64,000 nt of DNA from Hyphomicrobium sp. NDB2Meth4 (GTDB taxonomy: Bacteria > Pseudomonadota > Alphaproteobacteria > Rhizobiales > Hyphomicrobiaceae). Shown piece after piece: positions 1-64,000 of this stretch. Positions within the stretch are counted from its first letter, which is position 1; every line of letters begins with the position of its first letter. Position numbers and translations under genes: made by a program. The DNA is taken from assembly GCF_900117445.1 (NCBI RefSeq), contig NZ_FPEJ01000003.1:186001-250000 (forward strand), read 5' to 3'. The notes beneath the pieces were generated by a model that was not told where the DNA came from, did no database searches, and saw only the letters and a list, made by a program, of their open reading frames with translations.

Positions 1-689
1 ACCTCAACAATCTGCTGACGGCTTCGGGCGAGCAGATTTTGCGTGCCCGCGCCCAGGCCGGCAACATCGCGCATGGTTTGAAAACACCCCTTGCGGTCCT
101 CGTCGATGAAGCCCGCCAGCTCGGTGAAAGCGGCGCAGAGCACTCAGCGGGCATCATTCGCGAGCAATGCCGGCGCATGCAAAATCAAATCGACTACCAG
201 ATCGCCCGTGCGCGCGCAGCCGTAGGCCGGTCCAGACCCGTTGCCGCCTCGTCGCTGGGCGACACCGCCGAGCAGGTGGTACGCGCACTCGGCCGCCTCC
301 ATATCGAACGAGGGCTAAAAATCGAGAATTGCGTTCCCGCCAACCTCATGGTGGCGTGCGAAGCGCAGGATCTCAACGAGATGCTCGCCAACCTCGTCGA
401 CAACGCCTGCAAGCACGCAAGGACTGAGGTCGTCATTCGCGCCGAAGGAAGCGCCGCCCCCGGCTTTGTATCTGTCAGTGTCGAGGACGATGGCCCAGGG
501 CTACCCCCGGAGGCATGGGATGTCGTATTCAAGATCGGCGCACAGTGGACCAGCCAACCGGGAGACGGATCAGGTCTAGGCCTTCCTATCGTGCGAGACC
601 TCGTGCAGCTTTATGGCGGCGACATCACCCTCGGACGATCACCACTCGGCGGCCTGCTAGTCACCGTCCAAATTCCCAGCGCTCATTGA
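1..689 (+). CDS. Sensor histidine kinase, C-terminal part (5' end outside window)
   Basis: This is the C-terminal half of a membrane sensor kinase; the reading frame is open from the first bases of the window, so the start lies upstream. Visible are a phosphoacceptor H-box (NIAHGLKTPL, near base 65-95), an N-box (ANLVDNACKHA, about 385-418), a G1 box (VEDDGPGLP, about 480-505) and a G2 box (GSGLGLPIV, about 565-592). These are the dimerisation/phosphoacceptor and HATPase domains that autophosphorylate and pass phosphate to a response regulator. The partner regulator probably lies just upstream. The closest resemblance is to PhoQ/FeuQ-type kinases, but the sensor domain is not visible, so the stimulus cannot be inferred. 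Confidence 0.9.
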   Translation, partial: LNNLLTASGEQILRARAQAGNIAHGLKTPLAVLVDEARQLGESGAEHSAGIIREQCRRMQNQIDYQIARARAAVGRSRPVAASSLGDTAEQVVRALGRLHIERGLKIENCVPANLMVACEAQDLNEMLANLVDNACKHARTEVVIRAEGSAAPGFVSVSVEDDGPGLPPEAWDVVFKIGAQWTSQPGDGSGLGLPIVRDLVQLYGGDITLGRSPLGGLLVTVQIPSAH

Positions 690-809
690 CGCTCATCATT
701 GCATCCTTGATCGGCGCGCCGCTAAATCCCAGTGGCCAAACCCCTCACAGGCCCTTGCCAAAGAACCCCCAAGCGAACAACCTTAGACAGCGAACTCGCA
801 CAAGGGCCC

Positions 810-1685
810 ATGATGGTAGTTCTTAGCTCATTGAAATCGGGGCTCCGTCGAGCTCTAGGCCAAACCCAACTTGTCAACCGAATCGATCAACTGAGTTCCG
901 ACATCCAAGGACTCCGCCGGCGCATCGACTTCCAAATCGAAGCCGTCCCAACTTTCGATGTAGGGGAGCGCGCCAGAACCTTGGGTGAACTGATCACGCC
1001 GAAGGCCGCCCTTGGAATTAAAAAGAGGCGCTTCGGTTGCGAAGGCGACGGCGGCTACGTGATGCTCCCGGCCTTCGAAGGCCAGCACATCGCATTGTCT
1101 TTCGGAGTGGGAACCAACGCCACCTGGGACGCCGACATCGCGGCCAGCGGGCTGCTCGTACACCAGTTCGATCACACGATCTCTGGTCCGCCAATTGTCG
1201 ATGACCGAATCATTTTCCATCGCCAGCAGATCATGGCCAAGCCTGCCGCAGTCGGCGTGACGTTGTCCCAGATCTTGGATGAACTAAAAGTAACTGCTGA
1301 AGCCCCGGCGATCCTCAAAATCGACATTGAAGGGGACGAGTGGGCGGTGTTCGACACAGTACCTGACGACGCGCTATCTCGAATCTCGCAAATCGTGTGC
1401 GAGTTCCATTTCTTCGATCGCATTGCTCACGACGCTACATACGCGACTTACGCCCGCGTCCTGGGCAAGCTCAACAACCGCTTTCAGTCAATCCACGTGC
1501 ACGCAAACAACTATGCTCCCATGCTTCTACTGGGGGGCGTACCGTTTCCCAGCGTTCTCGAGGTATCGTACGCAAGCCGCAGCCACTACAAATTCGAAGA
1601 TACCACCGAGCGCTTTCCCGGCAGCTTGGACACTCCAAACAAGATGGATACGCCCGACTACTACTTGGGACGCTTCGAATTCTAA
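810..1685 (+). CDS. FkbM/METTL24-type methyltransferase domain protein
   Basis: About 291 residues. The central part looks like a SAM-dependent methyltransferase of the Methyltransf_22/FkbM kind: a segment FGCEGDGGYVML, then a glycine-containing loop (SFGVGTNATWD) and the characteristic acidic strand LKIDIEGDEWAVF. The N-terminus (about residues 10-45) is polar and possibly coiled coil. The ATG at 810 is preceded by a weak AAGGG; a GTG at 732 would give 317 residues but adds a low-quality N-terminus. It stands alone between the kinase and a convergent VOC gene. The substrate is unknown; related proteins often modify sugars or peptides, so this remains a family-level call. Confidence 0.7.
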   Translation: MMVVLSSLKSGLRRALGQTQLVNRIDQLSSDIQGLRRRIDFQIEAVPTFDVGERARTLGELITPKAALGIKKRRFGCEGDGGYVMLPAFEGQHIALSFGVGTNATWDADIAASGLLVHQFDHTISGPPIVDDRIIFHRQQIMAKPAAVGVTLSQILDELKVTAEAPAILKIDIEGDEWAVFDTVPDDALSRISQIVCEFHFFDRIAHDATYATYARVLGKLNNRFQSIHVHANNYAPMLLLGGVPFPSVLEVSYASRSHYKFEDTTERFPGSLDTPNKMDTPDYYLGRFEF

Positions 1686-1738
1686 TATCCCTTTGCTGGC
1701 CCGCCGCGCCTTCCACATCGAAGGCACATCGGTAGCCA

Positions 1739-2179
1739 TCAACGTTTCCGCCTCAGCGCGCGCTTGCGCTGCAACGCGCGCGTTTTCTCGCCCCACTTCA
1801 TGCCTTCGAGCTTCATGCCGTCGGGATCGAGAAAGAATACCGCGTAGTAGTCGTCGTAATACTCGTCGGCAGGATCGACGATCTTCGCGCCCGTCTCTTT
1901 CAGAAATGCCTGCAGCGCATCCACGTCTTTGCGGCTGCGCAGTTCGAACGCATAATGATGTAGACCCACATCGCCGATGCGGAACGTGTGCTTCCGACCC
2001 TTGCGATCCGCCTGCTCGAGCCAATAGCGCGTCTTGCCGTTGGTCCAGCCGATGGCGTCCTCGTACTCGTCGAGCACTTTGAAGCCGAGGAAGTCGAATA
2101 GCCTGCCGTAGAACGCCTTCGAGCGCGCGAAATCGGAAACTCGAACCGATATGTGGTCGATGTTGACCACACGCACCAT
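1739..2179 (-). CDS. VOC (glyoxalase/bleomycin-resistance fold) family protein
   Basis: A 146-residue single-module VOC protein of the metal-dependent dioxygenase/glyoxalase fold. It opens with the usual strand (NIDHISVRVSDFARSKAFY) and has a second metal-ligand-type strand (LHHYAFEL) and a C-terminal FFLDPDGMKLEG, which supplies the last ligand position. The C-terminal tail is very basic. Its ATG overlaps the stop of the upstream membrane-protein gene (TGATG), so the two are probably translationally coupled. The substrate cannot be read from sequence; the family includes fosfomycin/bleomycin resistance, dioxygenase and lyase activities. Confidence 0.85.
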   Translation of the reverse strand: MVRVVNIDHISVRVSDFARSKAFYGRLFDFLGFKVLDEYEDAIGWTNGKTRYWLEQADRKGRKHTFRIGDVGLHHYAFELRSRKDVDALQAFLKETGAKIVDPADEYYDDYYAVFFLDPDGMKLEGMKWGEKTRALQRKRALRRKR

Positions 2180-2466
2180 CAGACAGCGCCGCGCTTATGC
2201 CAGAGCCAAAGCCCGATCAGGAACAACAGCGAACCAATCACCGCCGACACGATGTCGCGCAGCGAAATAGAGATCGCCTCGAGTGCCGGGAGGAGGTTGA
2301 AGATTCGGAATATGAAGCCGCCGACCAAGGCACCGACGAGACCGATGCCGAGGTTCTCCCACAAGCCGAAGCCTTCTCGCTGCCAGCGCACCACCATTCC
2401 GGCGAGGGTGCCACCGATTAGACCTATGATCAGCCATACGATGATCTGCGCCCAGCTTATAACCAT
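2179..2466 (-). CDS. GlsB/YeaQ/YmgE family stress-response membrane protein
   Basis: A 95-residue inner-membrane protein with three predicted membrane segments, at about residues 5-25, 37-58 and 65-88. The glycine-rich pattern (GLIGGTLAGMVV, GIGLVGALVGGFIF) is typical of the transglycosylase-associated/GlsB family, induced by general stress in many bacteria. A GGAG lies about 8 bases before the ATG. It overlaps the VOC gene by one base. It sits downstream of a small exported-protein gene with an EcfG-type promoter, so it may belong to the general stress regulon, although a stem-loop separates the two genes. Confidence 0.88.
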   Translation of the reverse strand: MVISWAQIIVWLIIGLIGGTLAGMVVRWQREGFGLWENLGIGLVGALVGGFIFRIFNLLPALEAISISLRDIVSAVIGSLLFLIGLWLWHKRGAV

Positions 2467-2490
2467 TGCCCGCTCCGATCGGCTTGATGA

Positions 2491-2514
2491 GCGAGGTGCC
2501 GGCAGGCACCTCGC
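2491..2514 (-). terminator. Perfect 10-bp stem-loop between exported-protein gene and GlsB gene
   Basis: Arms at 2491-2500 and 2505-2514 are perfectly complementary (GCGAGGTGCC) around a GGCA loop. It lies just after the stop of the gene at 2528-2872. There is no clear T-tract on the minus strand, so it may act as an RNA stabiliser or a partial terminator rather than a full one. Confidence 0.5.
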
Positions 2515-2527
2515 CTAGTTGTTGGAC

Positions 2528-2872
2528 CTACTTCACCTTCATGGCATCAGAGGTGCTCTTTTTCTCGTCACCTTGGAATGCCGTCTTCTTGTAGTGCTCG
2601 CCTTGCTTGGCGATTTTCGTCGTCCAGCCGGTATCCCAGCTGATCACAGCGGTGCCGTCTTTTTCTTCCCACTTGCCCTTCATGCCCTCGGAGCCGCGAT
2701 CAGCACGCGCCGTTCCATCCTTGTCGAGCATGATTTTGAAGTCGGAACCGCTGCTATCCTTCACTTGCCAAGTGCCGGCGAAATGATGGTCTGCAAACGC
2801 AGCACCCGCGCTGATCGCAAAAGCAGCCGCTGCAGCGAGAGTACCGACGATCGTTCTTTTCCGTAGCGTCAT
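2528..2872 (-). CDS. Small exported protein, probably general-stress induced
   Basis: About 114 residues with a clear signal peptide (basic MTLRKR, hydrophobic stretch, AGAAFA cleavage region before DHHFAG). The mature part is a small charged beta-rich domain with repeated W/G positions (GTWQVKD, KGKWEEKDG, SWDTGWTT), resembling lipocalin-like or META-like small periplasmic proteins, but no family is recognised with certainty. The start at 2872 was chosen because GAGGAAACGTC precedes it; an upstream ATG at 2890 has no comparable site. A consensus EcfG promoter lies 43-67 bases upstream, predicting control by the alphaproteobacterial general stress sigma factor. Confidence 0.75.
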   Translation of the reverse strand: MTLRKRTIVGTLAAAAAFAISAGAAFADHHFAGTWQVKDSSGSDFKIMLDKDGTARADRGSEGMKGKWEEKDGTAVISWDTGWTTKIAKQGEHYKKTAFQGDEKKSTSDAMKVK

Positions 2873-2914
2873 GACGTTTCCTCTCATCAATTGGAATTAT
2901 GCCGAACCATTGGA

Positions 2915-2939
2915 AACGTCGTACTAATCGCCCCGTTCC
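2915..2939 (-). promoter_or_regulatory. EcfG-type general stress promoter
   Basis: On the minus strand the sequence reads GGAAC, 16 bases, CGTT, which is the consensus -35/-10 with the preferred spacing for alphaproteobacterial EcfG sigma factors. The -10 element ends 43 bases before the ATG of the exported-protein gene at 2872. Confidence 0.75.
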
Positions 2940-2995
2940 GAAACTCTAAAGCCGCTCACGACAATGCGAGCCACAGTTGATGTGATGGACATCCC

Positions 2996-3958
2996 ATGAA
3001 GCTCCGCCGCACTGCACACGATGGAAGGCTGCGGCTCGAGCTACTTGCGCCGCACGGATGGGTCAGCGCCTCAGAGACGTTGCGGCGCCTTCCTCAGCTT
3101 GCAGCCGTCGATGCCTCCGATGCAGTCGCGCTCGTCGCCCTGCCGGACGACGTTCAGGCCGCGATTGCAGAAGCCGCTAAAGATGTATCTCCACCCGAGA
3201 GCTCCGCGGCGCGGCCCGCGCTCCCTTTCGCGCCACGCTCGTTCCGTGACTTCATGTTGTATGAGGCACACGCGATTGATGCAGCACGCGGCTTCGCGCA
3301 ACGCTTCATGCCTGCTGGCGCGCGCATCATCGACATCTACGAGCGGGTGACGCGGCGAACATTCCCCGCGCTCAAACCATCCGCGCTCTGGTACCGCGAG
3401 CCGATCTACTACTTCGGGAACCACCTCAACTTCGCCGCCGATGGCGAAGACATTCCCTGTCCAGCTTATACGCACGCCCTCGACTATGAGCTGGAACTCG
3501 GTTTCGTCCTCGCTCATCCGCTCCGCAACGCCACGCCTGCCGAAGCCGAGCGCGCAATCGGCGGCTTCGTCATCCTCAACGACCTTTCGGCCCGCGATGT
3601 TCAGCTCGCCGAAATGCGCTCCGGCTTCGGCCCACAGAAGTCGAAACACTTTGCAAACGCCATGTCCGCCGTCCTCGTCAGCGCCGACGAAATCCTGCCG
3701 CGCTGGCGCGATCTCAAAGCCGGCGTCACCGTCAACGGCACCGCAGTCTCGACCTGCGCCACGGCAGGCGCGCGTTACACCCTCGGTGAAGCCTTGGCGC
3801 ACGCCAGCCGCGACGAGCAGCTGCATCCCGGAGAGCTCTTCGGCACGGGTACACTGCCGCGCGGCAGCGGCATCGAGACCGGCCGCCTTCTGCAACGCGG
3901 CGATATTGTCAGCCTCTCCATCGACGGCATCGGCACACTGACCAACCGCATCGTTTAG
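2996..3958 (+). CDS. Fumarylacetoacetate hydrolase family protein
   Basis: A 320-residue FAH-fold hydrolase. FAH enzymes cleave C-C bonds or hydrolyse/isomerise keto acids using a divalent metal. The metal-binding acidic pattern is present (DYELELGFVL near residue 162, then GGFVILNDLSARDVQ) together with KSKHF and a late GELFGTGTLPRGSG segment. The N-terminal 75 residues form the small domain seen in longer family members. The next gene follows after 8 bases and is also a ring- or amide-cleaving type, so the pair probably act in one aromatic or keto-acid catabolic route. The exact substrate is not evident. Confidence 0.88.
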   Translation: MKLRRTAHDGRLRLELLAPHGWVSASETLRRLPQLAAVDASDAVALVALPDDVQAAIAEAAKDVSPPESSAARPALPFAPRSFRDFMLYEAHAIDAARGFAQRFMPAGARIIDIYERVTRRTFPALKPSALWYREPIYYFGNHLNFAADGEDIPCPAYTHALDYELELGFVLAHPLRNATPAEAERAIGGFVILNDLSARDVQLAEMRSGFGPQKSKHFANAMSAVLVSADEILPRWRDLKAGVTVNGTAVSTCATAGARYTLGEALAHASRDEQLHPGELFGTGTLPRGSGIETGRLLQRGDIVSLSIDGIGTLTNRIV

Positions 3959-3966
3959 AGGATTCA

Positions 3967-4728
3967 ATGCAGGTCATAGATCTGTCGAAGCCGATCCAGT
4001 TCAATCACGGCGATCCACGCTTCATGCAGGTGAAGATCCGCCACAAGCCACACCGCGCCGCAAAGCTTCTGGTGCGCCTGCTCGGATTGCCCAAGCGCCT
4101 CTTCCCCTCCGACTTCACCGGCTGGGCAGACGACACCATCACCAAGATGGGCGTGCATTCGACCACGCACATCGATGCGCCCTGGCACTACGGCCCCACA
4201 TCCGCCGGCGCTCCCGCGCAAACCATCGACGAGATGCCGCTCGACAAATGCATCGGCCCCGGCGTCGTACTCGACCTCACCCACAAGGCCGATGATGACG
4301 CCATCACACCGGCCGACATCGAAGCCGCGCTCGCCAAGACAAGCGCCACGCTCGATGAGAGCACCATCGTGCTCATTCGCACGGGGCGCGACCGATATAT
4401 GGGAACGAAGGAATTCTGGCGGCGCGGCACCGGCATGAGCGCCGCCGCAACCGATTGGCTCCTCGACCGCGGCCCGACCGTCATGGGCATCGACCAGTGG
4501 GGATGGGACCTGCCGTTTCACACGCAGATCGCACGCTCGAAAGCAACGAACGACGCAACGCTGTTCTGGGAAGCCCACCGCGTCGGCCAAAAGCGCCCCT
4601 TCTGGCACATGGAGCAATTGACCAATCTCGGCGCGCTGCCGCCGACCGGCTTCGAAGTTATGGTGTTTCCACTGAAGATCGTCGGCGCTTCCGCCGCGCC
4701 CGCCCGCGTCGTCGCGGTGATCAGATAA
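3967..4728 (+). CDS. Cyclase family protein (KynB-like metal-dependent hydrolase)
   Basis: A 253-residue member of the cyclase/arylformamidase family (PF04199-type). The signature metal-binding motif HSTTHIDAPWHYG (the HxGTHxDxPxH type, here with T for G) is near residue 62. Kynurenine formamidase, isatin hydrolase and related enzymes share it. AGAGGATTC precedes the ATG by a few bases. It follows the FAH gene by 8 bases and is presumably cotranscribed. Because the family covers several amide and lactam hydrolases, kynurenine formamidase activity is only one possibility; no other kynurenine-pathway gene is seen nearby. Confidence 0.85.
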   Translation: MQVIDLSKPIQFNHGDPRFMQVKIRHKPHRAAKLLVRLLGLPKRLFPSDFTGWADDTITKMGVHSTTHIDAPWHYGPTSAGAPAQTIDEMPLDKCIGPGVVLDLTHKADDDAITPADIEAALAKTSATLDESTIVLIRTGRDRYMGTKEFWRRGTGMSAAATDWLLDRGPTVMGIDQWGWDLPFHTQIARSKATNDATLFWEAHRVGQKRPFWHMEQLTNLGALPPTGFEVMVFPLKIVGASAAPARVVAVIR

Positions 4729-4885
4729 AGTCGGTCATCTGCACCAAGCGTCGCCCCCAGAGATCGACCTTATTCGGGCTTGATGCTGCGCATCCGCGCA
4801 TCGCCCAACTGCGTAGTTTGAAATTGGCAGCGAGCGCCACCATGTCGGCATGAGGGGGCCCAATCCAAGCCAATGGAGAACGGTC

Positions 4886-5233
4886 ATGCAAACCACATGG
4901 AAACCCCACGAAAAGCATGGAGAACTCACCGGGCGCAGTGATCTGCCCGATACCGTGTTCGCCTTTCCCAAAGAACGTAAAGAGCCGTTAACCGACGCCA
5001 GTCACGTCAGAAACGCGATCGCGCGCTTCGACCAGACTGTCGGCGTGTCAGATGAGGATCGAGAGCTTGCGTTCGCCAACATCAAGAAGGCGGCCGCGCA
5101 TTACGGCGTCGACATGACGGAAAAGAACTGGAAAGAGCTTGGCAGCCATCCAAGCACGGGGCGAACGAAGGAAGATCGCGAAGCGTCTGCGCGCAAAGCC
5201 GCGAAGACCCGCGAAGAACACGCCCACAAGTGA
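4886..5233 (+). CDS. Small conserved protein, DUF6582-like
   Basis: About 115 residues, soluble, highly charged, with no signal peptide. The pattern LPDTVFAFPKERKEPLTDASHVRNAIARF followed by a helix with Y-x-VDM and a Lys/Glu/His-rich tail matches small proteins annotated as DUF6582, often found as prophage or stress-related accessory proteins; their function is not known. The start at 4886 has GGAGAA five bases upstream; the earlier ATG at 4850 lacks a site. It is convergent with glpK, with only 13 bases between the stops. Confidence 0.75.
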   Translation: MQTTWKPHEKHGELTGRSDLPDTVFAFPKERKEPLTDASHVRNAIARFDQTVGVSDEDRELAFANIKKAAAHYGVDMTEKNWKELGSHPSTGRTKEDREASARKAAKTREEHAHK

Positions 5234-5246
5234 GCCCACAAGTAAG

Positions 5247-6746
5247 CTACAGCCGTGACCTTTGTTGCGTCAGCGTTCGCCTCACCGCGTCGTGCCATGA
5301 TGCGATGAGGCGCGCGCGTTCGGCCTCCGCCATGCCCGGCTGAAAGCGGCGACCCAACGCCCACATCGCTGCAAACTGTTCCGGCTGTGGATAGAATCCC
5401 GTCTGCAATCCCGCGAGGTACGCCGCGCCCAGCGCCGTCGTCTCCACAATCGTCGGGCGATCCACCGGCACGTCGAGAATGTCGGCCAGACGCTGCATCG
5501 TCCAATCGCATGCGGCCATGCCGCCGTCCGCGCGCAGCACCGTGCCGTTCTGCGCCGGCCAGTCGCCGCGCATCGCCGTCAGCAGATCGAGCGTCTGGAA
5601 GCACACCGCCTGCAACGCCGCGCGCGCGAACTCGTTTGGACCTGCATTGCGCGTGAGCCCGAACATCGCACCGCGGCAATCGGGATCCCAATACGGTGCG
5701 CCGAGACCAACGAACGCCGGCACCAGCACCACCTCCTGCCCGGGATCGGCCTCGCTCGCCATCCGCCCCGTGTCTGATGCGTGATGCACGATCTTCAAGC
5801 CGTCGCGCAGCCACTGCACCGCGGCTCCGGCAATGAAGATCGATCCTTCCAGCGCATACGTGCGGCGCCCGCCGATCTGATACGCGATGGTCGATAGCAG
5901 CCGATGCCGCGAGGCGATGCAGTCATCGCCCGTATTCAGCACTGCAAAGCAGCCGGTGCCGTATGTCGATTTCAGCATGCCCGGCTTGAAGCACGCCTGT
6001 CCGATCGTCGCTGCCTGCTGATCGCCCGCCATGCCGCGCACGCAGATTGGCGCGCCGAAGATGTCACCATCCGTCTCGCCGAACTCCGCCGCGTTGTCGC
6101 GCACCTCCGGTAGCAGCGCGCGCGGCACACCGAACACGCGCAGCAGATCTTCGTCCCATTCCCCCTTGCGGATATCGAACAGACACGTGCGTGCAGCGTT
6201 CGTGGCATCCGTCGCATGCACGCGCCCGCCCGTCAGCCGCCACAGCAGAAAGCAATCGATCGTGCCGAACGCCAGCTCGCCGCGTTCCGCCCGCGCACGC
6301 GTGCCCGGAACATGATCGAGAATCCACGCGATCTTCGTCGACGAGAAATAAGGATCGAGCAGCAGTCCGGTCCGCTGCGTAACCAGCGCCTCATGGCCCG
6401 CAGCACGCAACGCCTCGCACACTTCCGCCGTGCGCCGGTCCTGCCATACGATTGCGTTGTAGATCGGCCGGCCGCTGGCGCGCTCCCAGACTACCGTCGT
6501 CTCGCGCTGATTGGAGATGCCGATGCCCACGATCTGCGTGGGCCCGCCCGCTTTGGTTACGGCCTCGCGCGCCGTATCGAGCACACTGCGCCAGATCTCC
6601 TCCGCGTCATGCTCCACCCAGCCCGAGTATGGAAAATGTTGCGTAAACTCCTGTTGCGATACGCTCCGCACATGACAATTCTCGTCGAACAGCAGCGCCC
6701 GTGAGGATGTTGTCCCCTGATCGATCGCCAGCACGTAGCGGCCCAT
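5247..6746 (-). CDS. glpK: Glycerol kinase
   Basis: A 499-residue FGGY-family kinase of normal length, which phosphorylates glycerol to sn-glycerol 3-phosphate with ATP. The N-terminus has the phosphate-binding loop ([11 protein letters not shown]), followed by glycerol-contact segments ([16 protein letters not shown]) and the signature [18 protein letters not shown] and [10 protein letters not shown] regions of GlpK. No facilitator (glpF), glpD or regulator is adjacent, so it is a lone copy. It is transcribed away from ampG across a 132-base intergenic region. Confidence 0.97.
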
Positions 6747-6878
6747 CGCCCCCTCCGATTCTTCTTATTGCCGCACTGCAGTCACCCTAACAGGCGACAC
6801 AGCATCGACAGATCGGCAAGACCCTAGTAGCAAGCGCTGCCCCTTGTCCCAGCGGAATCCCCAGCGGAGCCCTCCCGA

Positions 6879-8231
6879 ATGAGCGTCCCCACGCAAAGTG
6901 AGCCGCGCCAACCCCCATCGTATCTGGAAGCGCTCACCGTTTACTTTCGGCCGAGCGTGCTCGTCATCATGCTGCTGGGGTTCTCGTCGGGTCTGCCCCT
7001 GGCCCTCTCTGGCGAAACACTGCGCGTATGGATGGCCGACCGCGGCGTCGATCTCGGCACCATTGGTCTGCTTTCGCTCGCCGGCCTGCCGTACACCTTG
7101 AAATTCCTCTGGGCGCCCGTCGTCGACGCCTGGAAGGTTCCATACCTGCAGGACATCTTCGGCCGTCGCCGCGCCTGGCTCATTGCCTCACAGCTCGTGC
7201 TCATGGCCGCGATCATTTTTCTCGGCACGCGCGATCCTATCAACGCTCCATGGATGATCGGCCTCGGCGCGTTGATCGTCGCCTTCGCCTCGGCGACGCA
7301 AGATATCGTCGTTGACGCCTACCGCGTGCAGGCGCTTCCCAACGACGAGCAGGCAGCCGGGATGGCCGGCTACGTCGCCGCCTATCGCATTGGCATGCTC
7401 GCATCCGGTGCCGGTGTCATCGGCTTCAGTGCCTGGCTCGAAACCCAGGGCCTCGACAAGGCCGCGGTATGGCCACTCGCCTATGCCGCTGCGGCAGCCC
7501 TCGTCCTCGTCGGCCTCTTCGCCTCGGTCATCGCCAAAGAGCCCAAATCAGACCTCAATGAGAGGCCAGTCGAAGGAAGCCCGATGACCCGCCTTTTCGA
7601 GACGGCAAAGGGCGCCTTCTCGCAGTTCCTCGCCCGCGACGCCGCCGTAGCGATCCTCCTGTTCGTCATCCTCTATAAGCTGTGCGATGCGCTCGCCGGC
7701 ACCATGACTGCCCCGTTCGTGCTATCGCTCGGCTATTCGAAGGCCACTTACGCCGCGATCGTAAAGGGCGTCGGCCTTGTTGCGCTTCTGGTCGGCGGAT
7801 TTGCCGGCGGCGCCGTCGCGCGCGCGATGTCCATGCACACGGCCCTTTGGGTCGGCGCATTCCTGCAGATGTTCTCCAACCTCGTGTTTCTGTGGCTTGG
7901 CTATCAGACACCGAGCCCCGAAGCGTTGACCGTTGCCATTATCGTCGAGAACTTCTCCGGCGCCATCGGCACGGTGATTTTCGTCGCCTACTTGTCAGCG
8001 CTCTGCCGCGACCCGTTGCACACGGCAACGCAATACGCGCTGCTCACAGCACTCGCTTCGACCGGACGAACGTTGTTCTCGTCTGGCACCGGATACGTTG
8101 CCGAAACACTTGGCTGGCCACTGTTCTTCATCGGCACCGCTTTGAGCGCCATCCCAGCGCTGATCCTGATGGTATGGCTCCAGCGTCGCGGGCATTTCCG
8201 CTCTCTGGAAATCGACGCCCGCGGCGGCTGA
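6879..8231 (+). CDS. ampG: AmpG-family muropeptide permease (MFS)
   Basis: A 450-residue major-facilitator protein with about 12 hydrophobic segments. AmpG imports GlcNAc-anhydroMurNAc muropeptides from the periplasm for cell-wall recycling. The family-specific early segment (GFSSGLPLALSGETLRVWM) and the loop SLAGLPYTLKFLWAPVVD are clear, as are DIFGRRRAWL and ATQDIVVDAYRV. No recycling amidase or beta-lactamase gene is adjacent. It is convergent with bfr, and a GC-rich stem-loop lies between the two stop codons. Confidence 0.92.
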   Translation: MSVPTQSEPRQPPSYLEALTVYFRPSVLVIMLLGFSSGLPLALSGETLRVWMADRGVDLGTIGLLSLAGLPYTLKFLWAPVVDAWKVPYLQDIFGRRRAWLIASQLVLMAAIIFLGTRDPINAPWMIGLGALIVAFASATQDIVVDAYRVQALPNDEQAAGMAGYVAAYRIGMLASGAGVIGFSAWLETQGLDKAAVWPLAYAAAAALVLVGLFASVIAKEPKSDLNERPVEGSPMTRLFETAKGAFSQFLARDAAVAILLFVILYKLCDALAGTMTAPFVLSLGYSKATYAAIVKGVGLVALLVGGFAGGAVARAMSMHTALWVGAFLQMFSNLVFLWLGYQTPSPEALTVAIIVENFSGAIGTVIFVAYLSALCRDPLHTATQYALLTALASTGRTLFSSGTGYVAETLGWPLFFIGTALSAIPALILMVWLQRRGHFRSLEIDARGG

Positions 8232-8236
8232 CACCG

Positions 8237-8271
8237 CCAAAGAAAATGGCCCCGGCTTTGAACCCGGGGCC
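8237..8271 (-). terminator. Intrinsic terminator of bfr
   Basis: An 8-bp GGCCCCGG/CCGGGGCC stem (8248-8255 and 8264-8271) with an 8-base loop is followed on the minus strand by ATTTTCTTT. It ends the bfr transcript and may also stall the convergent ampG transcript. Confidence 0.8.
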
Positions 8272-8306
8272 ACTTCGTCACGCAAATTGTCTTCGCCGGA
8301 AGTCGA

Positions 8307-8804
8307 TCAGTCGGCTTTGCCTTCGACCTCGTTGGCCGGAGCAGCCTGCAGCTGGCCGTAATTCTGGATGCCGATGTTCTTGAGAAGGTCGAGCTGCGTC
8401 TCGAGGAAGTCGATGTGGCCTTCCTCGTCGCGCAGCAGATCCTCGAACAGGTCCATCGACACATAGTCTTTATGCTGACGGCAAAGCTCGCGTGCCTTGG
8501 AGTAGAATTCCTGCGCGATGTACTCGCCCTTCAGATCGCACTCCAGAACCTCTTTCAGGTTCTCGCCGATCATCAGCGGCGCGATCTCCTGCATCTTCGG
8601 GAAACCCTCGAGGAAGATGATGCGCGTGATGATCTTGTCCGCGTGCTGCATCTCCTCGATAGACTCTTCGCGCTCCTTCTTGGCGAGCTTGGTGTAGCCC
8701 CAGTCATCAAGGCGGCGATAGTGCAGCCAGTACTGGTTGACCGCGCCGAGCTCCAGCTTCAGAGCAAAGTTCAACGCGTCGATAACTTCCTTATTACCCT
8801 TCAT
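8307..8804 (-). CDS. bfr: Bacterioferritin
   Basis: A 165-residue four-helix ferritin that stores iron in a 24-mer with haem at dimer interfaces. All diiron ligands are present at the usual positions: E18, E51, H54 and the later [11 protein letters not shown] segment for Glu127/His130, and M52 is in place as the haem ligand. The C-terminal tail (about 10 residues, acidic) is slightly extended. It lies downstream of a Bfd-like gene in the same direction with 147 bases between, so it probably has its own promoter. It is expected to be iron regulated. Confidence 0.97.
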
Positions 8805-8951
8805 GGCCGCCCTCTATGCCTCAACTGAATTGGTCGGGTGCTGAGTCGAACGTTGGCGCTGGCGACGTGACTCAGGAGCGCGATCCTCGCCTCGAGGACG
8901 CGGGCGCAATATAGATTGGTAAATTAGAAAGATTCCAGCCTAAAGTGCCGC

Positions 8952-9290
8952 TCAGGCGGATTTGCGAACGATTTCCTTCGATTGCCGAGCCGGCTGGTCG
9001 GCATTCGAACCCGGGGTCAATCGCTCGCGTTTTGTCTTGAACGTCAGCAGCTTATTGCGCGTCGTGGCACTCAGGGTGGGCGAGATCAGGCCCTTTTTCT
9101 CCAGCTCGTCGACCTTGTTGTAGATCGTCTCGACGGCAACAGGGGCGCAGCTGCAGCAGTTCATGCGCTTGGCGAGGTGGCGGAAAACCACGCCTGGCGT
9201 CGGGATCGGGGCGTTGGGAGCATTCAAAATCTCCACGAGCGCCGTCTCGACATCCCGGTCAGTTATGACAGTGCACGAACAAACGATCAT
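8952..9290 (-). CDS. Bfd-like (2Fe-2S) bacterioferritin-associated ferredoxin
   Basis: A 112-residue protein with the Bfd-type cluster pattern: C4 and C6 in VCSCTVITDRDV and C45/C48 in NCCSCAP, followed by the second conserved helix. Bfd reduces and mobilises iron from bacterioferritin. The spacing between the two cysteine pairs (38 residues) is longer than in the E. coli protein because of a proline-rich insertion (residues 24-33). The C-terminal 45 residues are a basic extension absent from short Bfd proteins. Position just upstream of bfr fits the role. Confidence 0.85.
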   Translation of the reverse strand: MIVCSCTVITDRDVETALVEILNAPNAPIPTPGVVFRHLAKRMNCCSCAPVAVETIYNKVDELEKKGLISPTLSATTRNKLLTFKTKRERLTPGSNADQPARQSKEIVRKSA

Positions 9291-9448
9291 CGCCAGCTTC
9301 CCTGCCGCGCGTTTTTATCTAAGGCTGCGCGTGCCTTATTTATGGAAACGATCACTCAACTTTTGAAGGGAAGCGCCTTCGAGTCAAGGCCTCAAAAGAA
9401 GTAAAATCACGTGGTCTGAGCGTTATTTCTCGCAATCGGGCCCGTTAA

Positions 9449-9940
9449 CTAAACTGGACGCTGCGGCGCTGACTGCTGCGAACCCCGGCGCGTGCGACTT
9501 CCGCCCGCCTTCTGGCTGCCCTTACCTGTACGGCCGCCCGAGTCCCGCCCCCCTGCCCTGCGGGCAGCACCGGCGGCCATATCCTCGAGCGTATGCTGGT
9601 CCAGAACGCTGATGAACGCGTCGAGCGCGTCGTCGACGATCCGATGCAGGCTCCCGCGCCCGTCATCCTCTTGCTCGTCGTGCCCGAGGCTCTCGATCGA
9701 GCGAACCACGTCCCCGATGCGAATTTGCGACGCAGGGCGCGCCAGACGCACGCCACCATGCCGGCCTCGCACAGAGGCAAGGAACCCGGCCTTCGACAGC
9801 AGATGCACGATCTTGAAGGCGTTCTGCTGCGTAATATCGAGGCGGCCGGCAATATCGCCCACCTTGATCAGCGAACCCTCAGCCGTTGCGCAGTCGATCA
9901 GAATGCGGACTGCGTGACTGGTAGATTTATTTAGGCGCAT
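9449..9940 (-). CDS. Rrf2-family transcriptional regulator without cluster cysteines
   Basis: About 163 residues. The N-terminal winged helix is typical of Rrf2 proteins (NKSTSHAVRILI, DITQQNAFKIVHLLSKAGF, RGRHGGVRLARP). NsrR, RirA and IscR carry three cysteines in the following dimerisation region for an Fe-S cluster; here that region (SLGHDEQEDDGRGSLHRIVDD) has none, and the only cysteine is in helix 1. The last 40 residues are Gly/Arg/Ser-rich and disordered. The start at 9940 is preceded by GAGAG and fits the family; a longer frame to 10015 is possible. Its place beside bfd and bfr suggests iron or redox control, but this is inference. Confidence 0.85.
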   Translation of the reverse strand: MRLNKSTSHAVRILIDCATAEGSLIKVGDIAGRLDITQQNAFKIVHLLSKAGFLASVRGRHGGVRLARPASQIRIGDVVRSIESLGHDEQEDDGRGSLHRIVDDALDAFISVLDQHTLEDMAAGAARRAGGRDSGGRTGKGSQKAGGSRTRRGSQQSAPQRPV

Positions 9941-10303
9941 GCGAATCTGGCTCTCAGACTTGAGACTGATCAGCGTTACGGCATCTTGGGCAAGCTTGGC
10001 AACCACTTCTCCCAATCGCCCATGCTTCTAAAGCAAAAATATCGACTCCGAGAGTCAAATTATCAAGCTAACTGCCGTTCCAGAGCCAAAAAAAGCTCGT
10101 TTTCCCTCCGCCGTTGCGTCCCGGCATCGACCCGCTGTCATGACAATGTCACATGCGGCTTCTGGCACATAGGCCCCGCCGAGGCGCACCCTATTCCGTG
10201 GAGCCCCTGTTCCGGCTGGAACAGCGGTGTCGCCTGGTTCGCCTCATAGTCCAGTTCAACGAAGCCCAAACGGGCCGTGGAGCTGAACCCGCCGGAGACG
10301 ACC
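9941..10303. other. Divergent regulatory region between Rrf2 gene and motif gene 1
   Basis: This 363-base gap holds no convincing gene. It contains a perfect 10-base palindrome TGTCATGACA at 10136-10145 followed closely by TGTCACA, and the inverted-repeat element at 10208-10223 described separately. It should carry the promoters of the two divergent genes. Confidence 0.6.
10208..10223 (+). promoter_or_regulatory. Shared upstream element, site 1 (TGTTCC-N4-GGAACA)
   Basis: TGTTCC-GGCT-GGAACA is a perfect 6-bp inverted repeat with a 4-base spacer, 80 bases before the ATG of motif gene 1. The same 16-base layout recurs before motif genes 2 and 3 and before the gene at 27998. It is either an operator or part of a promoter. 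Confidence 0.55.
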
Positions 10304-10801
10304 ATGACCAAGCTGCTCGCCATCGCCACCGCATTCATCCTAGCCATCTCGACTTCCGTGACCACCGCCCAAGCCGGCATGCGCGTCGGCATTGGTATCG
10401 GCGTCGGCGCACTGGCGCTCGGCGCCATCGCCAACGCTCACCGCCACCACGAAGCTGAGGAATATCGCGCCCGCAAAAAGTCTCGCACGGTCTACCGTGA
10501 ACGCGAGAAGAGCCCTGCCCGCGCCGCCAAGAAATCGATGAGCAAGCAGCAGCAGACCGCGGAGATCGAGGTCGAGGCCGAGCCCGTCTCCAGCGAAGCA
10601 AGCAGCATCGCCTCCAGCAGCAATGACGCTGCACCGGCGATCACGACCGGCTCGACCGATAAGCCCGCCGAGGCGAAGGCTGAGACCGCATCCCTAGTCT
10701 CGGAAGAAACTCCGGAAGCAAACGATGAAGCCGGCCACGCGATGGATTGCAAAAAGTTCTTCCCCTCCGTCGGCATGACGCTCTCTGTACCCTGCGAGTA
10801 A
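10304..10801 (+). CDS. Exported protein with C-terminal CKKFFPSVGMTLSVPC motif (motif gene 1)
   Basis: 165 residues, no recognised family. A signal peptide (MTKLLAIATAFILAIS to AQA) is followed by a glycine-zipper-like hydrophobic stretch (RVGIGIGVGALALGAIANA), then a basic region, then a long Ser/Ala/Glu-rich disordered segment. The protein ends in DCKKFFPSVGMTLSVPCE, with the two cysteines bracketing 14 residues. The next two genes end almost identically. GGAG lies six bases before the chosen ATG; the earlier start at 10277 would spoil the signal peptide. A strong terminator follows, so this gene can be transcribed alone. The function is unknown; the C-terminal box may be a sorting, anchoring or disulfide-locked binding element. 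Confidence 0.8.
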   Translation: MTKLLAIATAFILAISTSVTTAQAGMRVGIGIGVGALALGAIANAHRHHEAEEYRARKKSRTVYREREKSPARAAKKSMSKQQQTAEIEVEAEPVSSEASSIASSSNDAAPAITTGSTDKPAEAKAETASLVSEETPEANDEAGHAMDCKKFFPSVGMTLSVPCE

Positions 10802-10836
10802 GCTACAACCTCAACGCCACCACCAGACGCTTCGAT

Positions 10837-10867
10837 CGGCCCCGGATCTCCGGGGCCGATTGTCTTT
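10837..10867 (+). terminator. Intrinsic terminator after motif gene 1
   Basis: A 9-bp perfect stem CGGCCCCGG/CCGGGGCCG (10837-10845, 10850-10858) with an ATCT loop is followed by ATTGTCTTTTG. This makes motif gene 1 a separate transcription unit from motif gene 2. Confidence 0.8.
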
Positions 10868-10887
10868 TGCGAGCACGCTCTCGCGCA

Positions 10888-10903
10888 TGTCACGCCAGGA
10901 ACA
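10888..10903 (+). promoter_or_regulatory. Shared upstream element, site 2 (TGTCAC-N4-GGAACA)
   Basis: TGTCAC-GCCA-GGAACA lies 61 bases before the ATG of motif gene 2. The right half-site is identical to site 1; the left half-site matches 4 of 6 positions. A CGTT occurs 18 bases after GGAAC, one base too far for a good EcfG promoter. Confidence 0.5.
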
Positions 10904-10963
10904 GCGCTGCATTCATCACGCGTTCATCATGCTCCGAGCGATGCAATCTGCTCGGGGACTGCA

Positions 10964-11425
10964 ATGAACAAGCTACTGCCGTTGAGTGCCACGCTCATGA
11001 TTTTCGGCTCCTTGCCGATGTCCGCCGCGCTGGCCTGGTGCGATGACGACTGCGTTATCGAAGCACACGAAGCAGCATACGAACGCGCCGCCGCGCGCGA
11101 AGAAGCCGAAGAGGAAGGCTACGTCGTAGAGCAGCAACCGCGTCATCGGCCGCGTCGGGACGAGCCACGACAGGCCGAACAGGCCTACGCGCGTACTCGC
11201 CAAAGCGCTGCAAAGCGCGAGGACGATCAGCCAGTCGCACGTCGGCCCGCCGATAGCAGCTCGCAACCACGGGCAACGGCCAAGATCGAAAATTCATCCA
11301 TCGCCACCAGCGGCACGCGCCTGGCCGAAGGCACCGACGACCGCAGCGGAACGGCGCACCGCGAGGTCGGTTGCAAGACGTTCTTCCCGACGGTCGGCAT
11401 GACGCTTTCCGTTCCCTGCGATTAG
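10964..11425 (+). CDS. Exported protein with C-terminal CKTFFPTVGMTLSVPC motif (motif gene 2)
   Basis: 153 residues. The signal peptide (MNKLLPLSATLMIFG to AALA) is followed by a mature start WCDDDC, so this paralogue has an extra N-terminal cysteine pair. The middle is an Arg/Glu/Ala-rich helical or disordered region. A short block KIENSSIATSG matches TENSSITTAS in motif gene 3 and, more loosely, SEASSIASS in motif gene 1. The C-terminus is GCKTFFPTVGMTLSVPCD. The three proteins therefore share an ENSSI-like block and the terminal Cys box while the rest has diverged. No function is recognised. Confidence 0.78.
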   Translation: MNKLLPLSATLMIFGSLPMSAALAWCDDDCVIEAHEAAYERAAAREEAEEEGYVVEQQPRHRPRRDEPRQAEQAYARTRQSAAKREDDQPVARRPADSSSQPRATAKIENSSIATSGTRLAEGTDDRSGTAHREVGCKTFFPTVGMTLSVPCD

Positions 11426-11453
11426 CGAGCGGACAAAACAAACTCCGACCCGG

Positions 11454-11469
11454 TGTCACAGCAGGAACA
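11454..11469 (+). promoter_or_regulatory. Shared upstream element, site 3 (TGTCAC-N4-GGAACA)
   Basis: TGTCAC-AGCA-GGAACA lies 100 bases before the ATG of motif gene 3. It matches the site at 27909 at 17 of 18 positions over the extended TGTCACAGCMGGAACAGC, although the two are 16 kb apart. Confidence 0.55.
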
Positions 11470-11568
11470 GCACGATTGCACAGGCCCGGCGATGATGCGG
11501 GCACGTTGGGCGCAAGCATCAGACACCGCCCATTCAACCGAAATGCACTCGCATCGTTGGAGGAAACA

Positions 11569-12105
11569 ATGAAATGGTCTCCCCTCGCTCTCATCGCAGC
11601 GATTATCTGCGCCGCCACGACATTCGCTTCGGGCGCTGAAGCAGGCTTCAGGATTCGCCTCGGCTTCGGCGGACCACTCCCCGCTTTCACTGCCCACGGC
11701 AACAGCTATCACGGCGCCCGCGAATATCACCGCAAGCGTTACGTTGCGCGCCACCACGCCAAGAAGCCGAAGGTGCACGTCGCCAAAAAGAAATCTGCCG
11801 AACCCAAGGTCGCGAAAAAGCAGCAACAGGAGAAGGTCGCCGCCAAGCCGGCAACGAAAAAAGCCCTTGCCGTTGCCAAGGCGCCTGCACAGGTTTCAGC
11901 GCCGGCCGACACCGAGAACTCATCCATCACAACCGCGTCTCTGGAAGCCGGCGAGCCCACTGCCGACATCGACAACACTGAGTCGATCGACGTTCAGATT
12001 CCCGAACCCAAGCCCGCAATCAAGCCGGGCAAGCAGGCGAGCAAGCTTGACTGCAAGAAGTTCTTCCCATCCGTCGGCATGACCCTCACTGTGCCATGCG
12101 AATGA
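11569..12105 (+). CDS. Exported Lys/Ala-rich protein with C-terminal CKKFFPSVGMTLTVPC motif (motif gene 3)
   Basis: 178 residues. Signal peptide MKWSPLALIAAIICA to AEA, then a short glycine/hydrophobic block (FRIRLGFGGPLPAF), a His/Tyr/Arg block, and a long Lys/Ala/Pro-rich stretch like those that bind polyanions or span the periplasm (TonB- or histone-like composition). The conserved ENSSI block and the terminal DCKKFFPSVGMTLTVPCE follow. GGAGG sits six bases before the ATG. Downstream, after a stem-loop, comes the DevC-like permease gene in the same direction. The function is unknown; the domain order (signal, linker, Cys box) is the same in all three paralogues. Confidence 0.8.
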   Translation: MKWSPLALIAAIICAATTFASGAEAGFRIRLGFGGPLPAFTAHGNSYHGAREYHRKRYVARHHAKKPKVHVAKKKSAEPKVAKKQQQEKVAAKPATKKALAVAKAPAQVSAPADTENSSITTASLEAGEPTADIDNTESIDVQIPEPKPAIKPGKQASKLDCKKFFPSVGMTLTVPCE

Positions 12106-12123
12106 GAAGATAGCTGATAGATA

Positions 12124-12149
12124 CCGCGGGCCGCCCCGGTGGCTCGCGG
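12124..12149 (+). terminator. Stem-loop after motif gene 3
   Basis: CCGCGGGCC (12124-12132) pairs with GGCTCGCGG (12141-12149) with one mismatch around an 8-base loop. There is no T-tract, so it may only partly terminate, leaving read-through into the ABC exporter genes possible. Confidence 0.45.
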
Positions 12150-12239
12150 CAAATTGGATTGCAACCGGCTTCTGCCGGATCCTTACCAAAGACCGCCACA
12201 AACTCCGGCAATGCATTGCGCCGGGCCAAGGGGAACCAC

Positions 12240-13436
12240 ATGCAGGCGCACGCCAATGTTATGTCGCTGGCCGCCGACGAGCTTCAAGGCAAGCCCAAGA
12301 CCGTCAAAATGGCGGCCAAGCTCGCCTACCGAAACCTGTTTCACGACCGCCTCAGCCTCATCGTCACGCTCACTGGCATCGTCTTCTCGGTCGTTCTGGT
12401 CGCCGTTCAGTGCGGTCTCTACATCGGTTCTGAACGCATGATCGCCGCCATGCTCGATCAGTCGAATGGCGACCTGTGGGTCGTTCCCCTCGGCACCAAG
12501 AGCTTCGATGATCCCTCACTGCTCATCGGCCACGAGAAATATTCCGTGCTTTCGACCACTGGCGTTGCCGGTTCGGAGGAACTCGTCGTCGGATTTGCCG
12601 CCTGGCGCAAACCCAAAGGCGGCACCACCGCCGTGCTGCTCGTCGGCTCCGACCATCAGCAGGGCTCGCTCAAGCCCTGGAACCTGACGCAAGGCAACCT
12701 CGGCGACCTCGATGCCCCATTCACCGTCGCCGCCGACGACACCTATTTCAAGGATCTCGGCATCGACAAGATCGGCGACACCTCCGAGATCAATGGCGTA
12801 CGCGTCCGCATCGCCGCCGTCACGCATGGCATCCGCTCCTTCACCACGCTGCCCTACGTGTTCACCTCGCTGAAGCAGGCCCGCATGCTGCTCGACGCGG
12901 GGAGCAATCAGGCGTCCTACACGCTGGTCTCCGTCGCACCGGGCGCAGACATCGAGACGGTTCGCCAAGACCTCATAGACCGCCTGCAGGATCGCGAGAT
13001 CCTCACCCAGCAGGAGTTCCGCAATCGCTCGGTTGACTACTGGCTGTTCCAGACCGGCGCCGGCTCCGCCCTCATCGCCGGCGCTGCGCTCGGGATGATC
13101 GTCGGCGTTGTCATCGTCGCCCAGACCCTCTACTCGAGCACCAAGGATCACATCAACGAGTTCGCCACCTTGCGTGCACTCGGCGCCTCTGCCGGGTATA
13201 TTCACAAGGTCATTCTCATCCAGGCAATGCTCAGTGCCGTTGTCGGCTATGGCATCGGCATGGTGCTCTCGATGCTCGTCATCTGGGCATCCAAGGACAC
13301 CACACTCTACATCGTCATGACGCCAGGACTGGCGCTGTTGCTTTTCGCTCTCACGATTGGCATGTGCGCTATCGCCGCCGTATCCGCCATCTTCAAAGTC
13401 ACTCGCATCGATCCCGCAGGAGTCTTCAGCCGATGA
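12240..13436 (+). CDS. devC: DevC-like ABC exporter permease (FtsX/MacB type)
   Basis: About 398 residues. One membrane segment near residues 35-55 (SLIVTLTGIVFSVVLVAVQ), a periplasmic domain of about 200 residues, then three membrane segments in the C-terminal FtsX domain. The segment SSTKDHINEFATLRALGAS is the DevC/MacB-type coupling region that contacts the ATPase. Such permeases do not move substrate through the membrane themselves but drive a tripartite periplasmic pump by mechanotransmission. AAGGGGAACCAC precedes the chosen ATG. Its stop overlaps the ATPase start (ATGA). Cyanobacterial DevBCA exports glycolipids; the cargo here is unknown. Confidence 0.88.
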   Translation: MQAHANVMSLAADELQGKPKTVKMAAKLAYRNLFHDRLSLIVTLTGIVFSVVLVAVQCGLYIGSERMIAAMLDQSNGDLWVVPLGTKSFDDPSLLIGHEKYSVLSTTGVAGSEELVVGFAAWRKPKGGTTAVLLVGSDHQQGSLKPWNLTQGNLGDLDAPFTVAADDTYFKDLGIDKIGDTSEINGVRVRIAAVTHGIRSFTTLPYVFTSLKQARMLLDAGSNQASYTLVSVAPGADIETVRQDLIDRLQDREILTQQEFRNRSVDYWLFQTGAGSALIAGAALGMIVGVVIVAQTLYSSTKDHINEFATLRALGASAGYIHKVILIQAMLSAVVGYGIGMVLSMLVIWASKDTTLYIVMTPGLALLLFALTIGMCAIAAVSAIFKVTRIDPAGVFSR

Positions 13437-14278
13437 CCGCTACCAACGACCGCCGTGTGCTTCTCGAGGCCAACGGCATCACCAAGGTGTTCGGCTCGGG
13501 GGCTGGCGAGGTCATGCCGCTCAAGGGCATCGACTTGAAGCTCTACGCCGGCGAGCTCACGTTGCTGATGGGACCATCCGGCTCCGGCAAGACGACGCTG
13601 CTGTCGATCCTCGGCTGCATCCTGTCGCCGACCAAGGGCAGCCTCGTCGTGGCCGACAACTCGACGGAAGGACGAGATGCCGAAGGCTTGGCCAACATCC
13701 GCCGCCAGCACGTCGGCTTCGTGTTTCAGGGTTACAACCTGTTCCCCACGATGACCGCGCGGGAGAACGTGATGCTGGCGCTCGATGTTCGCTCGCGCCC
13801 GGTGGTCGACCCGCCGACGCACGCACTCAATGCATTGAAGGCGGTCGGCCTGGGCCATCGCGCCAACGCCTACCCGGCAAAACTGTCGGGCGGTGAGAAG
13901 CAGCGCGTTGCCATTGCCCGCGCGCTCGCTGGCGCCCCGTCAGTCATCCTGGCCGACGAGCCCACTGCCGCCCTCGACGCCGAGAATGGCCGCGCCGTGA
14001 TGCAGCTTCTTTCCGAGGTCGCAAAAGATCCTTCCCGCGCTGTTCTCGCCGTAACACACGATCACCGCACGCTCGCGTATGCAGATCGTATCGTGCGCAT
14101 CGAGGACGGGAAAATTCACAGCGACGAGCGGCCGAACAAGAGCGCCACACAAGGGTACGACGCCGGTCACGACGCACACGCCATTCAATCCGCTCCGGCG
14201 GCAACCGCCCCGGACGACAAACCATCGACGCCGTCAAAGACCTTCGGCGGCCGTTTCAGGATCAGACGCCATGCTTAA
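13433..14278 (+). CDS. devA: DevA/LolD-like ABC transporter ATPase
   Basis: 281 residues. All ABC ATPase motifs are present: Walker A GPSGSGKTT (near residue 45), Q-loop FVFQGYNLFPTMT, signature LSGGEKQR, Walker B VILADEPTAALD and the switch VTHDHR. It belongs to the MacB/LolD/DevA branch that works with FtsX-type permeases. The C-terminal 60 residues after EDGKIHSDERP are an unusual Ala/Pro/Lys-rich tail not needed for catalysis. The start overlaps the permease stop by four bases and the stop overlaps the next gene by eight, so the three genes form one tightly coupled operon. Confidence 0.93.
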   Translation: MTATNDRRVLLEANGITKVFGSGAGEVMPLKGIDLKLYAGELTLLMGPSGSGKTTLLSILGCILSPTKGSLVVADNSTEGRDAEGLANIRRQHVGFVFQGYNLFPTMTARENVMLALDVRSRPVVDPPTHALNALKAVGLGHRANAYPAKLSGGEKQRVAIARALAGAPSVILADEPTAALDAENGRAVMQLLSEVAKDPSRAVLAVTHDHRTLAYADRIVRIEDGKIHSDERPNKSATQGYDAGHDAHAIQSAPAATAPDDKPSTPSKTFGGRFRIRRHA

Positions 14279-15308
14279 AGCCATTGGTATTGTAGCCGCT
14301 CTTACTGGCGCCGCCGCGCTTGGCTACGTGATGAGTGACAGCTCTTATTTTTCCGGCGACAGCAAGGCCGCAAAAGCCACGGAGAAAACCGGCCCGCAGT
14401 GGGTGGCGGCAGCCCCGGGCCGCGTCGAGCCAGGGTCCGGCGAAGTCCATATCGGCGCCGCCATTCTCGGCCAGGTCGCCGACGTCACCGTGAAGATCAA
14501 CGACAAGGTCGAAGAAGGCGAGCTGCTCATCCGCCTCGACGACGAGGAAGCACGTGCCCGCCTCGCCGCCGCAGAAGCAGAGGCCGGTCTGCGCAAACGC
14601 CAACGCGACGCCGAGCCAGCCACCAGTGGACGCGAGAACGTCACCAAAGGCGAAGACAACGTCTTTTCCGCGGAGCGCGAAGTCATCGGCGCTCGCTTCG
14701 AGCTCGATGCCGCCCTTACCGGCAAGCGTCGTGGCGAAACCACAGACCAGCAACTCGCCGACGCCCGCCGCCGCCTCGCCAAAGCCGAGGAGCGCGTCGA
14801 ACGCGAACGCCTCGCCTATGCCCAGGCCCAGGCGAAAGCCAACCTGCCTTCACCCAACCAGTTTGAATCCGCCCTGACCGCAGCCCGTGCCAACGTCGCG
14901 CTCGCCGCCTCGCAGCTCGACAAGACGCGCATCCGCTCGCCGCGCGCCGGCACCGTGCTGCAGCTCAACGCCAAGAAGGGCGAGATCGTCGCCCCCTCGC
15001 CCGATCAACCGCTCGCTGTCGTTGGCGACATGGCCGTGCTGCACGTCAAGGCCGAGGTCGACGATGGCGACGTTGCCAAGCTCAGGATCGGTCAGAAGGC
15101 CTTCGTGCGCTCGATCAACTATCCCGGCCGCGACTTCGAAGGCACCGTGGTCGACCTGGCGCCCACGATGGCAACGCCGCGCATCTCCGCACGCGGACCG
15201 CGTCGCCCGTCCGACATCGAGGTGCTCGAAATGACGATCAACCTCGAAGGCAACGCCCCGCTGCTGCCCGGCATGCGCGTCGACGCCTTCGTCCGCCCCG
15301 ACAAGTAA
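14271..15308 (+). CDS. devB: DevB/HlyD-like periplasmic adaptor
   Basis: 345 residues. A single N-terminal membrane anchor (about residues 3-20) is followed by a lipoyl/barrel-sandwich half (PGRVEPGSGEVHIGAAILGQV), a long alpha-helical hairpin (about residues 90-215, with heptad-like Ala/Glu/Arg content), the second lipoyl half (KTRIRSPRAGTVLQLNAKKGEIV) and beta-barrel domains. This is the adaptor of a tripartite efflux system that links the inner-membrane DevCA complex to an outer-membrane TolC-like channel. No TolC gene is nearby. The start was placed at 14271 because the upstream extension is only ATPase sequence in another frame. Confidence 0.9.
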   Translation: MLKAIGIVAALTGAAALGYVMSDSSYFSGDSKAAKATEKTGPQWVAAAPGRVEPGSGEVHIGAAILGQVADVTVKINDKVEEGELLIRLDDEEARARLAAAEAEAGLRKRQRDAEPATSGRENVTKGEDNVFSAEREVIGARFELDAALTGKRRGETTDQQLADARRRLAKAEERVERERLAYAQAQAKANLPSPNQFESALTAARANVALAASQLDKTRIRSPRAGTVLQLNAKKGEIVAPSPDQPLAVVGDMAVLHVKAEVDDGDVAKLRIGQKAFVRSINYPGRDFEGTVVDLAPTMATPRISARGPRRPSDIEVLEMTINLEGNAPLLPGMRVDAFVRPDK

Positions 15309-15319
15309 GCGGCTGTCGT

Positions 15320-16024
15320 TTAAGCTGAAAGACCGAGGCGCGCGAACAGATCATCGCGCGCCTTTTTCGTGTCCGCGTCCCACTGCGCCACCTTCGAGGC
15401 AACGAGGTTCGCCTGCGATCGCAAGATCACGCCATCATCGAGCACGCGCAGTCCGTTGGCCGCGAGCGTCGCCCCCGTGGTCGTGATGTCGACGATGAGG
15501 TCGGCCGTGCCCGCAGCCGGTGTGCCCTCGGTAGCGCCAAGGCTCTCGACGATCCGGTAGTCGGCGATCCCTTTCCCCGACAGGAAGCGTCGCGCCAGAT
15601 TGATGTACTTCGTCGCCACGCGGAACGGACGCCCATGCTCGCGCCGGAACGCCACCGCTGCGGCCTCGAGATCGGCCACGGCGTTGACGTCGATCCAGCA
15701 GCTTGGAACCGCCACCACCACGTCCGCGCGTCCGAACCCCAGCGGCTTCAGCAGCGTGACGCGCGTATCCGCATCGACGATGTTCTCGCGGATCAGGTCC
15801 TCTCCGGTCACGCCGATATGCGCGCGCCCGCTGTTCAGCGCCGATACGATCTCCGACGCCGAGATGAACGCGACATCGATCCCATCGAGACCTTCGATCT
15901 CACCACGATAGCCGCGGTCATGACCGACCTTCTTGAGCTTTAGCCCGGACTCCGCCAGGAAGTCGGCCGTCTGCTCCATCAACCGCCCCTTGGACGGCAC
16001 CGCAAAGGTGAGGCGCGCGCTCAT
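15320..16024 (-). CDS. hisG: ATP phosphoribosyltransferase catalytic subunit, short form
   Basis: 234 residues, the short (HisG-S) form, which starts histidine synthesis by joining ATP and PRPP. The N-terminus [11 protein letters not shown], the middle GITGEDL-type segment ([13 protein letters not shown]) and the PRPP loop ([20 protein letters not shown]) are all present. Short forms lack the regulatory C-terminal domain and require HisZ, which is encoded directly upstream with a four-base ATGA overlap. The start at 16024 was chosen from that overlap; the longer open frame upstream is only hisZ in another frame. Confidence 0.97.
15337..15367 (+). terminator. Intrinsic terminator of the exporter operon, inside the hisG 3' end
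   Basis: A perfect 9-bp stem GGCGCGCGA/TCGCGCGCC (15337-15345, 15354-15362) with an 8-base loop is followed by TTTTT on the plus strand. It lies 28 bases after the adaptor stop and fully inside the last codons of the convergent hisG gene, so the same bases encode HisG residues. Confidence 0.85.
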
Positions 16025-17199
16025 TTCTTTCCTCCGCGCACCACAGTCAGCAATCGCTCTGTGTGTACGGCGCCGCCGACGGCAGGCACATCGTGCGGCG
16101 CCCCGACCGCCTTCAGCAGCCCGTCGTAGCGCCCGCCGCCAGCGACCGGGCTGGAAGGCCCAAGCGCATCGACCAGCACCTCGAACACGAAGCCCGTGTA
16201 ATACCCGACGTTGCGCCCAAACTCGGCCGAGAAATCGACCTTGCTCATATCGACGCCGCTTTCCACCAGAAGCTTGCACCGCCGCTCGTAGGCATCGATG
16301 GCCTGGCCGAGACCATCGCTGGTCTTTCCTGCCAGCTTCCGCACAACGCCCGCAGCATCGAGCGCCGGCGTGCGCGTCGCCACATACGCATCGATGAGCG
16401 CCGCGGCTTCCGGCTTCAGCGGCGGCGCCTTTGCGTCCGCTGCGATCGCCAGCAGCCCCTCGGCGATCTCCGCCGCCGAGCGCACGCCGATGAGCTCGAT
16501 GCCCGCCTTTTCCAGATGCTCGCTGACGAGCACTTCGGCACCAGCAACATCGTCCGGATCGAGCGCCTCGATCAGCGCAGCGGGCAGCGCAGCCGTAGAG
16601 CGCGCCGGTTCCGTCGACAGCCGCTTCAGCTCGGCTCGGAACACTTCCGGGCGCCAGAACTGGTGCCGCAACCGCCTCCGCCAGCGGTCAGGCATTTCCG
16701 CCATTCCCAACAGCGCATCGAACAGCCCGACATCGCCGATGCGCAGCTTCCAGTTCCCCAGTCCCGCCTGCTGCAAGGCGCGCAGGATCAGCACCAGCGT
16801 GCGCGCATCCGCCTCGCCGGCGTCCTTGTCGCCGAATGCCTCGATGCCGGACTGCCGGAACTCGCGAGGATGCGACGCACCTGCGCCCGCCGGCTGGAAG
16901 CGGAAGGCCGGCCCGTTGTAGCTGTAGAACGCCTCGCGATCAGCCGCCGGATGCCGTTGCAGGTAGAGCCGGCACGTTGGCACCGTCAGGTCAGGCCGTA
17001 GGCACAGTTCCTCGCCGTTGAGATCGGTAAAGACGTAGGTGCGCCCGCGCAGCGCCTCCCCGACCACGTCGAGAAACACCCCGGCGGGCTGGATTATGTC
17101 CGGCGCAACCGCCTCGTAGCCGGCCGCGATGAACACCGCCAGCAGCGTGCGTGCCTGCGCTTCGAGCGCCTCGAAATTAACCGGCTGCGCAACGCCCAT
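16021..17199 (-). CDS. hisZ: ATP phosphoribosyltransferase regulatory subunit
   Basis: 392 residues, a paralogue of histidyl-tRNA synthetase that lacks aminoacylation and serves as the regulatory partner of short-form HisG. Class II synthetase-like motifs remain: the motif 2-type segment [26 protein letters not shown], and the late GGGRYDGLL motif 3 region. The anticodon-binding domain is absent, as expected. The ATG at 17199 begins [12 protein letters not shown], with AAGGAGAGG about 12 bases upstream; in-frame starts up to 17259 are possible. Confidence 0.93.
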
Positions 17200-17383
17200 G
17201 GTGGTGCCGACGCCTCTCCTTGCCTCAGGGCCGCTCTTTTGGCCGACGCCGCGCCTCACTGCAAGTTGGATATACCGGACAATGCCGCCATACTGACGCT
17301 AACAAGCTATGCTGCGGTCCACGCCAACCGCCGCGAACGACCGGCAATTTGGGAGCCTGAGCTTTCTTGAAGGGGGGCAGTCG

Positions 17384-18412
17384 ATGAAGCGCAATTTCGC
17401 TGCTGCCGGATTGAGCGTGCTTGGACTGGTGATCATTGCGGGCTCGACCCTGGCTCTGACACCGCCAGCACCACAACCGGCGTCGAAACCTGAAGAAGTC
17501 GCACAGCAGGCAACACCCGCCGCCACACCGCCGCCTGCCGCGACGGCCCCAGTCCCCGCAGCCGTGCCCGAGCTGCCCGCTCTCGAGGACGAAGTGCCCC
17601 AGGAGGTCTGGCCGATGCCCGTCGAGGACTTCCTCGCCGGCAAGCATCTCGAACGGGCCGACGTCGTGCTGACACGCCGCGAGTGGGACCCCGCTTCCTG
17701 GGCGATCCGCTGGGCCACCAACTCGCCGTTCTCGCACGCGGCCATGATCTTTACCGGCCCGCAGTTCGAATCCGGCTACTCCAGCACCTTCATCATCGAG
17801 GCCGGGACCGGCGGCGTCGACCTCACCAATCTACGCGACTACATCGCCGACAAGAGCGCCTTCATAGGCATCAAGCGCTTCAAGAAGGATTGGTTCGACG
17901 AGACCAAGCAATCGCGTGTCCGCGGCCTGCTGCTCGATAAGATCAAGGCTTCGTATAACTACTGGGCGATCGGCTCGATCGTGCGAAGCCTGTGGTTCGG
18001 CGTCGAGCGCAGCGTCAGTGGTGACCGCACCACCGTGCGTCGCTTCCGCGAGCGCAATTGGAACCCGCCCAACGAATTCATTTGCTCCGGTCTGGTGCAG
18101 ATCGGCTTCGTCGAAGCAGCTCTCGAATACATCAAGGCCGGTGAGCTACCACCGTCGGCCCTCAATGAGGTCGTGTTCGAGCGAGAGGCCGCAACGCGCC
18201 TGCCCGAGCGCGAGGACTGGAGCTACCTCGACCCTGAAACCTCGAAAACCACCGCAGTGCTGTTCCGCAAGCAGAACTTCGACGCTCTGCAATCGGTGAC
18301 ACCGGAAGACCTCGCCGCTTCGAGCAAACTCGAATGGCTCTACTTCATCAAAAATGGCTTTGTTTATAAGGTCGCCAGCTACGACGAAGTACGCAAGCTG
18401 CTCGAAAACTAG
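17384..18412 (+). CDS. Exported YiiX-like permuted NlpC/P60 papain-fold protein
   Basis: 342 residues. Signal peptide or anchor (about residues 5-24, LSVLGLVIIAGSTLAL), then an Ala/Pro-rich linker (25-65), then a domain with the circularly permuted papain-like arrangement: histidine first in SPFSHAAMIF (H118) and catalytic cysteine later in NEFICSGLVQIGF (C234). Permuted NlpC/P60 proteins such as YiiX act as amidases, peptidases or acyl hydrolases on cell-wall or lipid substrates. AGGGGGG precedes the ATG. It is convergent with the next gene (one base between stops). Substrate and role are unknown; the domain call rests on the H...C order and context motifs. Confidence 0.75.
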   Translation: MKRNFAAAGLSVLGLVIIAGSTLALTPPAPQPASKPEEVAQQATPAATPPPAATAPVPAAVPELPALEDEVPQEVWPMPVEDFLAGKHLERADVVLTRREWDPASWAIRWATNSPFSHAAMIFTGPQFESGYSSTFIIEAGTGGVDLTNLRDYIADKSAFIGIKRFKKDWFDETKQSRVRGLLLDKIKASYNYWAIGSIVRSLWFGVERSVSGDRTTVRRFRERNWNPPNEFICSGLVQIGFVEAALEYIKAGELPPSALNEVVFEREAATRLPEREDWSYLDPETSKTTAVLFRKQNFDALQSVTPEDLAASSKLEWLYFIKNGFVYKVASYDEVRKLLEN

Positions 18413-18413
18413 C

Positions 18414-18962
18414 TCACGGCCAGCGATCGAGCGGCTCGTTGCCCGTAGGCGCCTGCGCAGGAGCCACTTTCACCGGTGGAAGGTTCGGCAGCCGCTGCAC
18501 CACCTGTCCTGATCGCCCGGCGCAACCGGCAACGCACATTACTGCGTCACGGTCGACACGATCGTAGGCCGGAAGCGGCGCCTCCGCCTCGCCACCCGCC
18601 GCCGTCGTCCGCATGCCACCGATCCGCCGCTCGCGCGGCTTCGGCAGCATCTGCACGACCGTAGGCTTGTCACAGCCCGCGACGCACACTGTGACGAGAT
18701 CGTTCGGGTGCGCAGCTAGGATGGATTTGACACGCGGATTGGAGGCCGGCATCCCGCGATCCGAAACATCGTCCGAGTTGTATACCTTGCCGCCCTCGAT
18801 GAGCTTGTCATCCTCGGCCGGAGCTGGGGTCGGATAAAGCACAAGCATTGCGCCCGCGAGCACGCACGCCGACAACGCCATTGATGGCATCAGGCGTGCG
18901 CAAGTCGCGGGCCAATGGGCTACCGTTACCAGATCGAAATTAGAAAGCCGCTGCCTACGCAT
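18414..18962 (-). CDS. Exported protein with two CVAGC motifs
   Basis: About 182 residues, no family recognised. After a hydrophobic segment (MALSACVLAGAMLVLY) and a PAPAE cleavage-like site, the mature part contains two similar blocks: VTVCVAGCDKPTVVQMLPKP and, about 45 residues later, VMCVAGCAGRSGQVVQRLPNLP. Each has a CVAGC motif followed by VVQxLP, so this is an internal duplication that could form two disulfide- or metal-bound units. The start is uncertain: 18962 is used, 18890 would give a shorter leader, and an open frame continues up to 19127. It lies downstream of the DUF900 hydrolases in the same direction. Confidence 0.6.
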   Translation of the reverse strand: MRRQRLSNFDLVTVAHWPATCARLMPSMALSACVLAGAMLVLYPTPAPAEDDKLIEGGKVYNSDDVSDRGMPASNPRVKSILAAHPNDLVTVCVAGCDKPTVVQMLPKPRERRIGGMRTTAAGGEAEAPLPAYDRVDRDAVMCVAGCAGRSGQVVQRLPNLPPVKVAPAQAPTGNEPLDRWP

Positions 18963-19099
18963 GAACCACTCAGCGAGCCGGCAATCACCGGCGCAAGTCC
19001 CCACGACCGCCCAGGAATGGGAGGCCGATAGAGACTCTGGCAGGACGCGGTAAACAATCCCTTCCTCTCGCCGCGGCCGATCAGCCTGGCGGCGCCGCT

Positions 19100-21553
19100 C
19101 TACTGCGGCACAGGCACATATCGCCAATAATCGCCGGTATTCGTCGTCACCTTGCCTGGCTTCAAGGCTCGCATTTCCGGTGGCCTGAGACCCGTCTTCA
19201 AAAGCTCGGCGATGTCCGATAGCAGCTTATTGTTGGCCGCATAACCCGAATGGTTGATCGCGAAGGCGTCGGTCGATGCCGCAGTCACGTCGATCGTATC
19301 GATACCCGGCAGGATCAGTGGACCGGCCGGCGGCACGTCACCGGCGCGATAGCTGCCCCAGAAATTACGCGACACGATCAGCGCCCGGTCGTTCGAGGCG
19401 ACATAGAGCGTCACGTTCGTCGCCAGACCTTTGATGGCGTTGGCTAGGTTGGCGAAGTTGTCCGCATCGACGTCGGGCGCTGCGAGGATCACCTGGCTGA
19501 TCTCGACCCCCTCGGGCGCCGCGTTGCGCATGTCGCGCAGCACATCCATCACCGGCTGGTTGCCCATCGAGTGCGCGATGATGCTGACCTTCTTCGCCCC
19601 CGTCTCCTTGGCGACCATTTCCAGGAACTGGCGCAGATAGGGCTCGGAGGCCTGCGCACTCTCGCGATCGTAGGTGTAGCTCGCAACCGCTCCACCCGAT
19701 GGCCAGCTGTAGACGAACGGCGCGCCGTCGAAATCGAGATCGTAGGCAATCTGCGCGGTGCGATAGAGCGCGTTGTCGAACGACGTGTTGTAGCCGTGCA
19801 CGAACACCAGCGCCTGATCCTTGAAGATGCTCGAGGTCTTCAGGCGCTCCCGCACCTGCGCCAGCAATTCCTCCTTGGTCAGCGCCTTGATGTCTTTCAC
19901 CGTGAAGTGCTTCTTGGCGTCCTCCTTCTCGGCGTAGAGCGTCACGTCGAAGTAGGGGATCTTCACCACCCACGGGCGCTCAACATTCGGCACCTCGTGC
20001 ACCTTTGGCACCGTGATCTCAGCCACACCAAGCTGCAGCTTGCGCGCCCGATCCGAGCCGAATGCCAGCCGCTGCGCATTTGGCTGCACCGCGCGGTCGG
20101 TGCCCCAATAGACCGGCACCACCTGATAATCAGGGTTCACCTGAGGCGCGACCGCAGCACCGCCAGAAGGCGCCGCTCCCCCCGCCGCCGGAGGCGCAGC
20201 CTCCATCATTGCTTCGGGATTATCCGTCGCGGCAGCCCCATTCTTTGGGGCCTCTTCGACGGCTTCGGGTGCTGCCGCAGCGCCCATCCCGTCGTTCTCG
20301 CTGGGCGAGGGCGCAGCCGCCGCCGGTGCCTCGGCAGAACTGCCGCCTCCTGAACCTAGCTGCCCCATGCCGGTCGAGGGTTGCGCGCCTGCACCGCTGC
20401 CGCCTTCCATGGGCTGCGGCGACGGTTCTGCCACCACGGCCGGCGGCGGAGGCGGCGGTGATGGCGCGGCCATATCCTCAGACGGTGCCCGAGCCGCAGC
20501 CGGCGGTGGTTCAGCAGCACGCGGGCCGCCGATTCTCGGCCTCTCCATCCGCCGTGCGCTGTATTTCGGCAATGGACGAGCGTCAGGGACATCCGGCTCG
20601 GCCACAGGTGGCGGAGCAGGCGCCGGAGCCTCTGCGGCCGGGGCCGGACCGGAACCACCAGCTGGATCGCTTGTGGCGGGGGCTTCGCTCTCTGCACCAG
20701 CGCTTTTCTCGGTCCCGTCCTCGGATGTCACCTCGGCTTCAGGCGGCGGCGGTGGGGCAGCGTCCGCCGAAGGGGCATCCGCAGACGGAATGCTGAACGG
20801 CTCGGCGGCAGCATCTTGATCGGAAGGCTTCGCCTCGCTGTCATCGGCCTCAGCACTGACGGGCGGCGCATCGGCTGAGGGTGCATCGGCCGATGGAATG
20901 CTGAATGGCTCCTCTGCGGCCGGCTTCTCCGGCGACACCGCTGGCGCCTCGACCTCGGTCGACGGAGCCTCGTTCTGAACCGGCTTCGGTTCTTCCGCGG
21001 GCTTCGCCGCAACTTCCTTTTCCGGCTCCGCAGCGGTGGTGTCCGGCTGCACGCCCCTGCGCATCGCAAGAGCCTCATCGCCCTTGCCGAGCTTATCGTA
21101 GACGGCAGCAAGCTGCTCGCGAGCAGCAGCGAGGCCCGGCTGTCCCGGAGCTTTCTCACGCAGCCCCACCGAACGCTTCAACAGCGGCTCAGCGTCGGCC
21201 GCTTTTCCCTGAGCGGCAAGAATGCGGCCGAGGCTTTCCAGCGCATCGGCCACGACAATGCTGTTCGCGCCCTTCCGGTCCACCCGTTCCAGATACCGCC
21301 GCGCCAGCGGCTCTGCCTGCGCGTACTTTCCGGCCGCTTCGAGCTGCGCCGCTTGCCGCTTGAGGTTGACGAGATCCTGAGCTGCTGCCTTCTTACGGCG
21401 CAGCGCCTTCTGACGCGCCGCCTCTTCGGCTTCGGTGAAGCTCTGCCAGGGCGGCCAGCGCTCTTCGGCTTGGGCTACATCCCTGGCAGCAATAGAAAAC
21501 AACGCCAGAAACAGCAAAAGGCCTGTACTAACAATGGTCTGTCGAGCCGACAC
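19100..21553 (-). CDS. Large exported DUF900 alpha/beta hydrolase with TPR-like and Pro/Ala-rich regions
   Basis: About 817 residues. A signal peptide (TIVSTGLLLFLALFSIAA) leads into TPR-like helices (LEAAGKYAQAEPLARRYLERV, LAAQGKAADAEPLLKRSV), then about 330 residues rich in Pro, Ala, Glu and Ser with a duplicated EPFSIPSADAPSADA block, then a DUF900 hydrolase of about 300 residues. The hydrolase has the nucleophile elbow IIAHSMGNQPV, an acid in AAPDVDADNF and a late histidine in INHSGYA. The GTG at 21553 gives a clean signal peptide and follows GGGGAC; an ATG at 21637 would overlap the next gene. The substrate is unknown, but a cell-envelope ester is plausible given the export signal. Confidence 0.85.
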   Translation of the reverse strand: MSARQTIVSTGLLLFLALFSIAARDVAQAEERWPPWQSFTEAEEAARQKALRRKKAAAQDLVNLKRQAAQLEAAGKYAQAEPLARRYLERVDRKGANSIVVADALESLGRILAAQGKAADAEPLLKRSVGLREKAPGQPGLAAAREQLAAVYDKLGKGDEALAMRRGVQPDTTAAEPEKEVAAKPAEEPKPVQNEAPSTEVEAPAVSPEKPAAEEPFSIPSADAPSADAPPVSAEADDSEAKPSDQDAAAEPFSIPSADAPSADAAPPPPPEAEVTSEDGTEKSAGAESEAPATSDPAGGSGPAPAAEAPAPAPPPVAEPDVPDARPLPKYSARRMERPRIGGPRAAEPPPAAARAPSEDMAAPSPPPPPPAVVAEPSPQPMEGGSGAGAQPSTGMGQLGSGGGSSAEAPAAAAPSPSENDGMGAAAAPEAVEEAPKNGAAATDNPEAMMEAAPPAAGGAAPSGGAAVAPQVNPDYQVVPVYWGTDRAVQPNAQRLAFGSDRARKLQLGVAEITVPKVHEVPNVERPWVVKIPYFDVTLYAEKEDAKKHFTVKDIKALTKEELLAQVRERLKTSSIFKDQALVFVHGYNTSFDNALYRTAQIAYDLDFDGAPFVYSWPSGGAVASYTYDRESAQASEPYLRQFLEMVAKETGAKKVSIIAHSMGNQPVMDVLRDMRNAAPEGVEISQVILAAPDVDADNFANLANAIKGLATNVTLYVASNDRALIVSRNFWGSYRAGDVPPAGPLILPGIDTIDVTAASTDAFAINHSGYAANNKLLSDIAELLKTGLRPPEMRALKPGKVTTNTGDYWRYVPVPQ

Positions 21554-21615
21554 GGTTTCGTCCCCACTTGGTGCGGCAAACAATGCGGCCGCAATACCTG
21601 ATGGCTGTGGCCCCC

Positions 21616-22953
21616 TTAGGGCGTTGTATAGCGCCAATAATCGCCCTTTGGCGACGCAGTACGTTTGAGCACCGGCAATCGCTGATCTGGCGGCCTCAGC
21701 CCACTTAGGATCAGCTTACCGATGTCCTGCAACAGATCGTTGTTCTCCGCGTAACCGGAGTGATTAAGCGCGAACGTGTCGGTAGAAGCCGCCGTAATGT
21801 CGATCGTCTCGATCCCCGGCACGATCAGCGGACCCGACGCCATTACGTCGCCAGCCCGCGGATTGCGCCAGAATCCGCGCGATACGATCAGCGCCCGGTC
21901 GTTGCCCGCCGCATACAGCGTAACGCCCTTGGCTATGCCCTCGATACGGTGCGCGAGATTGGCGAAGTTGTCGGCGTCCACGTCCGGCGCGGCGAAGATC
22001 ACCTCGTTGATGACAACGTTGGCCGGGCCGCTGCCACGCAGATCCCGCAGCACATCGAGCAACGGCTGGTTGCCCATCGAGTGCGCGATGATGCTGATCG
22101 ACTTCGCGCCGGTCTTCTCGATCACCATTTCAAGAAACTGACGCAGATACGGCGTCGAAGCCTCCGCGCTCTCGCGATCATAAGTGTAGCTCGCGACCGA
22201 GCCACCCGATGGCCAGCTATAGAGAAACGCAGCGCCGTCGAACTTCAGGTCATATGAAATCTGCGCCGTACGATAGAGCGCATTGTCGAACGACGTATTG
22301 TAGCCATGCACGAAAACGATGGCGTGATCCTTGTAGCGGCTGGACGCTGCCAGCCGCTCGCGCACGCGCTGCAGAAAGTCTCCCTCTGACAGCTTCTCCA
22401 CCGTTTGCAGCGTGAAATGCTTCGCCGGATCCTCCGCCTCCTCGTAGATCGTCACGTCGAAATAAGGCACGCGTATCGCCCACGGTCGCTCGATCTGCGG
22501 AACGAGATGGCTTTTCGGCACTGTCACCATCGCGCGGCCAAGATCGAGCCGCCGCCCGCGCTCCGCGCCATAGCGCGCGCGCTTCGGGTCGGGCTGGTCC
22601 TCCCGGTCCGTGCCGTAATAGACCGGCACCACCTGCCATGGATCGGCGGCGATCTGTGGCGCGTCGAGCGGAGCGGCTGCGTCCCGTTGTTCGCTCGCCG
22701 GCGCCCGCGCAGCGGGGGCCTCGTCATCGAGCCGCGAGTCATGACGCGTTTCGGTATCAGCGCCCCGGTGCGCCTGCTGCAAGGTCGGCGTCAGCACGAA
22801 CACGGCCGCCAGCGCAATACCGATTAGCGACAGCGCACCGCCGCGCACCAACAGCCGGATGGCACGTGAATGGCCTACCGTGGCACGCCGCGCGCCAAGA
22901 TAAATGGCGATTCCCACTAGCGCGGCGACCAAAGCGACGAGAATTGCGGACAT
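21616..22953 (-). CDS. Membrane-anchored DUF900 alpha/beta hydrolase, paralogue of the adjacent gene
   Basis: 445 residues. Two N-terminal membrane segments (about residues 3-21 and 38-56) anchor the protein, followed by a short linker and a DUF900 hydrolase that is closely similar to the C-terminus of the next gene over its whole length: VFVHGYNTSFDNALYRTAQ, YSWPSGGSVASYTYDRES, nucleophile IIAHSMGNQPL, AAPDVDADNF, ALNHSGYAENN, and the same final GDYWRY. GGGGGAGG precedes the ATG at 22953. The two genes are a tandem duplication in which one copy kept a short membrane anchor and the other gained TPR-like and linker regions. Reaction and substrate are unknown. Confidence 0.87.
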   Translation of the reverse strand: MSAILVALVAALVGIAIYLGARRATVGHSRAIRLLVRGGALSLIGIALAAVFVLTPTLQQAHRGADTETRHDSRLDDEAPAARAPASEQRDAAAPLDAPQIAADPWQVVPVYYGTDREDQPDPKRARYGAERGRRLDLGRAMVTVPKSHLVPQIERPWAIRVPYFDVTIYEEAEDPAKHFTLQTVEKLSEGDFLQRVRERLAASSRYKDHAIVFVHGYNTSFDNALYRTAQISYDLKFDGAAFLYSWPSGGSVASYTYDRESAEASTPYLRQFLEMVIEKTGAKSISIIAHSMGNQPLLDVLRDLRGSGPANVVINEVIFAAPDVDADNFANLAHRIEGIAKGVTLYAAGNDRALIVSRGFWRNPRAGDVMASGPLIVPGIETIDITAASTDTFALNHSGYAENNDLLQDIGKLILSGLRPPDQRLPVLKRTASPKGDYWRYTTP

Positions 22954-23130
22954 CGCCTCCCCCATCGTGAGGCCGTCTTTGCGGCCCTGCCCCTTTTGGT
23001 CGGCCGTAAACTATGGGTCGATGCCAGCCACCGCAACCCGGCGTCCCCAGCAAAGCGGCCGCATGACACGCTTGAGAGCGACGTCCTCTCAACTTATGAA
23101 CAGGGCGCGACGCATATTCGGAAAGGCTCG

Positions 23131-24144
23131 ATGCAGAACGCTCCAACAGCCACGGCTCCGGCCGGCCCGACAATCGACATGCTGGTCGCTGGCGTGAAAT
23201 CCGGCGACCGGGCCATGCTCGCGCGCGCCATCACGCTGGTTGAGAGCACCAAGGCCGAGCATCAGGCCCGCGCCCAGCAGCTTCTGCAGGCTCTGTTGCC
23301 GGCAACCGGCGGCGCACTACGGCTGGGAATAACCGGCGTGCCCGGCGTCGGCAAGTCGACCACTATCGACGAGCTTGGAATGTTTCTCACCAGCCGCGGA
23401 CACAAGGTGGCGGTACTCGCTGTCGATCCGACGTCCAAGCGCACCGGCGGCTCGATCCTCGGCGACAAGACGCGCATGAATCGCCTTGCGCAGGAGCCGA
23501 AAGCATTCATCCGTCCTTCTCCCACGTCCGGCACACTTGGCGGCGTCACACGCAAGACGCGCGAAACGATGGCATTGTGCGAAGCCGCCGGCTTCGACGT
23601 GATCATCGTCGAGACAGTCGGCGTCGGTCAGTCGGAAATCGCCGTCGCCGACATGGTCGACTTCTTCCTCGTCCTGTTGCTGCCCGGCGGCGGCGATGAC
23701 TTGCAGGGCATCAAGAAGGGCATCATCGAAATCGCCGACATGATCGCCATCAACAAGGCCGACGGCGACAACGTCACGCGCGCCGAGCGCGCCGCTTCCG
23801 AATATCGCGCCGCTCTGCAAATTCTGAACCCGCCTTCGCCCACCTGGTCGCCGCCGGTAATCACCATGTCCGGCATTCAGGGAAAGGGCCTCGACAAGCT
23901 GTGGGAGCACGTCCTCAACCACCGCAAGTCATTCACCGAGTCCGGCGAGTTCGCCGAGCGCCGTCAGCGCCAGACCGTCTCCTGGATGCATGACATGCTG
24001 AATGACCGCATCATGTCCGGCATTCAACGCAATCCGCGCGTCGCAGCCCGCCTGCCGCAGATCGAAGCCGACGTGCGCGCCGGCCGCCTGTTGCCCACCC
24101 TCGCCGTCGACGAAATTCTGGACCTCGCCGGCATCCGTCCGTGA
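23131..24144 (+). CDS. meaB: MeaB/ArgK-family G-protein chaperone
   Basis: 337 residues. P-loop GTPase with Walker A GVPGVGKST near residue 69, DPTSKRTGGSILGDKTRM, the switch region VETVGVGQSE and a NKAD base-recognition motif. MeaB loads and protects adenosylcobalamin-dependent methylmalonyl-CoA mutase and related mutases. No mutase gene lies in the window, so it works with a partner encoded elsewhere. The ATG at 23131 follows GAAAGG; the longer frame to 22996 has no good site. It is divergent from the hydrolase gene at 22953 across 177 bases. Confidence 0.95.
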   Translation: MQNAPTATAPAGPTIDMLVAGVKSGDRAMLARAITLVESTKAEHQARAQQLLQALLPATGGALRLGITGVPGVGKSTTIDELGMFLTSRGHKVAVLAVDPTSKRTGGSILGDKTRMNRLAQEPKAFIRPSPTSGTLGGVTRKTRETMALCEAAGFDVIIVETVGVGQSEIAVADMVDFFLVLLLPGGGDDLQGIKKGIIEIADMIAINKADGDNVTRAERAASEYRAALQILNPPSPTWSPPVITMSGIQGKGLDKLWEHVLNHRKSFTESGEFAERRQRQTVSWMHDMLNDRIMSGIQRNPRVAARLPQIEADVRAGRLLPTLAVDEILDLAGIRP

Positions 24145-24182
24145 TCCCTGTATTGCGGGTCTAAGTGGTAGAGAGAGCTTCC

Positions 24183-24824
24183 GTGCCCACAGTACGACCG
24201 ACCATTCTGCTCACCGGCTTCGGCGCCTTTCCCGGTGTCGGGAAAAACGCCACCGCCGCGCTCGTCCCTGCACTGGCAGCTGGCGCACGCGCGCGCTTTC
24301 CCGACTTCGATGTCGTTGACGAAGTTCTGCCGGTCGAATGGGCGCGTACACCGCAACTGCTGCAACAGCTGCTCTCCCGAACGTCGCCTCGACTTGCTTT
24401 ACACTTCGGCGTCACGCGGCACGCACCAGGTTTCCAGATCGAACGCATCGGCCGCAACGTCTGCGAGCCGCGCCATGACGCTGCCGGAGCCATCCCCGAT
24501 GTCACATGCTTGATCGCTGACGGCCCGGAAACGCTCACCTCGACTTTTCCGCTGGACCGCATCATCGCCCGCCTCGAAAGCGCAGGCTTACCCTGTGCAA
24601 TGTCGGATAGCGCCGGCACATATCTCTGCAACGCGACGCTCTACCACTCGCTCACCGTCGCGCAGATGCGCGAGACACAAACCCTCGCCGGCTTCGTTCA
24701 CCTGCCGGCCGATCTCGCACCCGGTATGCCCGCGGTCGGCGCATCGCGCATTTCTTGGGATGATGCCTTGCAAGGCGGCATAGAGATCATCGCCGCCTGT
24801 CTCGAGCAGGAAACCTCCGCTTAA
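24183..24824 (+). CDS. pcp: Pyroglutamyl-peptidase I family cysteine peptidase
   Basis: 213 residues, the usual size. Peptidase family C15 removes N-terminal pyroglutamate. The fold signature LLTGFGAFPGVGKN is at the N-terminus and all three catalytic residues can be placed: E87 in GFQIERIGRN, C149 in SDSAGTYLCNATLY and H173 in GFVHLPA. A GTG at 24183 is preferred, with GAGAG about seven bases upstream; a GTG at 24165 would add six residues. It follows meaB by 38 bases and may be cotranscribed with it, though no functional link is known. Confidence 0.9.
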   Translation: MPTVRPTILLTGFGAFPGVGKNATAALVPALAAGARARFPDFDVVDEVLPVEWARTPQLLQQLLSRTSPRLALHFGVTRHAPGFQIERIGRNVCEPRHDAAGAIPDVTCLIADGPETLTSTFPLDRIIARLESAGLPCAMSDSAGTYLCNATLYHSLTVAQMRETQTLAGFVHLPADLAPGMPAVGASRISWDDALQGGIEIIAACLEQETSA

Positions 24825-24900
24825 CCATCATTCAGCGCTTCCGACAGTCCTGGCCCCGGACTTGCGTACCAACGCGATTAAGTCACGGAGACCGGAGCCA

Positions 24901-26244
24901 ATGACACTCGATCGTCGAAGTTTGCTGGGAGCTGGTGCCGCCGCGGGCCTCGCCGTCGGCGTCACCGCAGGAACCCGTCCAGCAATGGCACGCGCCAGCG
25001 CGCCTCGTCGCGACACGGGGCTCGTCAGCGGCAGCGCCATCGATCAGGCACCGGTCCTGCAACAGGCCATCGACGCGGCCGCAGCGAGCGGAGCACCCAT
25101 CGAGCTGCCGCCCGGCCGCTTTCGCGTCGGACCGCTGAAGCTTCCGGCCGGAACCCGCCTCATCGGCGCTGCCGGTACCACCACGCTCGAATATGCGGGC
25201 GGCGGCAGCTTCATCACCGCCGAAGACACTGACCACATCAGCATCGAAGGCGTGGCGCTCGACGGGGCCTATCTCCCGCTCGATGCCGACGGTCTCATCG
25301 CCATCACCAACGCGCGCGGCGTGCACCTGAGCCGTCTCACGCTCACGCGCAGCCCCGCCAACGGAATATCGCTCTCGCGCTGCGCCGGAAGCGTTGCCGA
25401 CTGCAACATCACCAACGCCATGCAGGCCGCCATCCGCAGCATGGACGCAGCCGGCCTCGAACTTACCCACAACGACATCGCCGACTGTGGCAACGCCGGC
25501 ATTCAGGTCTGGCGCTCAGACGCGGGCGAAGACGGCAGCATCGTCTCCGCCAACCGCATCGCGCGCATCCGCGCCGACGGCGGCGGCAGCGGACAGAACG
25601 GAAACGGCGTCAGCCTTTTCCGCGCCGGCAGCGTGCTCGTGTCGGCCAACCGCATCACCGACTGCGCGTTCACCGCCGTTCGTGGCAACGCCGCAAACGA
25701 CATCCAGATCATTGGCAATTCGTGCGCCCGTCTAGGCGAAGTCGCCATCTACGCCGAGTTCGGTTTCGAAGGCGCGCTCATCGCCAACAACATCGTCGAC
25801 ACCGCCGCAACCGGCATCACCGTCACCAACTTCAACGACGGAGGCCGGCTCGCGGTCGTGCAGGGAAACCTCGTGCGCAACCTGTTTCGCCGCGAGCATG
25901 AGCCTGTCGACAAACGCGGCCACGGCATCACCGTCGAAGCCGACACGGCTCTCACCGGCAACGTCATCGAGAACGCTCCGACCGCGGGCATCGTCATCGG
26001 GTGGGGCGCCTACATGCGCGAGGTGGTGGCAACCAGCAATCTGGTGCGGGCTTCCAAGGTCGGCATTCTCGTCGCGGCCGATCCTGGCACCGGCGCATGC
26101 CTGCTCGCCAGCAACATGATCTCCGGCGCGACGAACGGCTCGATCCGCGCCATGGACAGCAACGGCGACCCCACTGGGGCGGAACTGGTGCAAGGCGGCA
26201 GCAGCGACAAGCAGCTCTCGATATCCGGCAACCTATCGGTCTGA
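24901..26244 (+). CDS. Tat-exported right-handed beta-helix repeat protein (TIGR03808-like)
   Basis: 447 residues. A twin-arginine leader (LDRRSLLGAGAAAGLAVGV) sends the folded protein to the periplasm. The rest is a parallel beta-helix with repeated short turns (for example ANRIARIRADGG, ANRITDCAFTAV, GNSCARLGEVAI, SNLVRASKVGIL), typical of pectate-lyase-like folds. Alphaproteobacterial proteins with this layout are known as TIGR03808 Tat-translocated repetitive proteins of unknown function. A GGAG lies a few bases before the ATG at 24901; the upstream ATG at 24862 would bury the RR motif. It may bind or cut an extracytoplasmic polysaccharide, but that is inference. Confidence 0.9.
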   Translation: MTLDRRSLLGAGAAAGLAVGVTAGTRPAMARASAPRRDTGLVSGSAIDQAPVLQQAIDAAAASGAPIELPPGRFRVGPLKLPAGTRLIGAAGTTTLEYAGGGSFITAEDTDHISIEGVALDGAYLPLDADGLIAITNARGVHLSRLTLTRSPANGISLSRCAGSVADCNITNAMQAAIRSMDAAGLELTHNDIADCGNAGIQVWRSDAGEDGSIVSANRIARIRADGGGSGQNGNGVSLFRAGSVLVSANRITDCAFTAVRGNAANDIQIIGNSCARLGEVAIYAEFGFEGALIANNIVDTAATGITVTNFNDGGRLAVVQGNLVRNLFRREHEPVDKRGHGITVEADTALTGNVIENAPTAGIVIGWGAYMREVVATSNLVRASKVGILVAADPGTGACLLASNMISGATNGSIRAMDSNGDPTGAELVQGGSSDKQLSISGNLSV

Positions 26245-26290
26245 CTACTGACGGGGAGTGAAAAGGGCGGCCTCAGTCGAACGACGACCT

Positions 26291-27301
26291 TCACACCTTC
26301 AAGCTGGCGAGCGCGTCCTCGAAGTAGGCCGACGAGCGCACCTCGCCCACAATCTGGCCGTGCCACGTCTTGATCGCGCCGGCGGGCATCAAGCCAAGCG
26401 CCGCCGGATAGAGCCGCTCCACCAGCGATATCGCAGCACCCGAGGCGGCGCGCTTGGCGCCGTCCTCCATCTTCAGCGCAAAGCCGAGCCCAAGCTCAGG
26501 GAATGCGCCGCAATAGACGCCTTCCGCGCCCGTCTTCATGAACACCTGGCGCGGCAGCGCCCGCATCACGACCGTATCCGCGCGGCTCTTGCCGGCCACC
26601 ATGTCAGGGTACTGCCAGCACGCATCGAGAATGCGCCCGACGGCCGCCTTCCGCTCCGCCGACATGCCTTCGCCCGTAACGAGCCGCGCAAACGCCTGCG
26701 CCATCACCCGCAGCGGCATCGCCCAGTTCGGCACCGAGCAGCCGTCTATCCCGCGCACATCCGCACCGAGCGCCATCCCCGTGATGTCACGCATCGCCGC
26801 GTGCACGCGCTGCTGCACCGGATGATCCACCTTCCAATATTCTGCGGTCGGCTCTTTGAGATGAACCGCTGTCGCCAGCATGCCCGCGTGCTTGCCCGAG
26901 CAATTGTTGTGAAGCTGGCTCGCCGACTGCCCCGCAGCGATCAAAGCATGCGCCGCCGAACTGCCGAGCGGCATGTGCGCGCCGCACCCCAGATCATCTG
27001 GATTGAGTCCCGCCCGGTCGAGCATCGCCGCCGCCAGATGCGTGTGCCGCTCCGTGCCCGCATGCGAGCCGCACGCCAAAGCAATCTCTGCCGGCCCGAA
27101 ATTGAAATGATCAGCAGCACCAGATTCTATCAGCGGCAGCGCCTGCAGCGCCTTTACCGCCGACCGCGGATAAACGGGCGTATCGACATCGCCTATGCTC
27201 AGCGCCAGCGCCCCCGAAGGCGCCGCAATGGCGATCGCGCCACGGTGCCAGCTCTCAACCAGCGGCCCGCGTGTCACCTCGATAAGGATGGGATTGAGCA
27301 T
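26291..27301 (-). CDS. L-asparaginase II (Rhizobium etli-type)
   Basis: 336 residues of the PF06089 asparaginase family, distinct from the bacterial EcAII and plant Ntn types. Characteristic segments are EVTRGPLVESWHRG at the start, YPRSAVKALQALPL with the Ser-Lys pair, HNNCSGKHAGMLA and the later GIDGCSVPNWAMPL. Enzymes of this class hydrolyse asparagine to aspartate and ammonia and support asparagine use as nitrogen source. GAGGG precedes the ATG at 27301; the frame extends to 27376 with no better site. It is a single gene, convergent with the beta-helix gene. Confidence 0.92.
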   Translation of the reverse strand: MLNPILIEVTRGPLVESWHRGAIAIAAPSGALALSIGDVDTPVYPRSAVKALQALPLIESGAADHFNFGPAEIALACGSHAGTERHTHLAAAMLDRAGLNPDDLGCGAHMPLGSSAAHALIAAGQSASQLHNNCSGKHAGMLATAVHLKEPTAEYWKVDHPVQQRVHAAMRDITGMALGADVRGIDGCSVPNWAMPLRVMAQAFARLVTGEGMSAERKAAVGRILDACWQYPDMVAGKSRADTVVMRALPRQVFMKTGAEGVYCGAFPELGLGFALKMEDGAKRAASGAAISLVERLYPAALGLMPAGAIKTWHGQIVGEVRSSAYFEDALASLKV

Positions 27302-27461
27302 GTCCCTCGTGTCGGCAGAGGAAGATTCCTTTGCCGCCAGCATCGGCCGCGCGGCTGACGCAATCAAGCCCTCCAAGGGGACAAACCGCCCAACGCGCGC
27401 GCAACCGCCAGAGCAATTTTACGGCGCGCGCCGCTTCACCAATCAATCGAAAAGGTTGCGC

Positions 27462-27740
27462 CTACTTCGCCGCGCACTTGCCGAGTTCAGCTTCGCGCTT
27501 TTGCGCGCTAGCCCGCGATGCATCCGGGCTCACCGAAGCGCACCAGGCCGCATGCGCGCCCTTGTCGATCGTCCACTCCGGACCCGAGAACCCGCATTTG
27601 AGCTTCAGGTTGCGCTGCTGCTGCTCCAGCGCCGTTCTGACGTACCAGTCGCAATTCGCGGCTGCGGGCAGGGACGCCGCGGCCACCGCGCAGGCGAAGG
27701 CCAATAGGTACAAAGCGGTGCGCTGCCGAGCGGTGGTCAT
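27462..27740 (-). CDS. Small exported protein with four cysteines
   Basis: About 92 residues. Signal peptide (TALYLLAFACAVAAASLPAAA) followed by NCDWYVRTALEQQQRN, KCGFSGPEW, AAWCASVSP and a final GKCAAK, giving four cysteines likely paired in two disulfides. The WT-x-D and H-x-A-W-C pattern is common in small hypothetical periplasmic proteins of Hyphomicrobiales but no function is known. AAGG is eight bases before the ATG at 27740. It stands upstream of the asparaginase gene with 160 bases between. Confidence 0.7.
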   Translation of the reverse strand: MTTARQRTALYLLAFACAVAAASLPAAANCDWYVRTALEQQQRNLKLKCGFSGPEWTIDKGAHAAWCASVSPDASRASAQKREAELGKCAAK

Positions 27741-27908
27741 CTTCCTCACCTTAACGTCCCTAAATCATTCCCTTGCCGACACTAGCCTTTAGCCCATGAA
27801 CCCGGCCTGAATAGTGACGCGGCCCGGATATCCGTAGGCCTCGCCGTTCTTACACGGCATTTGCCTCCGCGGCGAGCCGCCGCAGCACGGCGAACAAGCG
27901 CGAAAACC

Positions 27909-27924
27909 TGTCACAGCCGGAACA
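27909..27924 (+). promoter_or_regulatory. Shared upstream element, site 4 (TGTCAC-N4-GGAACA)
   Basis: TGTCAC-AGCC-GGAACA lies 74 bases before the ATG of the cold-shock-like gene and is almost the same as site 3 before motif gene 3. This places the gene at 27998 in the same predicted regulon as the motif genes. Confidence 0.5.
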
Positions 27925-27997
27925 GCGCACTCGCCCCAACCCCGCCATTCTCCCTCCACGACACGGCCATAGCGCCACAGTAACCGGAGAGAGTGCA

Positions 27998-28216
27998 ATG
28001 CACGGACGCATCACCAAATTCAGCCCCCAGAATGGGGCTGGCGTAATCGAGGCGGACGATGGATCGCGTTACCGCTTCACCGGAAGTGAGGTCGTCAACC
28101 TCAACGGCAAGCTCGTCGGCCACACCGTCGACTTCGTCCTGAGTGCTCGCCGCCCCAAAGACATCATCCTGATGACTGGCACCCCATGGTCGGTCTTTGG
28201 CCGCACGCAACACTAG
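27998..28216 (+). CDS. Small cold-shock-fold-like protein
   Basis: 72 residues. The layout GRITKFSPQNGAGVIEADDGSRYRFTGSEV with a later LVGHTVDFVLSARRPKDIILM follows the five-strand cold-shock/OB pattern (K-F-x3-x-G-x-G-F-I, then V-F then G-x-x-V-x-F), but the RNA-binding aromatic motifs RNP1 and RNP2 are weak. Similar N-terminal domains occur in DUF1294-type proteins. It may bind nucleic acid, but this is a fold-level guess. GGAGAGAG precedes the ATG, and the next gene, with a nearly identical leader, follows after 34 bases. Confidence 0.7.
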   Translation: MHGRITKFSPQNGAGVIEADDGSRYRFTGSEVVNLNGKLVGHTVDFVLSARRPKDIILMTGTPWSVFGRTQH

Positions 28217-28250
28217 GCCCTCAACCTGCTAGGCCAACGGAGAGACTGAA

Positions 28251-28691
28251 ATGGCTACGACGTTTGACATCTCGGATGTACCCGCCGCCGACGCGGCCGA
28301 CCTCGGCGCCGCCATGCAGACCCTGATCGAGAACGGGCGCGCCCTCGTCCTGCTCAACGGCGCCTCGGCCGACGATCTCGATGCCGCCTGTGCCGTGCTC
28401 CAGAACCGCCACCGCACCGCTCCGCGGGGCTCTCTCGCCGCGGTCATCCGCTTCCGCCATCTCATCGAGGTGTTCGCCACCCGGCGACTGCAGCAGCTCC
28501 TGCTCGACACCGGCTATGCTGCCATTGCCCCGGCGATCTCAGTCGCCGCCTGCATGCGCCTCAATGGCCATCGCGGCTTCAACCCCCAGCTCTTCCTACT
28601 CGAATTATCAGCCGCACTCGCCGACAACGTCATTGCCATGGAAGGGTATCGCCGCGACCACGCCCCCCGCGAGCACCGCTACGCAGCGTGA
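28251..28691 (+). CDS. Hypothetical soluble helical protein
   Basis: 146 residues with no signal peptide, no membrane segment and no recognised motif. It is Ala/Leu-rich and probably helical. An early part (LGAAMQTLIENGRALVLLNGASADDLDAACAVL) resembles a small alpha/beta repeat and the later part (RRLQQLLLDTGYAAIAPAISVAACMRLN) is amphipathic. GGAGAG is at the same distance from its ATG as in the preceding cold-shock-like gene, so the pair is likely one operon under the shared element at 27909. The function is unknown. Confidence 0.65.
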   Translation: MATTFDISDVPAADAADLGAAMQTLIENGRALVLLNGASADDLDAACAVLQNRHRTAPRGSLAAVIRFRHLIEVFATRRLQQLLLDTGYAAIAPAISVAACMRLNGHRGFNPQLFLLELSAALADNVIAMEGYRRDHAPREHRYAA

Positions 28692-28792
28692 CCCAGCTGC
28701 CACAGAAAAATTTCGAAACACATTCGTTGACGGATTCGACACTCACTGCGCTAAGCTGCCTCTGAAGACATTCAGGGTGGGGGCCCGGAGAG

Positions 28793-29650
28793 ATGCAGCT
28801 AGCGCGCCGACGCGTTCGCAACTACGTACTCGGCTACATCGGCGTCCAAGGAAACATGCAGATCTGGTGGACGCCCCAGATCCCGATCATTTACGTCGGC
28901 AACCCCAAGGCTGGATGTTCCAGCATCAAGCAGAGCCTCAAGTCCGCCCAGGCTCGACACTACGAGCGCTCGGGCCGCTCATTCACCCGCCTCGTCGACC
29001 CTCACACTGACGACGACTGCCTGCGCCGCAAAGGGCTCGCGCCCTCGAACTGCCGGAACCGCTACGTCTTCTCGTGCGTGCGCAATCCCTTGGCGCGCGT
29101 TCTTTCGGCCTATTTGGACAAGGTCGTCGCCGGGGATCACCGCAACTACCCCGAGCTTCGCAATCTGCGATCCGTGACATTCGAGAGCTTCCTGCGCGCC
29201 ATCGCCGATCACGACCCGCTGCTCCTCGATGTCCACTTCCGGCCCCAGCACATCAATCTGAACTACCCCATCGTGTCGTATGACGCGGTGTTTTACCTGG
29301 AGAACGCCGAACCGATGGCGAGCTTTCTCGAGCAAATCGTGCCCGAGTTCGAGTTCGCCCGTTTCTCCCCACATGCCCGCAGCGCACAACAGAAGCTGGC
29401 TGAACATTTCGATCCGGTCACCATCGGGCTGGTCCACCGCATCTACTCGCGCGACTTCACCTACTTCGGCTATAGCCGCAAGCTCGAGGACGCCCTGGAT
29501 GCCCCCGGCCGCATGCTCTCTGAGCACACGCTGCTTCCCCAGGACGCCGAGCAGCCTCCCCCGCCATGCCCCAAGCGACCGACACGCAATATGGCCCCGC
29601 TCGAGAAGACGCTGCGTTGCCGCTGGCTCATCGAGCGCCGCCTAATCTGA
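28793..29650 (+). CDS. Sulfotransferase family 2 domain protein
   Basis: 285 residues. The PAPS-binding motifs of the Sulfotransfer_2 family are visible: the 5'-phosphosulfate loop YVGNPKAGCSSIKQS near residue 34 and the 3'-phosphate motif FSCVRNPLARVLSAYLDK near residue 92. The enzyme would transfer sulfate from PAPS to a sugar or lipid acceptor; in bacteria such genes often decorate exopolysaccharide, Nod factors or lipids. It stands alone with no other polysaccharide genes close by, and the last 50 residues are Pro/Arg-rich. The acceptor cannot be inferred. Confidence 0.85.
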   Translation: MQLARRRVRNYVLGYIGVQGNMQIWWTPQIPIIYVGNPKAGCSSIKQSLKSAQARHYERSGRSFTRLVDPHTDDDCLRRKGLAPSNCRNRYVFSCVRNPLARVLSAYLDKVVAGDHRNYPELRNLRSVTFESFLRAIADHDPLLLDVHFRPQHINLNYPIVSYDAVFYLENAEPMASFLEQIVPEFEFARFSPHARSAQQKLAEHFDPVTIGLVHRIYSRDFTYFGYSRKLEDALDAPGRMLSEHTLLPQDAEQPPPPCPKRPTRNMAPLEKTLRCRWLIERRLI

Positions 29651-29768
29651 CGCGCACGCCAATATCCGGGAACTCCTCGTTCGCCAGTCAAGCAATTGCC
29701 CGCGCACTGCCCCGCGACGTGAGCTAAGCTCAGCACACGCACTGAGGGCCCCGCACTGAGGGCATTGC

Positions 29769-31607
29769 ATGCACTCTTCATCTTCCACGCCCGACTTTCC
29801 CGCCGTTGGTCTCTTCTCCGATCTATCCGCCGGCGAGCGCGCCGCCCTGGTGAGCGGATTAGAGACGCGCAGCCTGCAGCGCGGCGGCATCCTTGTGCGG
29901 CAGGGGGACCCGGCCGACGCCCTCTACTTCGTCATCTCCGGCCGGTTTGCCGTCACCCTTGACGGCCGCCGCGATCCGATCGCCGAAATCGGCCCTGACC
30001 AACCCATCGGCGAGATCGCGTTCCTCACCGGCGGCACGCGAACGGCTACCGTTTCCGCCATGCGCGATAGCCTCGTCCTGCGGCTCGACCGCAGCGATTT
30101 CGAGCGCCTTGCCGGCCAATGCCCGAGCATATGGCGCACACTGGCCAACGCTCTCTCCCAGCGGCTAGCCGCAACCACGGCCCCTGAGCCGGCCGCAGCC
30201 GATCCGCGTCCGCGAACCATCGCCGTGATCCGAGCCGGTGCATCGCAGATTCCACAGCGCTTCCTCGAAGCCCTCGCAAAAGTCTTCGCAACCAATGCCA
30301 CCGCGCTCGTCCTCGACTCCTCCCGCGCCGCGCAACAGATGCCATCGGGCACGCGCCTCGACAGCATCGAGGCGACGCAATCGCTCAACAAGCTGGAAAG
30401 CTCATACGATTATCTGATCTTTCTCGCCGATGCCGACATAACCGACTGGTCGCAGAAGGCGATCCGCCATGCTGATCTCGTTCTCGCAGTAGGCGTCGAT
30501 GGGGCTGATACTTCACCCAATCCGCTCGAATTATTCGCCGCCAACCTCGTCAGCCCCGACGCCCAGCGCCTCGTGCTCGTGCACGAGCACCGCCAGCCCA
30601 TCACCGGCACGTCACGTTGGCTGCGCAAGCGAAAGGTTGCGGCGCACCACCACGTCGCCCTTGATGACGACAGCACCACCGCGCGCCTCTTTCGCTTCAT
30701 CAACGGTACGGCCATTGGCTTCATAGCCTGCGGCGGCGGTGCGCTGTGCGCTGCGCACGTCGGGCTTTACAAGGCGCTGATCGAAAGCGGCTTCGAGTTC
30801 GACGCGCTCGGTGGAACGTCCGCCGGCGCGGCCATGACCGGGGCTTTCGCGATGGGTAAGCACCCCGACGACATCGACCGCGGCACGCACGACATCTTCG
30901 TCACCAATCATGCGATGCAGCGCTACACCTGGCCGCGCTACGGGCTGCTCGATCACCGGCATTACGACGCGCAGCTCGAGCGCTATTTCGCCGGTACAAA
31001 CATCGAGGATCTCTGGATCCCGTATTTCTCGATTTCGACGAACCTGTCGAGCTATGAGCTTCACCGCCACGAACGCGGCGACCTCTTCGCAGCAATCCGC
31101 GCTTCGGGCTCGATCCCCGTGCTTCTGCCCCCCGTCTACACGCACGACGGCGAGATGCTGGTCGATGGCTGCCTGCTGGACAACGTCCCGGTACGCGCCA
31201 TGCACGCCCTGAAGAACGGCCCCAACGTCGTCGTCAGCTTCCACATTCCCGAGCTGGAGCGATTCAACGTCGATTACGCCAAGCTGCCTTCGCGCACCGA
31301 GATGGTCCGCGCGGCGCTCAACCCTCTTGCCTGGGGCAAGCTGCCGGAAGCCCCCGGCATTACCACTGTGCTGATGCGCTCGCTGATGGCCAACCGCAAC
31401 GACTTCCAGCGTCATTTACGGCCAAGCGACGTACTCTTTGTGCCGCCCATCCCCGCGGACATGGGCATCCTCGATTGGCGCCGGCATACCGAGCTCGTGC
31501 GCAACGCCTATTGGTGGGGACTGGAAGAAGTCGAGCGCCTGAGGCGAGCCCGCAATCCGATCATAGCGGCTGCCGAAGCAGCCGCTGCCATGTCGAAGGT
31601 CAGTTGA
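29769..31607 (+). CDS. Cyclic-nucleotide-binding domain / patatin-like phospholipase fusion
   Basis: 612 residues with three regions: an N-terminal cNMP-binding beta-roll (about 17-137, with GQP-like PIGEIAFLTGGTRTATV), a middle Rossmann-like segment (about 150-300), and a patatin domain from about 315. This is the architecture of neuropathy-target-esterase-like enzymes that hydrolyse lysophospholipids. The catalytic serine is S351 in LGGTSAGAAMTG. The usual DGG aspartate motif reads DGC (D466), and the oxyanion loop GGGxRG reads GGGALC, so both are altered. Either it is a divergent active esterase or a regulated non-catalytic one. GAGGG lies before the ATG. It appears monocistronic. Confidence 0.88.
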   Translation: MHSSSSTPDFPAVGLFSDLSAGERAALVSGLETRSLQRGGILVRQGDPADALYFVISGRFAVTLDGRRDPIAEIGPDQPIGEIAFLTGGTRTATVSAMRDSLVLRLDRSDFERLAGQCPSIWRTLANALSQRLAATTAPEPAAADPRPRTIAVIRAGASQIPQRFLEALAKVFATNATALVLDSSRAAQQMPSGTRLDSIEATQSLNKLESSYDYLIFLADADITDWSQKAIRHADLVLAVGVDGADTSPNPLELFAANLVSPDAQRLVLVHEHRQPITGTSRWLRKRKVAAHHHVALDDDSTTARLFRFINGTAIGFIACGGGALCAAHVGLYKALIESGFEFDALGGTSAGAAMTGAFAMGKHPDDIDRGTHDIFVTNHAMQRYTWPRYGLLDHRHYDAQLERYFAGTNIEDLWIPYFSISTNLSSYELHRHERGDLFAAIRASGSIPVLLPPVYTHDGEMLVDGCLLDNVPVRAMHALKNGPNVVVSFHIPELERFNVDYAKLPSRTEMVRAALNPLAWGKLPEAPGITTVLMRSLMANRNDFQRHLRPSDVLFVPPIPADMGILDWRRHTELVRNAYWWGLEEVERLRRARNPIIAAAEAAAAMSKVS

Positions 31608-31628
31608 GCACGCTTCTCGCGCGTGCGC

Positions 31629-32033
31629 TCACGATGTGCAGCGCTGCAGGTTGTCGGGCGCGCGCGTCCACGTGAACGTCTGGCTCAGGAACTTCACGCC
31701 CGCGTAGCCGACGACCGTCATCTTGTCGCCTTGCGGAACAAGCTCGACGTCGAACTTGGCGTCCTTGTCCGGATCGTAGATCCAGCCTTCATCGAAAGTG
31801 CCATCGCCCATCGGCTTTACGTTGCCGATGATCTGCATGCCGCAGCCCTTGGCGTATTTCGGGTCCTGCACCCACACGACCTTGCCGCACAGCGAACCAT
31901 CGCAGTCCGTGATCTCGACGGCACCGCGGCCCGTATGGTCGTACCAAATGCCGAGCGGCCCCTCTGCCGCTCCAGCGCTCGTGCCAACAATCGCCGCAGC
32001 CGCGACGAAGCACGCCTTCAACAGAGTCCTCAT
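31629..32033 (-). CDS. Exported DUF2147 family protein
   Basis: 134 residues. Signal peptide MRTLLKACFVAAAAIVGTSAGAA followed by the DUF2147 beta-barrel-like domain: PLGIWYDHTGRGAVEITDCDGSLCGKVVWV, then GWIYDPDKDAKFD and a final YAGVKFLSQTFTWTR. Cysteines are paired (DCDGSLC). DUF2147 proteins are small periplasmic proteins of unknown role, some linked to membrane stress. AAGGA precedes the ATG at 32033. It is convergent with the patatin gene (21 bases between). Confidence 0.88.
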   Translation of the reverse strand: MRTLLKACFVAAAAIVGTSAGAAEGPLGIWYDHTGRGAVEITDCDGSLCGKVVWVQDPKYAKGCGMQIIGNVKPMGDGTFDEGWIYDPDKDAKFDVELVPQGDKMTVVGYAGVKFLSQTFTWTRAPDNLQRCTS

Positions 32034-32265
32034 TCCTTGCACCCTTGTAATCGGACTCGCCCCAGCCATCAGAACGAATCAAGCCCAGCGATTCTCATGC
32101 ATGATCATGGCACGCTGGCGACGATTTGCAGTAACGGACGCGACACTGATGCGGCGACGATATGGTCAAACCCGCGTCGCGCACAATGCCGGGCACGCAT
32201 GGCCGCTGTGACTCTTTGGCTTGTCCGATATGCTGCAAAGCGGCAAATCGCGAAAATGCTGGAGA

Positions 32266-32694
32266 TCACCCCAGATCCGGCTTCCCGCTGCGCAGCCGCT
32301 TCACCTGCCCGCGCCGCGTCTTGGCATCCTTCCGCCGCTCCTTCGAGGCGCGCGTCGGCTTGGTCTTGATGCGACGCTTGGGCTCGATCGACGCCTCGCG
32401 GATCAGCTCGAACAGGCGCTCGCGCGCATCCTCCCGGTTGCGATCCTGCGTGCGATGACGCTCCGCGCGGATCACCAATACGCCCTCGTCGGTGAGGCGC
32501 CTCCCCGCAAGTCGTTTCAGGCGTACGCGTATGTCACCCGGCAGCGACGGTGATCCACGCACATCGAAGCGCAGCTCCACCGCCGTAGACACTTTGTTTA
32601 CGTTCTGCCCACCTGGCCCGGACGAGCGCACGAAGCGCTCCTCGATCTCGCTGTCGTCGAGTTCCACCCGGTCGTTGATTGCAAGCTTGGGCAT
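32266..32694 (-). CDS. arfB: Alternative ribosome-rescue factor ArfB (YaeJ)
   Basis: 142 residues. A class-I release-factor-like catalytic domain with the GGQ motif in RSSGPGGQNVNKVSTAVELRFDV (near residue 28) followed by the basic C-terminal tail (KRRIKTKPTRASKERRKDAKTR) that enters the empty mRNA channel. ArfB hydrolyses peptidyl-tRNA on ribosomes stalled without a stop codon, as a back-up to tmRNA. Its start lies three bases after the stop of the upstream oxidoreductase gene, so the two share a transcript although no functional link is known. Confidence 0.95.
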   Translation of the reverse strand: MPKLAINDRVELDDSEIEERFVRSSGPGGQNVNKVSTAVELRFDVRGSPSLPGDIRVRLKRLAGRRLTDEGVLVIRAERHRTQDRNREDARERLFELIREASIEPKRRIKTKPTRASKERRKDAKTRRGQVKRLRSGKPDLG

Positions 32695-32697
32695 CGC

Positions 32698-34350
32698 TCA
32701 AGTCTTCCGTGAAATGCGGAACGGTCCCCGCCCCCAGCCGCGAAAATCACGGATGATCTCGCGTGCCGCGTTGTGCCCCGGCGCACCGGTTACGCCACCG
32801 CCCGGATGCGCACCGGACCCGCAAAGGTAGAGCCCACCCAGCGGCAGGCGATAGTTTGCATAGCCGAGCCGTGGGCGCGTCGAGAAAAGCTGATCCAGCG
32901 ACAGCGCGCCGTGGAAAATATCGCCGTCGACCAGCCCGAACCGTTCTTCGAGGTCCAGCGGCGACAGCACTTGCCGCGCCAGGACCGCCGCCTTGAAGTT
33001 GGGGGCGTGCCGCGTCACGGTCTCGATCACGAGATCGGCGAATGCTTCTTTTTCTCGCGGATCGCTCCAGCTCCGTCCCGCCGGAAGATGCGGGGCCACA
33101 TGCTGCACGAAGAGGCTCGCGACATGCTGCCCTGATGGTGCCAGACTGTCATCGAGAGTTGAGGGAATGAGCATCTCCACCACCGGCGCACGCGACCAGC
33201 CTTCGAGCCGCGCATCGAGATAGGCGCGCTCCAGATAATCGAGCGTGGGCCCGATGACGATGCCCGCCCCGTGATGATCCTGCATTGTCTTGCCGGGCCG
33301 GCACACAAAATCAGGCAGTTCGCTCAGCGCCACGTTCAAGCGGAACGTGCCTGAGCCCGTCTTCATGCCCGTGAACGTCGAGCGCGTCTGCTGCGGCACA
33401 GCTCCGGCCGGGACCAGATCGCGGAACAGCAGCTTCGGCGGCACATTCGCGACCACCGCCCGCGCGTGAATTGCTTCGCCGCTGTCGAGCACCACGCCCG
33501 CCGCCACACCGTCTCTGCAAATGATCTCGCGCACCTTCGCGTCGGTTCTGATCTCGACCCCGCGCTCGCGCGCCGAACCCGCCATCGCTTGCGTGATTGC
33601 GCCCATGCCACCGATCGCGTGCCCCCAGGCGCCGCGCTTGCCGTTCACCTCGCCGAAGCAATGATGCAGCAGAACATACGCGCTGCCCGGCGTCGAAGGC
33701 GCAGCGAAGTTGCCGACGATCCCATCGAAAGCGAACGCTGCTTTTACGGTCTCGTTTTCGAACCATTCATCGAGGAAGTCCGTAGCGCTGCGCGTGAACA
33801 GATCAACGAGCACGCGCTTTTCATCGAGGCCGAGTCCCCACAATCGCCGCCCGACACCCGCGCCCTTAATCGCTTCTACAATTCCCCCGCCCGCATTCGG
33901 AGGCGTCGTCAGCACCAGATCACGCAGCACGTCGGCTGCGCGCTCCAGCGTCGCGTCGTAGTCGGCCAGCCGCTCGGCATCGCGCGTTGAAAACTTCGCT
34001 ATAGCGGCCTGTCTCTCCTTCAAACCGCCGCGCATCAGCAGATAACGCGTCTCGTCCACCGGCCAGAAGTTAGCCGCGGGCCGATGCACCACGCGCAAAC
34101 CGTGTCGCGCCAGCTCAAGATCGGCAATCACCTTCGGATTGAGCAGGCTGACGGTGTAGGAGGCGACCGAATTGCGAAAGCCGGGGTGAAACTCCTCGGT
34201 GACCGCGGCCCCGCCCACGACCTCGTTCTTTTCCAGCATGAGAACGCGCAGCCCCGCCGCCGCCAGGTAGGCGGCACAGGTCAGCCCGTTATGACCTGCC
34301 CCGATGATGAGCGCATCGACATCCCCCGCCCCTGCCACCTGACTGCCCAT
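32698..34350 (-). CDS. Phytoene-desaturase-like FAD-dependent oxidoreductase
   Basis: About 550 residues. The N-terminal Rossmann fold (DALIIGAGHNGLTCAAYLAAAG, then LEKNEVVGGAAVT) binds FAD and the C-terminal segment LYLCGSGAHPGGGVTGAPGHNAA closes the FAD site. It belongs to the CrtI/PYROXD2-like group that includes carotenoid desaturases and uncharacterised paralogues; with no other carotenoid genes nearby, a PYROXD2-like role is more likely than carotenoid synthesis. The ATG at 34350 was preferred (MGSQVAG); a TTG at 34371 adds seven residues. It is the first gene of an operon with arfB. Confidence 0.87.
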   Translation of the reverse strand: MGSQVAGAGDVDALIIGAGHNGLTCAAYLAAAGLRVLMLEKNEVVGGAAVTEEFHPGFRNSVASYTVSLLNPKVIADLELARHGLRVVHRPAANFWPVDETRYLLMRGGLKERQAAIAKFSTRDAERLADYDATLERAADVLRDLVLTTPPNAGGGIVEAIKGAGVGRRLWGLGLDEKRVLVDLFTRSATDFLDEWFENETVKAAFAFDGIVGNFAAPSTPGSAYVLLHHCFGEVNGKRGAWGHAIGGMGAITQAMAGSARERGVEIRTDAKVREIICRDGVAAGVVLDSGEAIHARAVVANVPPKLLFRDLVPAGAVPQQTRSTFTGMKTGSGTFRLNVALSELPDFVCRPGKTMQDHHGAGIVIGPTLDYLERAYLDARLEGWSRAPVVEMLIPSTLDDSLAPSGQHVASLFVQHVAPHLPAGRSWSDPREKEAFADLVIETVTRHAPNFKAAVLARQVLSPLDLEERFGLVDGDIFHGALSLDQLFSTRPRLGYANYRLPLGGLYLCGSGAHPGGGVTGAPGHNAAREIIRDFRGWGRGPFRISRKT

Positions 34351-34550
34351 CACCGCGCGCTCTGCCTTCAATCTTTGCCGTTCCGACCCTGCGCATAGCC
34401 GCCCCAGTCCGCCGGTTCCAGCCGGGACAACCGATTACGGTGCATTAATTCTAATCAGGTGGAGCTTTGGGGTGCTTGAGCGCGTTAGCTTCTCGTTGAG
34501 GAGTCGCCACCTAGCGTCGGCGTATCAGATCCGCACGCCGGAGACACACA

Positions 34551-34784
34551 ATGCAGACAGCTGCGAAAGTTCTGGCCCGTCCACGCACGAACGAGGACGC
34601 CCCTTATCAGTTCGCCGGCATGCTGGTCGTCTCGCTGTTTCCGGCCCTGTTCTGGACCCTCGCGATCGCCGGCATCGGCAGCGCCGTTGGCCACACGCCC
34701 AGCCCTGCCGCCCTGATGGTGTTCGGCACGGCCATCGCCGCCTTCTGTGCCACCATCTTCCACGCACTGCTGATCCGCCGCTGA
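34551..34784 (+). CDS. Small two-segment membrane protein
   Basis: 77 residues with two hydrophobic segments, about 22-44 (FAGMLVVSLFPALFWTLAIAG) and 53-73 (PAALMVFGTAIAAFCATIF), joined by a short loop. The N-terminus is polar with NEDAPYQ. No family is recognised. The 200 bases upstream have no gene. It is convergent with the cysteine-rich protein gene 51 bases away. The coding call rests on codon periodicity and the clear membrane pattern. Confidence 0.6.
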   Translation: MQTAAKVLARPRTNEDAPYQFAGMLVVSLFPALFWTLAIAGIGSAVGHTPSPAALMVFGTAIAAFCATIFHALLIRR

Positions 34785-34835
34785 ACGCAGCCCCGCGCGC
34801 ACTGCCTAGCTGAAAAACCCTTTGACGATGGGCCT

Positions 34836-35102
34836 CTAGCCTACGCCGCCCCAGCCGCAGCGTAGCTTCTCGCACACCCGCCCGCTCCCGCACGCGACCT
34901 TCACGAATCGGCAGCTGCGGCAGCTATAGCTGGACAGGCAGCCCCGATAGGAGCCGCCCTTGCGGAAGTTGCAGGTAAGAATCGTCTGGCAATCGCGCTG
35001 CGGATTGATCAGCCCGCCGGGGCCTTCCTGCGCCAGCACGAAAGTCGGCACCACTGCGAAGGCCGCAGCCAGCACCACTGCACACAAGCCTAAGCGTTGC
35101 AT
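34836..35102 (-). CDS. Small exported cysteine-rich protein
   Basis: 88 residues. Signal peptide MQRLGLCAVVLAAAFAVVPTFVLA, then a mature protein with eight cysteines in a dense pattern: DCQTILTCNFRKGGSYRGC, SSYSCRSCRF, VACGSGRVCEKLRCGWGG. The even number and spacing suggest four disulfides or a metal-bound knot. Proteins with a CQTILTCNF and YRGCLSSYSC core are widespread but uncharacterised in Hyphomicrobiales. The start at 35102 gives a cleaner leader than 35120. It is convergent with the small membrane-protein gene, and the function is unknown. Confidence 0.75.
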   Translation of the reverse strand: MQRLGLCAVVLAAAFAVVPTFVLAQEGPGGLINPQRDCQTILTCNFRKGGSYRGCLSSYSCRSCRFVKVACGSGRVCEKLRCGWGGVG

Positions 35103-35285
35103 CCTGAAGCCTCGATGCATCTCAACCAGGCTTCAGTGTGAGTGAGCCGCCAGAAACCAGCAACCAAATGGCGAAATCACGGTGCTTAACCCGCGCACAG
35201 GTGTGCCGTTGTGGCCACGCCTTGTACAGACGCCCTTGCGCGGCAGCGGGTTACGCTGCCGGCCGGCTCGGTTTGGGCTGTGGAT

Positions 35286-36179
35286 TTACTCCGCCGCTTT
35301 GCGCGAGGGCTGCACCATGGCCATGTAATCGTTGAGCAGGGTCTCGCTGATCTGCCCCGGCTTGTACTTGTGCTCTCCGATCTCCGACACGGGCGTGACC
35401 TCCGCCGCCGTACCGGTGAGAAACACTTCCGAGAAGTCTTTCAGCTCATCAGCCATGATCGCCCGCTCGATCACCTGATAGCCCCGCTTCTTGGCGAGGC
35501 CGATGACCGTGCGGCGAGTGATGCCATCGAGGAAACAATCGGGCTCGGGCGTGTGAATGACGCCATCCTTCACCAGGAAGACGTTGGCGCCCGTGCACTC
35601 CGCAACGCGGCCGCGCCAATCGAGCATCAGCGCATCGGCGTAGCCCGCCTTCTCCGCCCGATGCTTCTCCACCGTGCAGATCATGTAAAGACCGGCTGCC
35701 TTGCTCTTGGAGGGCGCCGTCGCTGGATCCGGACGGCGATACTTCGCCATCGTCAACCGGATGCCCTTGAGCCGCTGTTCCATCGGGAAGTAGGAACCCC
35801 ACTCCCAAGCCGAGACCGAGAGATGAATTTTCGTTGCTTGAGCCGAAATGCCGATCTGCTCCGAACCGCGATATGCGATCGGGCGCACGTAGCAATCGGA
35901 AAGCTTGTTCGCCGCAATGACGTCGCGACAGATCTGATCGATCTCGGCCACTGAATAGGGCACCTCGAAATCGAGAATCTGCGCGCTGTCTTTCAGGCGC
36001 TGCGAGTGCTCGGACAGCTTGAAAGGCTCGCCGCCATAGGCGCGAACACCCTCGAACACCGCACTGCCGTAGTGCAGAGCATGCGTGAGAATGTGAACGT
36101 TGGCCTCACGCCAAGGGACCATCTTCCCATCAAGCCAAATGAAGCCGTCGCGATCGTTGAAGGGGGTTGGCCCTGACAT
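35286..36179 (-). CDS. ilvE: Branched-chain amino acid aminotransferase
   Basis: 297 residues, a class IV PLP aminotransferase that interconverts leucine, isoleucine and valine with their keto acids. The PLP lysine is in SKSKAAGLYM, and the characteristic GRVAECTGANVFLV and LDGITRRTVIGLA segments follow. The N-terminus (FIWLDGKMVPWREANVHILTH) is typical of IlvE. It is divergent from a MarR gene, and this ilvE / MarR / response regulator / kinase neighbourhood is a familiar alphaproteobacterial arrangement, close in gene type to the PetP-PetR pair. Confidence 0.95.
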   Translation of the reverse strand: MSGPTPFNDRDGFIWLDGKMVPWREANVHILTHALHYGSAVFEGVRAYGGEPFKLSEHSQRLKDSAQILDFEVPYSVAEIDQICRDVIAANKLSDCYVRPIAYRGSEQIGISAQATKIHLSVSAWEWGSYFPMEQRLKGIRLTMAKYRRPDPATAPSKSKAAGLYMICTVEKHRAEKAGYADALMLDWRGRVAECTGANVFLVKDGVIHTPEPDCFLDGITRRTVIGLAKKRGYQVIERAIMADELKDFSEVFLTGTAAEVTPVSEIGEHKYKPGQISETLLNDYMAMVQPSRKAAE

Positions 36180-36346
36180 GCGTGTCCTCTCCGTAGACTT
36201 TCGCGCCCAGATCGCTAACTAGACTGGCCCAACAGGACTAGCCCGATCCCGGGCCGGTGTCTGGTGCTGCCGCTGCTGTTCGGGGCTACCCCGCACATCG
36301 CCTGGGCAATTTCTGCCCCCGCGACGGCGCTGATCGATGGCGCAAA

Positions 36347-36358
36347 ATGACTTGTCAT
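36347..36358. promoter_or_regulatory. Palindrome ATGAC-TT-GTCAT in the ilvE/MarR divergent region
   Basis: A perfect 12-base inverted repeat lies 30 bases upstream of the MarR ATG, and a second GTCA-N7-TGAC follows across the start codon (36384-36398 region). Both fit autoregulation by a dimeric MarR protein, though binding cannot be shown from sequence. Confidence 0.45.
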
Positions 36359-36387
36359 CACTAACAATCGGGGCCAAATAAGTCAAC

Positions 36388-36966
36388 ATGGCTGACATAA
36401 CCTCCGACGCCGTTTCGACCCCACGCCTGTCGCCGTCTGGCCCCGACCAGGCGATCGCCGAGGCGGGCCAGCCCGCCTGCCGCAACGCCATACCCGACGC
36501 CGATCTACTCGCGTGCGTCGAATTGCTCTTCTTCGCCTATCGCGACTTTACCGCCGGCGCCGACGCGGTCTTGGAGGAATACGGCTTCGGCCGCGCCCAT
36601 CACCGCGTCCTGCATTTCGTGCACCGCAACCCCGGCATGCGGGTGGCCGACCTGCTCGATATTCTCAAGATCACCAAGCAGAGCCTCGCCCGCGTCTTAA
36701 AGCAGCTCATCGATAAAGGCTTCATTATGCAACGCGCCGGAAATGATGACCGCCGCGAGCGTCGCCTGTTCGTCACCGCCAAAGGAAGCCGGCTCGCCGA
36801 AAAACTCACCACCCAGCAGAGCCGCCACATCGAGAATGCACTGTCGAATGCCGGTCCCGGCGCCGCTGATTTTGCACGGCGCTTCCTTTTTGCCATGATT
36901 ACGGAGTCGGATCGCCCGCGCGTCGAGGCGCTGGTAAAGCTGGCCTCAGGGATGCGCGCCAGATAG
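36388..36966 (+). CDS. MarR-family regulator, PetP-like
   Basis: 192 residues with a winged helix of the MarR family: YGFGRAHHRVLHFVHRNPGM, RVADLLDILKITKQSLARVLKQL (recognition helix) and the wing FIMQRAGNDDRRERRLFVT. The N-terminal 35 residues are an Ala/Pro/Ser-rich extension. It is followed after 27 bases by an OmpR-type response regulator; this pairing is like PetP-PetR of Rhodobacter and of many Hyphomicrobiales. It may sense a small molecule and modulate the two-component genes or ilvE. Confidence 0.9.
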   Translation: MADITSDAVSTPRLSPSGPDQAIAEAGQPACRNAIPDADLLACVELLFFAYRDFTAGADAVLEEYGFGRAHHRVLHFVHRNPGMRVADLLDILKITKQSLARVLKQLIDKGFIMQRAGNDDRRERRLFVTAKGSRLAEKLTTQQSRHIENALSNAGPGAADFARRFLFAMITESDRPRVEALVKLASGMRAR

Positions 36967-36993
36967 ACCGGTACTACTAGACGAGGGGCAAAG

Positions 36994-37707
36994 ATGAGAA
37001 CCTCCGCCAAACTCGCGAGCGCACCGCTGCCCGACAACGCACCGCATGTCCTCATTGTAGATGACGACCAGAAGATCCGCGACCTGCTGGGCCGCTATCT
37101 TGCTGAGCAGGGCTTTCGCGTGACCACCGCCCAGGACGCAGCCGCCGCACGCGCCGGCATGCGCGGCCTCGAATTCGATGCTGTGCTGCTCGACGTGATG
37201 ATGCCCGGCGAAAGCGGGCTCGATCTGGCGCGCGAGCTGAAGGCGACGCGCCCCGTCCCCATCTGCATGCTCACCGCGCGCTCGGACCCCGAGCACCGCA
37301 TCGAGGGCCTGGAGGCCGGCGTCGATGATTATCTGCCCAAGCCCTTCGAGCCGCGCGAGTTGCTTCTGCGCCTGCGCAACATTCTGCGCCGCGCCGCAGG
37401 AGGTGGCGGCCCCAGCGAGGAAGTGCGCATGGGGAACTACACGTTCCACGTCGCGCGCGGCGAGCTGAAGCACAACGACGAGACCGTCAAGCTGACCGAG
37501 CGCGAACGCGACCTGTTGCGCATGTTCGCCCAGCGCATCGGCATGCCAATCCCACGCCACGAGCTGGCGCCCGAGGATTCCACCGGCAGCGACCGCGCCA
37601 TCGACGTTCAGATCAACCGTTTGCGGCGAAAAATCGAGACCGACCCCTCCAATCCCGTGTACCTCCAGACAGTGCGCGGCAAAGGGTATATTCTCTATTC
37701 GGATTGA
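36994..37707 (+). CDS. OmpR-family response regulator, PetR-like
   Basis: 237 residues. Receiver domain (HVLIVDDDQKIRDLL, phosphorylatable D67 in VLLDVMMPGES, T in MLTARS, K in YLPKPF) followed by a winged-helix DNA-binding domain (LTERERDLLRMFAQRIG, DRAIDVQINRLRRKIE, VRGKGYIL). The N-terminus has about 18 extra residues before the first strand. It pairs with the EnvZ-like kinase gene 192 bases downstream, between which lie two palindromic repeats. Confidence 0.95.
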   Translation: MRTSAKLASAPLPDNAPHVLIVDDDQKIRDLLGRYLAEQGFRVTTAQDAAAARAGMRGLEFDAVLLDVMMPGESGLDLARELKATRPVPICMLTARSDPEHRIEGLEAGVDDYLPKPFEPRELLLRLRNILRRAAGGGGPSEEVRMGNYTFHVARGELKHNDETVKLTERERDLLRMFAQRIGMPIPRHELAPEDSTGSDRAIDVQINRLRRKIETDPSNPVYLQTVRGKGYILYSD

Positions 37708-37718
37708 TCCCGCGTGTA

Positions 37719-37794
37719 CGAGTGTGATGATCGAAAAATTCGCCATCACGGGCAGCGAGGTATCAAGCGAATTTTTCGATCTGAATCACACTCG
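37719..37794. repeat. Inverted repeat 1 between response regulator and kinase
   Basis: Arms 37719-37743 and 37767-37794 pair along their whole length except for a 3-base insertion (TGA) in the right arm; the outer end is CGAGTGTGAT and the inner end CGAAAAATTCGC. The loop is 23 bases. The long stem and sharp ends suggest a dispersed palindromic repeat or a folded RNA. Confidence 0.8.
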
Positions 37795-37807
37795 AGACCA
37801 TTGGCTC

Positions 37808-37886
37808 CTAGTGTCCCTCATGATTCCGAAATTCGCTCGCACACCTGGCCGGCCTGCCCTGGCGAATTTCGGAACCGGGACACTAG
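37808..37886. repeat. Inverted repeat 2, adjacent to and resembling repeat 1
   Basis: Arms 37808-37836 and 37862-37886 pair as CTAGTGTCCC plus TTCCGAAATTCGC with a 6/2-base internal loop. Its inner core (GAAATTCGC/GCGAATTTC) and outer AGTGT resemble repeat 1, which ends only 13 bases before. The right arm ends 12 bases before the kinase start and just ahead of its AGAGAGG ribosome-binding site. Confidence 0.8.
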
Positions 37887-37898
37887 AGAGGTTGGTTG

Positions 37899-39455
37899 AT
37901 GCTCGCCAGGGGCGATGAGCCCGAGCGCCGTTCGTGGCTGCCATGGTCTTCACTGTGGCAAGCGTTGAAGCGTATTCCGCTGCCGCGCCCACCTAAACTG
38001 CGTGTCCCGCAATTCTTGCACCCGTCAGCGATCCGCAGCGCTTGGAACAGTCTGCCGCCCACGCCCGCATGGATGGTCGCCTTCGGCGCCTGGTTCATGC
38101 GCACTCACCGCCGCAACATGCAGCTCATCGGCGGCTGGCTCTCCGACTTCCTGCCGAAGGGCCTCTACGCGCGAGCGCTCATCATCATCATTGCGCCGAT
38201 CGTCGTGCTCGAAGGCGTCATCGCCTTCGTCTTCATGGAGCGCCATTGGCAAGCGGTGACGCGCCGCCTCTCCGAAGCCACCGCACGCGACATCGCCGCT
38301 CTGATCGACATCTACGAGGAATATCCAAAGCGCGACGACTATAGCCAGCTCATCGAGATGGCGCGCGACCGCCTCAGCCTTTCGATGCAGGTGCTGCCGC
38401 CCGGTGATCTACCGGCACCGCGGCCGAAACCGTTCTTTGCCCTGCTCGACCGCGCACTCTCGGACGAGGTGCGAAAGCAGGTGCAAAAGCCGTTCTGGAT
38501 CGACACCGTCGGGCAGTCACGCCACGTGGAAATCCGCGTCAAGCTCGAGAACGCGATCCTGCGCTTCGTCGCCACCCGATCGCAAACTTACGCCTCCAAC
38601 TCGCACATCTTCCTGTTGTGGATGATCGGCTCGTCGGTGATCCTGCTCACCGTCGCCATCCTCTTCCTGCGCAACCAGATCCGCCCCATCCTGCGTCTCG
38701 CCGAAGCCGCCGACGCATTCGGCAAGGGCCGCAAAGTGGCGGAAGACTTCCGCCCCCGCGGTGCGCGCGAAGTCCGCCAGGCAGCCGTCGCATTCCTCGA
38801 AATGCGCGACCGTATCACCGCGCAGGTCGAGCAGCGCACCACCATGCTCGCCGGCGTCAGCCACGACCTGCGCACTATCCTGACGCGGTTCAAGCTCGAG
38901 CTGGCCCTGCTCGGCGATTCCCCCGAAGCGATCTCGCTGCAGGCGGACGTGCGCGAGATGCAGGACATGCTCGAAGACTATCTCGCCTTCGCCAAAGGCG
39001 ATGGCGGCGAAGAGAGCACGCCCACCAACCTCAACCAGCTATTGCAGGACATCTACGAGGAAGCGCAGTACTACGACACGCACATCGAATTGAAGATGCG
39101 CAAGCGCCGGCGCGATATCGTGCTGCCGCTGAAGCGCCAGGCCTTCAAGCGCGCCATCACCAACCTCGTATCCAACGCGATCCGCTTCGGCGATCACGTC
39201 ATCATCCGCGGTGCCGTTGAAGGCCAATGGGTGCGTATCGAGGTCGACGACGATGGCCCCGGCATTCCCGCAGCCGAGCGCGACAACGTCTTCCGTCCGT
39301 TCTACCGGCTCGATCACGCGCGCAATCAAGACGAGGGCAACACTGGCCTCGGCCTCGCCATTGCACGCGACATTGCGAAGAGTCACGGCGGCGACATCAC
39401 CCTGGGCGAAAGCTCCATGGGTGGCTTGCGCGCCATCATCTCAGTGCCGCTGTAA
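37899..39455 (+). CDS. EnvZ-like sensor histidine kinase with altered H-box
   Basis: 518 residues. A long N-terminal region, a first membrane segment near residues 89-110 (ALIIIIAPIVVLEGVIAFVF), a periplasmic domain, a second segment near 238-258 (IFLLWMIGSSVILLTVAILF), HAMP (RNQIRPILRLAEAADAFGKG), then phosphoacceptor and HATPase domains (ITNLVSNAIRFGD, VDDDGPGIP, NTGLGLAIA). The H-box reads SHDLRTILTRF: the proline that follows HDLRT in EnvZ is isoleucine (H322, I327). It should act with the upstream PetR-like regulator. TTG at 37896 precedes the ATG; ATG with AGAGAGG upstream was chosen. Confidence 0.93.
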   Translation: MLARGDEPERRSWLPWSSLWQALKRIPLPRPPKLRVPQFLHPSAIRSAWNSLPPTPAWMVAFGAWFMRTHRRNMQLIGGWLSDFLPKGLYARALIIIIAPIVVLEGVIAFVFMERHWQAVTRRLSEATARDIAALIDIYEEYPKRDDYSQLIEMARDRLSLSMQVLPPGDLPAPRPKPFFALLDRALSDEVRKQVQKPFWIDTVGQSRHVEIRVKLENAILRFVATRSQTYASNSHIFLLWMIGSSVILLTVAILFLRNQIRPILRLAEAADAFGKGRKVAEDFRPRGAREVRQAAVAFLEMRDRITAQVEQRTTMLAGVSHDLRTILTRFKLELALLGDSPEAISLQADVREMQDMLEDYLAFAKGDGGEESTPTNLNQLLQDIYEEAQYYDTHIELKMRKRRRDIVLPLKRQAFKRAITNLVSNAIRFGDHVIIRGAVEGQWVRIEVDDDGPGIPAAERDNVFRPFYRLDHARNQDEGNTGLGLAIARDIAKSHGGDITLGESSMGGLRAIISVPL

Positions 39456-39468
39456 CCCAGCGACAGCC

Positions 39469-40158
39469 CTACGACGGCGCGCCGGGAGGCACCGGAGCTG
39501 CAGCATCCGCGCCCGGCTGCGGTGCAGGCGCCGTGCGGGCGGAACGCTTCTTCGCAGCATCGCAGCACGACTTGGCAAATCCGCACAGCTTGCCAAACAC
39601 GCTGTCCATCTGCTGCAAGGCTTGCTCCCCGCGCCGCAGGCGCTGATCGAGCGCTGCCATCGTTTTCGCCAGTCCCGGGTCATCGTCGCTCAGCCACGTG
39701 CGATAGACGGAGGCGTAAAGGGCGCCGAGCCCGAGCGCGCGCACCTGCCCATCGAGCCCATCGGCGCGAATGCCGGCCGCGCGCAGCATCCAAGGCTGCG
39801 ACCGGCCGACTGCACAAGCGAGCGTCGGATCGAGCGACCACGTCTCCGCAATCGAGCGCAGTGCAGGCTTATAGGCCGCCAGCACGTCGAACCGGCTCAT
39901 GATCACCTCGAACAGCGCATCGCGAGCCGCCTGGCCGCCGCCGCGATGCGGCGCACGCGCCAGCACCGCGTCATCGACCGAGCGCACGAACGCCGCCAGT
40001 ATCTCGTTCTTGCTGGCGAATTCCTTGCGCACATCGACCAGGCTGACCCCGGCACTCTCGGCGATCTGGGCCAGCGTCACGTCCTTCCAAGGACATTCGC
40101 CCGCTAGCTTCATGGCGGCGGTAATGAGCCGTCCGCGAATGGTCGTCTGATCAAGCAT
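39469..40158 (-). CDS. TetR-family transcriptional regulator
   Basis: 229 residues. The N-terminal helix-turn-helix is DVTLAQIAESAGVSLVDVRKEFASKNEILAAFV, of the TetR type, followed by an all-helical ligand domain with a cysteine pair near the end (KSCCDAAKK) and an Ala/Pro-rich tail of about 25 residues. No adjacent transporter or enzyme gene indicates its target. It is convergent with the kinase gene and lies downstream of proC on the same strand, but a terminator-like hairpin separates them. Confidence 0.9.
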   Translation of the reverse strand: MLDQTTIRGRLITAAMKLAGECPWKDVTLAQIAESAGVSLVDVRKEFASKNEILAAFVRSVDDAVLARAPHRGGGQAARDALFEVIMSRFDVLAAYKPALRSIAETWSLDPTLACAVGRSQPWMLRAAGIRADGLDGQVRALGLGALYASVYRTWLSDDDPGLAKTMAALDQRLRRGEQALQQMDSVFGKLCGFAKSCCDAAKKRSARTAPAPQPGADAAAPVPPGAPS

Positions 40159-40551
40159 GGTGGCTCTCCTCGTTCCTTGCCCGAAAGATAATCAGCCTCG
40201 AAGCCCTTCCGAAGGCCGTGGGTGCCATCCCCTGCGGATAATGCGCGCAAACGTGCGCCGCTACAGCGCGAACACCCGCCGCAGCGGGCATAAGTCCCTA
40301 GGAACAAAGGGAAAAAGTCCTTGCTGCACACAATCTCGTGAAGCAGCGTCCGCCGGCTTGCCACTGATGTAACAGTATATCATAACTGGGGCGTGGCTGC
40401 GTGGCACTTCACGCGCAACTCGGCTGAAAACCTATCCTCCTTGGTTCTTTGGCTTTGGGTGCCCGCCGACCACGAAAGTGCCTGGGCCGCCGGGGCGAAA
40501 GCCCGCCCAGGCCACGCAAGAGACGCGGTCGCCGAACGGCCTGAGCCCCGC
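40159..40551. other. Non-coding gap upstream of the TetR gene
   Basis: No convincing gene is present in these 393 bases. The region should hold the TetR promoter. A loose palindrome TGATGT-N6-ATATCA lies around 40365-40382 and could be a TetR-type operator. The hairpin at 40480-40512 is listed separately. Confidence 0.5.
40480..40512 (-). terminator. Probable terminator downstream of proC
   Basis: GCCTGGGC (40480-40487) pairs with GCCCAGGC (40505-40512), enclosing a second small stem GGGC-GAAA-GCCC with a 5-base bulge. It lies 40 bases beyond the proC stop; only a short ACTTTC follows, so termination may be weak. Confidence 0.55.
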
Positions 40552-41373
40552 TCACTTCGCCAGTTCGCGACCGCGTTTTGTTGCCGCCGCCACCGCTGCG
40601 GTCATCAGCTCCTTCAGACCGGCTTCCCCGCCCAGCACTTCCAGTGCAGCCGCCGTCGTCCCACCGGGAGACGTTACGTTGCGCCGTAGCTCGGCCGGCG
40701 GGAGCTCGGACGCCTCTAGCAGAGCCGCCGAACCGATCACCGTGGCGCGCGCCAGCTTCTCGGCAAACGCCGCATCGAGACCAGCCGCGCGGCCGGCTTC
40801 GGCCAGGCACTCGGTGAGATAGAACACGTACGCGGGACCCGAGCCCGACACCGCCGTCACTGGATCGAGCAGCGCCTCATCGTCGACCCACATGACGTCG
40901 CCCACGGCGGCCAGCAGATCGTTGGCGAGCGCGCGCTGCACCGGCGTCACATTGCCATTGGCAACGGCCACGGTCATGCCGCGCTGAATCGCAGCCGGCG
41001 TATTCGGCATGGCGCGGACGACTGCAGCCTTCGGCGCATATCGCTCGAACGCCGCAAGCGGTCGCCCGGCCGCAATCGAAACAAAAAGCGTCTGCGGTCC
41101 CGCGAGCTTAGCAAGCCCCGGCATCACGGCATCGATCACTTGCGGTTTCACGGCGACGAGAATGACGGCCGGCGGCTGCGTCAGCTCGTCGATGGCCGGC
41201 ACGACATCAATGCCATTGTCGGCGAGAAACGCAGCGACTGCGGGTGCAGGCGTCGGTTCCTGTACGATCACCTGCCGCGCATCGAGCCCGCGGGCGAGCA
41301 ATCCTTCCAGGATCGCTCCCCCCATCTTACCGGCCCCTGCCAGCAGCAGAGGACCTTGCATTGTGAATTTCAT
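40552..41373 (-). CDS. proC: Pyrroline-5-carboxylate reductase
   Basis: 273 residues. It reduces pyrroline-5-carboxylate to proline with NAD(P)H. The N-terminal Rossmann loop is LLAGAGKMGGAILEGLL; VAVKPQ, ECLAEAGRAAGLD and VTSPGGTTAAALEVL, the conserved substrate-binding segment, complete the family pattern. The start is the first ATG of the frame. It follows the ybjN-like gene by 41 bases, and ubiK, ybjN, proC probably form one transcript in this common alphaproteobacterial order. Confidence 0.96.
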   Translation of the reverse strand: MKFTMQGPLLLAGAGKMGGAILEGLLARGLDARQVIVQEPTPAPAVAAFLADNGIDVVPAIDELTQPPAVILVAVKPQVIDAVMPGLAKLAGPQTLFVSIAAGRPLAAFERYAPKAAVVRAMPNTPAAIQRGMTVAVANGNVTPVQRALANDLLAAVGDVMWVDDEALLDPVTAVSGSGPAYVFYLTECLAEAGRAAGLDAAFAEKLARATVIGSAALLEASELPPAELRRNVTSPGGTTAAALEVLGGEAGLKELMTAAVAAATKRGRELAK

Positions 41374-41414
41374 GTGCCGCCCGCGAGAAAGCAGGGCGAC
41401 GTGGCCGCCCCGGT

Positions 41415-41912
41415 TTAGGCCTGGCCCTCGGTCTCGAACATGGTCGAAACCAGCGCCTCGCGGCTCTGCTTACCCGCCCAGACGACGAACTGGAAGGCCT
41501 GATAGTAGCGCTCGCACCCCTCAAGCGCCGCCTGCAGCATCGCCTCGCACTGGGCCGAAGTCGCCACTGAGCCGTTCAGCAGCAGCGCGTGGCGGAACAT
41601 CACCAAGCCTTCCTGGGTCCACAGATCGAAATGGCCGAGCCAGAGCTGCTCGTTGATCTGCGCCACCAGCTTGTACATTTCGTTGAGGCGGTTCTCCGGC
41701 ACCCGGAAATCGAATGCGCACGCAAGGTGCAGCGCCTCGAGGTCGTCGCGCCAATTCAGCGACACATGATAATCGGTCCAGGTGCCGGCGATGACGAGGG
41801 TCAGCTCGTCGTCATTCGTCCGGTCGCAGGCCCAGTCGTGCGCACCAGCTAACCGCTCGATGAGATCGATCGGGTTCGTCACACGGCCGTAGCCAACGTG
41901 TTCAGCCGACAT
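41415..41912 (-). CDS. YbjN domain-containing protein
   Basis: 165 residues of the YbjN (type III secretion chaperone-like) fold: an opening LIERLAGAHDWACDRTNDDEL, the strand VIAGTWTDYHVSLNWRDDLEALHLACAFDF, then NRLNEMYKLVAQINEQLWLGHFDLW and an acidic helix at the end. Proteins of this fold often act as small chaperones or regulators of stress and motility, but the function here is unknown. Hyphomicrobiales genomes usually carry it between ubiK and proC, as here. Confidence 0.88.
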   Translation of the reverse strand: MSAEHVGYGRVTNPIDLIERLAGAHDWACDRTNDDELTLVIAGTWTDYHVSLNWRDDLEALHLACAFDFRVPENRLNEMYKLVAQINEQLWLGHFDLWTQEGLVMFRHALLLNGSVATSAQCEAMLQAALEGCERYYQAFQFVVWAGKQSREALVSTMFETEGQA

Positions 41913-42091
41913 GCTTCGAGGATCCCTCTATGGTCTCGCGTTCTTTTTTATGGTCGATGCAAAAGCTACGCGACATCACGAGAGCAACTACTCAACCAAC
42001 ACGGGCGACGAAAACATCAGCCGGGCACGAGTCGCAAGTTCGGCCCGGCCTTGTCCACGGGCAAAGTACTTGTGAGGAAACCATTTTGTTG

Positions 42092-42355
42092 TCAGGCGGT
42101 GCGCGATTGCGCGAGTTGCTGCTCCAGCTCGGCGATGCGCGCTTCGAGTCTTTCGTTCTCCGCGCGCGCCTTCTCGGCCATCGCCTTCACCGCTTCGAAC
42201 TCCTCGCGGCGCACCACGTCCATCTCGCGCAGGAAGCGTTCGCCCTGCGAGCGGAACACCTGTTCGGCCTCTTTCCTGAGGCCATCGGCCGCGCCAGCAG
42301 CATCCGTCATCAGCTTGGCAAACTCATCGAGGAAGCGATTGGTCGTCTGGGTCAT
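42092..42355 (-). CDS. ubiK: Ubiquinone biosynthesis accessory factor UbiK (BMFP)
   Basis: 87 residues. The N-terminus is an amphipathic helix (RFLDEFAKLMTDAAGAADGL), followed by a coiled coil (about residues 30-85, REEFEAVKAMAEKARAENERLEARIAELEQQLAQ). UbiK/BMFP proteins are membrane-associated and support the aerobic ubiquinone metabolon; the coiled coil is trimeric in related proteins. It is divergent from lgt across 182 bases and lies upstream of the ybjN gene on the same strand. Confidence 0.9.
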   Translation of the reverse strand: MTQTTNRFLDEFAKLMTDAAGAADGLRKEAEQVFRSQGERFLREMDVVRREEFEAVKAMAEKARAENERLEARIAELEQQLAQSRTA

Positions 42356-42537
42356 GGGTATTTGCTCCGTGAGTTGCTCTTCTTGATAGAGACCGGTCGG
42401 ACTATGAGCGCCACGCCTACCCCATTCAAGGCGTCCTCGACCCTTGACAGAGCGTCACGGCGCCGAAATCGTGCGGCGCCCGGATGGAGGGTGCCTAGCC
42501 CACAGGAGCGGCCGCTGACCGCGGCTTGTCGATTCTC

Positions 42538-43392
42538 ATGAACATGCTGACCACCCTCTGGGCGATTCCCTTTCCCAACCTCGACCCCGTTGCGCTGCAA
42601 ATCGGCCCGGTGGCGATCAAGTGGTATGGCCTCGCCTATCTGGCGGGACTGCTGCTTGGCTGGCTCTATATCCGCCGTCTCCTCAGCACTCCCTACCTGT
42701 GGGCCAAGGACACGCCCCCGTTCACGCCCGCGAAGGTCGACGACCTCCTCCTCTATATAACGGCGGGCGTTGTGCTCGGCGGTAGGCTCGGTTTCGTCAT
42801 CTTCTATGAGCCGAGCTACTACATCGCCAATCCGCAGGACATTATCGCCGTTTGGAAGGGCGGCATGGCCTTCCACGGCGCCCTCGTCGGCTGCGCCATC
42901 GCCATCTGGGCCTTCGCCCACCGCAACAACGTCAGCCCGTGGAGCACGGGAGACCTCGTGACAGCAGCGGTGCCGATCGGTCTTTTCTTCGGCCGCATCG
43001 CCAATTTCATCAACGGCGAGCTGTTCGGGCGCCCCACGACGATGCCCTGGGGCATGGTGTTCCCCGAAGCTGCCATCCACTACCCGCAGGTTGAGCCGAC
43101 GCCGCGGCATCCGAGCCAGCTCTACGAGGCAGCGCTCGAGGGGCTGCTGCTGTTTCTCGTCCTGCGTCTGCTGACGCACCATTTCGGTGCCCTGAAGCGC
43201 CCCGGCCTCGTCAGCGGCACCTTCCTCATCGGCTATGCGCTCGCCCGCTCGACCGGTGAGCTGTTCCGCGAGCCGCACTTCGCGCACGCCTTCAACATCG
43301 GCCCGCTCACCGCCGGCATTGCATACTCGATCCCGATGTTCATCCTCGGCATCGTCGTTGTGCGCTACGCGCTGAGCCGCAGCGCGAAGTGA
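42538..43392 (+). CDS. lgt: Prolipoprotein diacylglyceryl transferase
   Basis: 284 residues, inner membrane with about seven segments. It transfers diacylglyceryl from phosphatidylglycerol to the lipobox cysteine of prolipoproteins. The signature GRIANFINGELFGRP is present near residue 157, together with GGMAFHGALVG (the conserved H) and RHPSQLYEA. A TTG at 42526 is possible, but ATG at 42538 gives the family-typical N-terminus. Its TGA overlaps the GTG start of the next gene, so lgt, the methyltransferase and pgeF are coupled. Confidence 0.96.
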   Translation: MNMLTTLWAIPFPNLDPVALQIGPVAIKWYGLAYLAGLLLGWLYIRRLLSTPYLWAKDTPPFTPAKVDDLLLYITAGVVLGGRLGFVIFYEPSYYIANPQDIIAVWKGGMAFHGALVGCAIAIWAFAHRNNVSPWSTGDLVTAAVPIGLFFGRIANFINGELFGRPTTMPWGMVFPEAAIHYPQVEPTPRHPSQLYEAALEGLLLFLVLRLLTHHFGALKRPGLVSGTFLIGYALARSTGELFREPHFAHAFNIGPLTAGIAYSIPMFILGIVVVRYALSRSAK

Positions 43393-44480
43393 CGGACGGC
43401 CCCACCCCACAGGTGACGCCGCTCGCGCGTCATCTCGCCGAGCGCATCGCCCGCGACGGCCCCGTTTCCGTCGCCGACTACATAGACGTATGTCTCCAGC
43501 ACCCCGAGCATGGCTATTACCGCCGCCAAGCCGCCATCGGCGCTGCCGCCGATTTCGTCACCGCGCCGGAGATCAGTCAGGTATTCGGCGAGCTGATCGG
43601 ATTATGGTGCGCCGTCGTCTGGCAGCAGATGGGCACGCCCGCTTCGCTGCGGCTGATCGAGTTGGGGCCCGGACGCGGCACGCTGATGCGCGATGCCTTG
43701 CGCGCTGCCCGCCTCGTCCCCGCATTCCGCGCTGCGCTCCACATCGAGCTTGTCGAAACCAACGAGACGCTGAAGCAGCTGCAGCGCGCAGCGCTCTGCG
43801 ACGAGGAACTGCCACTGGAGTGGAGCAGCAAACTTGCCCCGCGCTCCGGTGCCACCATCGTCATCGCCAACGAGTTCCTCGACACGCTTCCAGCCGATCA
43901 GTTCGTGTGGCGCAACGGTGCGTGGCACTCGCGCTGTGTCGGGCTCGATGCCTCGGGCGGCCTCCAATTCATCGATGGACCGGCAGCGGAAGCGAACCTC
44001 CCCGGCTCGCTCCCGGCACCGACGGACGGCGACATCTTCGAGCATCGCCGCACTGCCTACGCACGCCTTGCTGGCGATCTCGCGGCGCTCGGCACGCCCC
44101 TCGCCGGACTCTTCATCGATTACGGGCACACCGAGCCGAACTACGGCGACACGCTGCAGGCGGTCCTTGCGCACCGCTACACCAATCCGTTGCAGACGCC
44201 CGGACAAGCCGACCTCACCATGCAGGTCGACTTCACCGCATTCGCTCACGCCATCGCCGCCGCCGGCATGCGCTGCGATGGCCCGCTTCCTCAAGCTGAG
44301 TTTCTCGGCCGCCTCGGCGCCGTCGAGCGCGCTTCAAGACTGATGGCGGCCAATCCCGCGCGCGCCGCCGAGATCGAATCCGGCATCGCCCGCCTCCTTG
44401 CCCCGACGGGCATGGGCGGCCGATTCCAAGTTCTCGGCATACGAAGCGTTGACGTCTCTCCGCTACCACCCTTCACCTGA
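43389..44480 (+). CDS. MidA/NDUFAF7-family class I methyltransferase
   Basis: 363 residues of the DUF185 family, whose mitochondrial member NDUFAF7 dimethylates an arginine of complex I subunit NDUFS2. The N-terminal YIDVCLQHPEHGYYRR and DFVTAPEISQVFGELIGLW, the SAM-binding loop LRLIELGPGRGTLMRD and ANEFLDTLPADQ are all conserved. In alphaproteobacteria this gene usually follows lgt and precedes pgeF, as here. It starts with GTG overlapping the lgt stop. Complex I arginine methylation is a reasonable hypothesis. Confidence 0.93.
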   Translation: MTDGPTPQVTPLARHLAERIARDGPVSVADYIDVCLQHPEHGYYRRQAAIGAAADFVTAPEISQVFGELIGLWCAVVWQQMGTPASLRLIELGPGRGTLMRDALRAARLVPAFRAALHIELVETNETLKQLQRAALCDEELPLEWSSKLAPRSGATIVIANEFLDTLPADQFVWRNGAWHSRCVGLDASGGLQFIDGPAAEANLPGSLPAPTDGDIFEHRRTAYARLAGDLAALGTPLAGLFIDYGHTEPNYGDTLQAVLAHRYTNPLQTPGQADLTMQVDFTAFAHAIAAAGMRCDGPLPQAEFLGRLGAVERASRLMAANPARAAEIESGIARLLAPTGMGGRFQVLGIRSVDVSPLPPFT

Positions 44481-44515
44481 GGAACACCAGAACGCATCCG
44501 CCGAGGCCGAGGCCC

Positions 44516-45289
44516 ATGCTGCAACCGATAGAAGCAACCGCGCTCGCCAGTTCGAAGCGCATCCGCCACGGCTTCTTCACGCGCCCCGGCGGTGTATCCG
44601 AGGGGCTCTACGCCGGTCTCAACTGCGGACCGGGCTCATCCGACGTGCCTGCCAACGTCGTTGAGAATCGCGCGCGCGTTTCCCGCCACCTCGGCGGAAC
44701 CAATAGTGACGTGGCGACCCTCTATCAGATCCACAGCGGCATAGCCGTCGCCATCGACGCCCCGTTCGCGCCCGACCAGCGGCCCAAGGCCGACGGCATC
44801 GTCACGCGGACGCCTGGGCTCGTCATCGGCGTGCTCACGGCCGACTGCGCCCCAGTCCTCTTCGCCGACCCCGAGGCCGGCGTCGTGGGCGCTGCCCATG
44901 CCGGCTGGCGCGGCGCCGTCGGAGGGGTCCTGGAGGCCACGATCGCCGAAATGGAGAATCTCGGGGCGCGGCGAAATTGCATTATCACTGCAATTGGCCC
45001 GGCCATTAACCAAGTTTCATATGAAGTAGGGCCAGACTTTGAAGCGGCCCTGCTCGAAAGTTGCGCGGACAACAAAATCTTTCTTTCGCGCAAAAGTCCC
45101 AACGAAAAGGCTCATTTCGACTTGCCTGGCTATGTCGAGACGAGACTTCGCAAGAGCGGCGTCGCTGAGGTTGAGAGGCAATCCCCGTGCACGTACCTGA
45201 ACGAATCGATGTTTTTCAGCTTTCGGCGCTCCCAACACCGATCGGAGCCCGATTACGGCCGTCAAATCTCCGCCATTGTCGTGGCTTAA
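44516..45289 (+). CDS. pgeF: Peptidoglycan editing factor PgeF (multi-copper polyphenol oxidoreductase/laccase domain)
   Basis: 257 residues of the DUF152/YfiH family. PgeF removes L-Ser from mis-synthesised UDP-MurNAc-L-Ser and so keeps muropeptides correct. The metal-site motifs are intact: LYQIHSG, GVLTADCAPVLFAD and GAAHAGWRGAVGGVL. GAGG lies about ten bases before the ATG. It follows the methyltransferase gene by 35 bases. GC content drops in its last 250 bases relative to the neighbours, which may mean only relaxed codon choice. Confidence 0.93.
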   Translation: MLQPIEATALASSKRIRHGFFTRPGGVSEGLYAGLNCGPGSSDVPANVVENRARVSRHLGGTNSDVATLYQIHSGIAVAIDAPFAPDQRPKADGIVTRTPGLVIGVLTADCAPVLFADPEAGVVGAAHAGWRGAVGGVLEATIAEMENLGARRNCIITAIGPAINQVSYEVGPDFEAALLESCADNKIFLSRKSPNEKAHFDLPGYVETRLRKSGVAEVERQSPCTYLNESMFFSFRRSQHRSEPDYGRQISAIVVA

Positions 45290-45492
45290 TTGCACAATCC
45301 ACAATGGCGTCCTGCGTTTTCTTCGGGGAATTGCGTTAGGGCGCCGGGACGTTCGGATTCGATCTGGACGCGGCTTTGATGACTGGTTAGACGATTCTTA
45401 GAGAGGTACCGGTCATTAGGGAGTGTAAGGCCGCAGGGTTCGTACGCCGGCCGCCGGAACAAACAGCGAGTACTCAACGGGGGAGCGTCGCC

Positions 45493-46530
45493 GTGACGAC
45501 CTTTGATGCTGCTGCGGCTTGGCAAAAGACAAAGCCAATAGCATTCGCAGTTATCGCAGGCTGGATGTGCATGGGGCTGGCCGCATGCGAGACAGCCAGC
45601 TCTGTTACATCCTTATTCAGCTCATCGGGTAGCGATGCGCCGACCGCGTCGGTCGCAAGCCCGCCGCCGATGGCTGCGCCACGCGGTGCACAGTTCGCAG
45701 TAGCGCCGGTCATCGGCCCGCCTGAGAACGTTTCCAATGAGCTGCGCACGCAGCTCATCGCCGATCTCGAACGCCAGAACCTCCGCGTCGCCAAGTCTCC
45801 GGACGAGCGCGCCGAATACACGCTGCGCGGATACGTCGTCTCCTCGCTCGAGAAGAAGGGCAACAAGTCGAAGGTGTCCTACATCTGGGACGTCACCGAC
45901 GCCAACGGCAAGGGCGTTCACCGCGTAAGCGGCGAGGAATCCGCGCCTGCCGGCAAGGGCAAAGATCCTTGGGCGGCCATGACGCCTAATCTGGTGCAAG
46001 CGATCGCGGCCAAGACGGTCACGTCGGTTGCTGGCTGGATGCCCGGTGGCGGCGCCGCCGTCGCCAGCAACGGCAGCATGGTTCAGACGGCAGCAGCCAC
46101 GACGCCGTCCTACGCAGCGCAGAAGCCCCTGGTTACCGGCAGCGTTGCCAGCAGCGGCCCGATCAACGCTCTCGTACCGGTCGTGACCGGTGCGCCGGGC
46201 GATGGCAGCACCGCACTGCGCGCGGCCCTTCAGCGTGAGCTCTCCCGCAGCGGCGTGCCGCTCTCGGATGCGCGCACGGCGAACACCTACCTCGTCGAAG
46301 GCAAGGTGGCGATGGGCACCGGCAAGGATGGCAAGCAGCCGATCACCATCGACTGGAGCGTGACCGACCCGCACGGCAAGCGGCTCGGCACCGTCTCCCA
46401 GAAAAACGAAGTTCCGCAGGGTTCGCTTGACGGCTCCTGGGGCAAGACGGCCGACGCTGCTGCCGCAGCAGCCGCACAAGGCATTGTTAAGCTCCTGCCT
46501 CAACCGACGCAGAAGACCAGCTCTAACTAA
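45493..46530 (+). CDS. Lipoprotein with duplicated periplasmic domain
   Basis: 345 residues. The N-terminus has a short hydrophobic stretch and a lipobox GLAAC with lipidated C32. The rest is an internal duplication: unit 1 (FAVAPVIGPPENVSNELRTQL, YTLRGYVV, YIWDVTDANGKGVHRVSG) and unit 2 (NALVPVVTGAPGDGSTALRAAL, YLVEGKVA, IDWSVTDPHGKRLGTVSQ), each ending in a helix before LVQAI/GIVKLL. A GTG start with GGGGGAG upstream fits. Hyphomicrobiales commonly have such a gene just before prs. The function is unknown; it may be an outer-membrane assembly or surface lipoprotein. Confidence 0.8.
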   Translation: MTTFDAAAAWQKTKPIAFAVIAGWMCMGLAACETASSVTSLFSSSGSDAPTASVASPPPMAAPRGAQFAVAPVIGPPENVSNELRTQLIADLERQNLRVAKSPDERAEYTLRGYVVSSLEKKGNKSKVSYIWDVTDANGKGVHRVSGEESAPAGKGKDPWAAMTPNLVQAIAAKTVTSVAGWMPGGGAAVASNGSMVQTAAATTPSYAAQKPLVTGSVASSGPINALVPVVTGAPGDGSTALRAALQRELSRSGVPLSDARTANTYLVEGKVAMGTGKDGKQPITIDWSVTDPHGKRLGTVSQKNEVPQGSLDGSWGKTADAAAAAAAQGIVKLLPQPTQKTSSN

Positions 46531-46581
46531 CGCACCAGGTCGCTCATCTGGCACCTGGGTCGTTTAGACCGATGGCATTGC

Positions 46582-46617
46582 GAGGGCCCCGCCGTTTACA
46601 GGCGCGGGCCCTCTTGC
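46582..46617 (+). terminator. Intrinsic terminator after the lipoprotein gene
   Basis: GAGGGCCC (46582-46589) pairs with GGGCCCTC (46606-46613); the stem is extended inside by CGCC/GGCG with a bulged C. The short tail TTGCT follows. It separates the lipoprotein gene from prs. Confidence 0.7.
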
Positions 46618-46665
46618 TAGAAGCCCCCTTCTTAGCGACCCCGGCAAGCGGCTGTGGAGGCGTAA

Positions 46666-47640
<975 letters not shown>

Positions 47641-47653
47641 CCGAACGGAAAAC

Positions 47654-47691
47654 GATGTTGGGTTGAGGCGCAAAGCTCAGAACCCAACATC
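47654..47691 (+). terminator. Stem-loop downstream of prs
   Basis: A perfect 11-bp stem GATGTTGGGTT/AACCCAACATC (47654-47664, 47681-47691) with a 16-base loop that contains a small inner GAG/CTC pairing. It lies 13 bases after the prs stop; there is no T-tract. Confidence 0.55.
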
Positions 47692-47705
47692 CCAGTTCCC
47701 ACTGT

Positions 47706-47746
47706 CATCCCGGGCGCAGCGAGCATCGCGAGCAAGACCCGGGACC
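47706..47746. repeat. REP-like palindromic intergenic repeat
   Basis: TCCCGGG (47708-47714) and CCCGGGA (47738-47744) bracket a GC-rich loop with GCGAGCA/CGCGAGCA copies. The layout, TCATCCCGGG...AAGACCCGGGA-CCCAG, resembles dispersed palindromic units of alphaproteobacterial genomes. Only one copy is in the window. Confidence 0.55.
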
Positions 47747-47777
47747 CAGCAGAAGAGCGCGCACCTCCGCGGCGAGA

Positions 47778-48131
47778 TCAAACCGCCTCTAGCGGCCCGT
47801 GATCGTCGCAATGATCGCCGTGCGGATGATGCAAATGACCGTCGACCAGATAGTCGACGTGATCGCCGTGCGGCACAGCCTCGTGTCCGCAACCAGGACC
47901 ATGCTTGTGCCCGGGCTCGTGCCCCGCGCAGCGATGCTCCGGCGTGCACCTGTCGGGGTTCTTTCCCGACACTTCGATCACATGCTCATCGACGTGATCA
48001 CCATGCATGTGATGCAAGTGGCCGTCGTGCAGGTAATCGACATGATCGCCGTGCTGCACGGCCTTGTGGCCGCAGCCCGGTCCGTGCTGGTGCGTGTGAT
48101 TTGCGTGATGCGGATCCGAACACGTCGACAT
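47778..48131 (-). CDS. Histidine-rich metal-binding repeat protein
   Basis: 117 residues, about one quarter His. It consists of two similar units of about 37 residues, each HGPGCGHKAV-HGDHVDYL-DGHLHH-HGDH-D-H, joined by a CTPEHRCAGHEPGHK linker. There is no clear signal peptide, so it may be cytoplasmic. The many His, Asp and Cys ligands predict zinc (or nickel/copper) binding, and the position 107 bases downstream of a ZnuD-like receptor in the same direction supports zinc. GGGAGG precedes the ATG at 48131; the frame extends to 48221 without a good start. It is probably a zinc reservoir or chaperone, which is inference. Confidence 0.8.
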   Translation of the reverse strand: MSTCSDPHHANHTHQHGPGCGHKAVQHGDHVDYLHDGHLHHMHGDHVDEHVIEVSGKNPDRCTPEHRCAGHEPGHKHGPGCGHEAVPHGDHVDYLVDGHLHHPHGDHCDDHGPLEAV

Positions 48132-48237
48132 GGGCGCCTCCCGATGCGAGTCATCGAACGTTGGCGCCGATCCTACGGCAGTCGCGCGGCATTGACCAGT
48201 CGAGTTGTGCTCGACGGCCACTGCCGCGCGCGACGCA

Positions 48238-50430
48238 TTAATTCAGCTTCACCGATCCGAAGAGGCGAACGCTAGCGCCCGGCAGCAGAACTTCCTCCTT
48301 GAGGAACGACGAGTGGTTGCGAACCTCCTGGTCAGCAAGGTTCTCGCCCTTGATGCCAATCGTGGTCACCGGCGTGATGCCATCGTGCGTCTCGCCGCGG
48401 TACGTGTAGCTAAGCTCCGCCGAAACAAGCGTGTATCCTTCGGTAGAAGTCTCGCCGAGACCGATCTGATCCTGATCGAAGGCGTGCAGCACACCAGTCC
48501 TGAAGAACCAAGCCGGGTCGCGGTAGAAGATACCACCGCCGAGGCGGTGTGGCGGGATGCGCGGCACGTATTCTCCGTCCGCGAACTCAGCGTGCACGAA
48601 GTCGTACTGGCCATCGACGCCCCAAAGACCGTTCCAAACGCGCCCGACATCGTACTGCGCCGTGAGCTCGGCACCGTAGAAGGTCGCGTCGCGCTGCTGG
48701 AAGGTCACCTGCTGCAGGTCGCCGGAACCGCCAAGGGCACATGAGGCGAGGTTTTCTTCGCAGAACACGCCTGGCGTGACCTGCCTGTAGATGAAGTCCG
48801 AGAACTGCGTGTAGTAGACGCTGGTATCGAAGCGCAGATCACCCTTCGCGCGTTTGAAGCCCAGTTCGATGGTCTTGGCCGACTCGATGCCAAGATTGGG
48901 ATTTCCGATCTCGAAGGTGCCGCTGGCCTCGTGCGCCCCCTTTGAGAACAGCTCTGTGGCTGCCGGTGCGCGCTCCACGTATGCTGCCGTGACGCGAGCG
49001 ACGATGTCGCTTGGCAGTTCATAGAGGGCACCAATGCTGGCGCTGAGCGGCGTATAATCACGCTCGCCTTGGAACACGACGGGATTGTCCGGGTCGGTGA
49101 CGTCGGTCCAGCCTAGACCGTCGACGGTCGTGTTCTCGATGCGCCCGGCCGCCTGCAGCCGCAGATATCGCGAAACTTGCAGCTCTTCGAACATGAACCC
49201 GGCAACCTGGTCCGTCGTTGACGGCTCCAGCAGGTTGTCGGCGTCATCTTCGAACGCCAGTCCCGTCGTCTTGCGGTGACCGATTTGGATGCCGGCGGCA
49301 CCACGCAGCTCGCCCAGCGAGGTCGCGAACGCCTGATGCTCGACCTCGATGCGGCCCTCCTGTTCCTTGTTGAGGAACCGCGCGCCGATCTCCCCTTCCG
49401 GCGACACCTCGTTGTGCTGGTAGTCGCTTGCGCCGAACCAGTAGCGGATCGCTTCGATGCCGTTCGAGTTCACGCGCCATTCGCCCTTCGACATGATCTT
49501 ATCCTGCTGCATGTCGATGTGTGCGTCCTCGCCGGGGATCCCATAGAGGCTGTTGAACTCGGTGAACGAAACGCCTGCATAGCCGTCATGCCCAACGAAC
49601 GAGCCGCCGAACGACACGCCATCGGTATCGACGAACGAGTTGGACTGGCGTCCTTGCGGTGTGTCGTAGTCGTCCGCCTTCCGCTTGAACGCATCGGCAT
49701 GAAAGACGAAGTTGCCGGAACCGGCGTTCGTGCTGAATCCCCCGTCGCGCCCCTCATCGACCGATGTGACACCGCCGCGGATCTCCGCGTCGAACCCATT
49801 GCGCGGCATGTACGATGGAATGCGATTGTTATCGACCGACACCACGCCGCCGATCGCCTGGCTGCCGTAACGCAGCGTAGCGGGGCCGCGTACGACCTCC
49901 ACCTTGTCTGCAGCGTAAGGATCGACGGGAACGGCATGGTCTTCGGAGATCGCCGACACGTCCTGCGTGCTGATGCCGTTCTCCTGAATGCGGACGCGGT
50001 TTTCATCGAGCCCGCGGATGATCGGCCGGTTGGAACCTGGCGCGAACGTCGATCCGATGATGCCTGGTTTATTCATCAACGTGTCGGTGATCGTCGGGCC
50101 GGCGGTGGCTTGGATCTCGCGCGAGGTGGCGACGGTGACCGCTACGAACGCGTCATCATCGACGATGGCACCGGGCAGCGGTTGCAGCTCCGGCGCCGCT
50201 GGCGCGCCCGAGGGAGCCGGTGCAGAGGCCGTCGACGCTGTTTTCCGCTTGGTGGACTTCTTCGGCTTCGCGATCGGGCTCGCGCTCGTGGTGACGGTCA
50301 CCGCGGGCAATTCCACAACACCGCTTGAATTGGTCCCCGACGCCGCTGGCGCCGCCGTCTGCGCCGCAACCGACGCGCTACTCATCATCAGCGCCGCCGC
50401 AGCGACGCTGTACGCAACTGATACTCTCAC
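48238..50430 (-). CDS. ZnuD-like TonB-dependent receptor
   Basis: 730 residues. Signal peptide (VSVAYSVAAAALMMSSASVAAQ) then a 60-residue Ser/Ala/Pro-rich linker, a plug domain (GLDENRVRIQENGISTQDVSAISEDHAVPVDPY, VEVVRGPATLRYGSQAIGGVVSV) and a 22-strand barrel. The EDHAVPVDPYAADKVEVVRGPATLRYGS segment is close to the plug of the zinc receptor ZnuD. The C-terminus ends in a hydrophobic residue and Asn (FGSVKLN). Start at GTG 50430 because AGGGGG lies seven bases upstream and the leader is clean. It is next to a Zur-type regulator and a His-rich protein, which suggests zinc uptake across the outer membrane. Confidence 0.9.
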   Translation of the reverse strand: MRVSVAYSVAAAALMMSSASVAAQTAAPAASGTNSSGVVELPAVTVTTSASPIAKPKKSTKRKTASTASAPAPSGAPAAPELQPLPGAIVDDDAFVAVTVATSREIQATAGPTITDTLMNKPGIIGSTFAPGSNRPIIRGLDENRVRIQENGISTQDVSAISEDHAVPVDPYAADKVEVVRGPATLRYGSQAIGGVVSVDNNRIPSYMPRNGFDAEIRGGVTSVDEGRDGGFSTNAGSGNFVFHADAFKRKADDYDTPQGRQSNSFVDTDGVSFGGSFVGHDGYAGVSFTEFNSLYGIPGEDAHIDMQQDKIMSKGEWRVNSNGIEAIRYWFGASDYQHNEVSPEGEIGARFLNKEQEGRIEVEHQAFATSLGELRGAAGIQIGHRKTTGLAFEDDADNLLEPSTTDQVAGFMFEELQVSRYLRLQAAGRIENTTVDGLGWTDVTDPDNPVVFQGERDYTPLSASIGALYELPSDIVARVTAAYVERAPAATELFSKGAHEASGTFEIGNPNLGIESAKTIELGFKRAKGDLRFDTSVYYTQFSDFIYRQVTPGVFCEENLASCALGGSGDLQQVTFQQRDATFYGAELTAQYDVGRVWNGLWGVDGQYDFVHAEFADGEYVPRIPPHRLGGGIFYRDPAWFFRTGVLHAFDQDQIGLGETSTEGYTLVSAELSYTYRGETHDGITPVTTIGIKGENLADQEVRNHSSFLKEEVLLPGASVRLFGSVKLN

Positions 50431-50455
50431 GGATACGCCCCCTAACACGCAATAC

Positions 50456-50471
50456 GGATGTTATAATATCC
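50456..50471. promoter_or_regulatory. Candidate Zur operator at the ZnuD-like gene promoter
   Basis: GGATGTTATAATATCC is an imperfect palindrome (7 of 8 positions) ending 26 bases before the receptor start and overlapping a likely -10 region. The sequence ATGTTATA recurs upstream of the zur gene. AT-rich Zur boxes of this general kind are known in alphaproteobacteria. Confidence 0.6.
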
Positions 50472-50642
50472 ATTAACTAACCCTGGTCAACCCGGGGTGC
50501 GCCGGTCGCTATGACATGGGCTCGCAAGTGCAGACTGTGAGCCACACTGCGTTAGCCAGCGGCCAGCGATCGCATCGGCCGGTCGATCGACTTTAATTTC
50601 GTCAGGTCAGGAGATCAGCCCGCCGTCCCATTCAAACGCAGA

Positions 50643-51056
50643 TCACCCAGAGATGCGGTCCGTGCAAGCGCGGCAGCGGCCACGCAATTCGAGCGTCATG
50701 CGCTCGACAGCGAACTTGGACTTACGCGCCCACGCCGCCAGGCGCTCGACCGCGCCGGGTTCGTCGAACTCCGACACCGTCCCACAGTCATTGCAGATGG
50801 CGAACACTGCCGTGCCCTCATGGCTGGGGTGCCGGCAGGCAACGAAGGCGTTGATCGATTCCAGCCGGTGTGCCTGCCCGTCGGCGATCAGCCGGTCGAG
50901 CGAACGATAGACGGTCTGTGGCGCAAGGCTGGCCTTCTCGCGCAACTCCTCGATCAGCTCGTAAGCACTCACGGGGCGGCCGACGTCGCGCAGCGCATCG
51001 GCAATCATCTTGTCCTGCTCCGGGGCAGCACGGCGCTTTGGCAGCTTGCGCGTCAT
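50643..51056 (-). CDS. zur: Fur-family zinc uptake regulator Zur
   Basis: 137 residues. Winged-helix domain (EQDKMIADALRDVGRPVSAYELIEELREKASLAPQTVYRSLDRLIADG) followed by the Fur dimer domain with the structural zinc site: CNDCG and CRAC pairs, and the regulatory-site histidines in ACRHPSHEGT. The short C-terminus and CxxC layout are Zur-like rather than Fur-like. Zinc-loaded Zur would repress the ZnuD-like receptor just downstream on the same strand (212 bases away) and probably its own gene. Divergent from rplY. Confidence 0.87.
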   Translation of the reverse strand: MTRKLPKRRAAPEQDKMIADALRDVGRPVSAYELIEELREKASLAPQTVYRSLDRLIADGQAHRLESINAFVACRHPSHEGTAVFAICNDCGTVSEFDEPGAVERLAAWARKSKFAVERMTLELRGRCRACTDRISG

Positions 51057-51089
51057 CGATTCGTCCAGGCTTTTGCAGCTATGAATTGA

Positions 51090-51099
51090 ACTATAACAT
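51090..51099 (-). promoter_or_regulatory. Second ATGTTATA-type site, upstream of zur
   Basis: On the minus strand this reads ATGTTATAGT, sharing ATGTTATA with the receptor operator at 50456-50471, and lies 34 bases before the zur start. It lacks a clear inverted partner, so it is only a weak hint of autoregulation. Confidence 0.35.
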
Positions 51100-51326
51100 T
51101 AAAAGCGCGCGCTACGCATACAATGGCCGCCGATCGCCTTTATCGTCGAGCGCTCCCACAGCCGCAAGCCACGGGCCTCGCCGCCCCGGGTTAACCCTTC
51201 TGGCGAGCCGGATTTGGCAGCCCTCCGGACATTGCCAACCCCCCGCCCGAAGGCTATAAACCGCGCCATCTCAAGCAAAAACGCGTGAGACGGCGCCCGG
51301 CACCCTTGGAGGCCGCGCCGCGTGAT

Positions 51327-51351
51327 AGGGCCGCAAGGCCCTGATTCTTTT
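51327..51351 (+). promoter_or_regulatory. Attenuator-like hairpin in the rplY leader
   Basis: AGGGCC-GCAA-GGCCCT followed by GATTCTTTT has the shape of a small intrinsic terminator, ending one base before the TGGAGA ribosome-binding site of rplY. It could be an upstream transcript end or a leader control element for L25. Confidence 0.5.
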
Positions 51352-51363
51352 GGAGAAACAGCC

Positions 51364-52089
51364 ATGGCTCAGCAACCGATCGAGCTGAAAGCCACGGCGC
51401 GCCCGCGTGCCGGCAAGGGGGCCGCACGCCAAGCTCGTCGTGAAGGAAAAGTTCCAGCGGTCATTTATGGCAACGGCGAAACGCCCGTAGCCATCGCCCT
51501 CGACTACAACGACCTGTGGAGGCAGGTCCTCAAGGGCCACTTCACCTCCACCGTTCTCGACATCGACGTCGAAGGCACGAAGTCGCGCGTTATTCCGCGT
51601 GACCTTCAGGTTGACCCGGTGAAGGATCTGCCGGTGCACGTCGACTTCATGCGCATCGCCAGCGACGGCCGTATCCGCGTCGAGGTCCCCGTTCGCTTTG
51701 TCAACGACCAGGCCTCGCCCGGCCTGAAGCGCGGCGGCGTGCTCAACATCGTCCGTCACGATGTCGAAGTCATCTGCCCCTGGGATCACATCCCGCCATA
51801 CTTCGAGATCGACCTCACCGGGCTTGAGATCGGCCGCTCGATCCACGTCTCGACCATCGTCCTGCCGAAGGACGCCGAGCTCACCATCAAGGACCGCGAC
51901 TTCACCATCGCCACCATCGCCGGCGCAGTGAAGGAGTCCGAATCCGGCGCTGGTGCAGCTGCTGGCGACGCCGCCGCCGCTGCAGGCGCAGCCCCAGCCG
52001 CCAAGGCTGCTGCTCCTGCCGCCAAGGCCGGCGCTGCCCCTGCCGCCAAGGCTGCAGCTCCTGCTGCCAAGCCCGGCGCAAAGAAGTAA
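51364..52089 (+). CDS. rplY: 50S ribosomal protein L25 / general stress protein Ctc
   Basis: 241 residues of the long L25/Ctc form, which binds 5S rRNA in the central protuberance. The N-terminus (ELKATARPRAGKGAARQARREGKVPAVIYGNGE) is the L25 domain, followed by the Ctc beta domain (about residues 95-185). The C-terminal 45 residues are an Ala/Pro/Lys repeat (AAPAAKA units, about four copies) common in alphaproteobacterial L25. TGGAGAAACAGCC precedes the ATG. It is followed by pth after a stem-loop, the usual order in this class. Confidence 0.96.
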   Translation: MAQQPIELKATARPRAGKGAARQARREGKVPAVIYGNGETPVAIALDYNDLWRQVLKGHFTSTVLDIDVEGTKSRVIPRDLQVDPVKDLPVHVDFMRIASDGRIRVEVPVRFVNDQASPGLKRGGVLNIVRHDVEVICPWDHIPPYFEIDLTGLEIGRSIHVSTIVLPKDAELTIKDRDFTIATIAGAVKESESGAGAAAGDAAAAAGAAPAAKAAAPAAKAGAAPAAKAAAPAAKPGAKK

Positions 52090-52096
52090 TCGAACT

Positions 52097-52122
52097 GCGG
52101 GCGCGGCTCAGGCTGCGCCCGC
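52097..52122 (+). terminator. Stem-loop between rplY and pth
   Basis: GCGGGCGC (52097-52104) pairs perfectly with GCGCCCGC (52115-52122) around a 10-base loop and is followed by ATTCCTCT. It may partly terminate or process the rplY-pth transcript. Confidence 0.6.
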
Positions 52123-52140
52123 ATTCCTCTGCGCGGGGCG

Positions 52141-52875
52141 ATGCCAATGAAGCTGTTCGTTGGATTGGGAAACCCAGGCGCAGAATACGCACGCCACCGC
52201 CACAACGTGGGCTTCATGGCCCTCGACAAGATTGCCGACGCGCATGGCTTCAGCGCGTGGCGCAAGCGCTTCCAAGGCGAGACCGCGGAAGGCACGATCG
52301 GCGGCGAACGCGTCGTTCTTCTGAAACCAGCAACCTACATGAACGAGAGCGGCCGTGCCGTCGGCGAGGCCGCGCGCTTCCTCAAAATTCCGCTCGAGGA
52401 CATCTACGTCTTCCACGACGAGATAGACCTCGCCCCTTCCAAGCTGAAAGTTAAGTCCGGCGGCGGCAATGCCGGCCACAACGGACTGCGTTCGATCTCT
52501 GCCCACATGGGCAACGACTACACGCGCGTTCGCATCGGCGTCGGCCATCCCGGAGCCAAGGAAGCTGTCGCCCGTTACGTGCTGCACGACTTCGCCAAGG
52601 TCGAGTATACTTGGCTCGATCCTATGCTGGACGCCATGGCCGATGCAGCGCCGTTTCTCGCCAAGGGAGACAGCGCACGCTTTCTCTCCAACGTCGCCCT
52701 CAAGATGAACGCGGACGACGAGCCGGAAACGACGCCCGCGAAAGCCTCCGCCTCGCCGAAGCCCAAGCCCGCACCGCGAAATCCACATCCCGCTGGCGAG
52801 CGTCAGTCGAAACGTGCCACCGCACTTGCTGATAACTTGAAAAAGTGGCTTGCCGGACGCGGCGACAAGGAATGA
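52141..52875 (+). CDS. pth: Peptidyl-tRNA hydrolase
   Basis: 244 residues, longer than the usual 190 because of a Lys/Pro/Ala-rich C-terminal extension (from about residue 190). It cleaves peptidyl-tRNA released from stalled ribosomes. The catalytic segment [20 protein letters not shown] holds the catalytic His (H21 from this Met) and Asn; [10 protein letters not shown] and the lid VFHDEIDL follow. An internal ATG at 52147 is the family-like start; 52141 follows a GGGG. rplY-pth gene order is normal, but ychF, often next, is 9.7 kb away. Confidence 0.95.
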
Positions 52876-52923
52876 TGTCTCGGCCGTCTTGAAGACGAGC
52901 ACGGGAGCGCTTATTCCCCCCGC

Positions 52924-53850
52924 ATGACCGCCATCATATCGATCAAAGATCTGTCGAAGACATATGCCGGCGGCTTTCAGGCGCTGAAGCGTGTCGACCT
53001 CGATATCGAGCGCGGCGAGATTTTCGCCCTTCTCGGTCCCAACGGCGCGGGCAAAACCACGCTGATCTCCATCATCTGCGGGCTCGTCAATCCGACGACC
53101 GGATCCGTCACCGTCGATGGCGGCGACATCAAACGCGACTATCGCCGCGTCCGCGAGATGATCGGCCTCGTCCCGCAAGAGCTGACCACGGATCACTTCG
53201 AGACCGTATGGAATGCGGTATCATTCAGCCGCGGCCTGTTCGGCAAGGCACCCAATCCCGGCTACATCGAGAAAATCCTTCGCGCCCTTTCGCTATGGGA
53301 GAAGAAGGACAACCGCATCATGGAGCTTTCGGGCGGCATGAAGCGGCGCCTCCTGATTGCCAAAGCTCTCTCGCACGAGCCCTCGATTCTGTTCCTCGAC
53401 GAGCCGACCGCCGGCGTCGACGTCGAGCTGCGCAAGGACATGTGGCAGGTGGTGCGCGATCTGCGCGCAGCAGGCGTCACCATCATCCTCACTACGCACT
53501 ACATCGAGGAAGCCGAGGAGATGGCCGACCGCGTCGGCGTCATCACCAAGGGTGAATTGATCATCGTCGAAGACAAGGCCGAGCTGATGCGCAAGCTCGG
53601 CAAGAAGCAGCTCACTTTGCAGCTCAGCGCGCCGCTGTCCGAAATTCCGGGCGCACTCGCCAAGCACGAGCTCGAGCTGTCCAACGGCGGGAACACGCTG
53701 ACCTACACCTATGATACCCGCGCCGGCCGCACCGGCATCACCTCGCTGCTCGATGATATGCGCTCAGCCGGCATCGGCTTCTCCGATCTCGACACCACGC
53801 AATCTTCGCTCGAAGACATCTTCGTCGATCTCGTCAGGAGCAAGAAATGA
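52924..53850 (+). CDS. ABC-2 type exporter ATPase
   Basis: 308 residues. Walker [11 protein letters not shown], signature LSGGMKRR, Walker [12 protein letters not shown] and the switch [12 protein letters not shown] define an ABC-2 type (NodI/DrrA-like) ATPase; the C-terminal ~80 residues are the accessory domain of this group. It overlaps the permease gene by four bases (ATGA). Such two-gene systems export lipids, polysaccharides or drugs, but nothing nearby identifies the cargo. Confidence 0.95.
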
Positions 53851-54608
53851 ACCTGCACGCGATCAAAGCCATCTACATGTTCGAGATGTCGCGCGCCATG
53901 CGCACGGTCATGCAGAGCATTATCTCGCCTGTGATCTCGACCTCGCTCTATTTCATCGTATTCGGCGCGGCCATCGGCTCCCGTATCCAGCACATCGAAG
54001 GCATCAGCTACGGCGCCTTCATCGTGCCGGGCCTCATCATGCTGCAGCTCTTGACGCAATCGATCTCCAACGCAGCGTTCGGCATCTATTTCCCGCGCTT
54101 CACGGGAACCATCTACGAAGTGCTTACGGCCCCGATCTCGCCGCTCGAGATCACCCTCGGCTACGTCGGAGCAGCGGCCACCAAGTCGATCGCGCTCGGC
54201 CTCATTATCCTCGCTACCGCCGCCGTATTCGTCGATCTGCACATCGCCCATCCGCTGGCGATGCTGGCATTCCTCGTGCTGACAGCGCTGACGTTTTCCC
54301 TGCTCGGCTTCATCATCGGCATCTGGGCCGACGGCTTCGAGAAATTGCAGGTCATTCCTCTGCTCGTTATCACGCCACTGACATTCTTGGGTGGCACCTT
54401 CTATTCGATCAACATGCTTCCGCCGTTCTGGCAAAAGGTGACGCTATTCAACCCCGTGGTCTATCTCGTCAGCGGATTTCGCTGGAGCTTCTATGGTGTT
54501 GCAGACGTCAACATCTTCGCCAGCTTGGGCATGACGGCGCTGTTTCTGCTTATCTGCCTGGGGGTTATCTGGCGCATCTTCAGCACGGGCTACCGTCTCA
54601 AGACCTGA
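53847..54608 (+). CDS. ABC-2 type permease
   Basis: 253 residues with six membrane segments, NodJ/ABC2_membrane type. The conserved loop [24 protein letters not shown] and the segment [25 protein letters not shown] are characteristic. It is coupled to the ATPase gene by a four-base overlap and forms a minimal exporter of two half-transporter subunits per gene product. A 110-base gap to the next gene holds no clear terminator. Confidence 0.94.
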
Positions 54609-54718
54609 CATTCGCCCGCATCCAAGCTTGCGCAAGCAACGGCGAGAGGCCACTGTAACCACGCGTCGCCCGGGGGGCGTTCTACGCGCGGTGGTTGGCA
54701 TCGACAGGGGAGCGACAC

Positions 54719-55066
54719 ATGAACGGTATCATCAATTCCATCGTCCAGTTTCTGCAGCAGGGCATCGCCGCGATCTTCAGGTTCCTGCAGCTCATCTGGA
54801 CGTGGTCGTTCGGTCAGATCGTCTCGATTTTCTCGTCCGACTGGCAGGCCTTGCCGATCTGGAAGATCGTCATCCTCGTCGTCGCGCTGGTGGCCATCGC
54901 CTACATTCTCTATCGCGCCGCGCTCGTGCTCTGGTCCGGCGTCGTCGCCCTATTCCAGGCCTTCGTCGCGCTGCTCAGCACATTCGTTTCCGTGTTGCCG
55001 CAGATCGTCATCGCCGGCTTGATTGCCTTCGGCGCCGGTTACGTCATCCAGCACGTAAATTTCTGA
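54719..55066 (+). CDS. Hypothetical multi-segment membrane protein
   Basis: 115 residues. About three hydrophobic stretches: 5-25 (amphipathic), 44-66 (PIWKIVILVVALVAIAYILY) and 70-112 (LWSGVVALFQAFVALLSTFV, VLPQIVIAGLIAFGAGYVI). AGGGGAG lies eight bases before the ATG at 54719. No family is recognised. The next gene, also a membrane protein, follows after 58 bases, so the two may be coexpressed. Confidence 0.65.
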   Translation: MNGIINSIVQFLQQGIAAIFRFLQLIWTWSFGQIVSIFSSDWQALPIWKIVILVVALVAIAYILYRAALVLWSGVVALFQAFVALLSTFVSVLPQIVIAGLIAFGAGYVIQHVNF

Positions 55067-55124
55067 GCCTGACGACAGCGCAGCGCTTCGCTTTCGTATC
55101 TCGCGTCCCACTAGGATTTGCGCC

Positions 55125-56042
55125 ATGCCCGACCTGCTCACCGGCCTGCAATGGTACGCCATTGGAGCCTTCGTCACCGGCTTTGTCTTGTCGTGGATCG
55201 TCTGCGCCGTTTCTGTTCCCGCGGACGCACTCGTCGACCCGGACGACGAGGATCCTCGGCGCAGCCTCTTCTGGTGGCTACGACGCGGCTATCGCGTTTA
55301 CGATAAGGGCACTGGCTGGTGGGACCGCGTCTCCTGGTTCCTCGGTCTTTTCAAGACCAACGCAGGCGTCGCCATGCTCGTTGGCACCACGGCGGTCGGC
55401 GGCACCTACACAGCTCTAGAAATCCGTCATCGGGTCATTGAGCCGATGAAAATGGAAACCGCGGCCATCAAGCCCGAGGTCGAGCCCGAGATGCGGCAGA
55501 CCCGCAACTCCACGGTGTTCGCAATCGAGGGCAAGGACAAAGCCGGACGCACGGGCTCGTTTGATGTCGTAGTTCTGAACAAGAGCTTCCTTTGGGTGCG
55601 CGGCAGCTCCGATGACCTCGAAAAAGATGGACAAACCATTCCCCGCGCAGATGTTGCGGCTGCCGTTCTAGACGATGAGGTGCGCACTGCGCTGTCCGAC
55701 GCGAAGGAAGTGATCACGGTCGGCACCGCCTCTCAGGAGGGCAACGCCGCCGAGGAGGTCGCCCGCGCCGAGCGCCGTGCCAAACAAGCCGCAGCGCTGG
55801 TTTCCACCGCCGTCGCGCAGAACGTGCCGATCTACACGCTGAACCTCGGCCAATACCGCGAACCCTGCGCCGATTGCGAGACCGGCGGCACCAGCTGGCA
55901 GCGGCCGTTCATTGTCATCGCCGTCAAGCAGTCGGACCCCGGCACCAACATCGGCGAAGCGCTTGCCGACGCTATGAGCGGCAAAGAGAAATTGCCCAGC
56001 CCCACGAGCTATTCCACCTTCGCGCTCACGCAGTTCCGCTGA
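55125..56042 (+). CDS. Membrane protein with OmpA-like C-terminal region
   Basis: 305 residues. Two membrane segments (about 10-30 and 85-102) flank a short cytoplasmic loop. The C-terminal half contains VITVGTASQEGNAAEEVARAERRAKQAAALV followed by VPIYTLNLGQYREPC, which follows the strand-helix-strand pattern of OmpA-like peptidoglycan-binding domains (VxGHTD...ALSERRAxAV), but the acidic ligand position is lost. An additional CADC pair is present. A peptidoglycan-facing or stress role is possible; the assignment is tentative. Confidence 0.6.
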   Translation: MPDLLTGLQWYAIGAFVTGFVLSWIVCAVSVPADALVDPDDEDPRRSLFWWLRRGYRVYDKGTGWWDRVSWFLGLFKTNAGVAMLVGTTAVGGTYTALEIRHRVIEPMKMETAAIKPEVEPEMRQTRNSTVFAIEGKDKAGRTGSFDVVVLNKSFLWVRGSSDDLEKDGQTIPRADVAAAVLDDEVRTALSDAKEVITVGTASQEGNAAEEVARAERRAKQAAALVSTAVAQNVPIYTLNLGQYREPCADCETGGTSWQRPFIVIAVKQSDPGTNIGEALADAMSGKEKLPSPTSYSTFALTQFR

Positions 56043-56057
56043 GGCGCAACTGCCGCG

Positions 56058-57398
56058 CTATCCGGCCGGCAGGTTGATGACAACGCGCAGGCCGCCCGCC
56101 GGCGACTGGTCTAGCGCAATCGTGCCGCCGTGCGCTTCAACGATCTGCTTTGCGATCGCGAGCCCCAATCCGCTGCCACCCGTCTCTCGGCTGCGTGACG
56201 TCTCGCGCCGGTAAAACGGCTCCAGCACCAGCGCGCGCTCCGCCTCGGGAATCCCGGGTCCCTTGTCATCGACCGTAATGCGCCATCCCTCATGCCGGGC
56301 ACTGACGGTGATGTCCGGTGCACTCCCGCCATAGCGAACTGCGTTGTCGACGAGATTTGTGAACAGCCGGCGCAGGGCAACCGGATCCGCTCGCATCATC
56401 AGCGCGCCTGCTGGCGTGGTGAGACTGACGCCCGAATAATCCTGCACCACGATCCGCAAGACCTCGCCGAGGTCCACGTCGTTGAGTTGTCTTTCCGGCG
56501 CCATGCCCCGCGTCACTGCGAGCGCATCGTCGATCAGCGCCGTCATTTCGTCGAGGTCGCGCTCTGCCCGGGCACGCTGGTCGCCACCTTCAATCATCTC
56601 AGCGCGCAGTTTCAGACGCGTGATGTACGTCTTGAGGTCGTGTGATACGGCCCCCAACAGGACGGTTCGTCCCTTGATCAGCGTTGCGATGCGCTCCTGC
56701 ATGCGGTTGACCTCTTCGATCAGCCGCCGCAGCTCTGGAGCCCCACGTAGCGCGACACGATTGGGTTGCCCATCACGCGCAAAGCGCGCCACCGACCCCG
56801 ACAACGCCTTCAGAGGCCGTGCCTCTCGCCATACGGCAAATAGCGCCGCTATGCCCACCAGAGATCCAAGCACGCCCACCCAGAAACCTGGCGGCATTCC
56901 GAACAGGCGCCGTGCAATCTCTCCGCGCGTTTCGAACACTGCATACCCGCCGCCTTTCAATCCAACCGCCACGCGCAGTGGAAACTGCGCCAGCCGCCAC
57001 AACTTTCCGCGCCCAAGCTGCCAATCGCCTATCGCATCCGGATCAGCCGTCGCAATGATTTCGCGGCTGCCCAGCGCTCCGACGTAACGATTTATCAGCC
57101 ACTCGATCCCGCGCAGTCGTCGAATATCGGCGGGCACTTCGGGCGCGTTCGGCGACAGGCTGACGTACAGGGTGTCGGTGCTGACGGCCGCCAGAACTGT
57201 CTGTCGCTGCACCTCGTCCGACTTCTCCAGAAGATCGACGATCGCCGCCATCTGGTGCGGCAATGGCAATGCCGACGGCAGGGGAGCGATCGGGGACCGC
57301 GATACGTAGCTCAGCCCCGCTCCCAGCGCCCACAGCGCGACCAGCGCCAGCATTAGGATAGCCGATACGCGTCCGACGAAACCGAGCCGTCCGAACAC
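56058..57398 (-). CDS. Sensor histidine kinase with altered H-box
   Basis: 446 residues. An N-terminal membrane segment (about 10-30), a periplasmic domain of about 140 residues, a second segment (about 172-192, WVGVLGSLVGIAALFAVW), HAMP, then phosphoacceptor and HATPase domains (FTNLVDNAVRYGG, VDDKGPGIP, GSGLGLAIAKQIVEAHGG). The H-box reads SHDLKTYITRLKLRAEM: the usual proline is tyrosine (H253, Y258). The GTG start follows the response regulator stop directly, with an AGGAGGTG site, so the pair is translationally coupled. The signal is unknown. Confidence 0.92.
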   Translation of the reverse strand: MFGRLGFVGRVSAILMLALVALWALGAGLSYVSRSPIAPLPSALPLPHQMAAIVDLLEKSDEVQRQTVLAAVSTDTLYVSLSPNAPEVPADIRRLRGIEWLINRYVGALGSREIIATADPDAIGDWQLGRGKLWRLAQFPLRVAVGLKGGGYAVFETRGEIARRLFGMPPGFWVGVLGSLVGIAALFAVWREARPLKALSGSVARFARDGQPNRVALRGAPELRRLIEEVNRMQERIATLIKGRTVLLGAVSHDLKTYITRLKLRAEMIEGGDQRARAERDLDEMTALIDDALAVTRGMAPERQLNDVDLGEVLRIVVQDYSGVSLTTPAGALMMRADPVALRRLFTNLVDNAVRYGGSAPDITVSARHEGWRITVDDKGPGIPEAERALVLEPFYRRETSRSRETGGSGLGLAIAKQIVEAHGGTIALDQSPAGGLRVVINLPAG

Positions 57399-58097
57399 TC
57401 ACACCTCCTCGACGCGCGCGGAAAGCATGTAGCCCGCGTTGCGGAGTGTCTTGAACAGCGGCGTTTCACCGATGTCGACTTTCTTGCGCAGCCGGCTGAT
57501 CTGCACATCGATGGTGCGGTCGAACGTGTCCGCGCGCCGCCCGCGCGTCCAGTCCATCAGCTGCTCGCGCGACAAGACGCGCCCCGGCCGCGTGACGAAA
57601 CACTCGAGTAGATCGAACTCCGCGCTCGTCAGGTCGATGACGGCCTCACCGCGGGCAACGGTGCGCGTATCGAGATCGACCGTCATGTCGCCGATCTTGA
57701 ATTGCCGTTTTGCGATTGGCGCCGGCTCGTTGCGTCTCAGGATCGCCCTGATCCGGGCCACCAGCTCGCGCGGATTGAAAGGCTTCGGCAGATAATCGTC
57801 CGCGCCCAGCTCCAACCCGACGATGCGATCGACGTCCTCGCCGCGTGCTGTCAGCATGAGGATCGGCACCCGCGATGCGGCACGGAGCCTTCGGCAGATG
57901 GAAAGCCCATCTTCCCCGGGCAGCATCACGTCGAGCACGATGAGGTCCGGCTCGCCGAACACCGCCAGATACCGGTCGAGCGCGGAAGCACCATCACCGA
58001 CCTCCGCTCGGAACCCCTGCTTGCGCAAATAGCCCTGTACCAGAGACCGGATCTCCGGATCGTCCTCGATGACAAGAATGTTCGGCCGCTCGCTCAT
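57399..58097 (-). CDS. OmpR-family response regulator
   Basis: 232 residues. Receiver (NILVIEDDPEIRSLVQGYL, aspartate in LIVLDVMLPGEDG, MLTARG, YLPKPF) and winged-helix DNA-binding domain (LTSAEFDLLECFVTRPGRVLSREQLMD, DRTIDVQISRLRKKV). It is the first gene of a two-gene operon with the kinase downstream. An ATG at 58097 gives the standard start; the frame continues to 58133. A QseB/OmpR-like role is likely; the target genes are not evident. Confidence 0.93.
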   Translation of the reverse strand: MSERPNILVIEDDPEIRSLVQGYLRKQGFRAEVGDGASALDRYLAVFGEPDLIVLDVMLPGEDGLSICRRLRAASRVPILMLTARGEDVDRIVGLELGADDYLPKPFNPRELVARIRAILRRNEPAPIAKRQFKIGDMTVDLDTRTVARGEAVIDLTSAEFDLLECFVTRPGRVLSREQLMDWTRGRRADTFDRTIDVQISRLRKKVDIGETPLFKTLRNAGYMLSARVEEV

Positions 58098-58260
58098 GGA
58101 GACGATGTGAAGGAACATCGCCCACTCTGGCAAGTCCAGCGCCCGGCACGGTTACAAAACGAAAAACTGGCCCCAGCTTCTCGCAACACCCCAGCAAAAC
58201 TGAGCCCGCATCTTCTCCTCGTCGCGCCACCCCGGCGCTTGGTTAAATGGAGAAGACGTC

Positions 58261-58575
58261 ATGATCCTATCGAAGTCTCACCTTACCGCCGTCTGCACGG
58301 CCACCCTGCTGCTGGCTGCCGCTGCCACTGTCGCGGAGGCTGGCTGGTCACGATCGGGTGGCGGAACGGGCCCCAATGGCCGCAGCTGGTCGCGGTCGGG
58401 CTCCTGCGCTAATGGCGCGTGCTCCTCGCATCGCAGCTACACCGGCCCCAACGGTGGAACCGTAAGCCGCAGCGGAGCCTCCAGCTGCGCCAACGGCACC
58501 TGCGGCTCTTCGGCAACCTGGAGCGGACCCAACGGAAACGCCGTAACGCGCAGTGGCTCAGTCACGCGCTACTGA
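58261..58575 (+). CDS. Small exported Ser/Gly-rich repeat protein
   Basis: 104 residues. Signal peptide (HLTAVCTATLLLAAAATVAEA), then a mature protein of repeated TGPNG-xx-x-SRSG units with interposed CANG-x-C: GGGTGPNGRSWSRSG, SYTGPNGGTVSRSG, TWSGPNGNAVTRSG, and CANGACSS and SCANGTCGSS. These are two to three copies of a short repeat with paired cysteines, of the kind found in small secreted Hyphomicrobiales proteins of unknown function. GGAG precedes the ATG. It may bind a surface polymer; no evidence decides. Confidence 0.75.
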   Translation: MILSKSHLTAVCTATLLLAAAATVAEAGWSRSGGGTGPNGRSWSRSGSCANGACSSHRSYTGPNGGTVSRSGASSCANGTCGSSATWSGPNGNAVTRSGSVTRY

Positions 58576-58642
58576 TCCGGCGTGCGGCGGGGAAGTGGGG
58601 CCCGCCGGTCCCTTCAACAAGCCTTCTGCAACGGATTGCACC

Positions 58643-58972
58643 ATGCGCAACGCTGTCGTCGCAACGTCACTCGCCCTCGCAACGCTCTTCGCCACGACGA
58701 GCGCGACCCTCGCCCAATCGTCGCCACCGCTGACTGAAGCCGATATCTCCGCACTCGCCCACAATCCTGCAATCAAAGCTGCCGCCTCGGCTTGCTCCGA
58801 CGATCGCTGGCGGCTCTGCCCGGCAGTCATGCCCGGCGGCGGTCGCATCGTCCGTTGCCTCGCCGCCAATCCCGATGCGCTCAGCCCCGGATGCCGAGCT
58901 GCAATTCTCAAGGCGCGTGACCAGGTGGCCGCCACCCGAGACGGCAACGCTTCTCCCCCACCGGCTAAATAG
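58643..58972 (+). CDS. Exported protein with GLG1-like cysteine-rich repeat
   Basis: 109 residues. Signal peptide MRNAVVATSLALATLFATTSATLAQ, then one repeat similar to the cysteine-rich GLG1 type: ACSDDRWRLCPAVMPGGGRIVRCLAANPDALSPGCRAAI, with four cysteines. In this family C-x(7)-C-x(11)-C and C pairs form disulfides. It follows the repeat protein gene by 67 bases in the same direction. The function is unknown. Confidence 0.7.
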   Translation: MRNAVVATSLALATLFATTSATLAQSSPPLTEADISALAHNPAIKAAASACSDDRWRLCPAVMPGGGRIVRCLAANPDALSPGCRAAILKARDQVAATRDGNASPPPAK

Positions 58973-59061
58973 CCGGTGCGCGCGCAGGTTCAGGTTTGAC
59001 AGCTCCTTTCCTGCACCTGCGCGCACCCCCGTCAGTCGATCAGCTTCGAAAAGGTTGCGCC

Positions 59062-59904
59062 ATGCCCGACCTGCCAGCGTTCCTGATAAACGCCAAACCA
59101 CCGCTATTCGGCTTCTTTCCCATCGCTCTCGCCTTCATCGCGCTCGAGCTCATCTACATGAAGCTCGCGCACCACGATGCCGACCATGACACGAGCGAAA
59201 CGGCGGCCTCCGTCGGGGTCGCCATCGGCGATATCCTCGCCCGGATGATCACTGGCGTAATTGCCGCTGTGCCCTTCTACGTCTGCTATCGGCACCGGCT
59301 GCTCGACATCCCCCTGAACACCGCCTGGGGCTGGATCGCCCTCTTTCTTGGCACGGAGTTCTTCTACTACTGGTTCCATCGCGCATCGCACCGCATACGC
59401 TGGCTGTGGGCGACGCACGCGGTGCATCACTCGGCAACGCATTTCAATCTGTCCGCTGCCATCCGCCTCGGATGGACCGGAACGATCAGTGGTGCCTTCG
59501 TCTTTTTCCTGCCATTGGCGATCATCGGATTCCATCCGCTCGCCATCGGGCTGATGCTCGGCCTCGGTCTCGTCTATCAGTTCTTCCTGCACACGGCGCT
59601 GCCGGTGAAGCTCGGACCGCTCGAATGGATATTGAACACCCCGCAGCATCACCGCGTGCATCACGCTTCCAACGAGACCTGCCTCGACAAGAACTACGGC
59701 TCGGTACTGATTGTCTTCGATCGGCTGTTCGGGACCTTCACCGCTGCACCCGCCGATGAACCGTTGCGGTTCGGCCTCAAGGGCCGCGAGCCGAGCAACA
59801 ATCCCATTCGCATTGCCCTCTCGGAATGGAGCCATTTGTGGTGCGACGTGAAGAGGGCCCCCACCCTGCGCGCCAAAGCAAAAGTGCTGATCAGCGCGCC
59901 TTGA
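59062..59904 (+). CDS. Sterol desaturase / fatty acid hydroxylase family protein
   Basis: 280 residues with four to five membrane segments. The three histidine clusters of the diiron membrane hydroxylase family are present: HRASH (about residue 106), HAVHHSATH (about 119) and HHRVHHAS (about 196), separated by hydrophobic stretches. Enzymes of this family hydroxylate or desaturate sterols, fatty acids, carotenoids or hopanoids using oxygen. The substrate here is unknown. AAAGG is about ten bases before the ATG at 59062. It is convergent with the MarR gene. Confidence 0.87.
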   Translation: MPDLPAFLINAKPPLFGFFPIALAFIALELIYMKLAHHDADHDTSETAASVGVAIGDILARMITGVIAAVPFYVCYRHRLLDIPLNTAWGWIALFLGTEFFYYWFHRASHRIRWLWATHAVHHSATHFNLSAAIRLGWTGTISGAFVFFLPLAIIGFHPLAIGLMLGLGLVYQFFLHTALPVKLGPLEWILNTPQHHRVHHASNETCLDKNYGSVLIVFDRLFGTFTAAPADEPLRFGLKGREPSNNPIRIALSEWSHLWCDVKRAPTLRAKAKVLISAP

Positions 59905-59914
59905 GCGCTGAGGC

Positions 59915-60361
59915 TCACTTGGCGCGCGCCAGACTTTCCAGATCCGCGCGCAAGGCGTCCGGATTGCGCGACAGCATCCGATCGATCTCATCGTGCGTCG
60001 TGCGCCAAACGGGCACGGCGCGCGCGAGAAGCTTCTGACCCGCCGTCGTGATCTTCAGCCGCCGGCTGCGCTTATCCTTTTCGTCGACGACGATCTTCAG
60101 AAGCTTGCGCCGCTCCAACGGCTTCAAGTTTGCGGTCAGTGTCGTGCGATCCATCGCCAGCAGCTGGGCGATCTCACCAATCGTCGGCGCCACCGGTCGA
60201 TTGAGCGACATCAGCAGAGAGAACTGACCGTTCGTGATCTCGAACGGGCGCAGCACGTCATCGAAATGACGCGCGATCGCACGAGCCGCCCGCTGCAAAT
60301 GCAAACACAGGCAGCGATTGCGAACCTCGTGCGTAACCGACAGCGGAAGCTCATCGAGCAT
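59915..60361 (-). CDS. MarR-family transcriptional regulator
   Basis: 148 residues. The winged helix is clear (NGQFSLLMSLNRPVAPTIGEIAQLLAMDRTTLTANLKPLERRKLL, wing DEKDKRSRRLKIT). Two starts are close, 60367 and 60361; the second has GAGAG eight bases upstream. It is divergent from the SRPBCC-VOC pair, and the 70 bases between hold nested palindromes that fit a MarR operator, so it probably represses that operon until a ligand binds. Confidence 0.9.
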   Translation of the reverse strand: MLDELPLSVTHEVRNRCLCLHLQRAARAIARHFDDVLRPFEITNGQFSLLMSLNRPVAPTIGEIAQLLAMDRTTLTANLKPLERRKLLKIVVDEKDKRSRRLKITTAGQKLLARAVPVWRTTHDEIDRMLSRNPDALRADLESLARAK

Positions 60362-60370
60362 TGACATGCT

Positions 60371-60406
60371 CTCAATTACGTTGATATCAACATAAAGTCA
60401 ATTGAG
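60371..60406. promoter_or_regulatory. Nested palindromes, probable MarR operator
   Basis: GTTGATATCAAC (60380-60391) is a perfect 12-base palindrome, flanked by an outer pair CTCAATT (60371-60377) and AATTGAG (60400-60406). It lies between the divergent MarR and SRPBCC genes. TTGATATCAA cores are typical of MarR-family operators. Confidence 0.65.
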
Positions 60407-60431
60407 GTTGGAAAGACTTGAGGAGCAGCTC

Positions 60432-60962
60432 ATGTTGGAAGTGCTGACATACGTCGCCATCGCGCTCACCGCCGCTATTGCCGTCACGCTGTTCATCGCA
60501 TCGCGACGCCCCGACGAGTTCTACGCGGCTCGGTCCCTGAAGATCGTGGCACCGCCCGCACGCCTTCACGGCCTCATCAACAACCTGAAACTCATGAACA
60601 CCTGGAACCCCTACGCTCTGCGCGATTGTGGGGGCACGGCCCACTACTCCGGACCCGATGCCGGCCCAGGCGCCACATTCCATTTCGCTGGTAAGAGCGG
60701 CACCGGCTCTGTCAGCGTCACCGACACATCACCGTCGATGATCGGCATGCGTCTCCTGATGACGAAGCCGTTCGCAGGCGACAATCGCGTCGAGTTCACG
60801 TTGAAGCCCATCGGCGATGCGACAGAAGTCACGTGGGCGATGAAGGGTGTGGCGGGGCTGCCCGGAAAAGTCTTCTCGCTGTTCGTCAACTGCGAACGCA
60901 TGATGGCGCGCGATTTCGACGAAGGCCTCGCCAACCTCAAAGCCATAGCCGAAACAGTTTGA
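60432..60962 (+). CDS. Membrane-anchored SRPBCC (polyketide cyclase-like) protein
   Basis: 176 residues. An N-terminal membrane segment (about residues 6-24) is followed by a START/SRPBCC fold: opening strand YAARSLKIVAPPARLHGLINNL, TWNPYALRD, then GTGSVSVTDTSPSMIGMRLLMTKPF, VEFTLKPIGDATEVTWAMKG and a C-terminal helix MMARDFDEGLANLKAIAE. Such domains bind hydrophobic ligands in a deep cavity. GAGGAG is close to the ATG. The VOC gene follows after 19 bases, forming an operon divergent from MarR. Confidence 0.82.
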   Translation: MLEVLTYVAIALTAAIAVTLFIASRRPDEFYAARSLKIVAPPARLHGLINNLKLMNTWNPYALRDCGGTAHYSGPDAGPGATFHFAGKSGTGSVSVTDTSPSMIGMRLLMTKPFAGDNRVEFTLKPIGDATEVTWAMKGVAGLPGKVFSLFVNCERMMARDFDEGLANLKAIAETV

Positions 60963-60981
60963 CAGAGACCGGGAGAGCGTC

Positions 60982-61455
60982 ATGGCAGTAACCTTCGCCC
61001 CACACCTCTGGTATGCGGCCAACGCCGAGGAAGCCGCGCGCTTCTACGCATCGGTGATCCCCGCATCCTCCGTCGACCGCGTGACCACGCTGCCGGCCGA
61101 AACACCATCGGGCCCGGCAGGCTCCGTCTCGGTCGTCGAGTTCACGCTCGCAGGCACTCCCGTCATGGCGATCTCCGCAGGCCCGCATCACGAATTCAAC
61201 GATGCCATCTCACTCGTCCTCACATGCGATACGCAGGACGAGATCGACAGGCTCTGGAACGGGCTGTTGCAAGACGGCGGCAGGCCGGTGCACTGCGGCT
61301 GGCTCAAGGATCGCTATGGCGTCTCTTGGCAGATTGTTCCGCGCAGGCTGGGCGAGTTGATTGCACACCGTGACAAAGCACGCGCCGCGGCCGTCACTAG
61401 AGCCATGCTGCGGATGGTCAAGCTCGACATAGCCGAACTCGAAGCGGCCGCCTGA
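60982..61455 (+). CDS. VOC family protein, PhnB-like
   Basis: 157 residues of the PhnB/3-demethylubiquinone-type VOC group: FAPHLWYAANAEEAARFYASVIP, then AGTPVMAISAGPHHEFNDAISLVLTC, then LKDRYGVSWQIVPRRLGEL, all hallmark segments. It lacks a clear set of three metal ligands typical of dioxygenases. It is the second gene of the pair controlled by the divergent MarR protein. A role in modifying a xenobiotic is plausible but unproven. Confidence 0.87.
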   Translation: MAVTFAPHLWYAANAEEAARFYASVIPASSVDRVTTLPAETPSGPAGSVSVVEFTLAGTPVMAISAGPHHEFNDAISLVLTCDTQDEIDRLWNGLLQDGGRPVHCGWLKDRYGVSWQIVPRRLGELIAHRDKARAAAVTRAMLRMVKLDIAELEAAA

Positions 61456-61481
61456 TCGGTCGGCGTCGGGGCTTGCCCGAA

Positions 61482-61500
61482 AACGTAACAATGTTACGTT
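61482..61500. promoter_or_regulatory. Perfect inverted repeat AACGTAAC-N3-GTTACGTT before the GAF gene
   Basis: An 8-bp perfect inverted repeat with a 3-base spacer, 31 bases before the GAF-protein start and 27 bases after the VOC stop. Its size and position fit a dimeric repressor or activator site; no local regulator gene matches it. Confidence 0.6.
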
Positions 61501-61530
61501 AGCCCGCCTTCGAATAGCGGGAGATCACCC

Positions 61531-61977
61531 ATGCCGAGCCAGTCTAACCCATCGACAGAGGTCAGCGCCTCAGAGGCCCTGGCTCGTATTGTCCGTGATT
61601 TCGCGGCCGACAGCGGCACCGTCCACTTCCTTGGCGAGGATGGCCTCCTGCATCTCGCAGCCGTGACCGATGGCATGCCCGAGCCGGTGCTCGCCATCAT
61701 CCGCACCATCCCCGTAGGCAAGGGCATGGCCGGCCTCGCCGTCGAGCGCGCTGAGCCGGTCAACGCGTGCAACATCCAGACCGACACCAGCGGCGACGTG
61801 CGCCCGGGCGCCAAGGCCACTGGTCTCTCCGGCTCCATCGTCGTTCCCATCTTCGCCGGCGAAGCCGTCGTAGGCGCGCTCGGTGTCGCCAACCGCTCGG
61901 AGCGCACCTTCACCGACGCCGAGATATCCGCGCTGCTCGCCGAAGGCCGCCAGCTCGCCCCCCTGCGTGCCAACTGA
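61531..61977 (+). CDS. Stand-alone GAF domain protein
   Basis: 148 residues, a single GAF domain (VHFLGEDGLLHLAAVTDGMP, PVGKGMAGLAVERAEPVNACNI, GSIVVPIFAGEAVVGALGVANRSERTFTDAE). GAF domains bind small ligands or haem. Here there is no output domain, so it may act as a ligand-binding module or a free methionine-sulfoxide-reductase-like protein; a single cysteine is near the middle (NACNI), not the three needed for fRMsr. GGGAG lies seven bases before the ATG. It is preceded by a strong inverted repeat. Confidence 0.88.
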   Translation: MPSQSNPSTEVSASEALARIVRDFAADSGTVHFLGEDGLLHLAAVTDGMPEPVLAIIRTIPVGKGMAGLAVERAEPVNACNIQTDTSGDVRPGAKATGLSGSIVVPIFAGEAVVGALGVANRSERTFTDAEISALLAEGRQLAPLRAN

Positions 61978-62099
61978 CACGCTCCAGGCGCGCATTTGCC
62001 GCTGGCGCAAAACGATTGCGCCAACGATCCATCCCGATCCAGAATGTCTGCCTGCGCATCTTATGCGGATGATCTTCCTGCCGAGCATGGAGGAACGTC

Positions 62100-62489
62100 G
62101 TGGCAAGACTTGCAGCCATCGTGCTGGCGCTATGCGCCTTGTGCCCCGCGCCCGCTGCGCGCGCCGAGCCGGTCTATGACTTCGTCACCAATTGCCGCCA
62201 CCAGCGCCTCGGCGACTGCTTCGCCTTGATCAACGAGCGCCTCAATGTCCTCAATAGCGGAGCGCACCCGAGCATATGCCTGCCGCGTGCCTTCGGCGGC
62301 CTGATGCTTGGAGACGGCGTCGTCCCCGTCTCCCTGCTCGAGCACGTCCGGGTTAAGCTTTCCGCCGCCCGCTTCGGCCACTCGGGCGACGACGCAAACG
62401 CCACCATCGCCAGCATTATCAACGGCATTTACCCTTGCGAGCGCCCCCGCGCGGCCATGGCCCCGGTTCCGGCGACCCGCCCCCGTTGA
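62100..62489 (+). CDS. Exported protein resembling Rap1a/Tai immunity-type domain
   Basis: 129 residues. Signal peptide (AAIVLALCALCPAPAARA), then C-x(7)-DCFALINERLNVL, SICLPRAF and a final IASIINGIYPCERP. The pattern of four cysteines with a CLP and an ending A-x-x-x-YPC is similar to the Rap1a/Tai immunity-like family, many members of which are not linked to type VI secretion. No effector gene is nearby, so an immunity role is not supported. GTG start with GGAGGAACGTC in front. Confidence 0.6.
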   Translation: MARLAAIVLALCALCPAPAARAEPVYDFVTNCRHQRLGDCFALINERLNVLNSGAHPSICLPRAFGGLMLGDGVVPVSLLEHVRVKLSAARFGHSGDDANATIASIINGIYPCERPRAAMAPVPATRPR

Positions 62490-62598
62490 TCTGCGGCAAC
62501 ACCGGGCTTCACTTTTGCAGCCGAAGCCTCTAGGCATGCGGCAACCTCCGGCTGAGCCCCTCCGCTCGCCTCCCATCACATAACCCGAGACGGAAATC

Positions 62599-63696
<1,098 letters not shown>

Positions 63697-64000
63697 CCCA
63701 CTGAGCGATGCCGGGACAGTTCCCAGCCATCGAGCCCGATGTCTCCGGCATGCTCGATGTCGGAGACCGGCATCAAATTTAACGGCCGGTATGACGTAAG
63801 CGGACATCAAGCGACCGCGTGAAGACTGCACAGGCAATGGCAAGCCAGCCACCAGCGTGTGCTCGACAGTGCGCAGGGCACGGTGGCGGCAGCCAATTCA
63901 TGCCTCTGGTCATCCAATTACTGAGCGAGTTTGCAGATCTGTAAGTTTGGCAAACCCGAACGCTAAGGCTTGTGGATAATTTGTGCCACGCCCATCTGTG
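63697..64000. other. Non-coding tail after ychF
   Basis: These 304 bases contain no convincing gene. A stem GTCTCCG/CGGAGAC (63742-63748, 63762-63768) with a 13-base loop may be a terminator for ychF, without a T-tract. A single match to the DnaA-box consensus on the minus strand (TGTGGATAA, 63971-63979) is near the edge. Confidence 0.5.

Follow-up and report, generated by a model that had tools for sequence, protein, structure and literature searches.

We detected three tandem, co-directional genes in Hyphomicrobium sp. NDB2Meth4 that encode exported proteins with unlike bodies and one common C-terminal end, a two-cysteine box that recurs in one bacterial family and shows a genetic partnership with one class (class I) of DevBCA/MacB-type exporter. 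On balance, we favor reading this box as a disulfide-closed C-terminal docking or export tag, which would serve one exporter in a many-to-one fashion. The window, i.e., the whole stretch of 64,000 nucleotides analyzed here, holds the following features:

8307..8804, - strand: bacterioferritin, a recurring neighbor of the locus in three genera
9449..10015, - strand: regulator resembling Rrf2/RirA, divergent from box gene 1 and also present in six loci of genus g1 (L087-L091 and L183)
10304..10801, + strand: box protein 1, 165 aa; Sec signal and mature N-end of glycine-zipper type (GMRVGIGIGVGALALG), followed by a low-complexity middle and the C-terminal box
10748..10798, + strand: box of protein 1, CKKFFPSVGMTLSVPC-E
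10833..10862, + strand: terminator-like hairpin 3' of box gene 1, between genes 1 and 2; 13 pairs, T-rich tail
10964..11425, + strand: box protein 2, 153 aa; Sec signal and WCDDDC N-end, followed by an Arg/Glu-rich middle and the C-terminal box
11372..11422, + strand: box of protein 2, CKTFFPTVGMTLSVPC-D
11569..12105, + strand: box protein 3, 178 aa, devC-adjacent; Sec signal and GFRIRLGFGGPLPAF N-end, followed by a middle that is first His-rich and then Lys/Ala-rich, and by the C-terminal box
12052..12102, + strand: box of protein 3, CKKFFPSVGMTLTVPC-E; predicted beta-hairpin with strands at residues 161-166 and 171-176 of the protein
12240..13436, + strand: class I DevC-like permease of the MacB/FtsX type, start taken from the sequence
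13433..14278, + strand: DevA-like ATPase, start read from sequence, overlapping the devC stop
14271..15308, + strand: DevB-like periplasmic adaptor of the HlyD family, start taken from the sequence

The C-terminal ends of proteins 1, 2, and 3 (DCKKFFPSVGMTLSVPCE, GCKTFFPTVGMTLSVPCD, and DCKKFFPSVGMTLTVPCE, respectively) share the consensus C-K-x-F-F-P-x-V-G-M-T-L-[ST]-V-P-C followed by one acidic residue. Their N-termini carry a hydrophobic Sec-type signal ending in A-x-A, as judged by eye and by a crude rule, and each protein contains an ENSSI-like block (SEASSIAS, IENSSIAT, and TENSSITT). A degenerate DNA pattern of the box matched exactly three times in the window, always at these genes, and never in 100 shuffles, so that the open reading frames and the pattern match bear out the original prediction of three tandem exported proteins with a signal, an ENSSI-like block, and a near-identical end. 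The terminator-like hairpin after gene 1 suggests that the three genes are not simply a single transcript; five sites of this type occur in the region against 3.4 expected by shuffling, and this one has the longest stem.

Fourteen residues lie between the two cysteines, as first read in the window, and this spacing is kept in 131 distinct C-terminal box genes gathered from the fetched regions, a set that was collected with fixed cysteine spacing, so that its constancy is no independent test. The box measures 16 residues from Cys to Cys, is followed by 0-4 residues beyond the second Cys in the 131 genes, and contains no hydrophobic helix. Four strong matches fall outside this set, three with an internal box (L093, L096, and L147) and one with a longer tail (L139). 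Whole-protein AlphaFold2 models predicted a beta-hairpin for the box in two proteins with different bodies: in the model of protein 3, built with 33 other box proteins (mean pLDDT 58, pTM 0.18), the last two blocks reached pLDDT 86 and 82, with strands at residues 161-166 and 171-176, and in the second protein (mean pLDDT 59) the strands lie at 209-214 and 219-224, with 88 and 82 for the last blocks. Taken with the invariance of the two cysteines, this predicted fold suggests a disulfide between them. The box is under purifying selection: over 16 codons, the ten pairs formed by the five boxes of the source genome differ by 4-8 synonymous and 0-5 nonsynonymous changes each, one pair having 4 synonymous and 5 nonsynonymous differences.

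No described family had been recognized in the box at the outset, and none emerged here. In the three window proteins, box region included, no curated Pfam or NCBIfam model scored above its cut-off, and the best match to the box among the sequences of solved structures reached only E 0.27; a box forming part of a known domain thus found no support in the domain-model and solved-structure searches. The fold search with the protein 3 model returned two matches with E above 8, which are meaningless at a mean pLDDT of 58. When 34 box proteins were compared with domain models, the recurring matches were mainly histone-H1-like, besides scattered weak ones; nine of the 34 matched a histone H1-like model although signals are present, because their middles are rich in Lys, Ala, and Arg. 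In the open-licence literature, including work on Hyphomicrobium secretomes, alphaproteobacterial DevBCA, and C-terminal sorting signals, we found no description of the box tag.

A Sec-type signal was recognized by the crude rule in 117 of the 131 proteins, some of the others being cut by contig ends, and glycine is the commonest residue at position +1 after the cut predicted by this rule (53/117). Conservation was originally thought to be limited to the terminus, which did not hold, as the mature N-ends also fall into recurring classes: a regular expression assigned 51 of the 117 to a GGxRLxFGxPLGSF type, 27 to a glycine-zipper type, 12 to a CxxC type, and 27 to none of these. The recurring motifs are GGxRLxFGxPLGSFxA, the glycine-rich GRGxALGxGLG, CISCEYxPEV, and WCDDDC. 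The middles are variable, of low complexity, and Lys/Ala/Arg-rich, with a median mature pI of 9.5 for the 117 proteins with a recognized signal. Some box proteins bear known domains, i.e., TPR, DUF2147, YARHG, and, by eye, one PepSY-like domain. A Trp/Gly-rich domain, also seen by eye, precedes the box in L126 9443-10450 (g20), L096 7814-9103 (g6), and L122 9590-10363 (g14), and Pfam gave no match in the L126 and L096 proteins. In genus g6, small exported proteins carry an internal box (L096 11801-12265, L147 8658-9149, and L306 30-479) followed by a C-terminal two-cysteine block, which reads CSEILxRIQLDD...LRxGC in L096 and L306; the L096 gene lies downstream of devC. In L093 (7640-11140), the box is located inside a cyclase-PDZ-Sel1-PG_binding protein of 1167 aa, in its likely periplasmic part.

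Besides the three window genes, the source genome has two single box genes elsewhere on contig C15. A single-sequence search detected the box in 63 of 99 family genomes (E<=1), and a 57-row profile in 80 of 99, across 20 of 25 genera (E<=0.1), two of the 80 being weak (G012, E 0.078; G082, E 0.0017). Positive family genomes hold 1 to 12 matches, carried by different bodies and in most cases located at the end of the protein. Recent local duplication is ruled out as the source of the box, since the source genome's own boxes differ mostly synonymously and relatives carry the box at protein ends. Profile searches beyond the family, in draws of 297 order, 289 class, and 249 order genomes that overlap and contain at least 13, 1, and 10 family members, gave no match across both cysteines; weak out-of-family matches (10, 19, and 11 genomes; E 0.002-0.1) were rejected, as none of them reaches both. 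A scan for the exact pattern across 84,980 species (257 Gb), which may omit the source genome and is too strict for divergent boxes, found 52 stretches, hosted by Hyphomicrobium, Filomicrobium, Hyphomicrobiaceae, unclassified proteobacterial bins, and one Devosia-titled bin that is family genome G043. In 44 of the 52, the box region is letter-for-letter identical to fetched family loci, and the other eight were placed in the family through a shared isolate name or match coordinates agreeing with those of the single-sequence search, and L275 by a devC match identical to that of G016. Named isolates with the box are Hyphomicrobium zavarzinii, H. sulfonivorans, and Filomicrobium insigne.

The exporter downstream of the box genes had been hinted at through DevB as a possible partner, and the neighboring DevCAB cluster proved to be genetically linked to the box. 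It comprises a permease with a periplasmic domain, an ATPase, and an HlyD-type adaptor, as in MacB-type exporters, the topology being read by homology. The DevC and DevA models scored best for their subunits and the DevB model second best, and all remained below the NCBIfam cut-offs (TIGR01185/02982/02971; DevC 140.7 v 290.35, DevA 228.4 v 295.8, and DevB 80.7 v 129 bits). A DevC search of the 99 family genomes separated two main paralogue classes, class I, whose 71 copies in 70 genomes reach E about 1e-148 or better, and class II, at E about 1e-120 to 1e-144; a more distant third copy is present in a few genomes (e.g., G000:C14). All 71 class I loci were fetched, along with 39 sampled class II loci. 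Contig ends truncate two of the former (L132 and L157), and in 68 of the 69 evaluable ones, from 18 genera, a box gene stands directly upstream of devC, ending within 800 bp on the same strand in 67 (median distance 133 bp) and having a longer tail in the remaining one, L139. This adjacency is kept although the flanking genes differ between genera. The sole exception, L137, is a second class I copy in G014 with a divergent devB. Genus g10 has a divergent box (CRRYSPAIAGLVDVPCE-like), which occupies the same position at all 18 loci. Examined for co-variation with the exporter, clade-specific changes in this genus show only a mild excess in class I over class II subunits (DevC 15 v 8, DevB 15 v 5, and DevA 10 v 7). 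In the 39 sampled class II loci, on the other hand, no box-like end was found within 1500 bp upstream of devC. In G023 the exporter is split, with devC and devAB on different contigs (L120 and L121), and each half has its own upstream box gene.

DevC trees recovered class I as one clade (support 0.90 and 0.86). In the tree of 117 DevC sequences (support 0.86), this clade holds all 71 class I copies and L187 of G042, which was first placed in class II by score and is class I by tree; no box was matched in G042, where a run of N immediately precedes this devC. The sister group consists of three DevC from other families, two of which (L213 and L216) are preceded by an ORF that looks hydrolase-like by eye, with no box upstream, the third (L212) having too little upstream sequence. 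Because the two readable sister DevC outside the family lack an upstream box, the box looks like a family innovation, and class I devC was likewise found only in this one family among the genomes searched.

The same partnership is seen in the co-occurrence across the family. With G012 and G082 counted as box-less, the box is present in 70 of the 70 genomes with class I by score and in 8 of the 29 without it (Fisher p 2.7e-15, with phylogeny ignored), or in 70 of 71 when G042 is counted as class I. Genomes with both and genomes with neither occur within genera g3, g6, g19, g20, and g21, the only 'neither' of g21 being the weak G082 and G042 being counted as 'neither' in g3. Among the eight genomes with a box and no class I devC, the contig ends 10 and 326 bases after the box in G034 and G045, the latter having glpK- and bfr-like neighbors as in the window, and the box of G044 lies in an internal-box protein. 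In the remaining five, G003, G006, G030, G054, and G079, the box is C-terminal and no class I devC was detected; completeness is 93-100% for four of these, and all five count as true or undecided exceptions. In genus g7 (L184 and L185), genomes that are 94-100% complete have one box gene and no class I devC, and this gene adjoins a TRAP-transporter-like gene, as seen by eye.

Linkage at 68 of 69 class I loci and at none of 39 class II loci, co-occurrence, tracking within genera, and the split exporter of G023 together associate the box with class I, and the two in all likelihood act in one pathway. The original suggestion of a functional tag, for example a disulfide loop, with a common partner agrees with the diverse architectures, the purifying selection, and the hairpin predicted as a fold of its own, and the 1-12 matches per genome on unlike bodies lend it further support. 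We propose that the box would be a family-specific tag, folded as a disulfide-closed beta-hairpin of 16 residues, on Sec-exported proteins whose middle is disordered and mostly basic and whose N-terminal module is one of several, and that its partner would be one subclass of DevBCA/MacB-type tripartite ABC exporter, i.e., class I DevC with DevA and DevB. Judging from their signals, the tagged proteins would be exported by Sec and cleaved, after which the hairpin disulfide would close in the periplasm, as the invariant cysteines and the predicted fold suggest. The hairpin may then dock on the periplasmic part of DevC/DevB; gene linkage and co-occurrence make such direct recognition by the exporter plausible, if a little short of probable. 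In a last step, ATP-driven transfer might bring the tagged protein, or its load, to a TolC-type channel and the surface, by analogy with MacAB-enterotoxin STII and Aat-CexE. MacB-family exporters are described as taking Sec-exported, disulfide-bonded substrates such as enterotoxin STII from the periplasm (PMC8277102, PMC5985334). A complete two-step route, in which Sec and then, once the hairpin has folded, one dedicated DevBCA-type exporter would move all tagged proteins of a genome to the surface or outside, is put forward tentatively, and export of the tagged proteins themselves, which rests on these analogies, is likewise doubtful; folded TPR-type clients fit a TolC duct poorly, which is awkward for it. 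The five genomes with a box and no class I devC detected, L137, G042, and the few internal boxes (L093; L096, L147, and L306) speak against the tag-exporter reading, as does the low overall confidence of both models (mean pLDDT 58-59). The box-less paralogue, class II, serves as a natural negative control to the matched class I subclass. Being small and portable, such a periplasmic tag would also make a useful tool.

The main rival to a docking or export tag is docking without export, which we regard as possible, though doubtful. FtsX-type ABC proteins recruit periplasmic partners, and the hairpin could in the same way be a periplasmic docking module that attaches diverse proteins to the class I exporter, whose cargo would be something else, such as a lipid or a chelator; the basic, disordered middle would then act as a tether spanning the periplasm, with the N-module touching peptidoglycan or the outer membrane. 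Conserved N- and C-ends around a variable basic middle (median pI 9.5) with low pLDDT are as expected for such a tether, bulky domains bear the tag, and the protein with an internal box in L093 has PG_binding domains. An alpha/beta hydrolase gene (Pfam Hydrolase_4, 'serine aminopeptidase S33'), the only non-exporter enzyme gene recurring in five genera, lies within 4.5 kb upstream at all 39 sampled class II loci and at 28 of the 60 class I loci for which 3 kb or more of upstream sequence was at hand, and probably belongs to an older operon; its presence near every box-less class II locus implies that this exporter type can do without a tag, which also suits docking. Docking alone, however, leaves unexplained why up to 12 unlike proteins of a genome are tagged and why the box sits almost constantly at the extreme end. 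The same hydrolase bears on the very improbable idea that box proteins are precursors from which the hairpin is cut and secreted via DevCAB as a disulfide peptide, the rest being a leader. A small disulfide-type hairpin at the extreme end of a protein encoded beside a MacB-type exporter speaks for it, and MacB-type pumps are described as exporting small disulfide peptides (PMC8277102), but the only recurring enzyme is this hydrolase, present also at box-less class II loci, the N-modules are conserved like the end, and some boxes belong to multidomain proteins, with a few lying internally.

The gene neighborhood offers another reading, hinting at a link to iron. At 8307-9290 (-), bacterioferritin and, by eye, a Bfd-like ferredoxin lie divergently upstream of the box genes. 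Bacterioferritin was matched in class I regions of g1 and g21 and beside the box and devAB half of one g23 genome (G023), whereas the class II regions searched, which extend over a shorter upstream distance, gave no match; in g1 an Rrf2/RirA-like regulator is divergent from the box genes. The box proteins might accordingly be periplasmic metal handlers working with the exporter, the box being a fold cap or a metal site. In 52 proteins, the 30 residues after the N-motif contain 7.2% His vs 0.8% elsewhere, as would suit metal handling. We nevertheless hold it to be improbable: at least three His occur in this stretch in only 14 of the 52, the bacterioferritin link covers only 3 of 18 genera within the regions fetched, and a CxnC hairpin without conserved His or Asp makes a poor metal site. 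Hitch-hiking by descent, with a lineage-specific periplasmic family syntenic with devCAB by chance and no functional contact between them, would fit the confinement of both box and class I devC to one family among the genomes searched. It is already disfavored and hardly probable, as the adjacency outlives changes in the flanks, presence and absence track each other within genera, and box genes stand by both halves of the split exporter and at 0 of 39 class II loci.

Compared with known systems, the window exporter resembles MacAB-TolC and DevBCA-HgdD in its subunit types and gene order, and differs from curated Dev proteins in that all three subunits score below the NCBIfam cut-offs. To our knowledge, no MacAB/DevBCA member has a tagged substrate family of this kind. 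The family is described as acting on periplasmic substrates by mechanotransmission (PMC5985334, PMC8277102). In the Aat system, the small Sec-exported proteins CexE/dispersin are put on the surface by a LolCE-like permease, an ATPase, an adaptor, and a TolC-like channel (PMC7943197). The box proteins are similar in their Sec-type signals and in the glycine that comes first after the predicted cut in 53 of 117, whereas CexE is reported to be marked by N-terminal glycine acylation via AatD (PMC7943197) and the box proteins would be marked by a C-terminal hairpin. Among the recurring neighbors of the locus, we noticed no AatD-like gene.

The box is not a member of the LPXTG, PEP-CTERM, or GlyGly-CTERM kinds of signal, in which a short motif precedes a transmembrane helix and a C-terminal basic cluster, being a predicted soluble two-cysteine hairpin with no transmembrane helix and no basic tail, and having a partner that is not a protease. 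Many-to-one C-terminal sorting is nevertheless reportedly at work in PEP-CTERM/exosortase. Sorting of the same kind is described for GlyGly-CTERM/rhombosortase, in which many unlike exported proteins share a short C-terminal region that is co-distributed with one membrane partner, often encoded adjacently (PMC3237569). The box follows this many-to-one pattern, with 1-12 proteins per genome and presence in 70/70 genomes with class I devC v 8/29 without. Its partner, on the other hand, is an ABC exporter where rhombosortase is a protease, and, unlike for rhombosortase, its adjacency to the partner is kept even in genomes with many tagged proteins.
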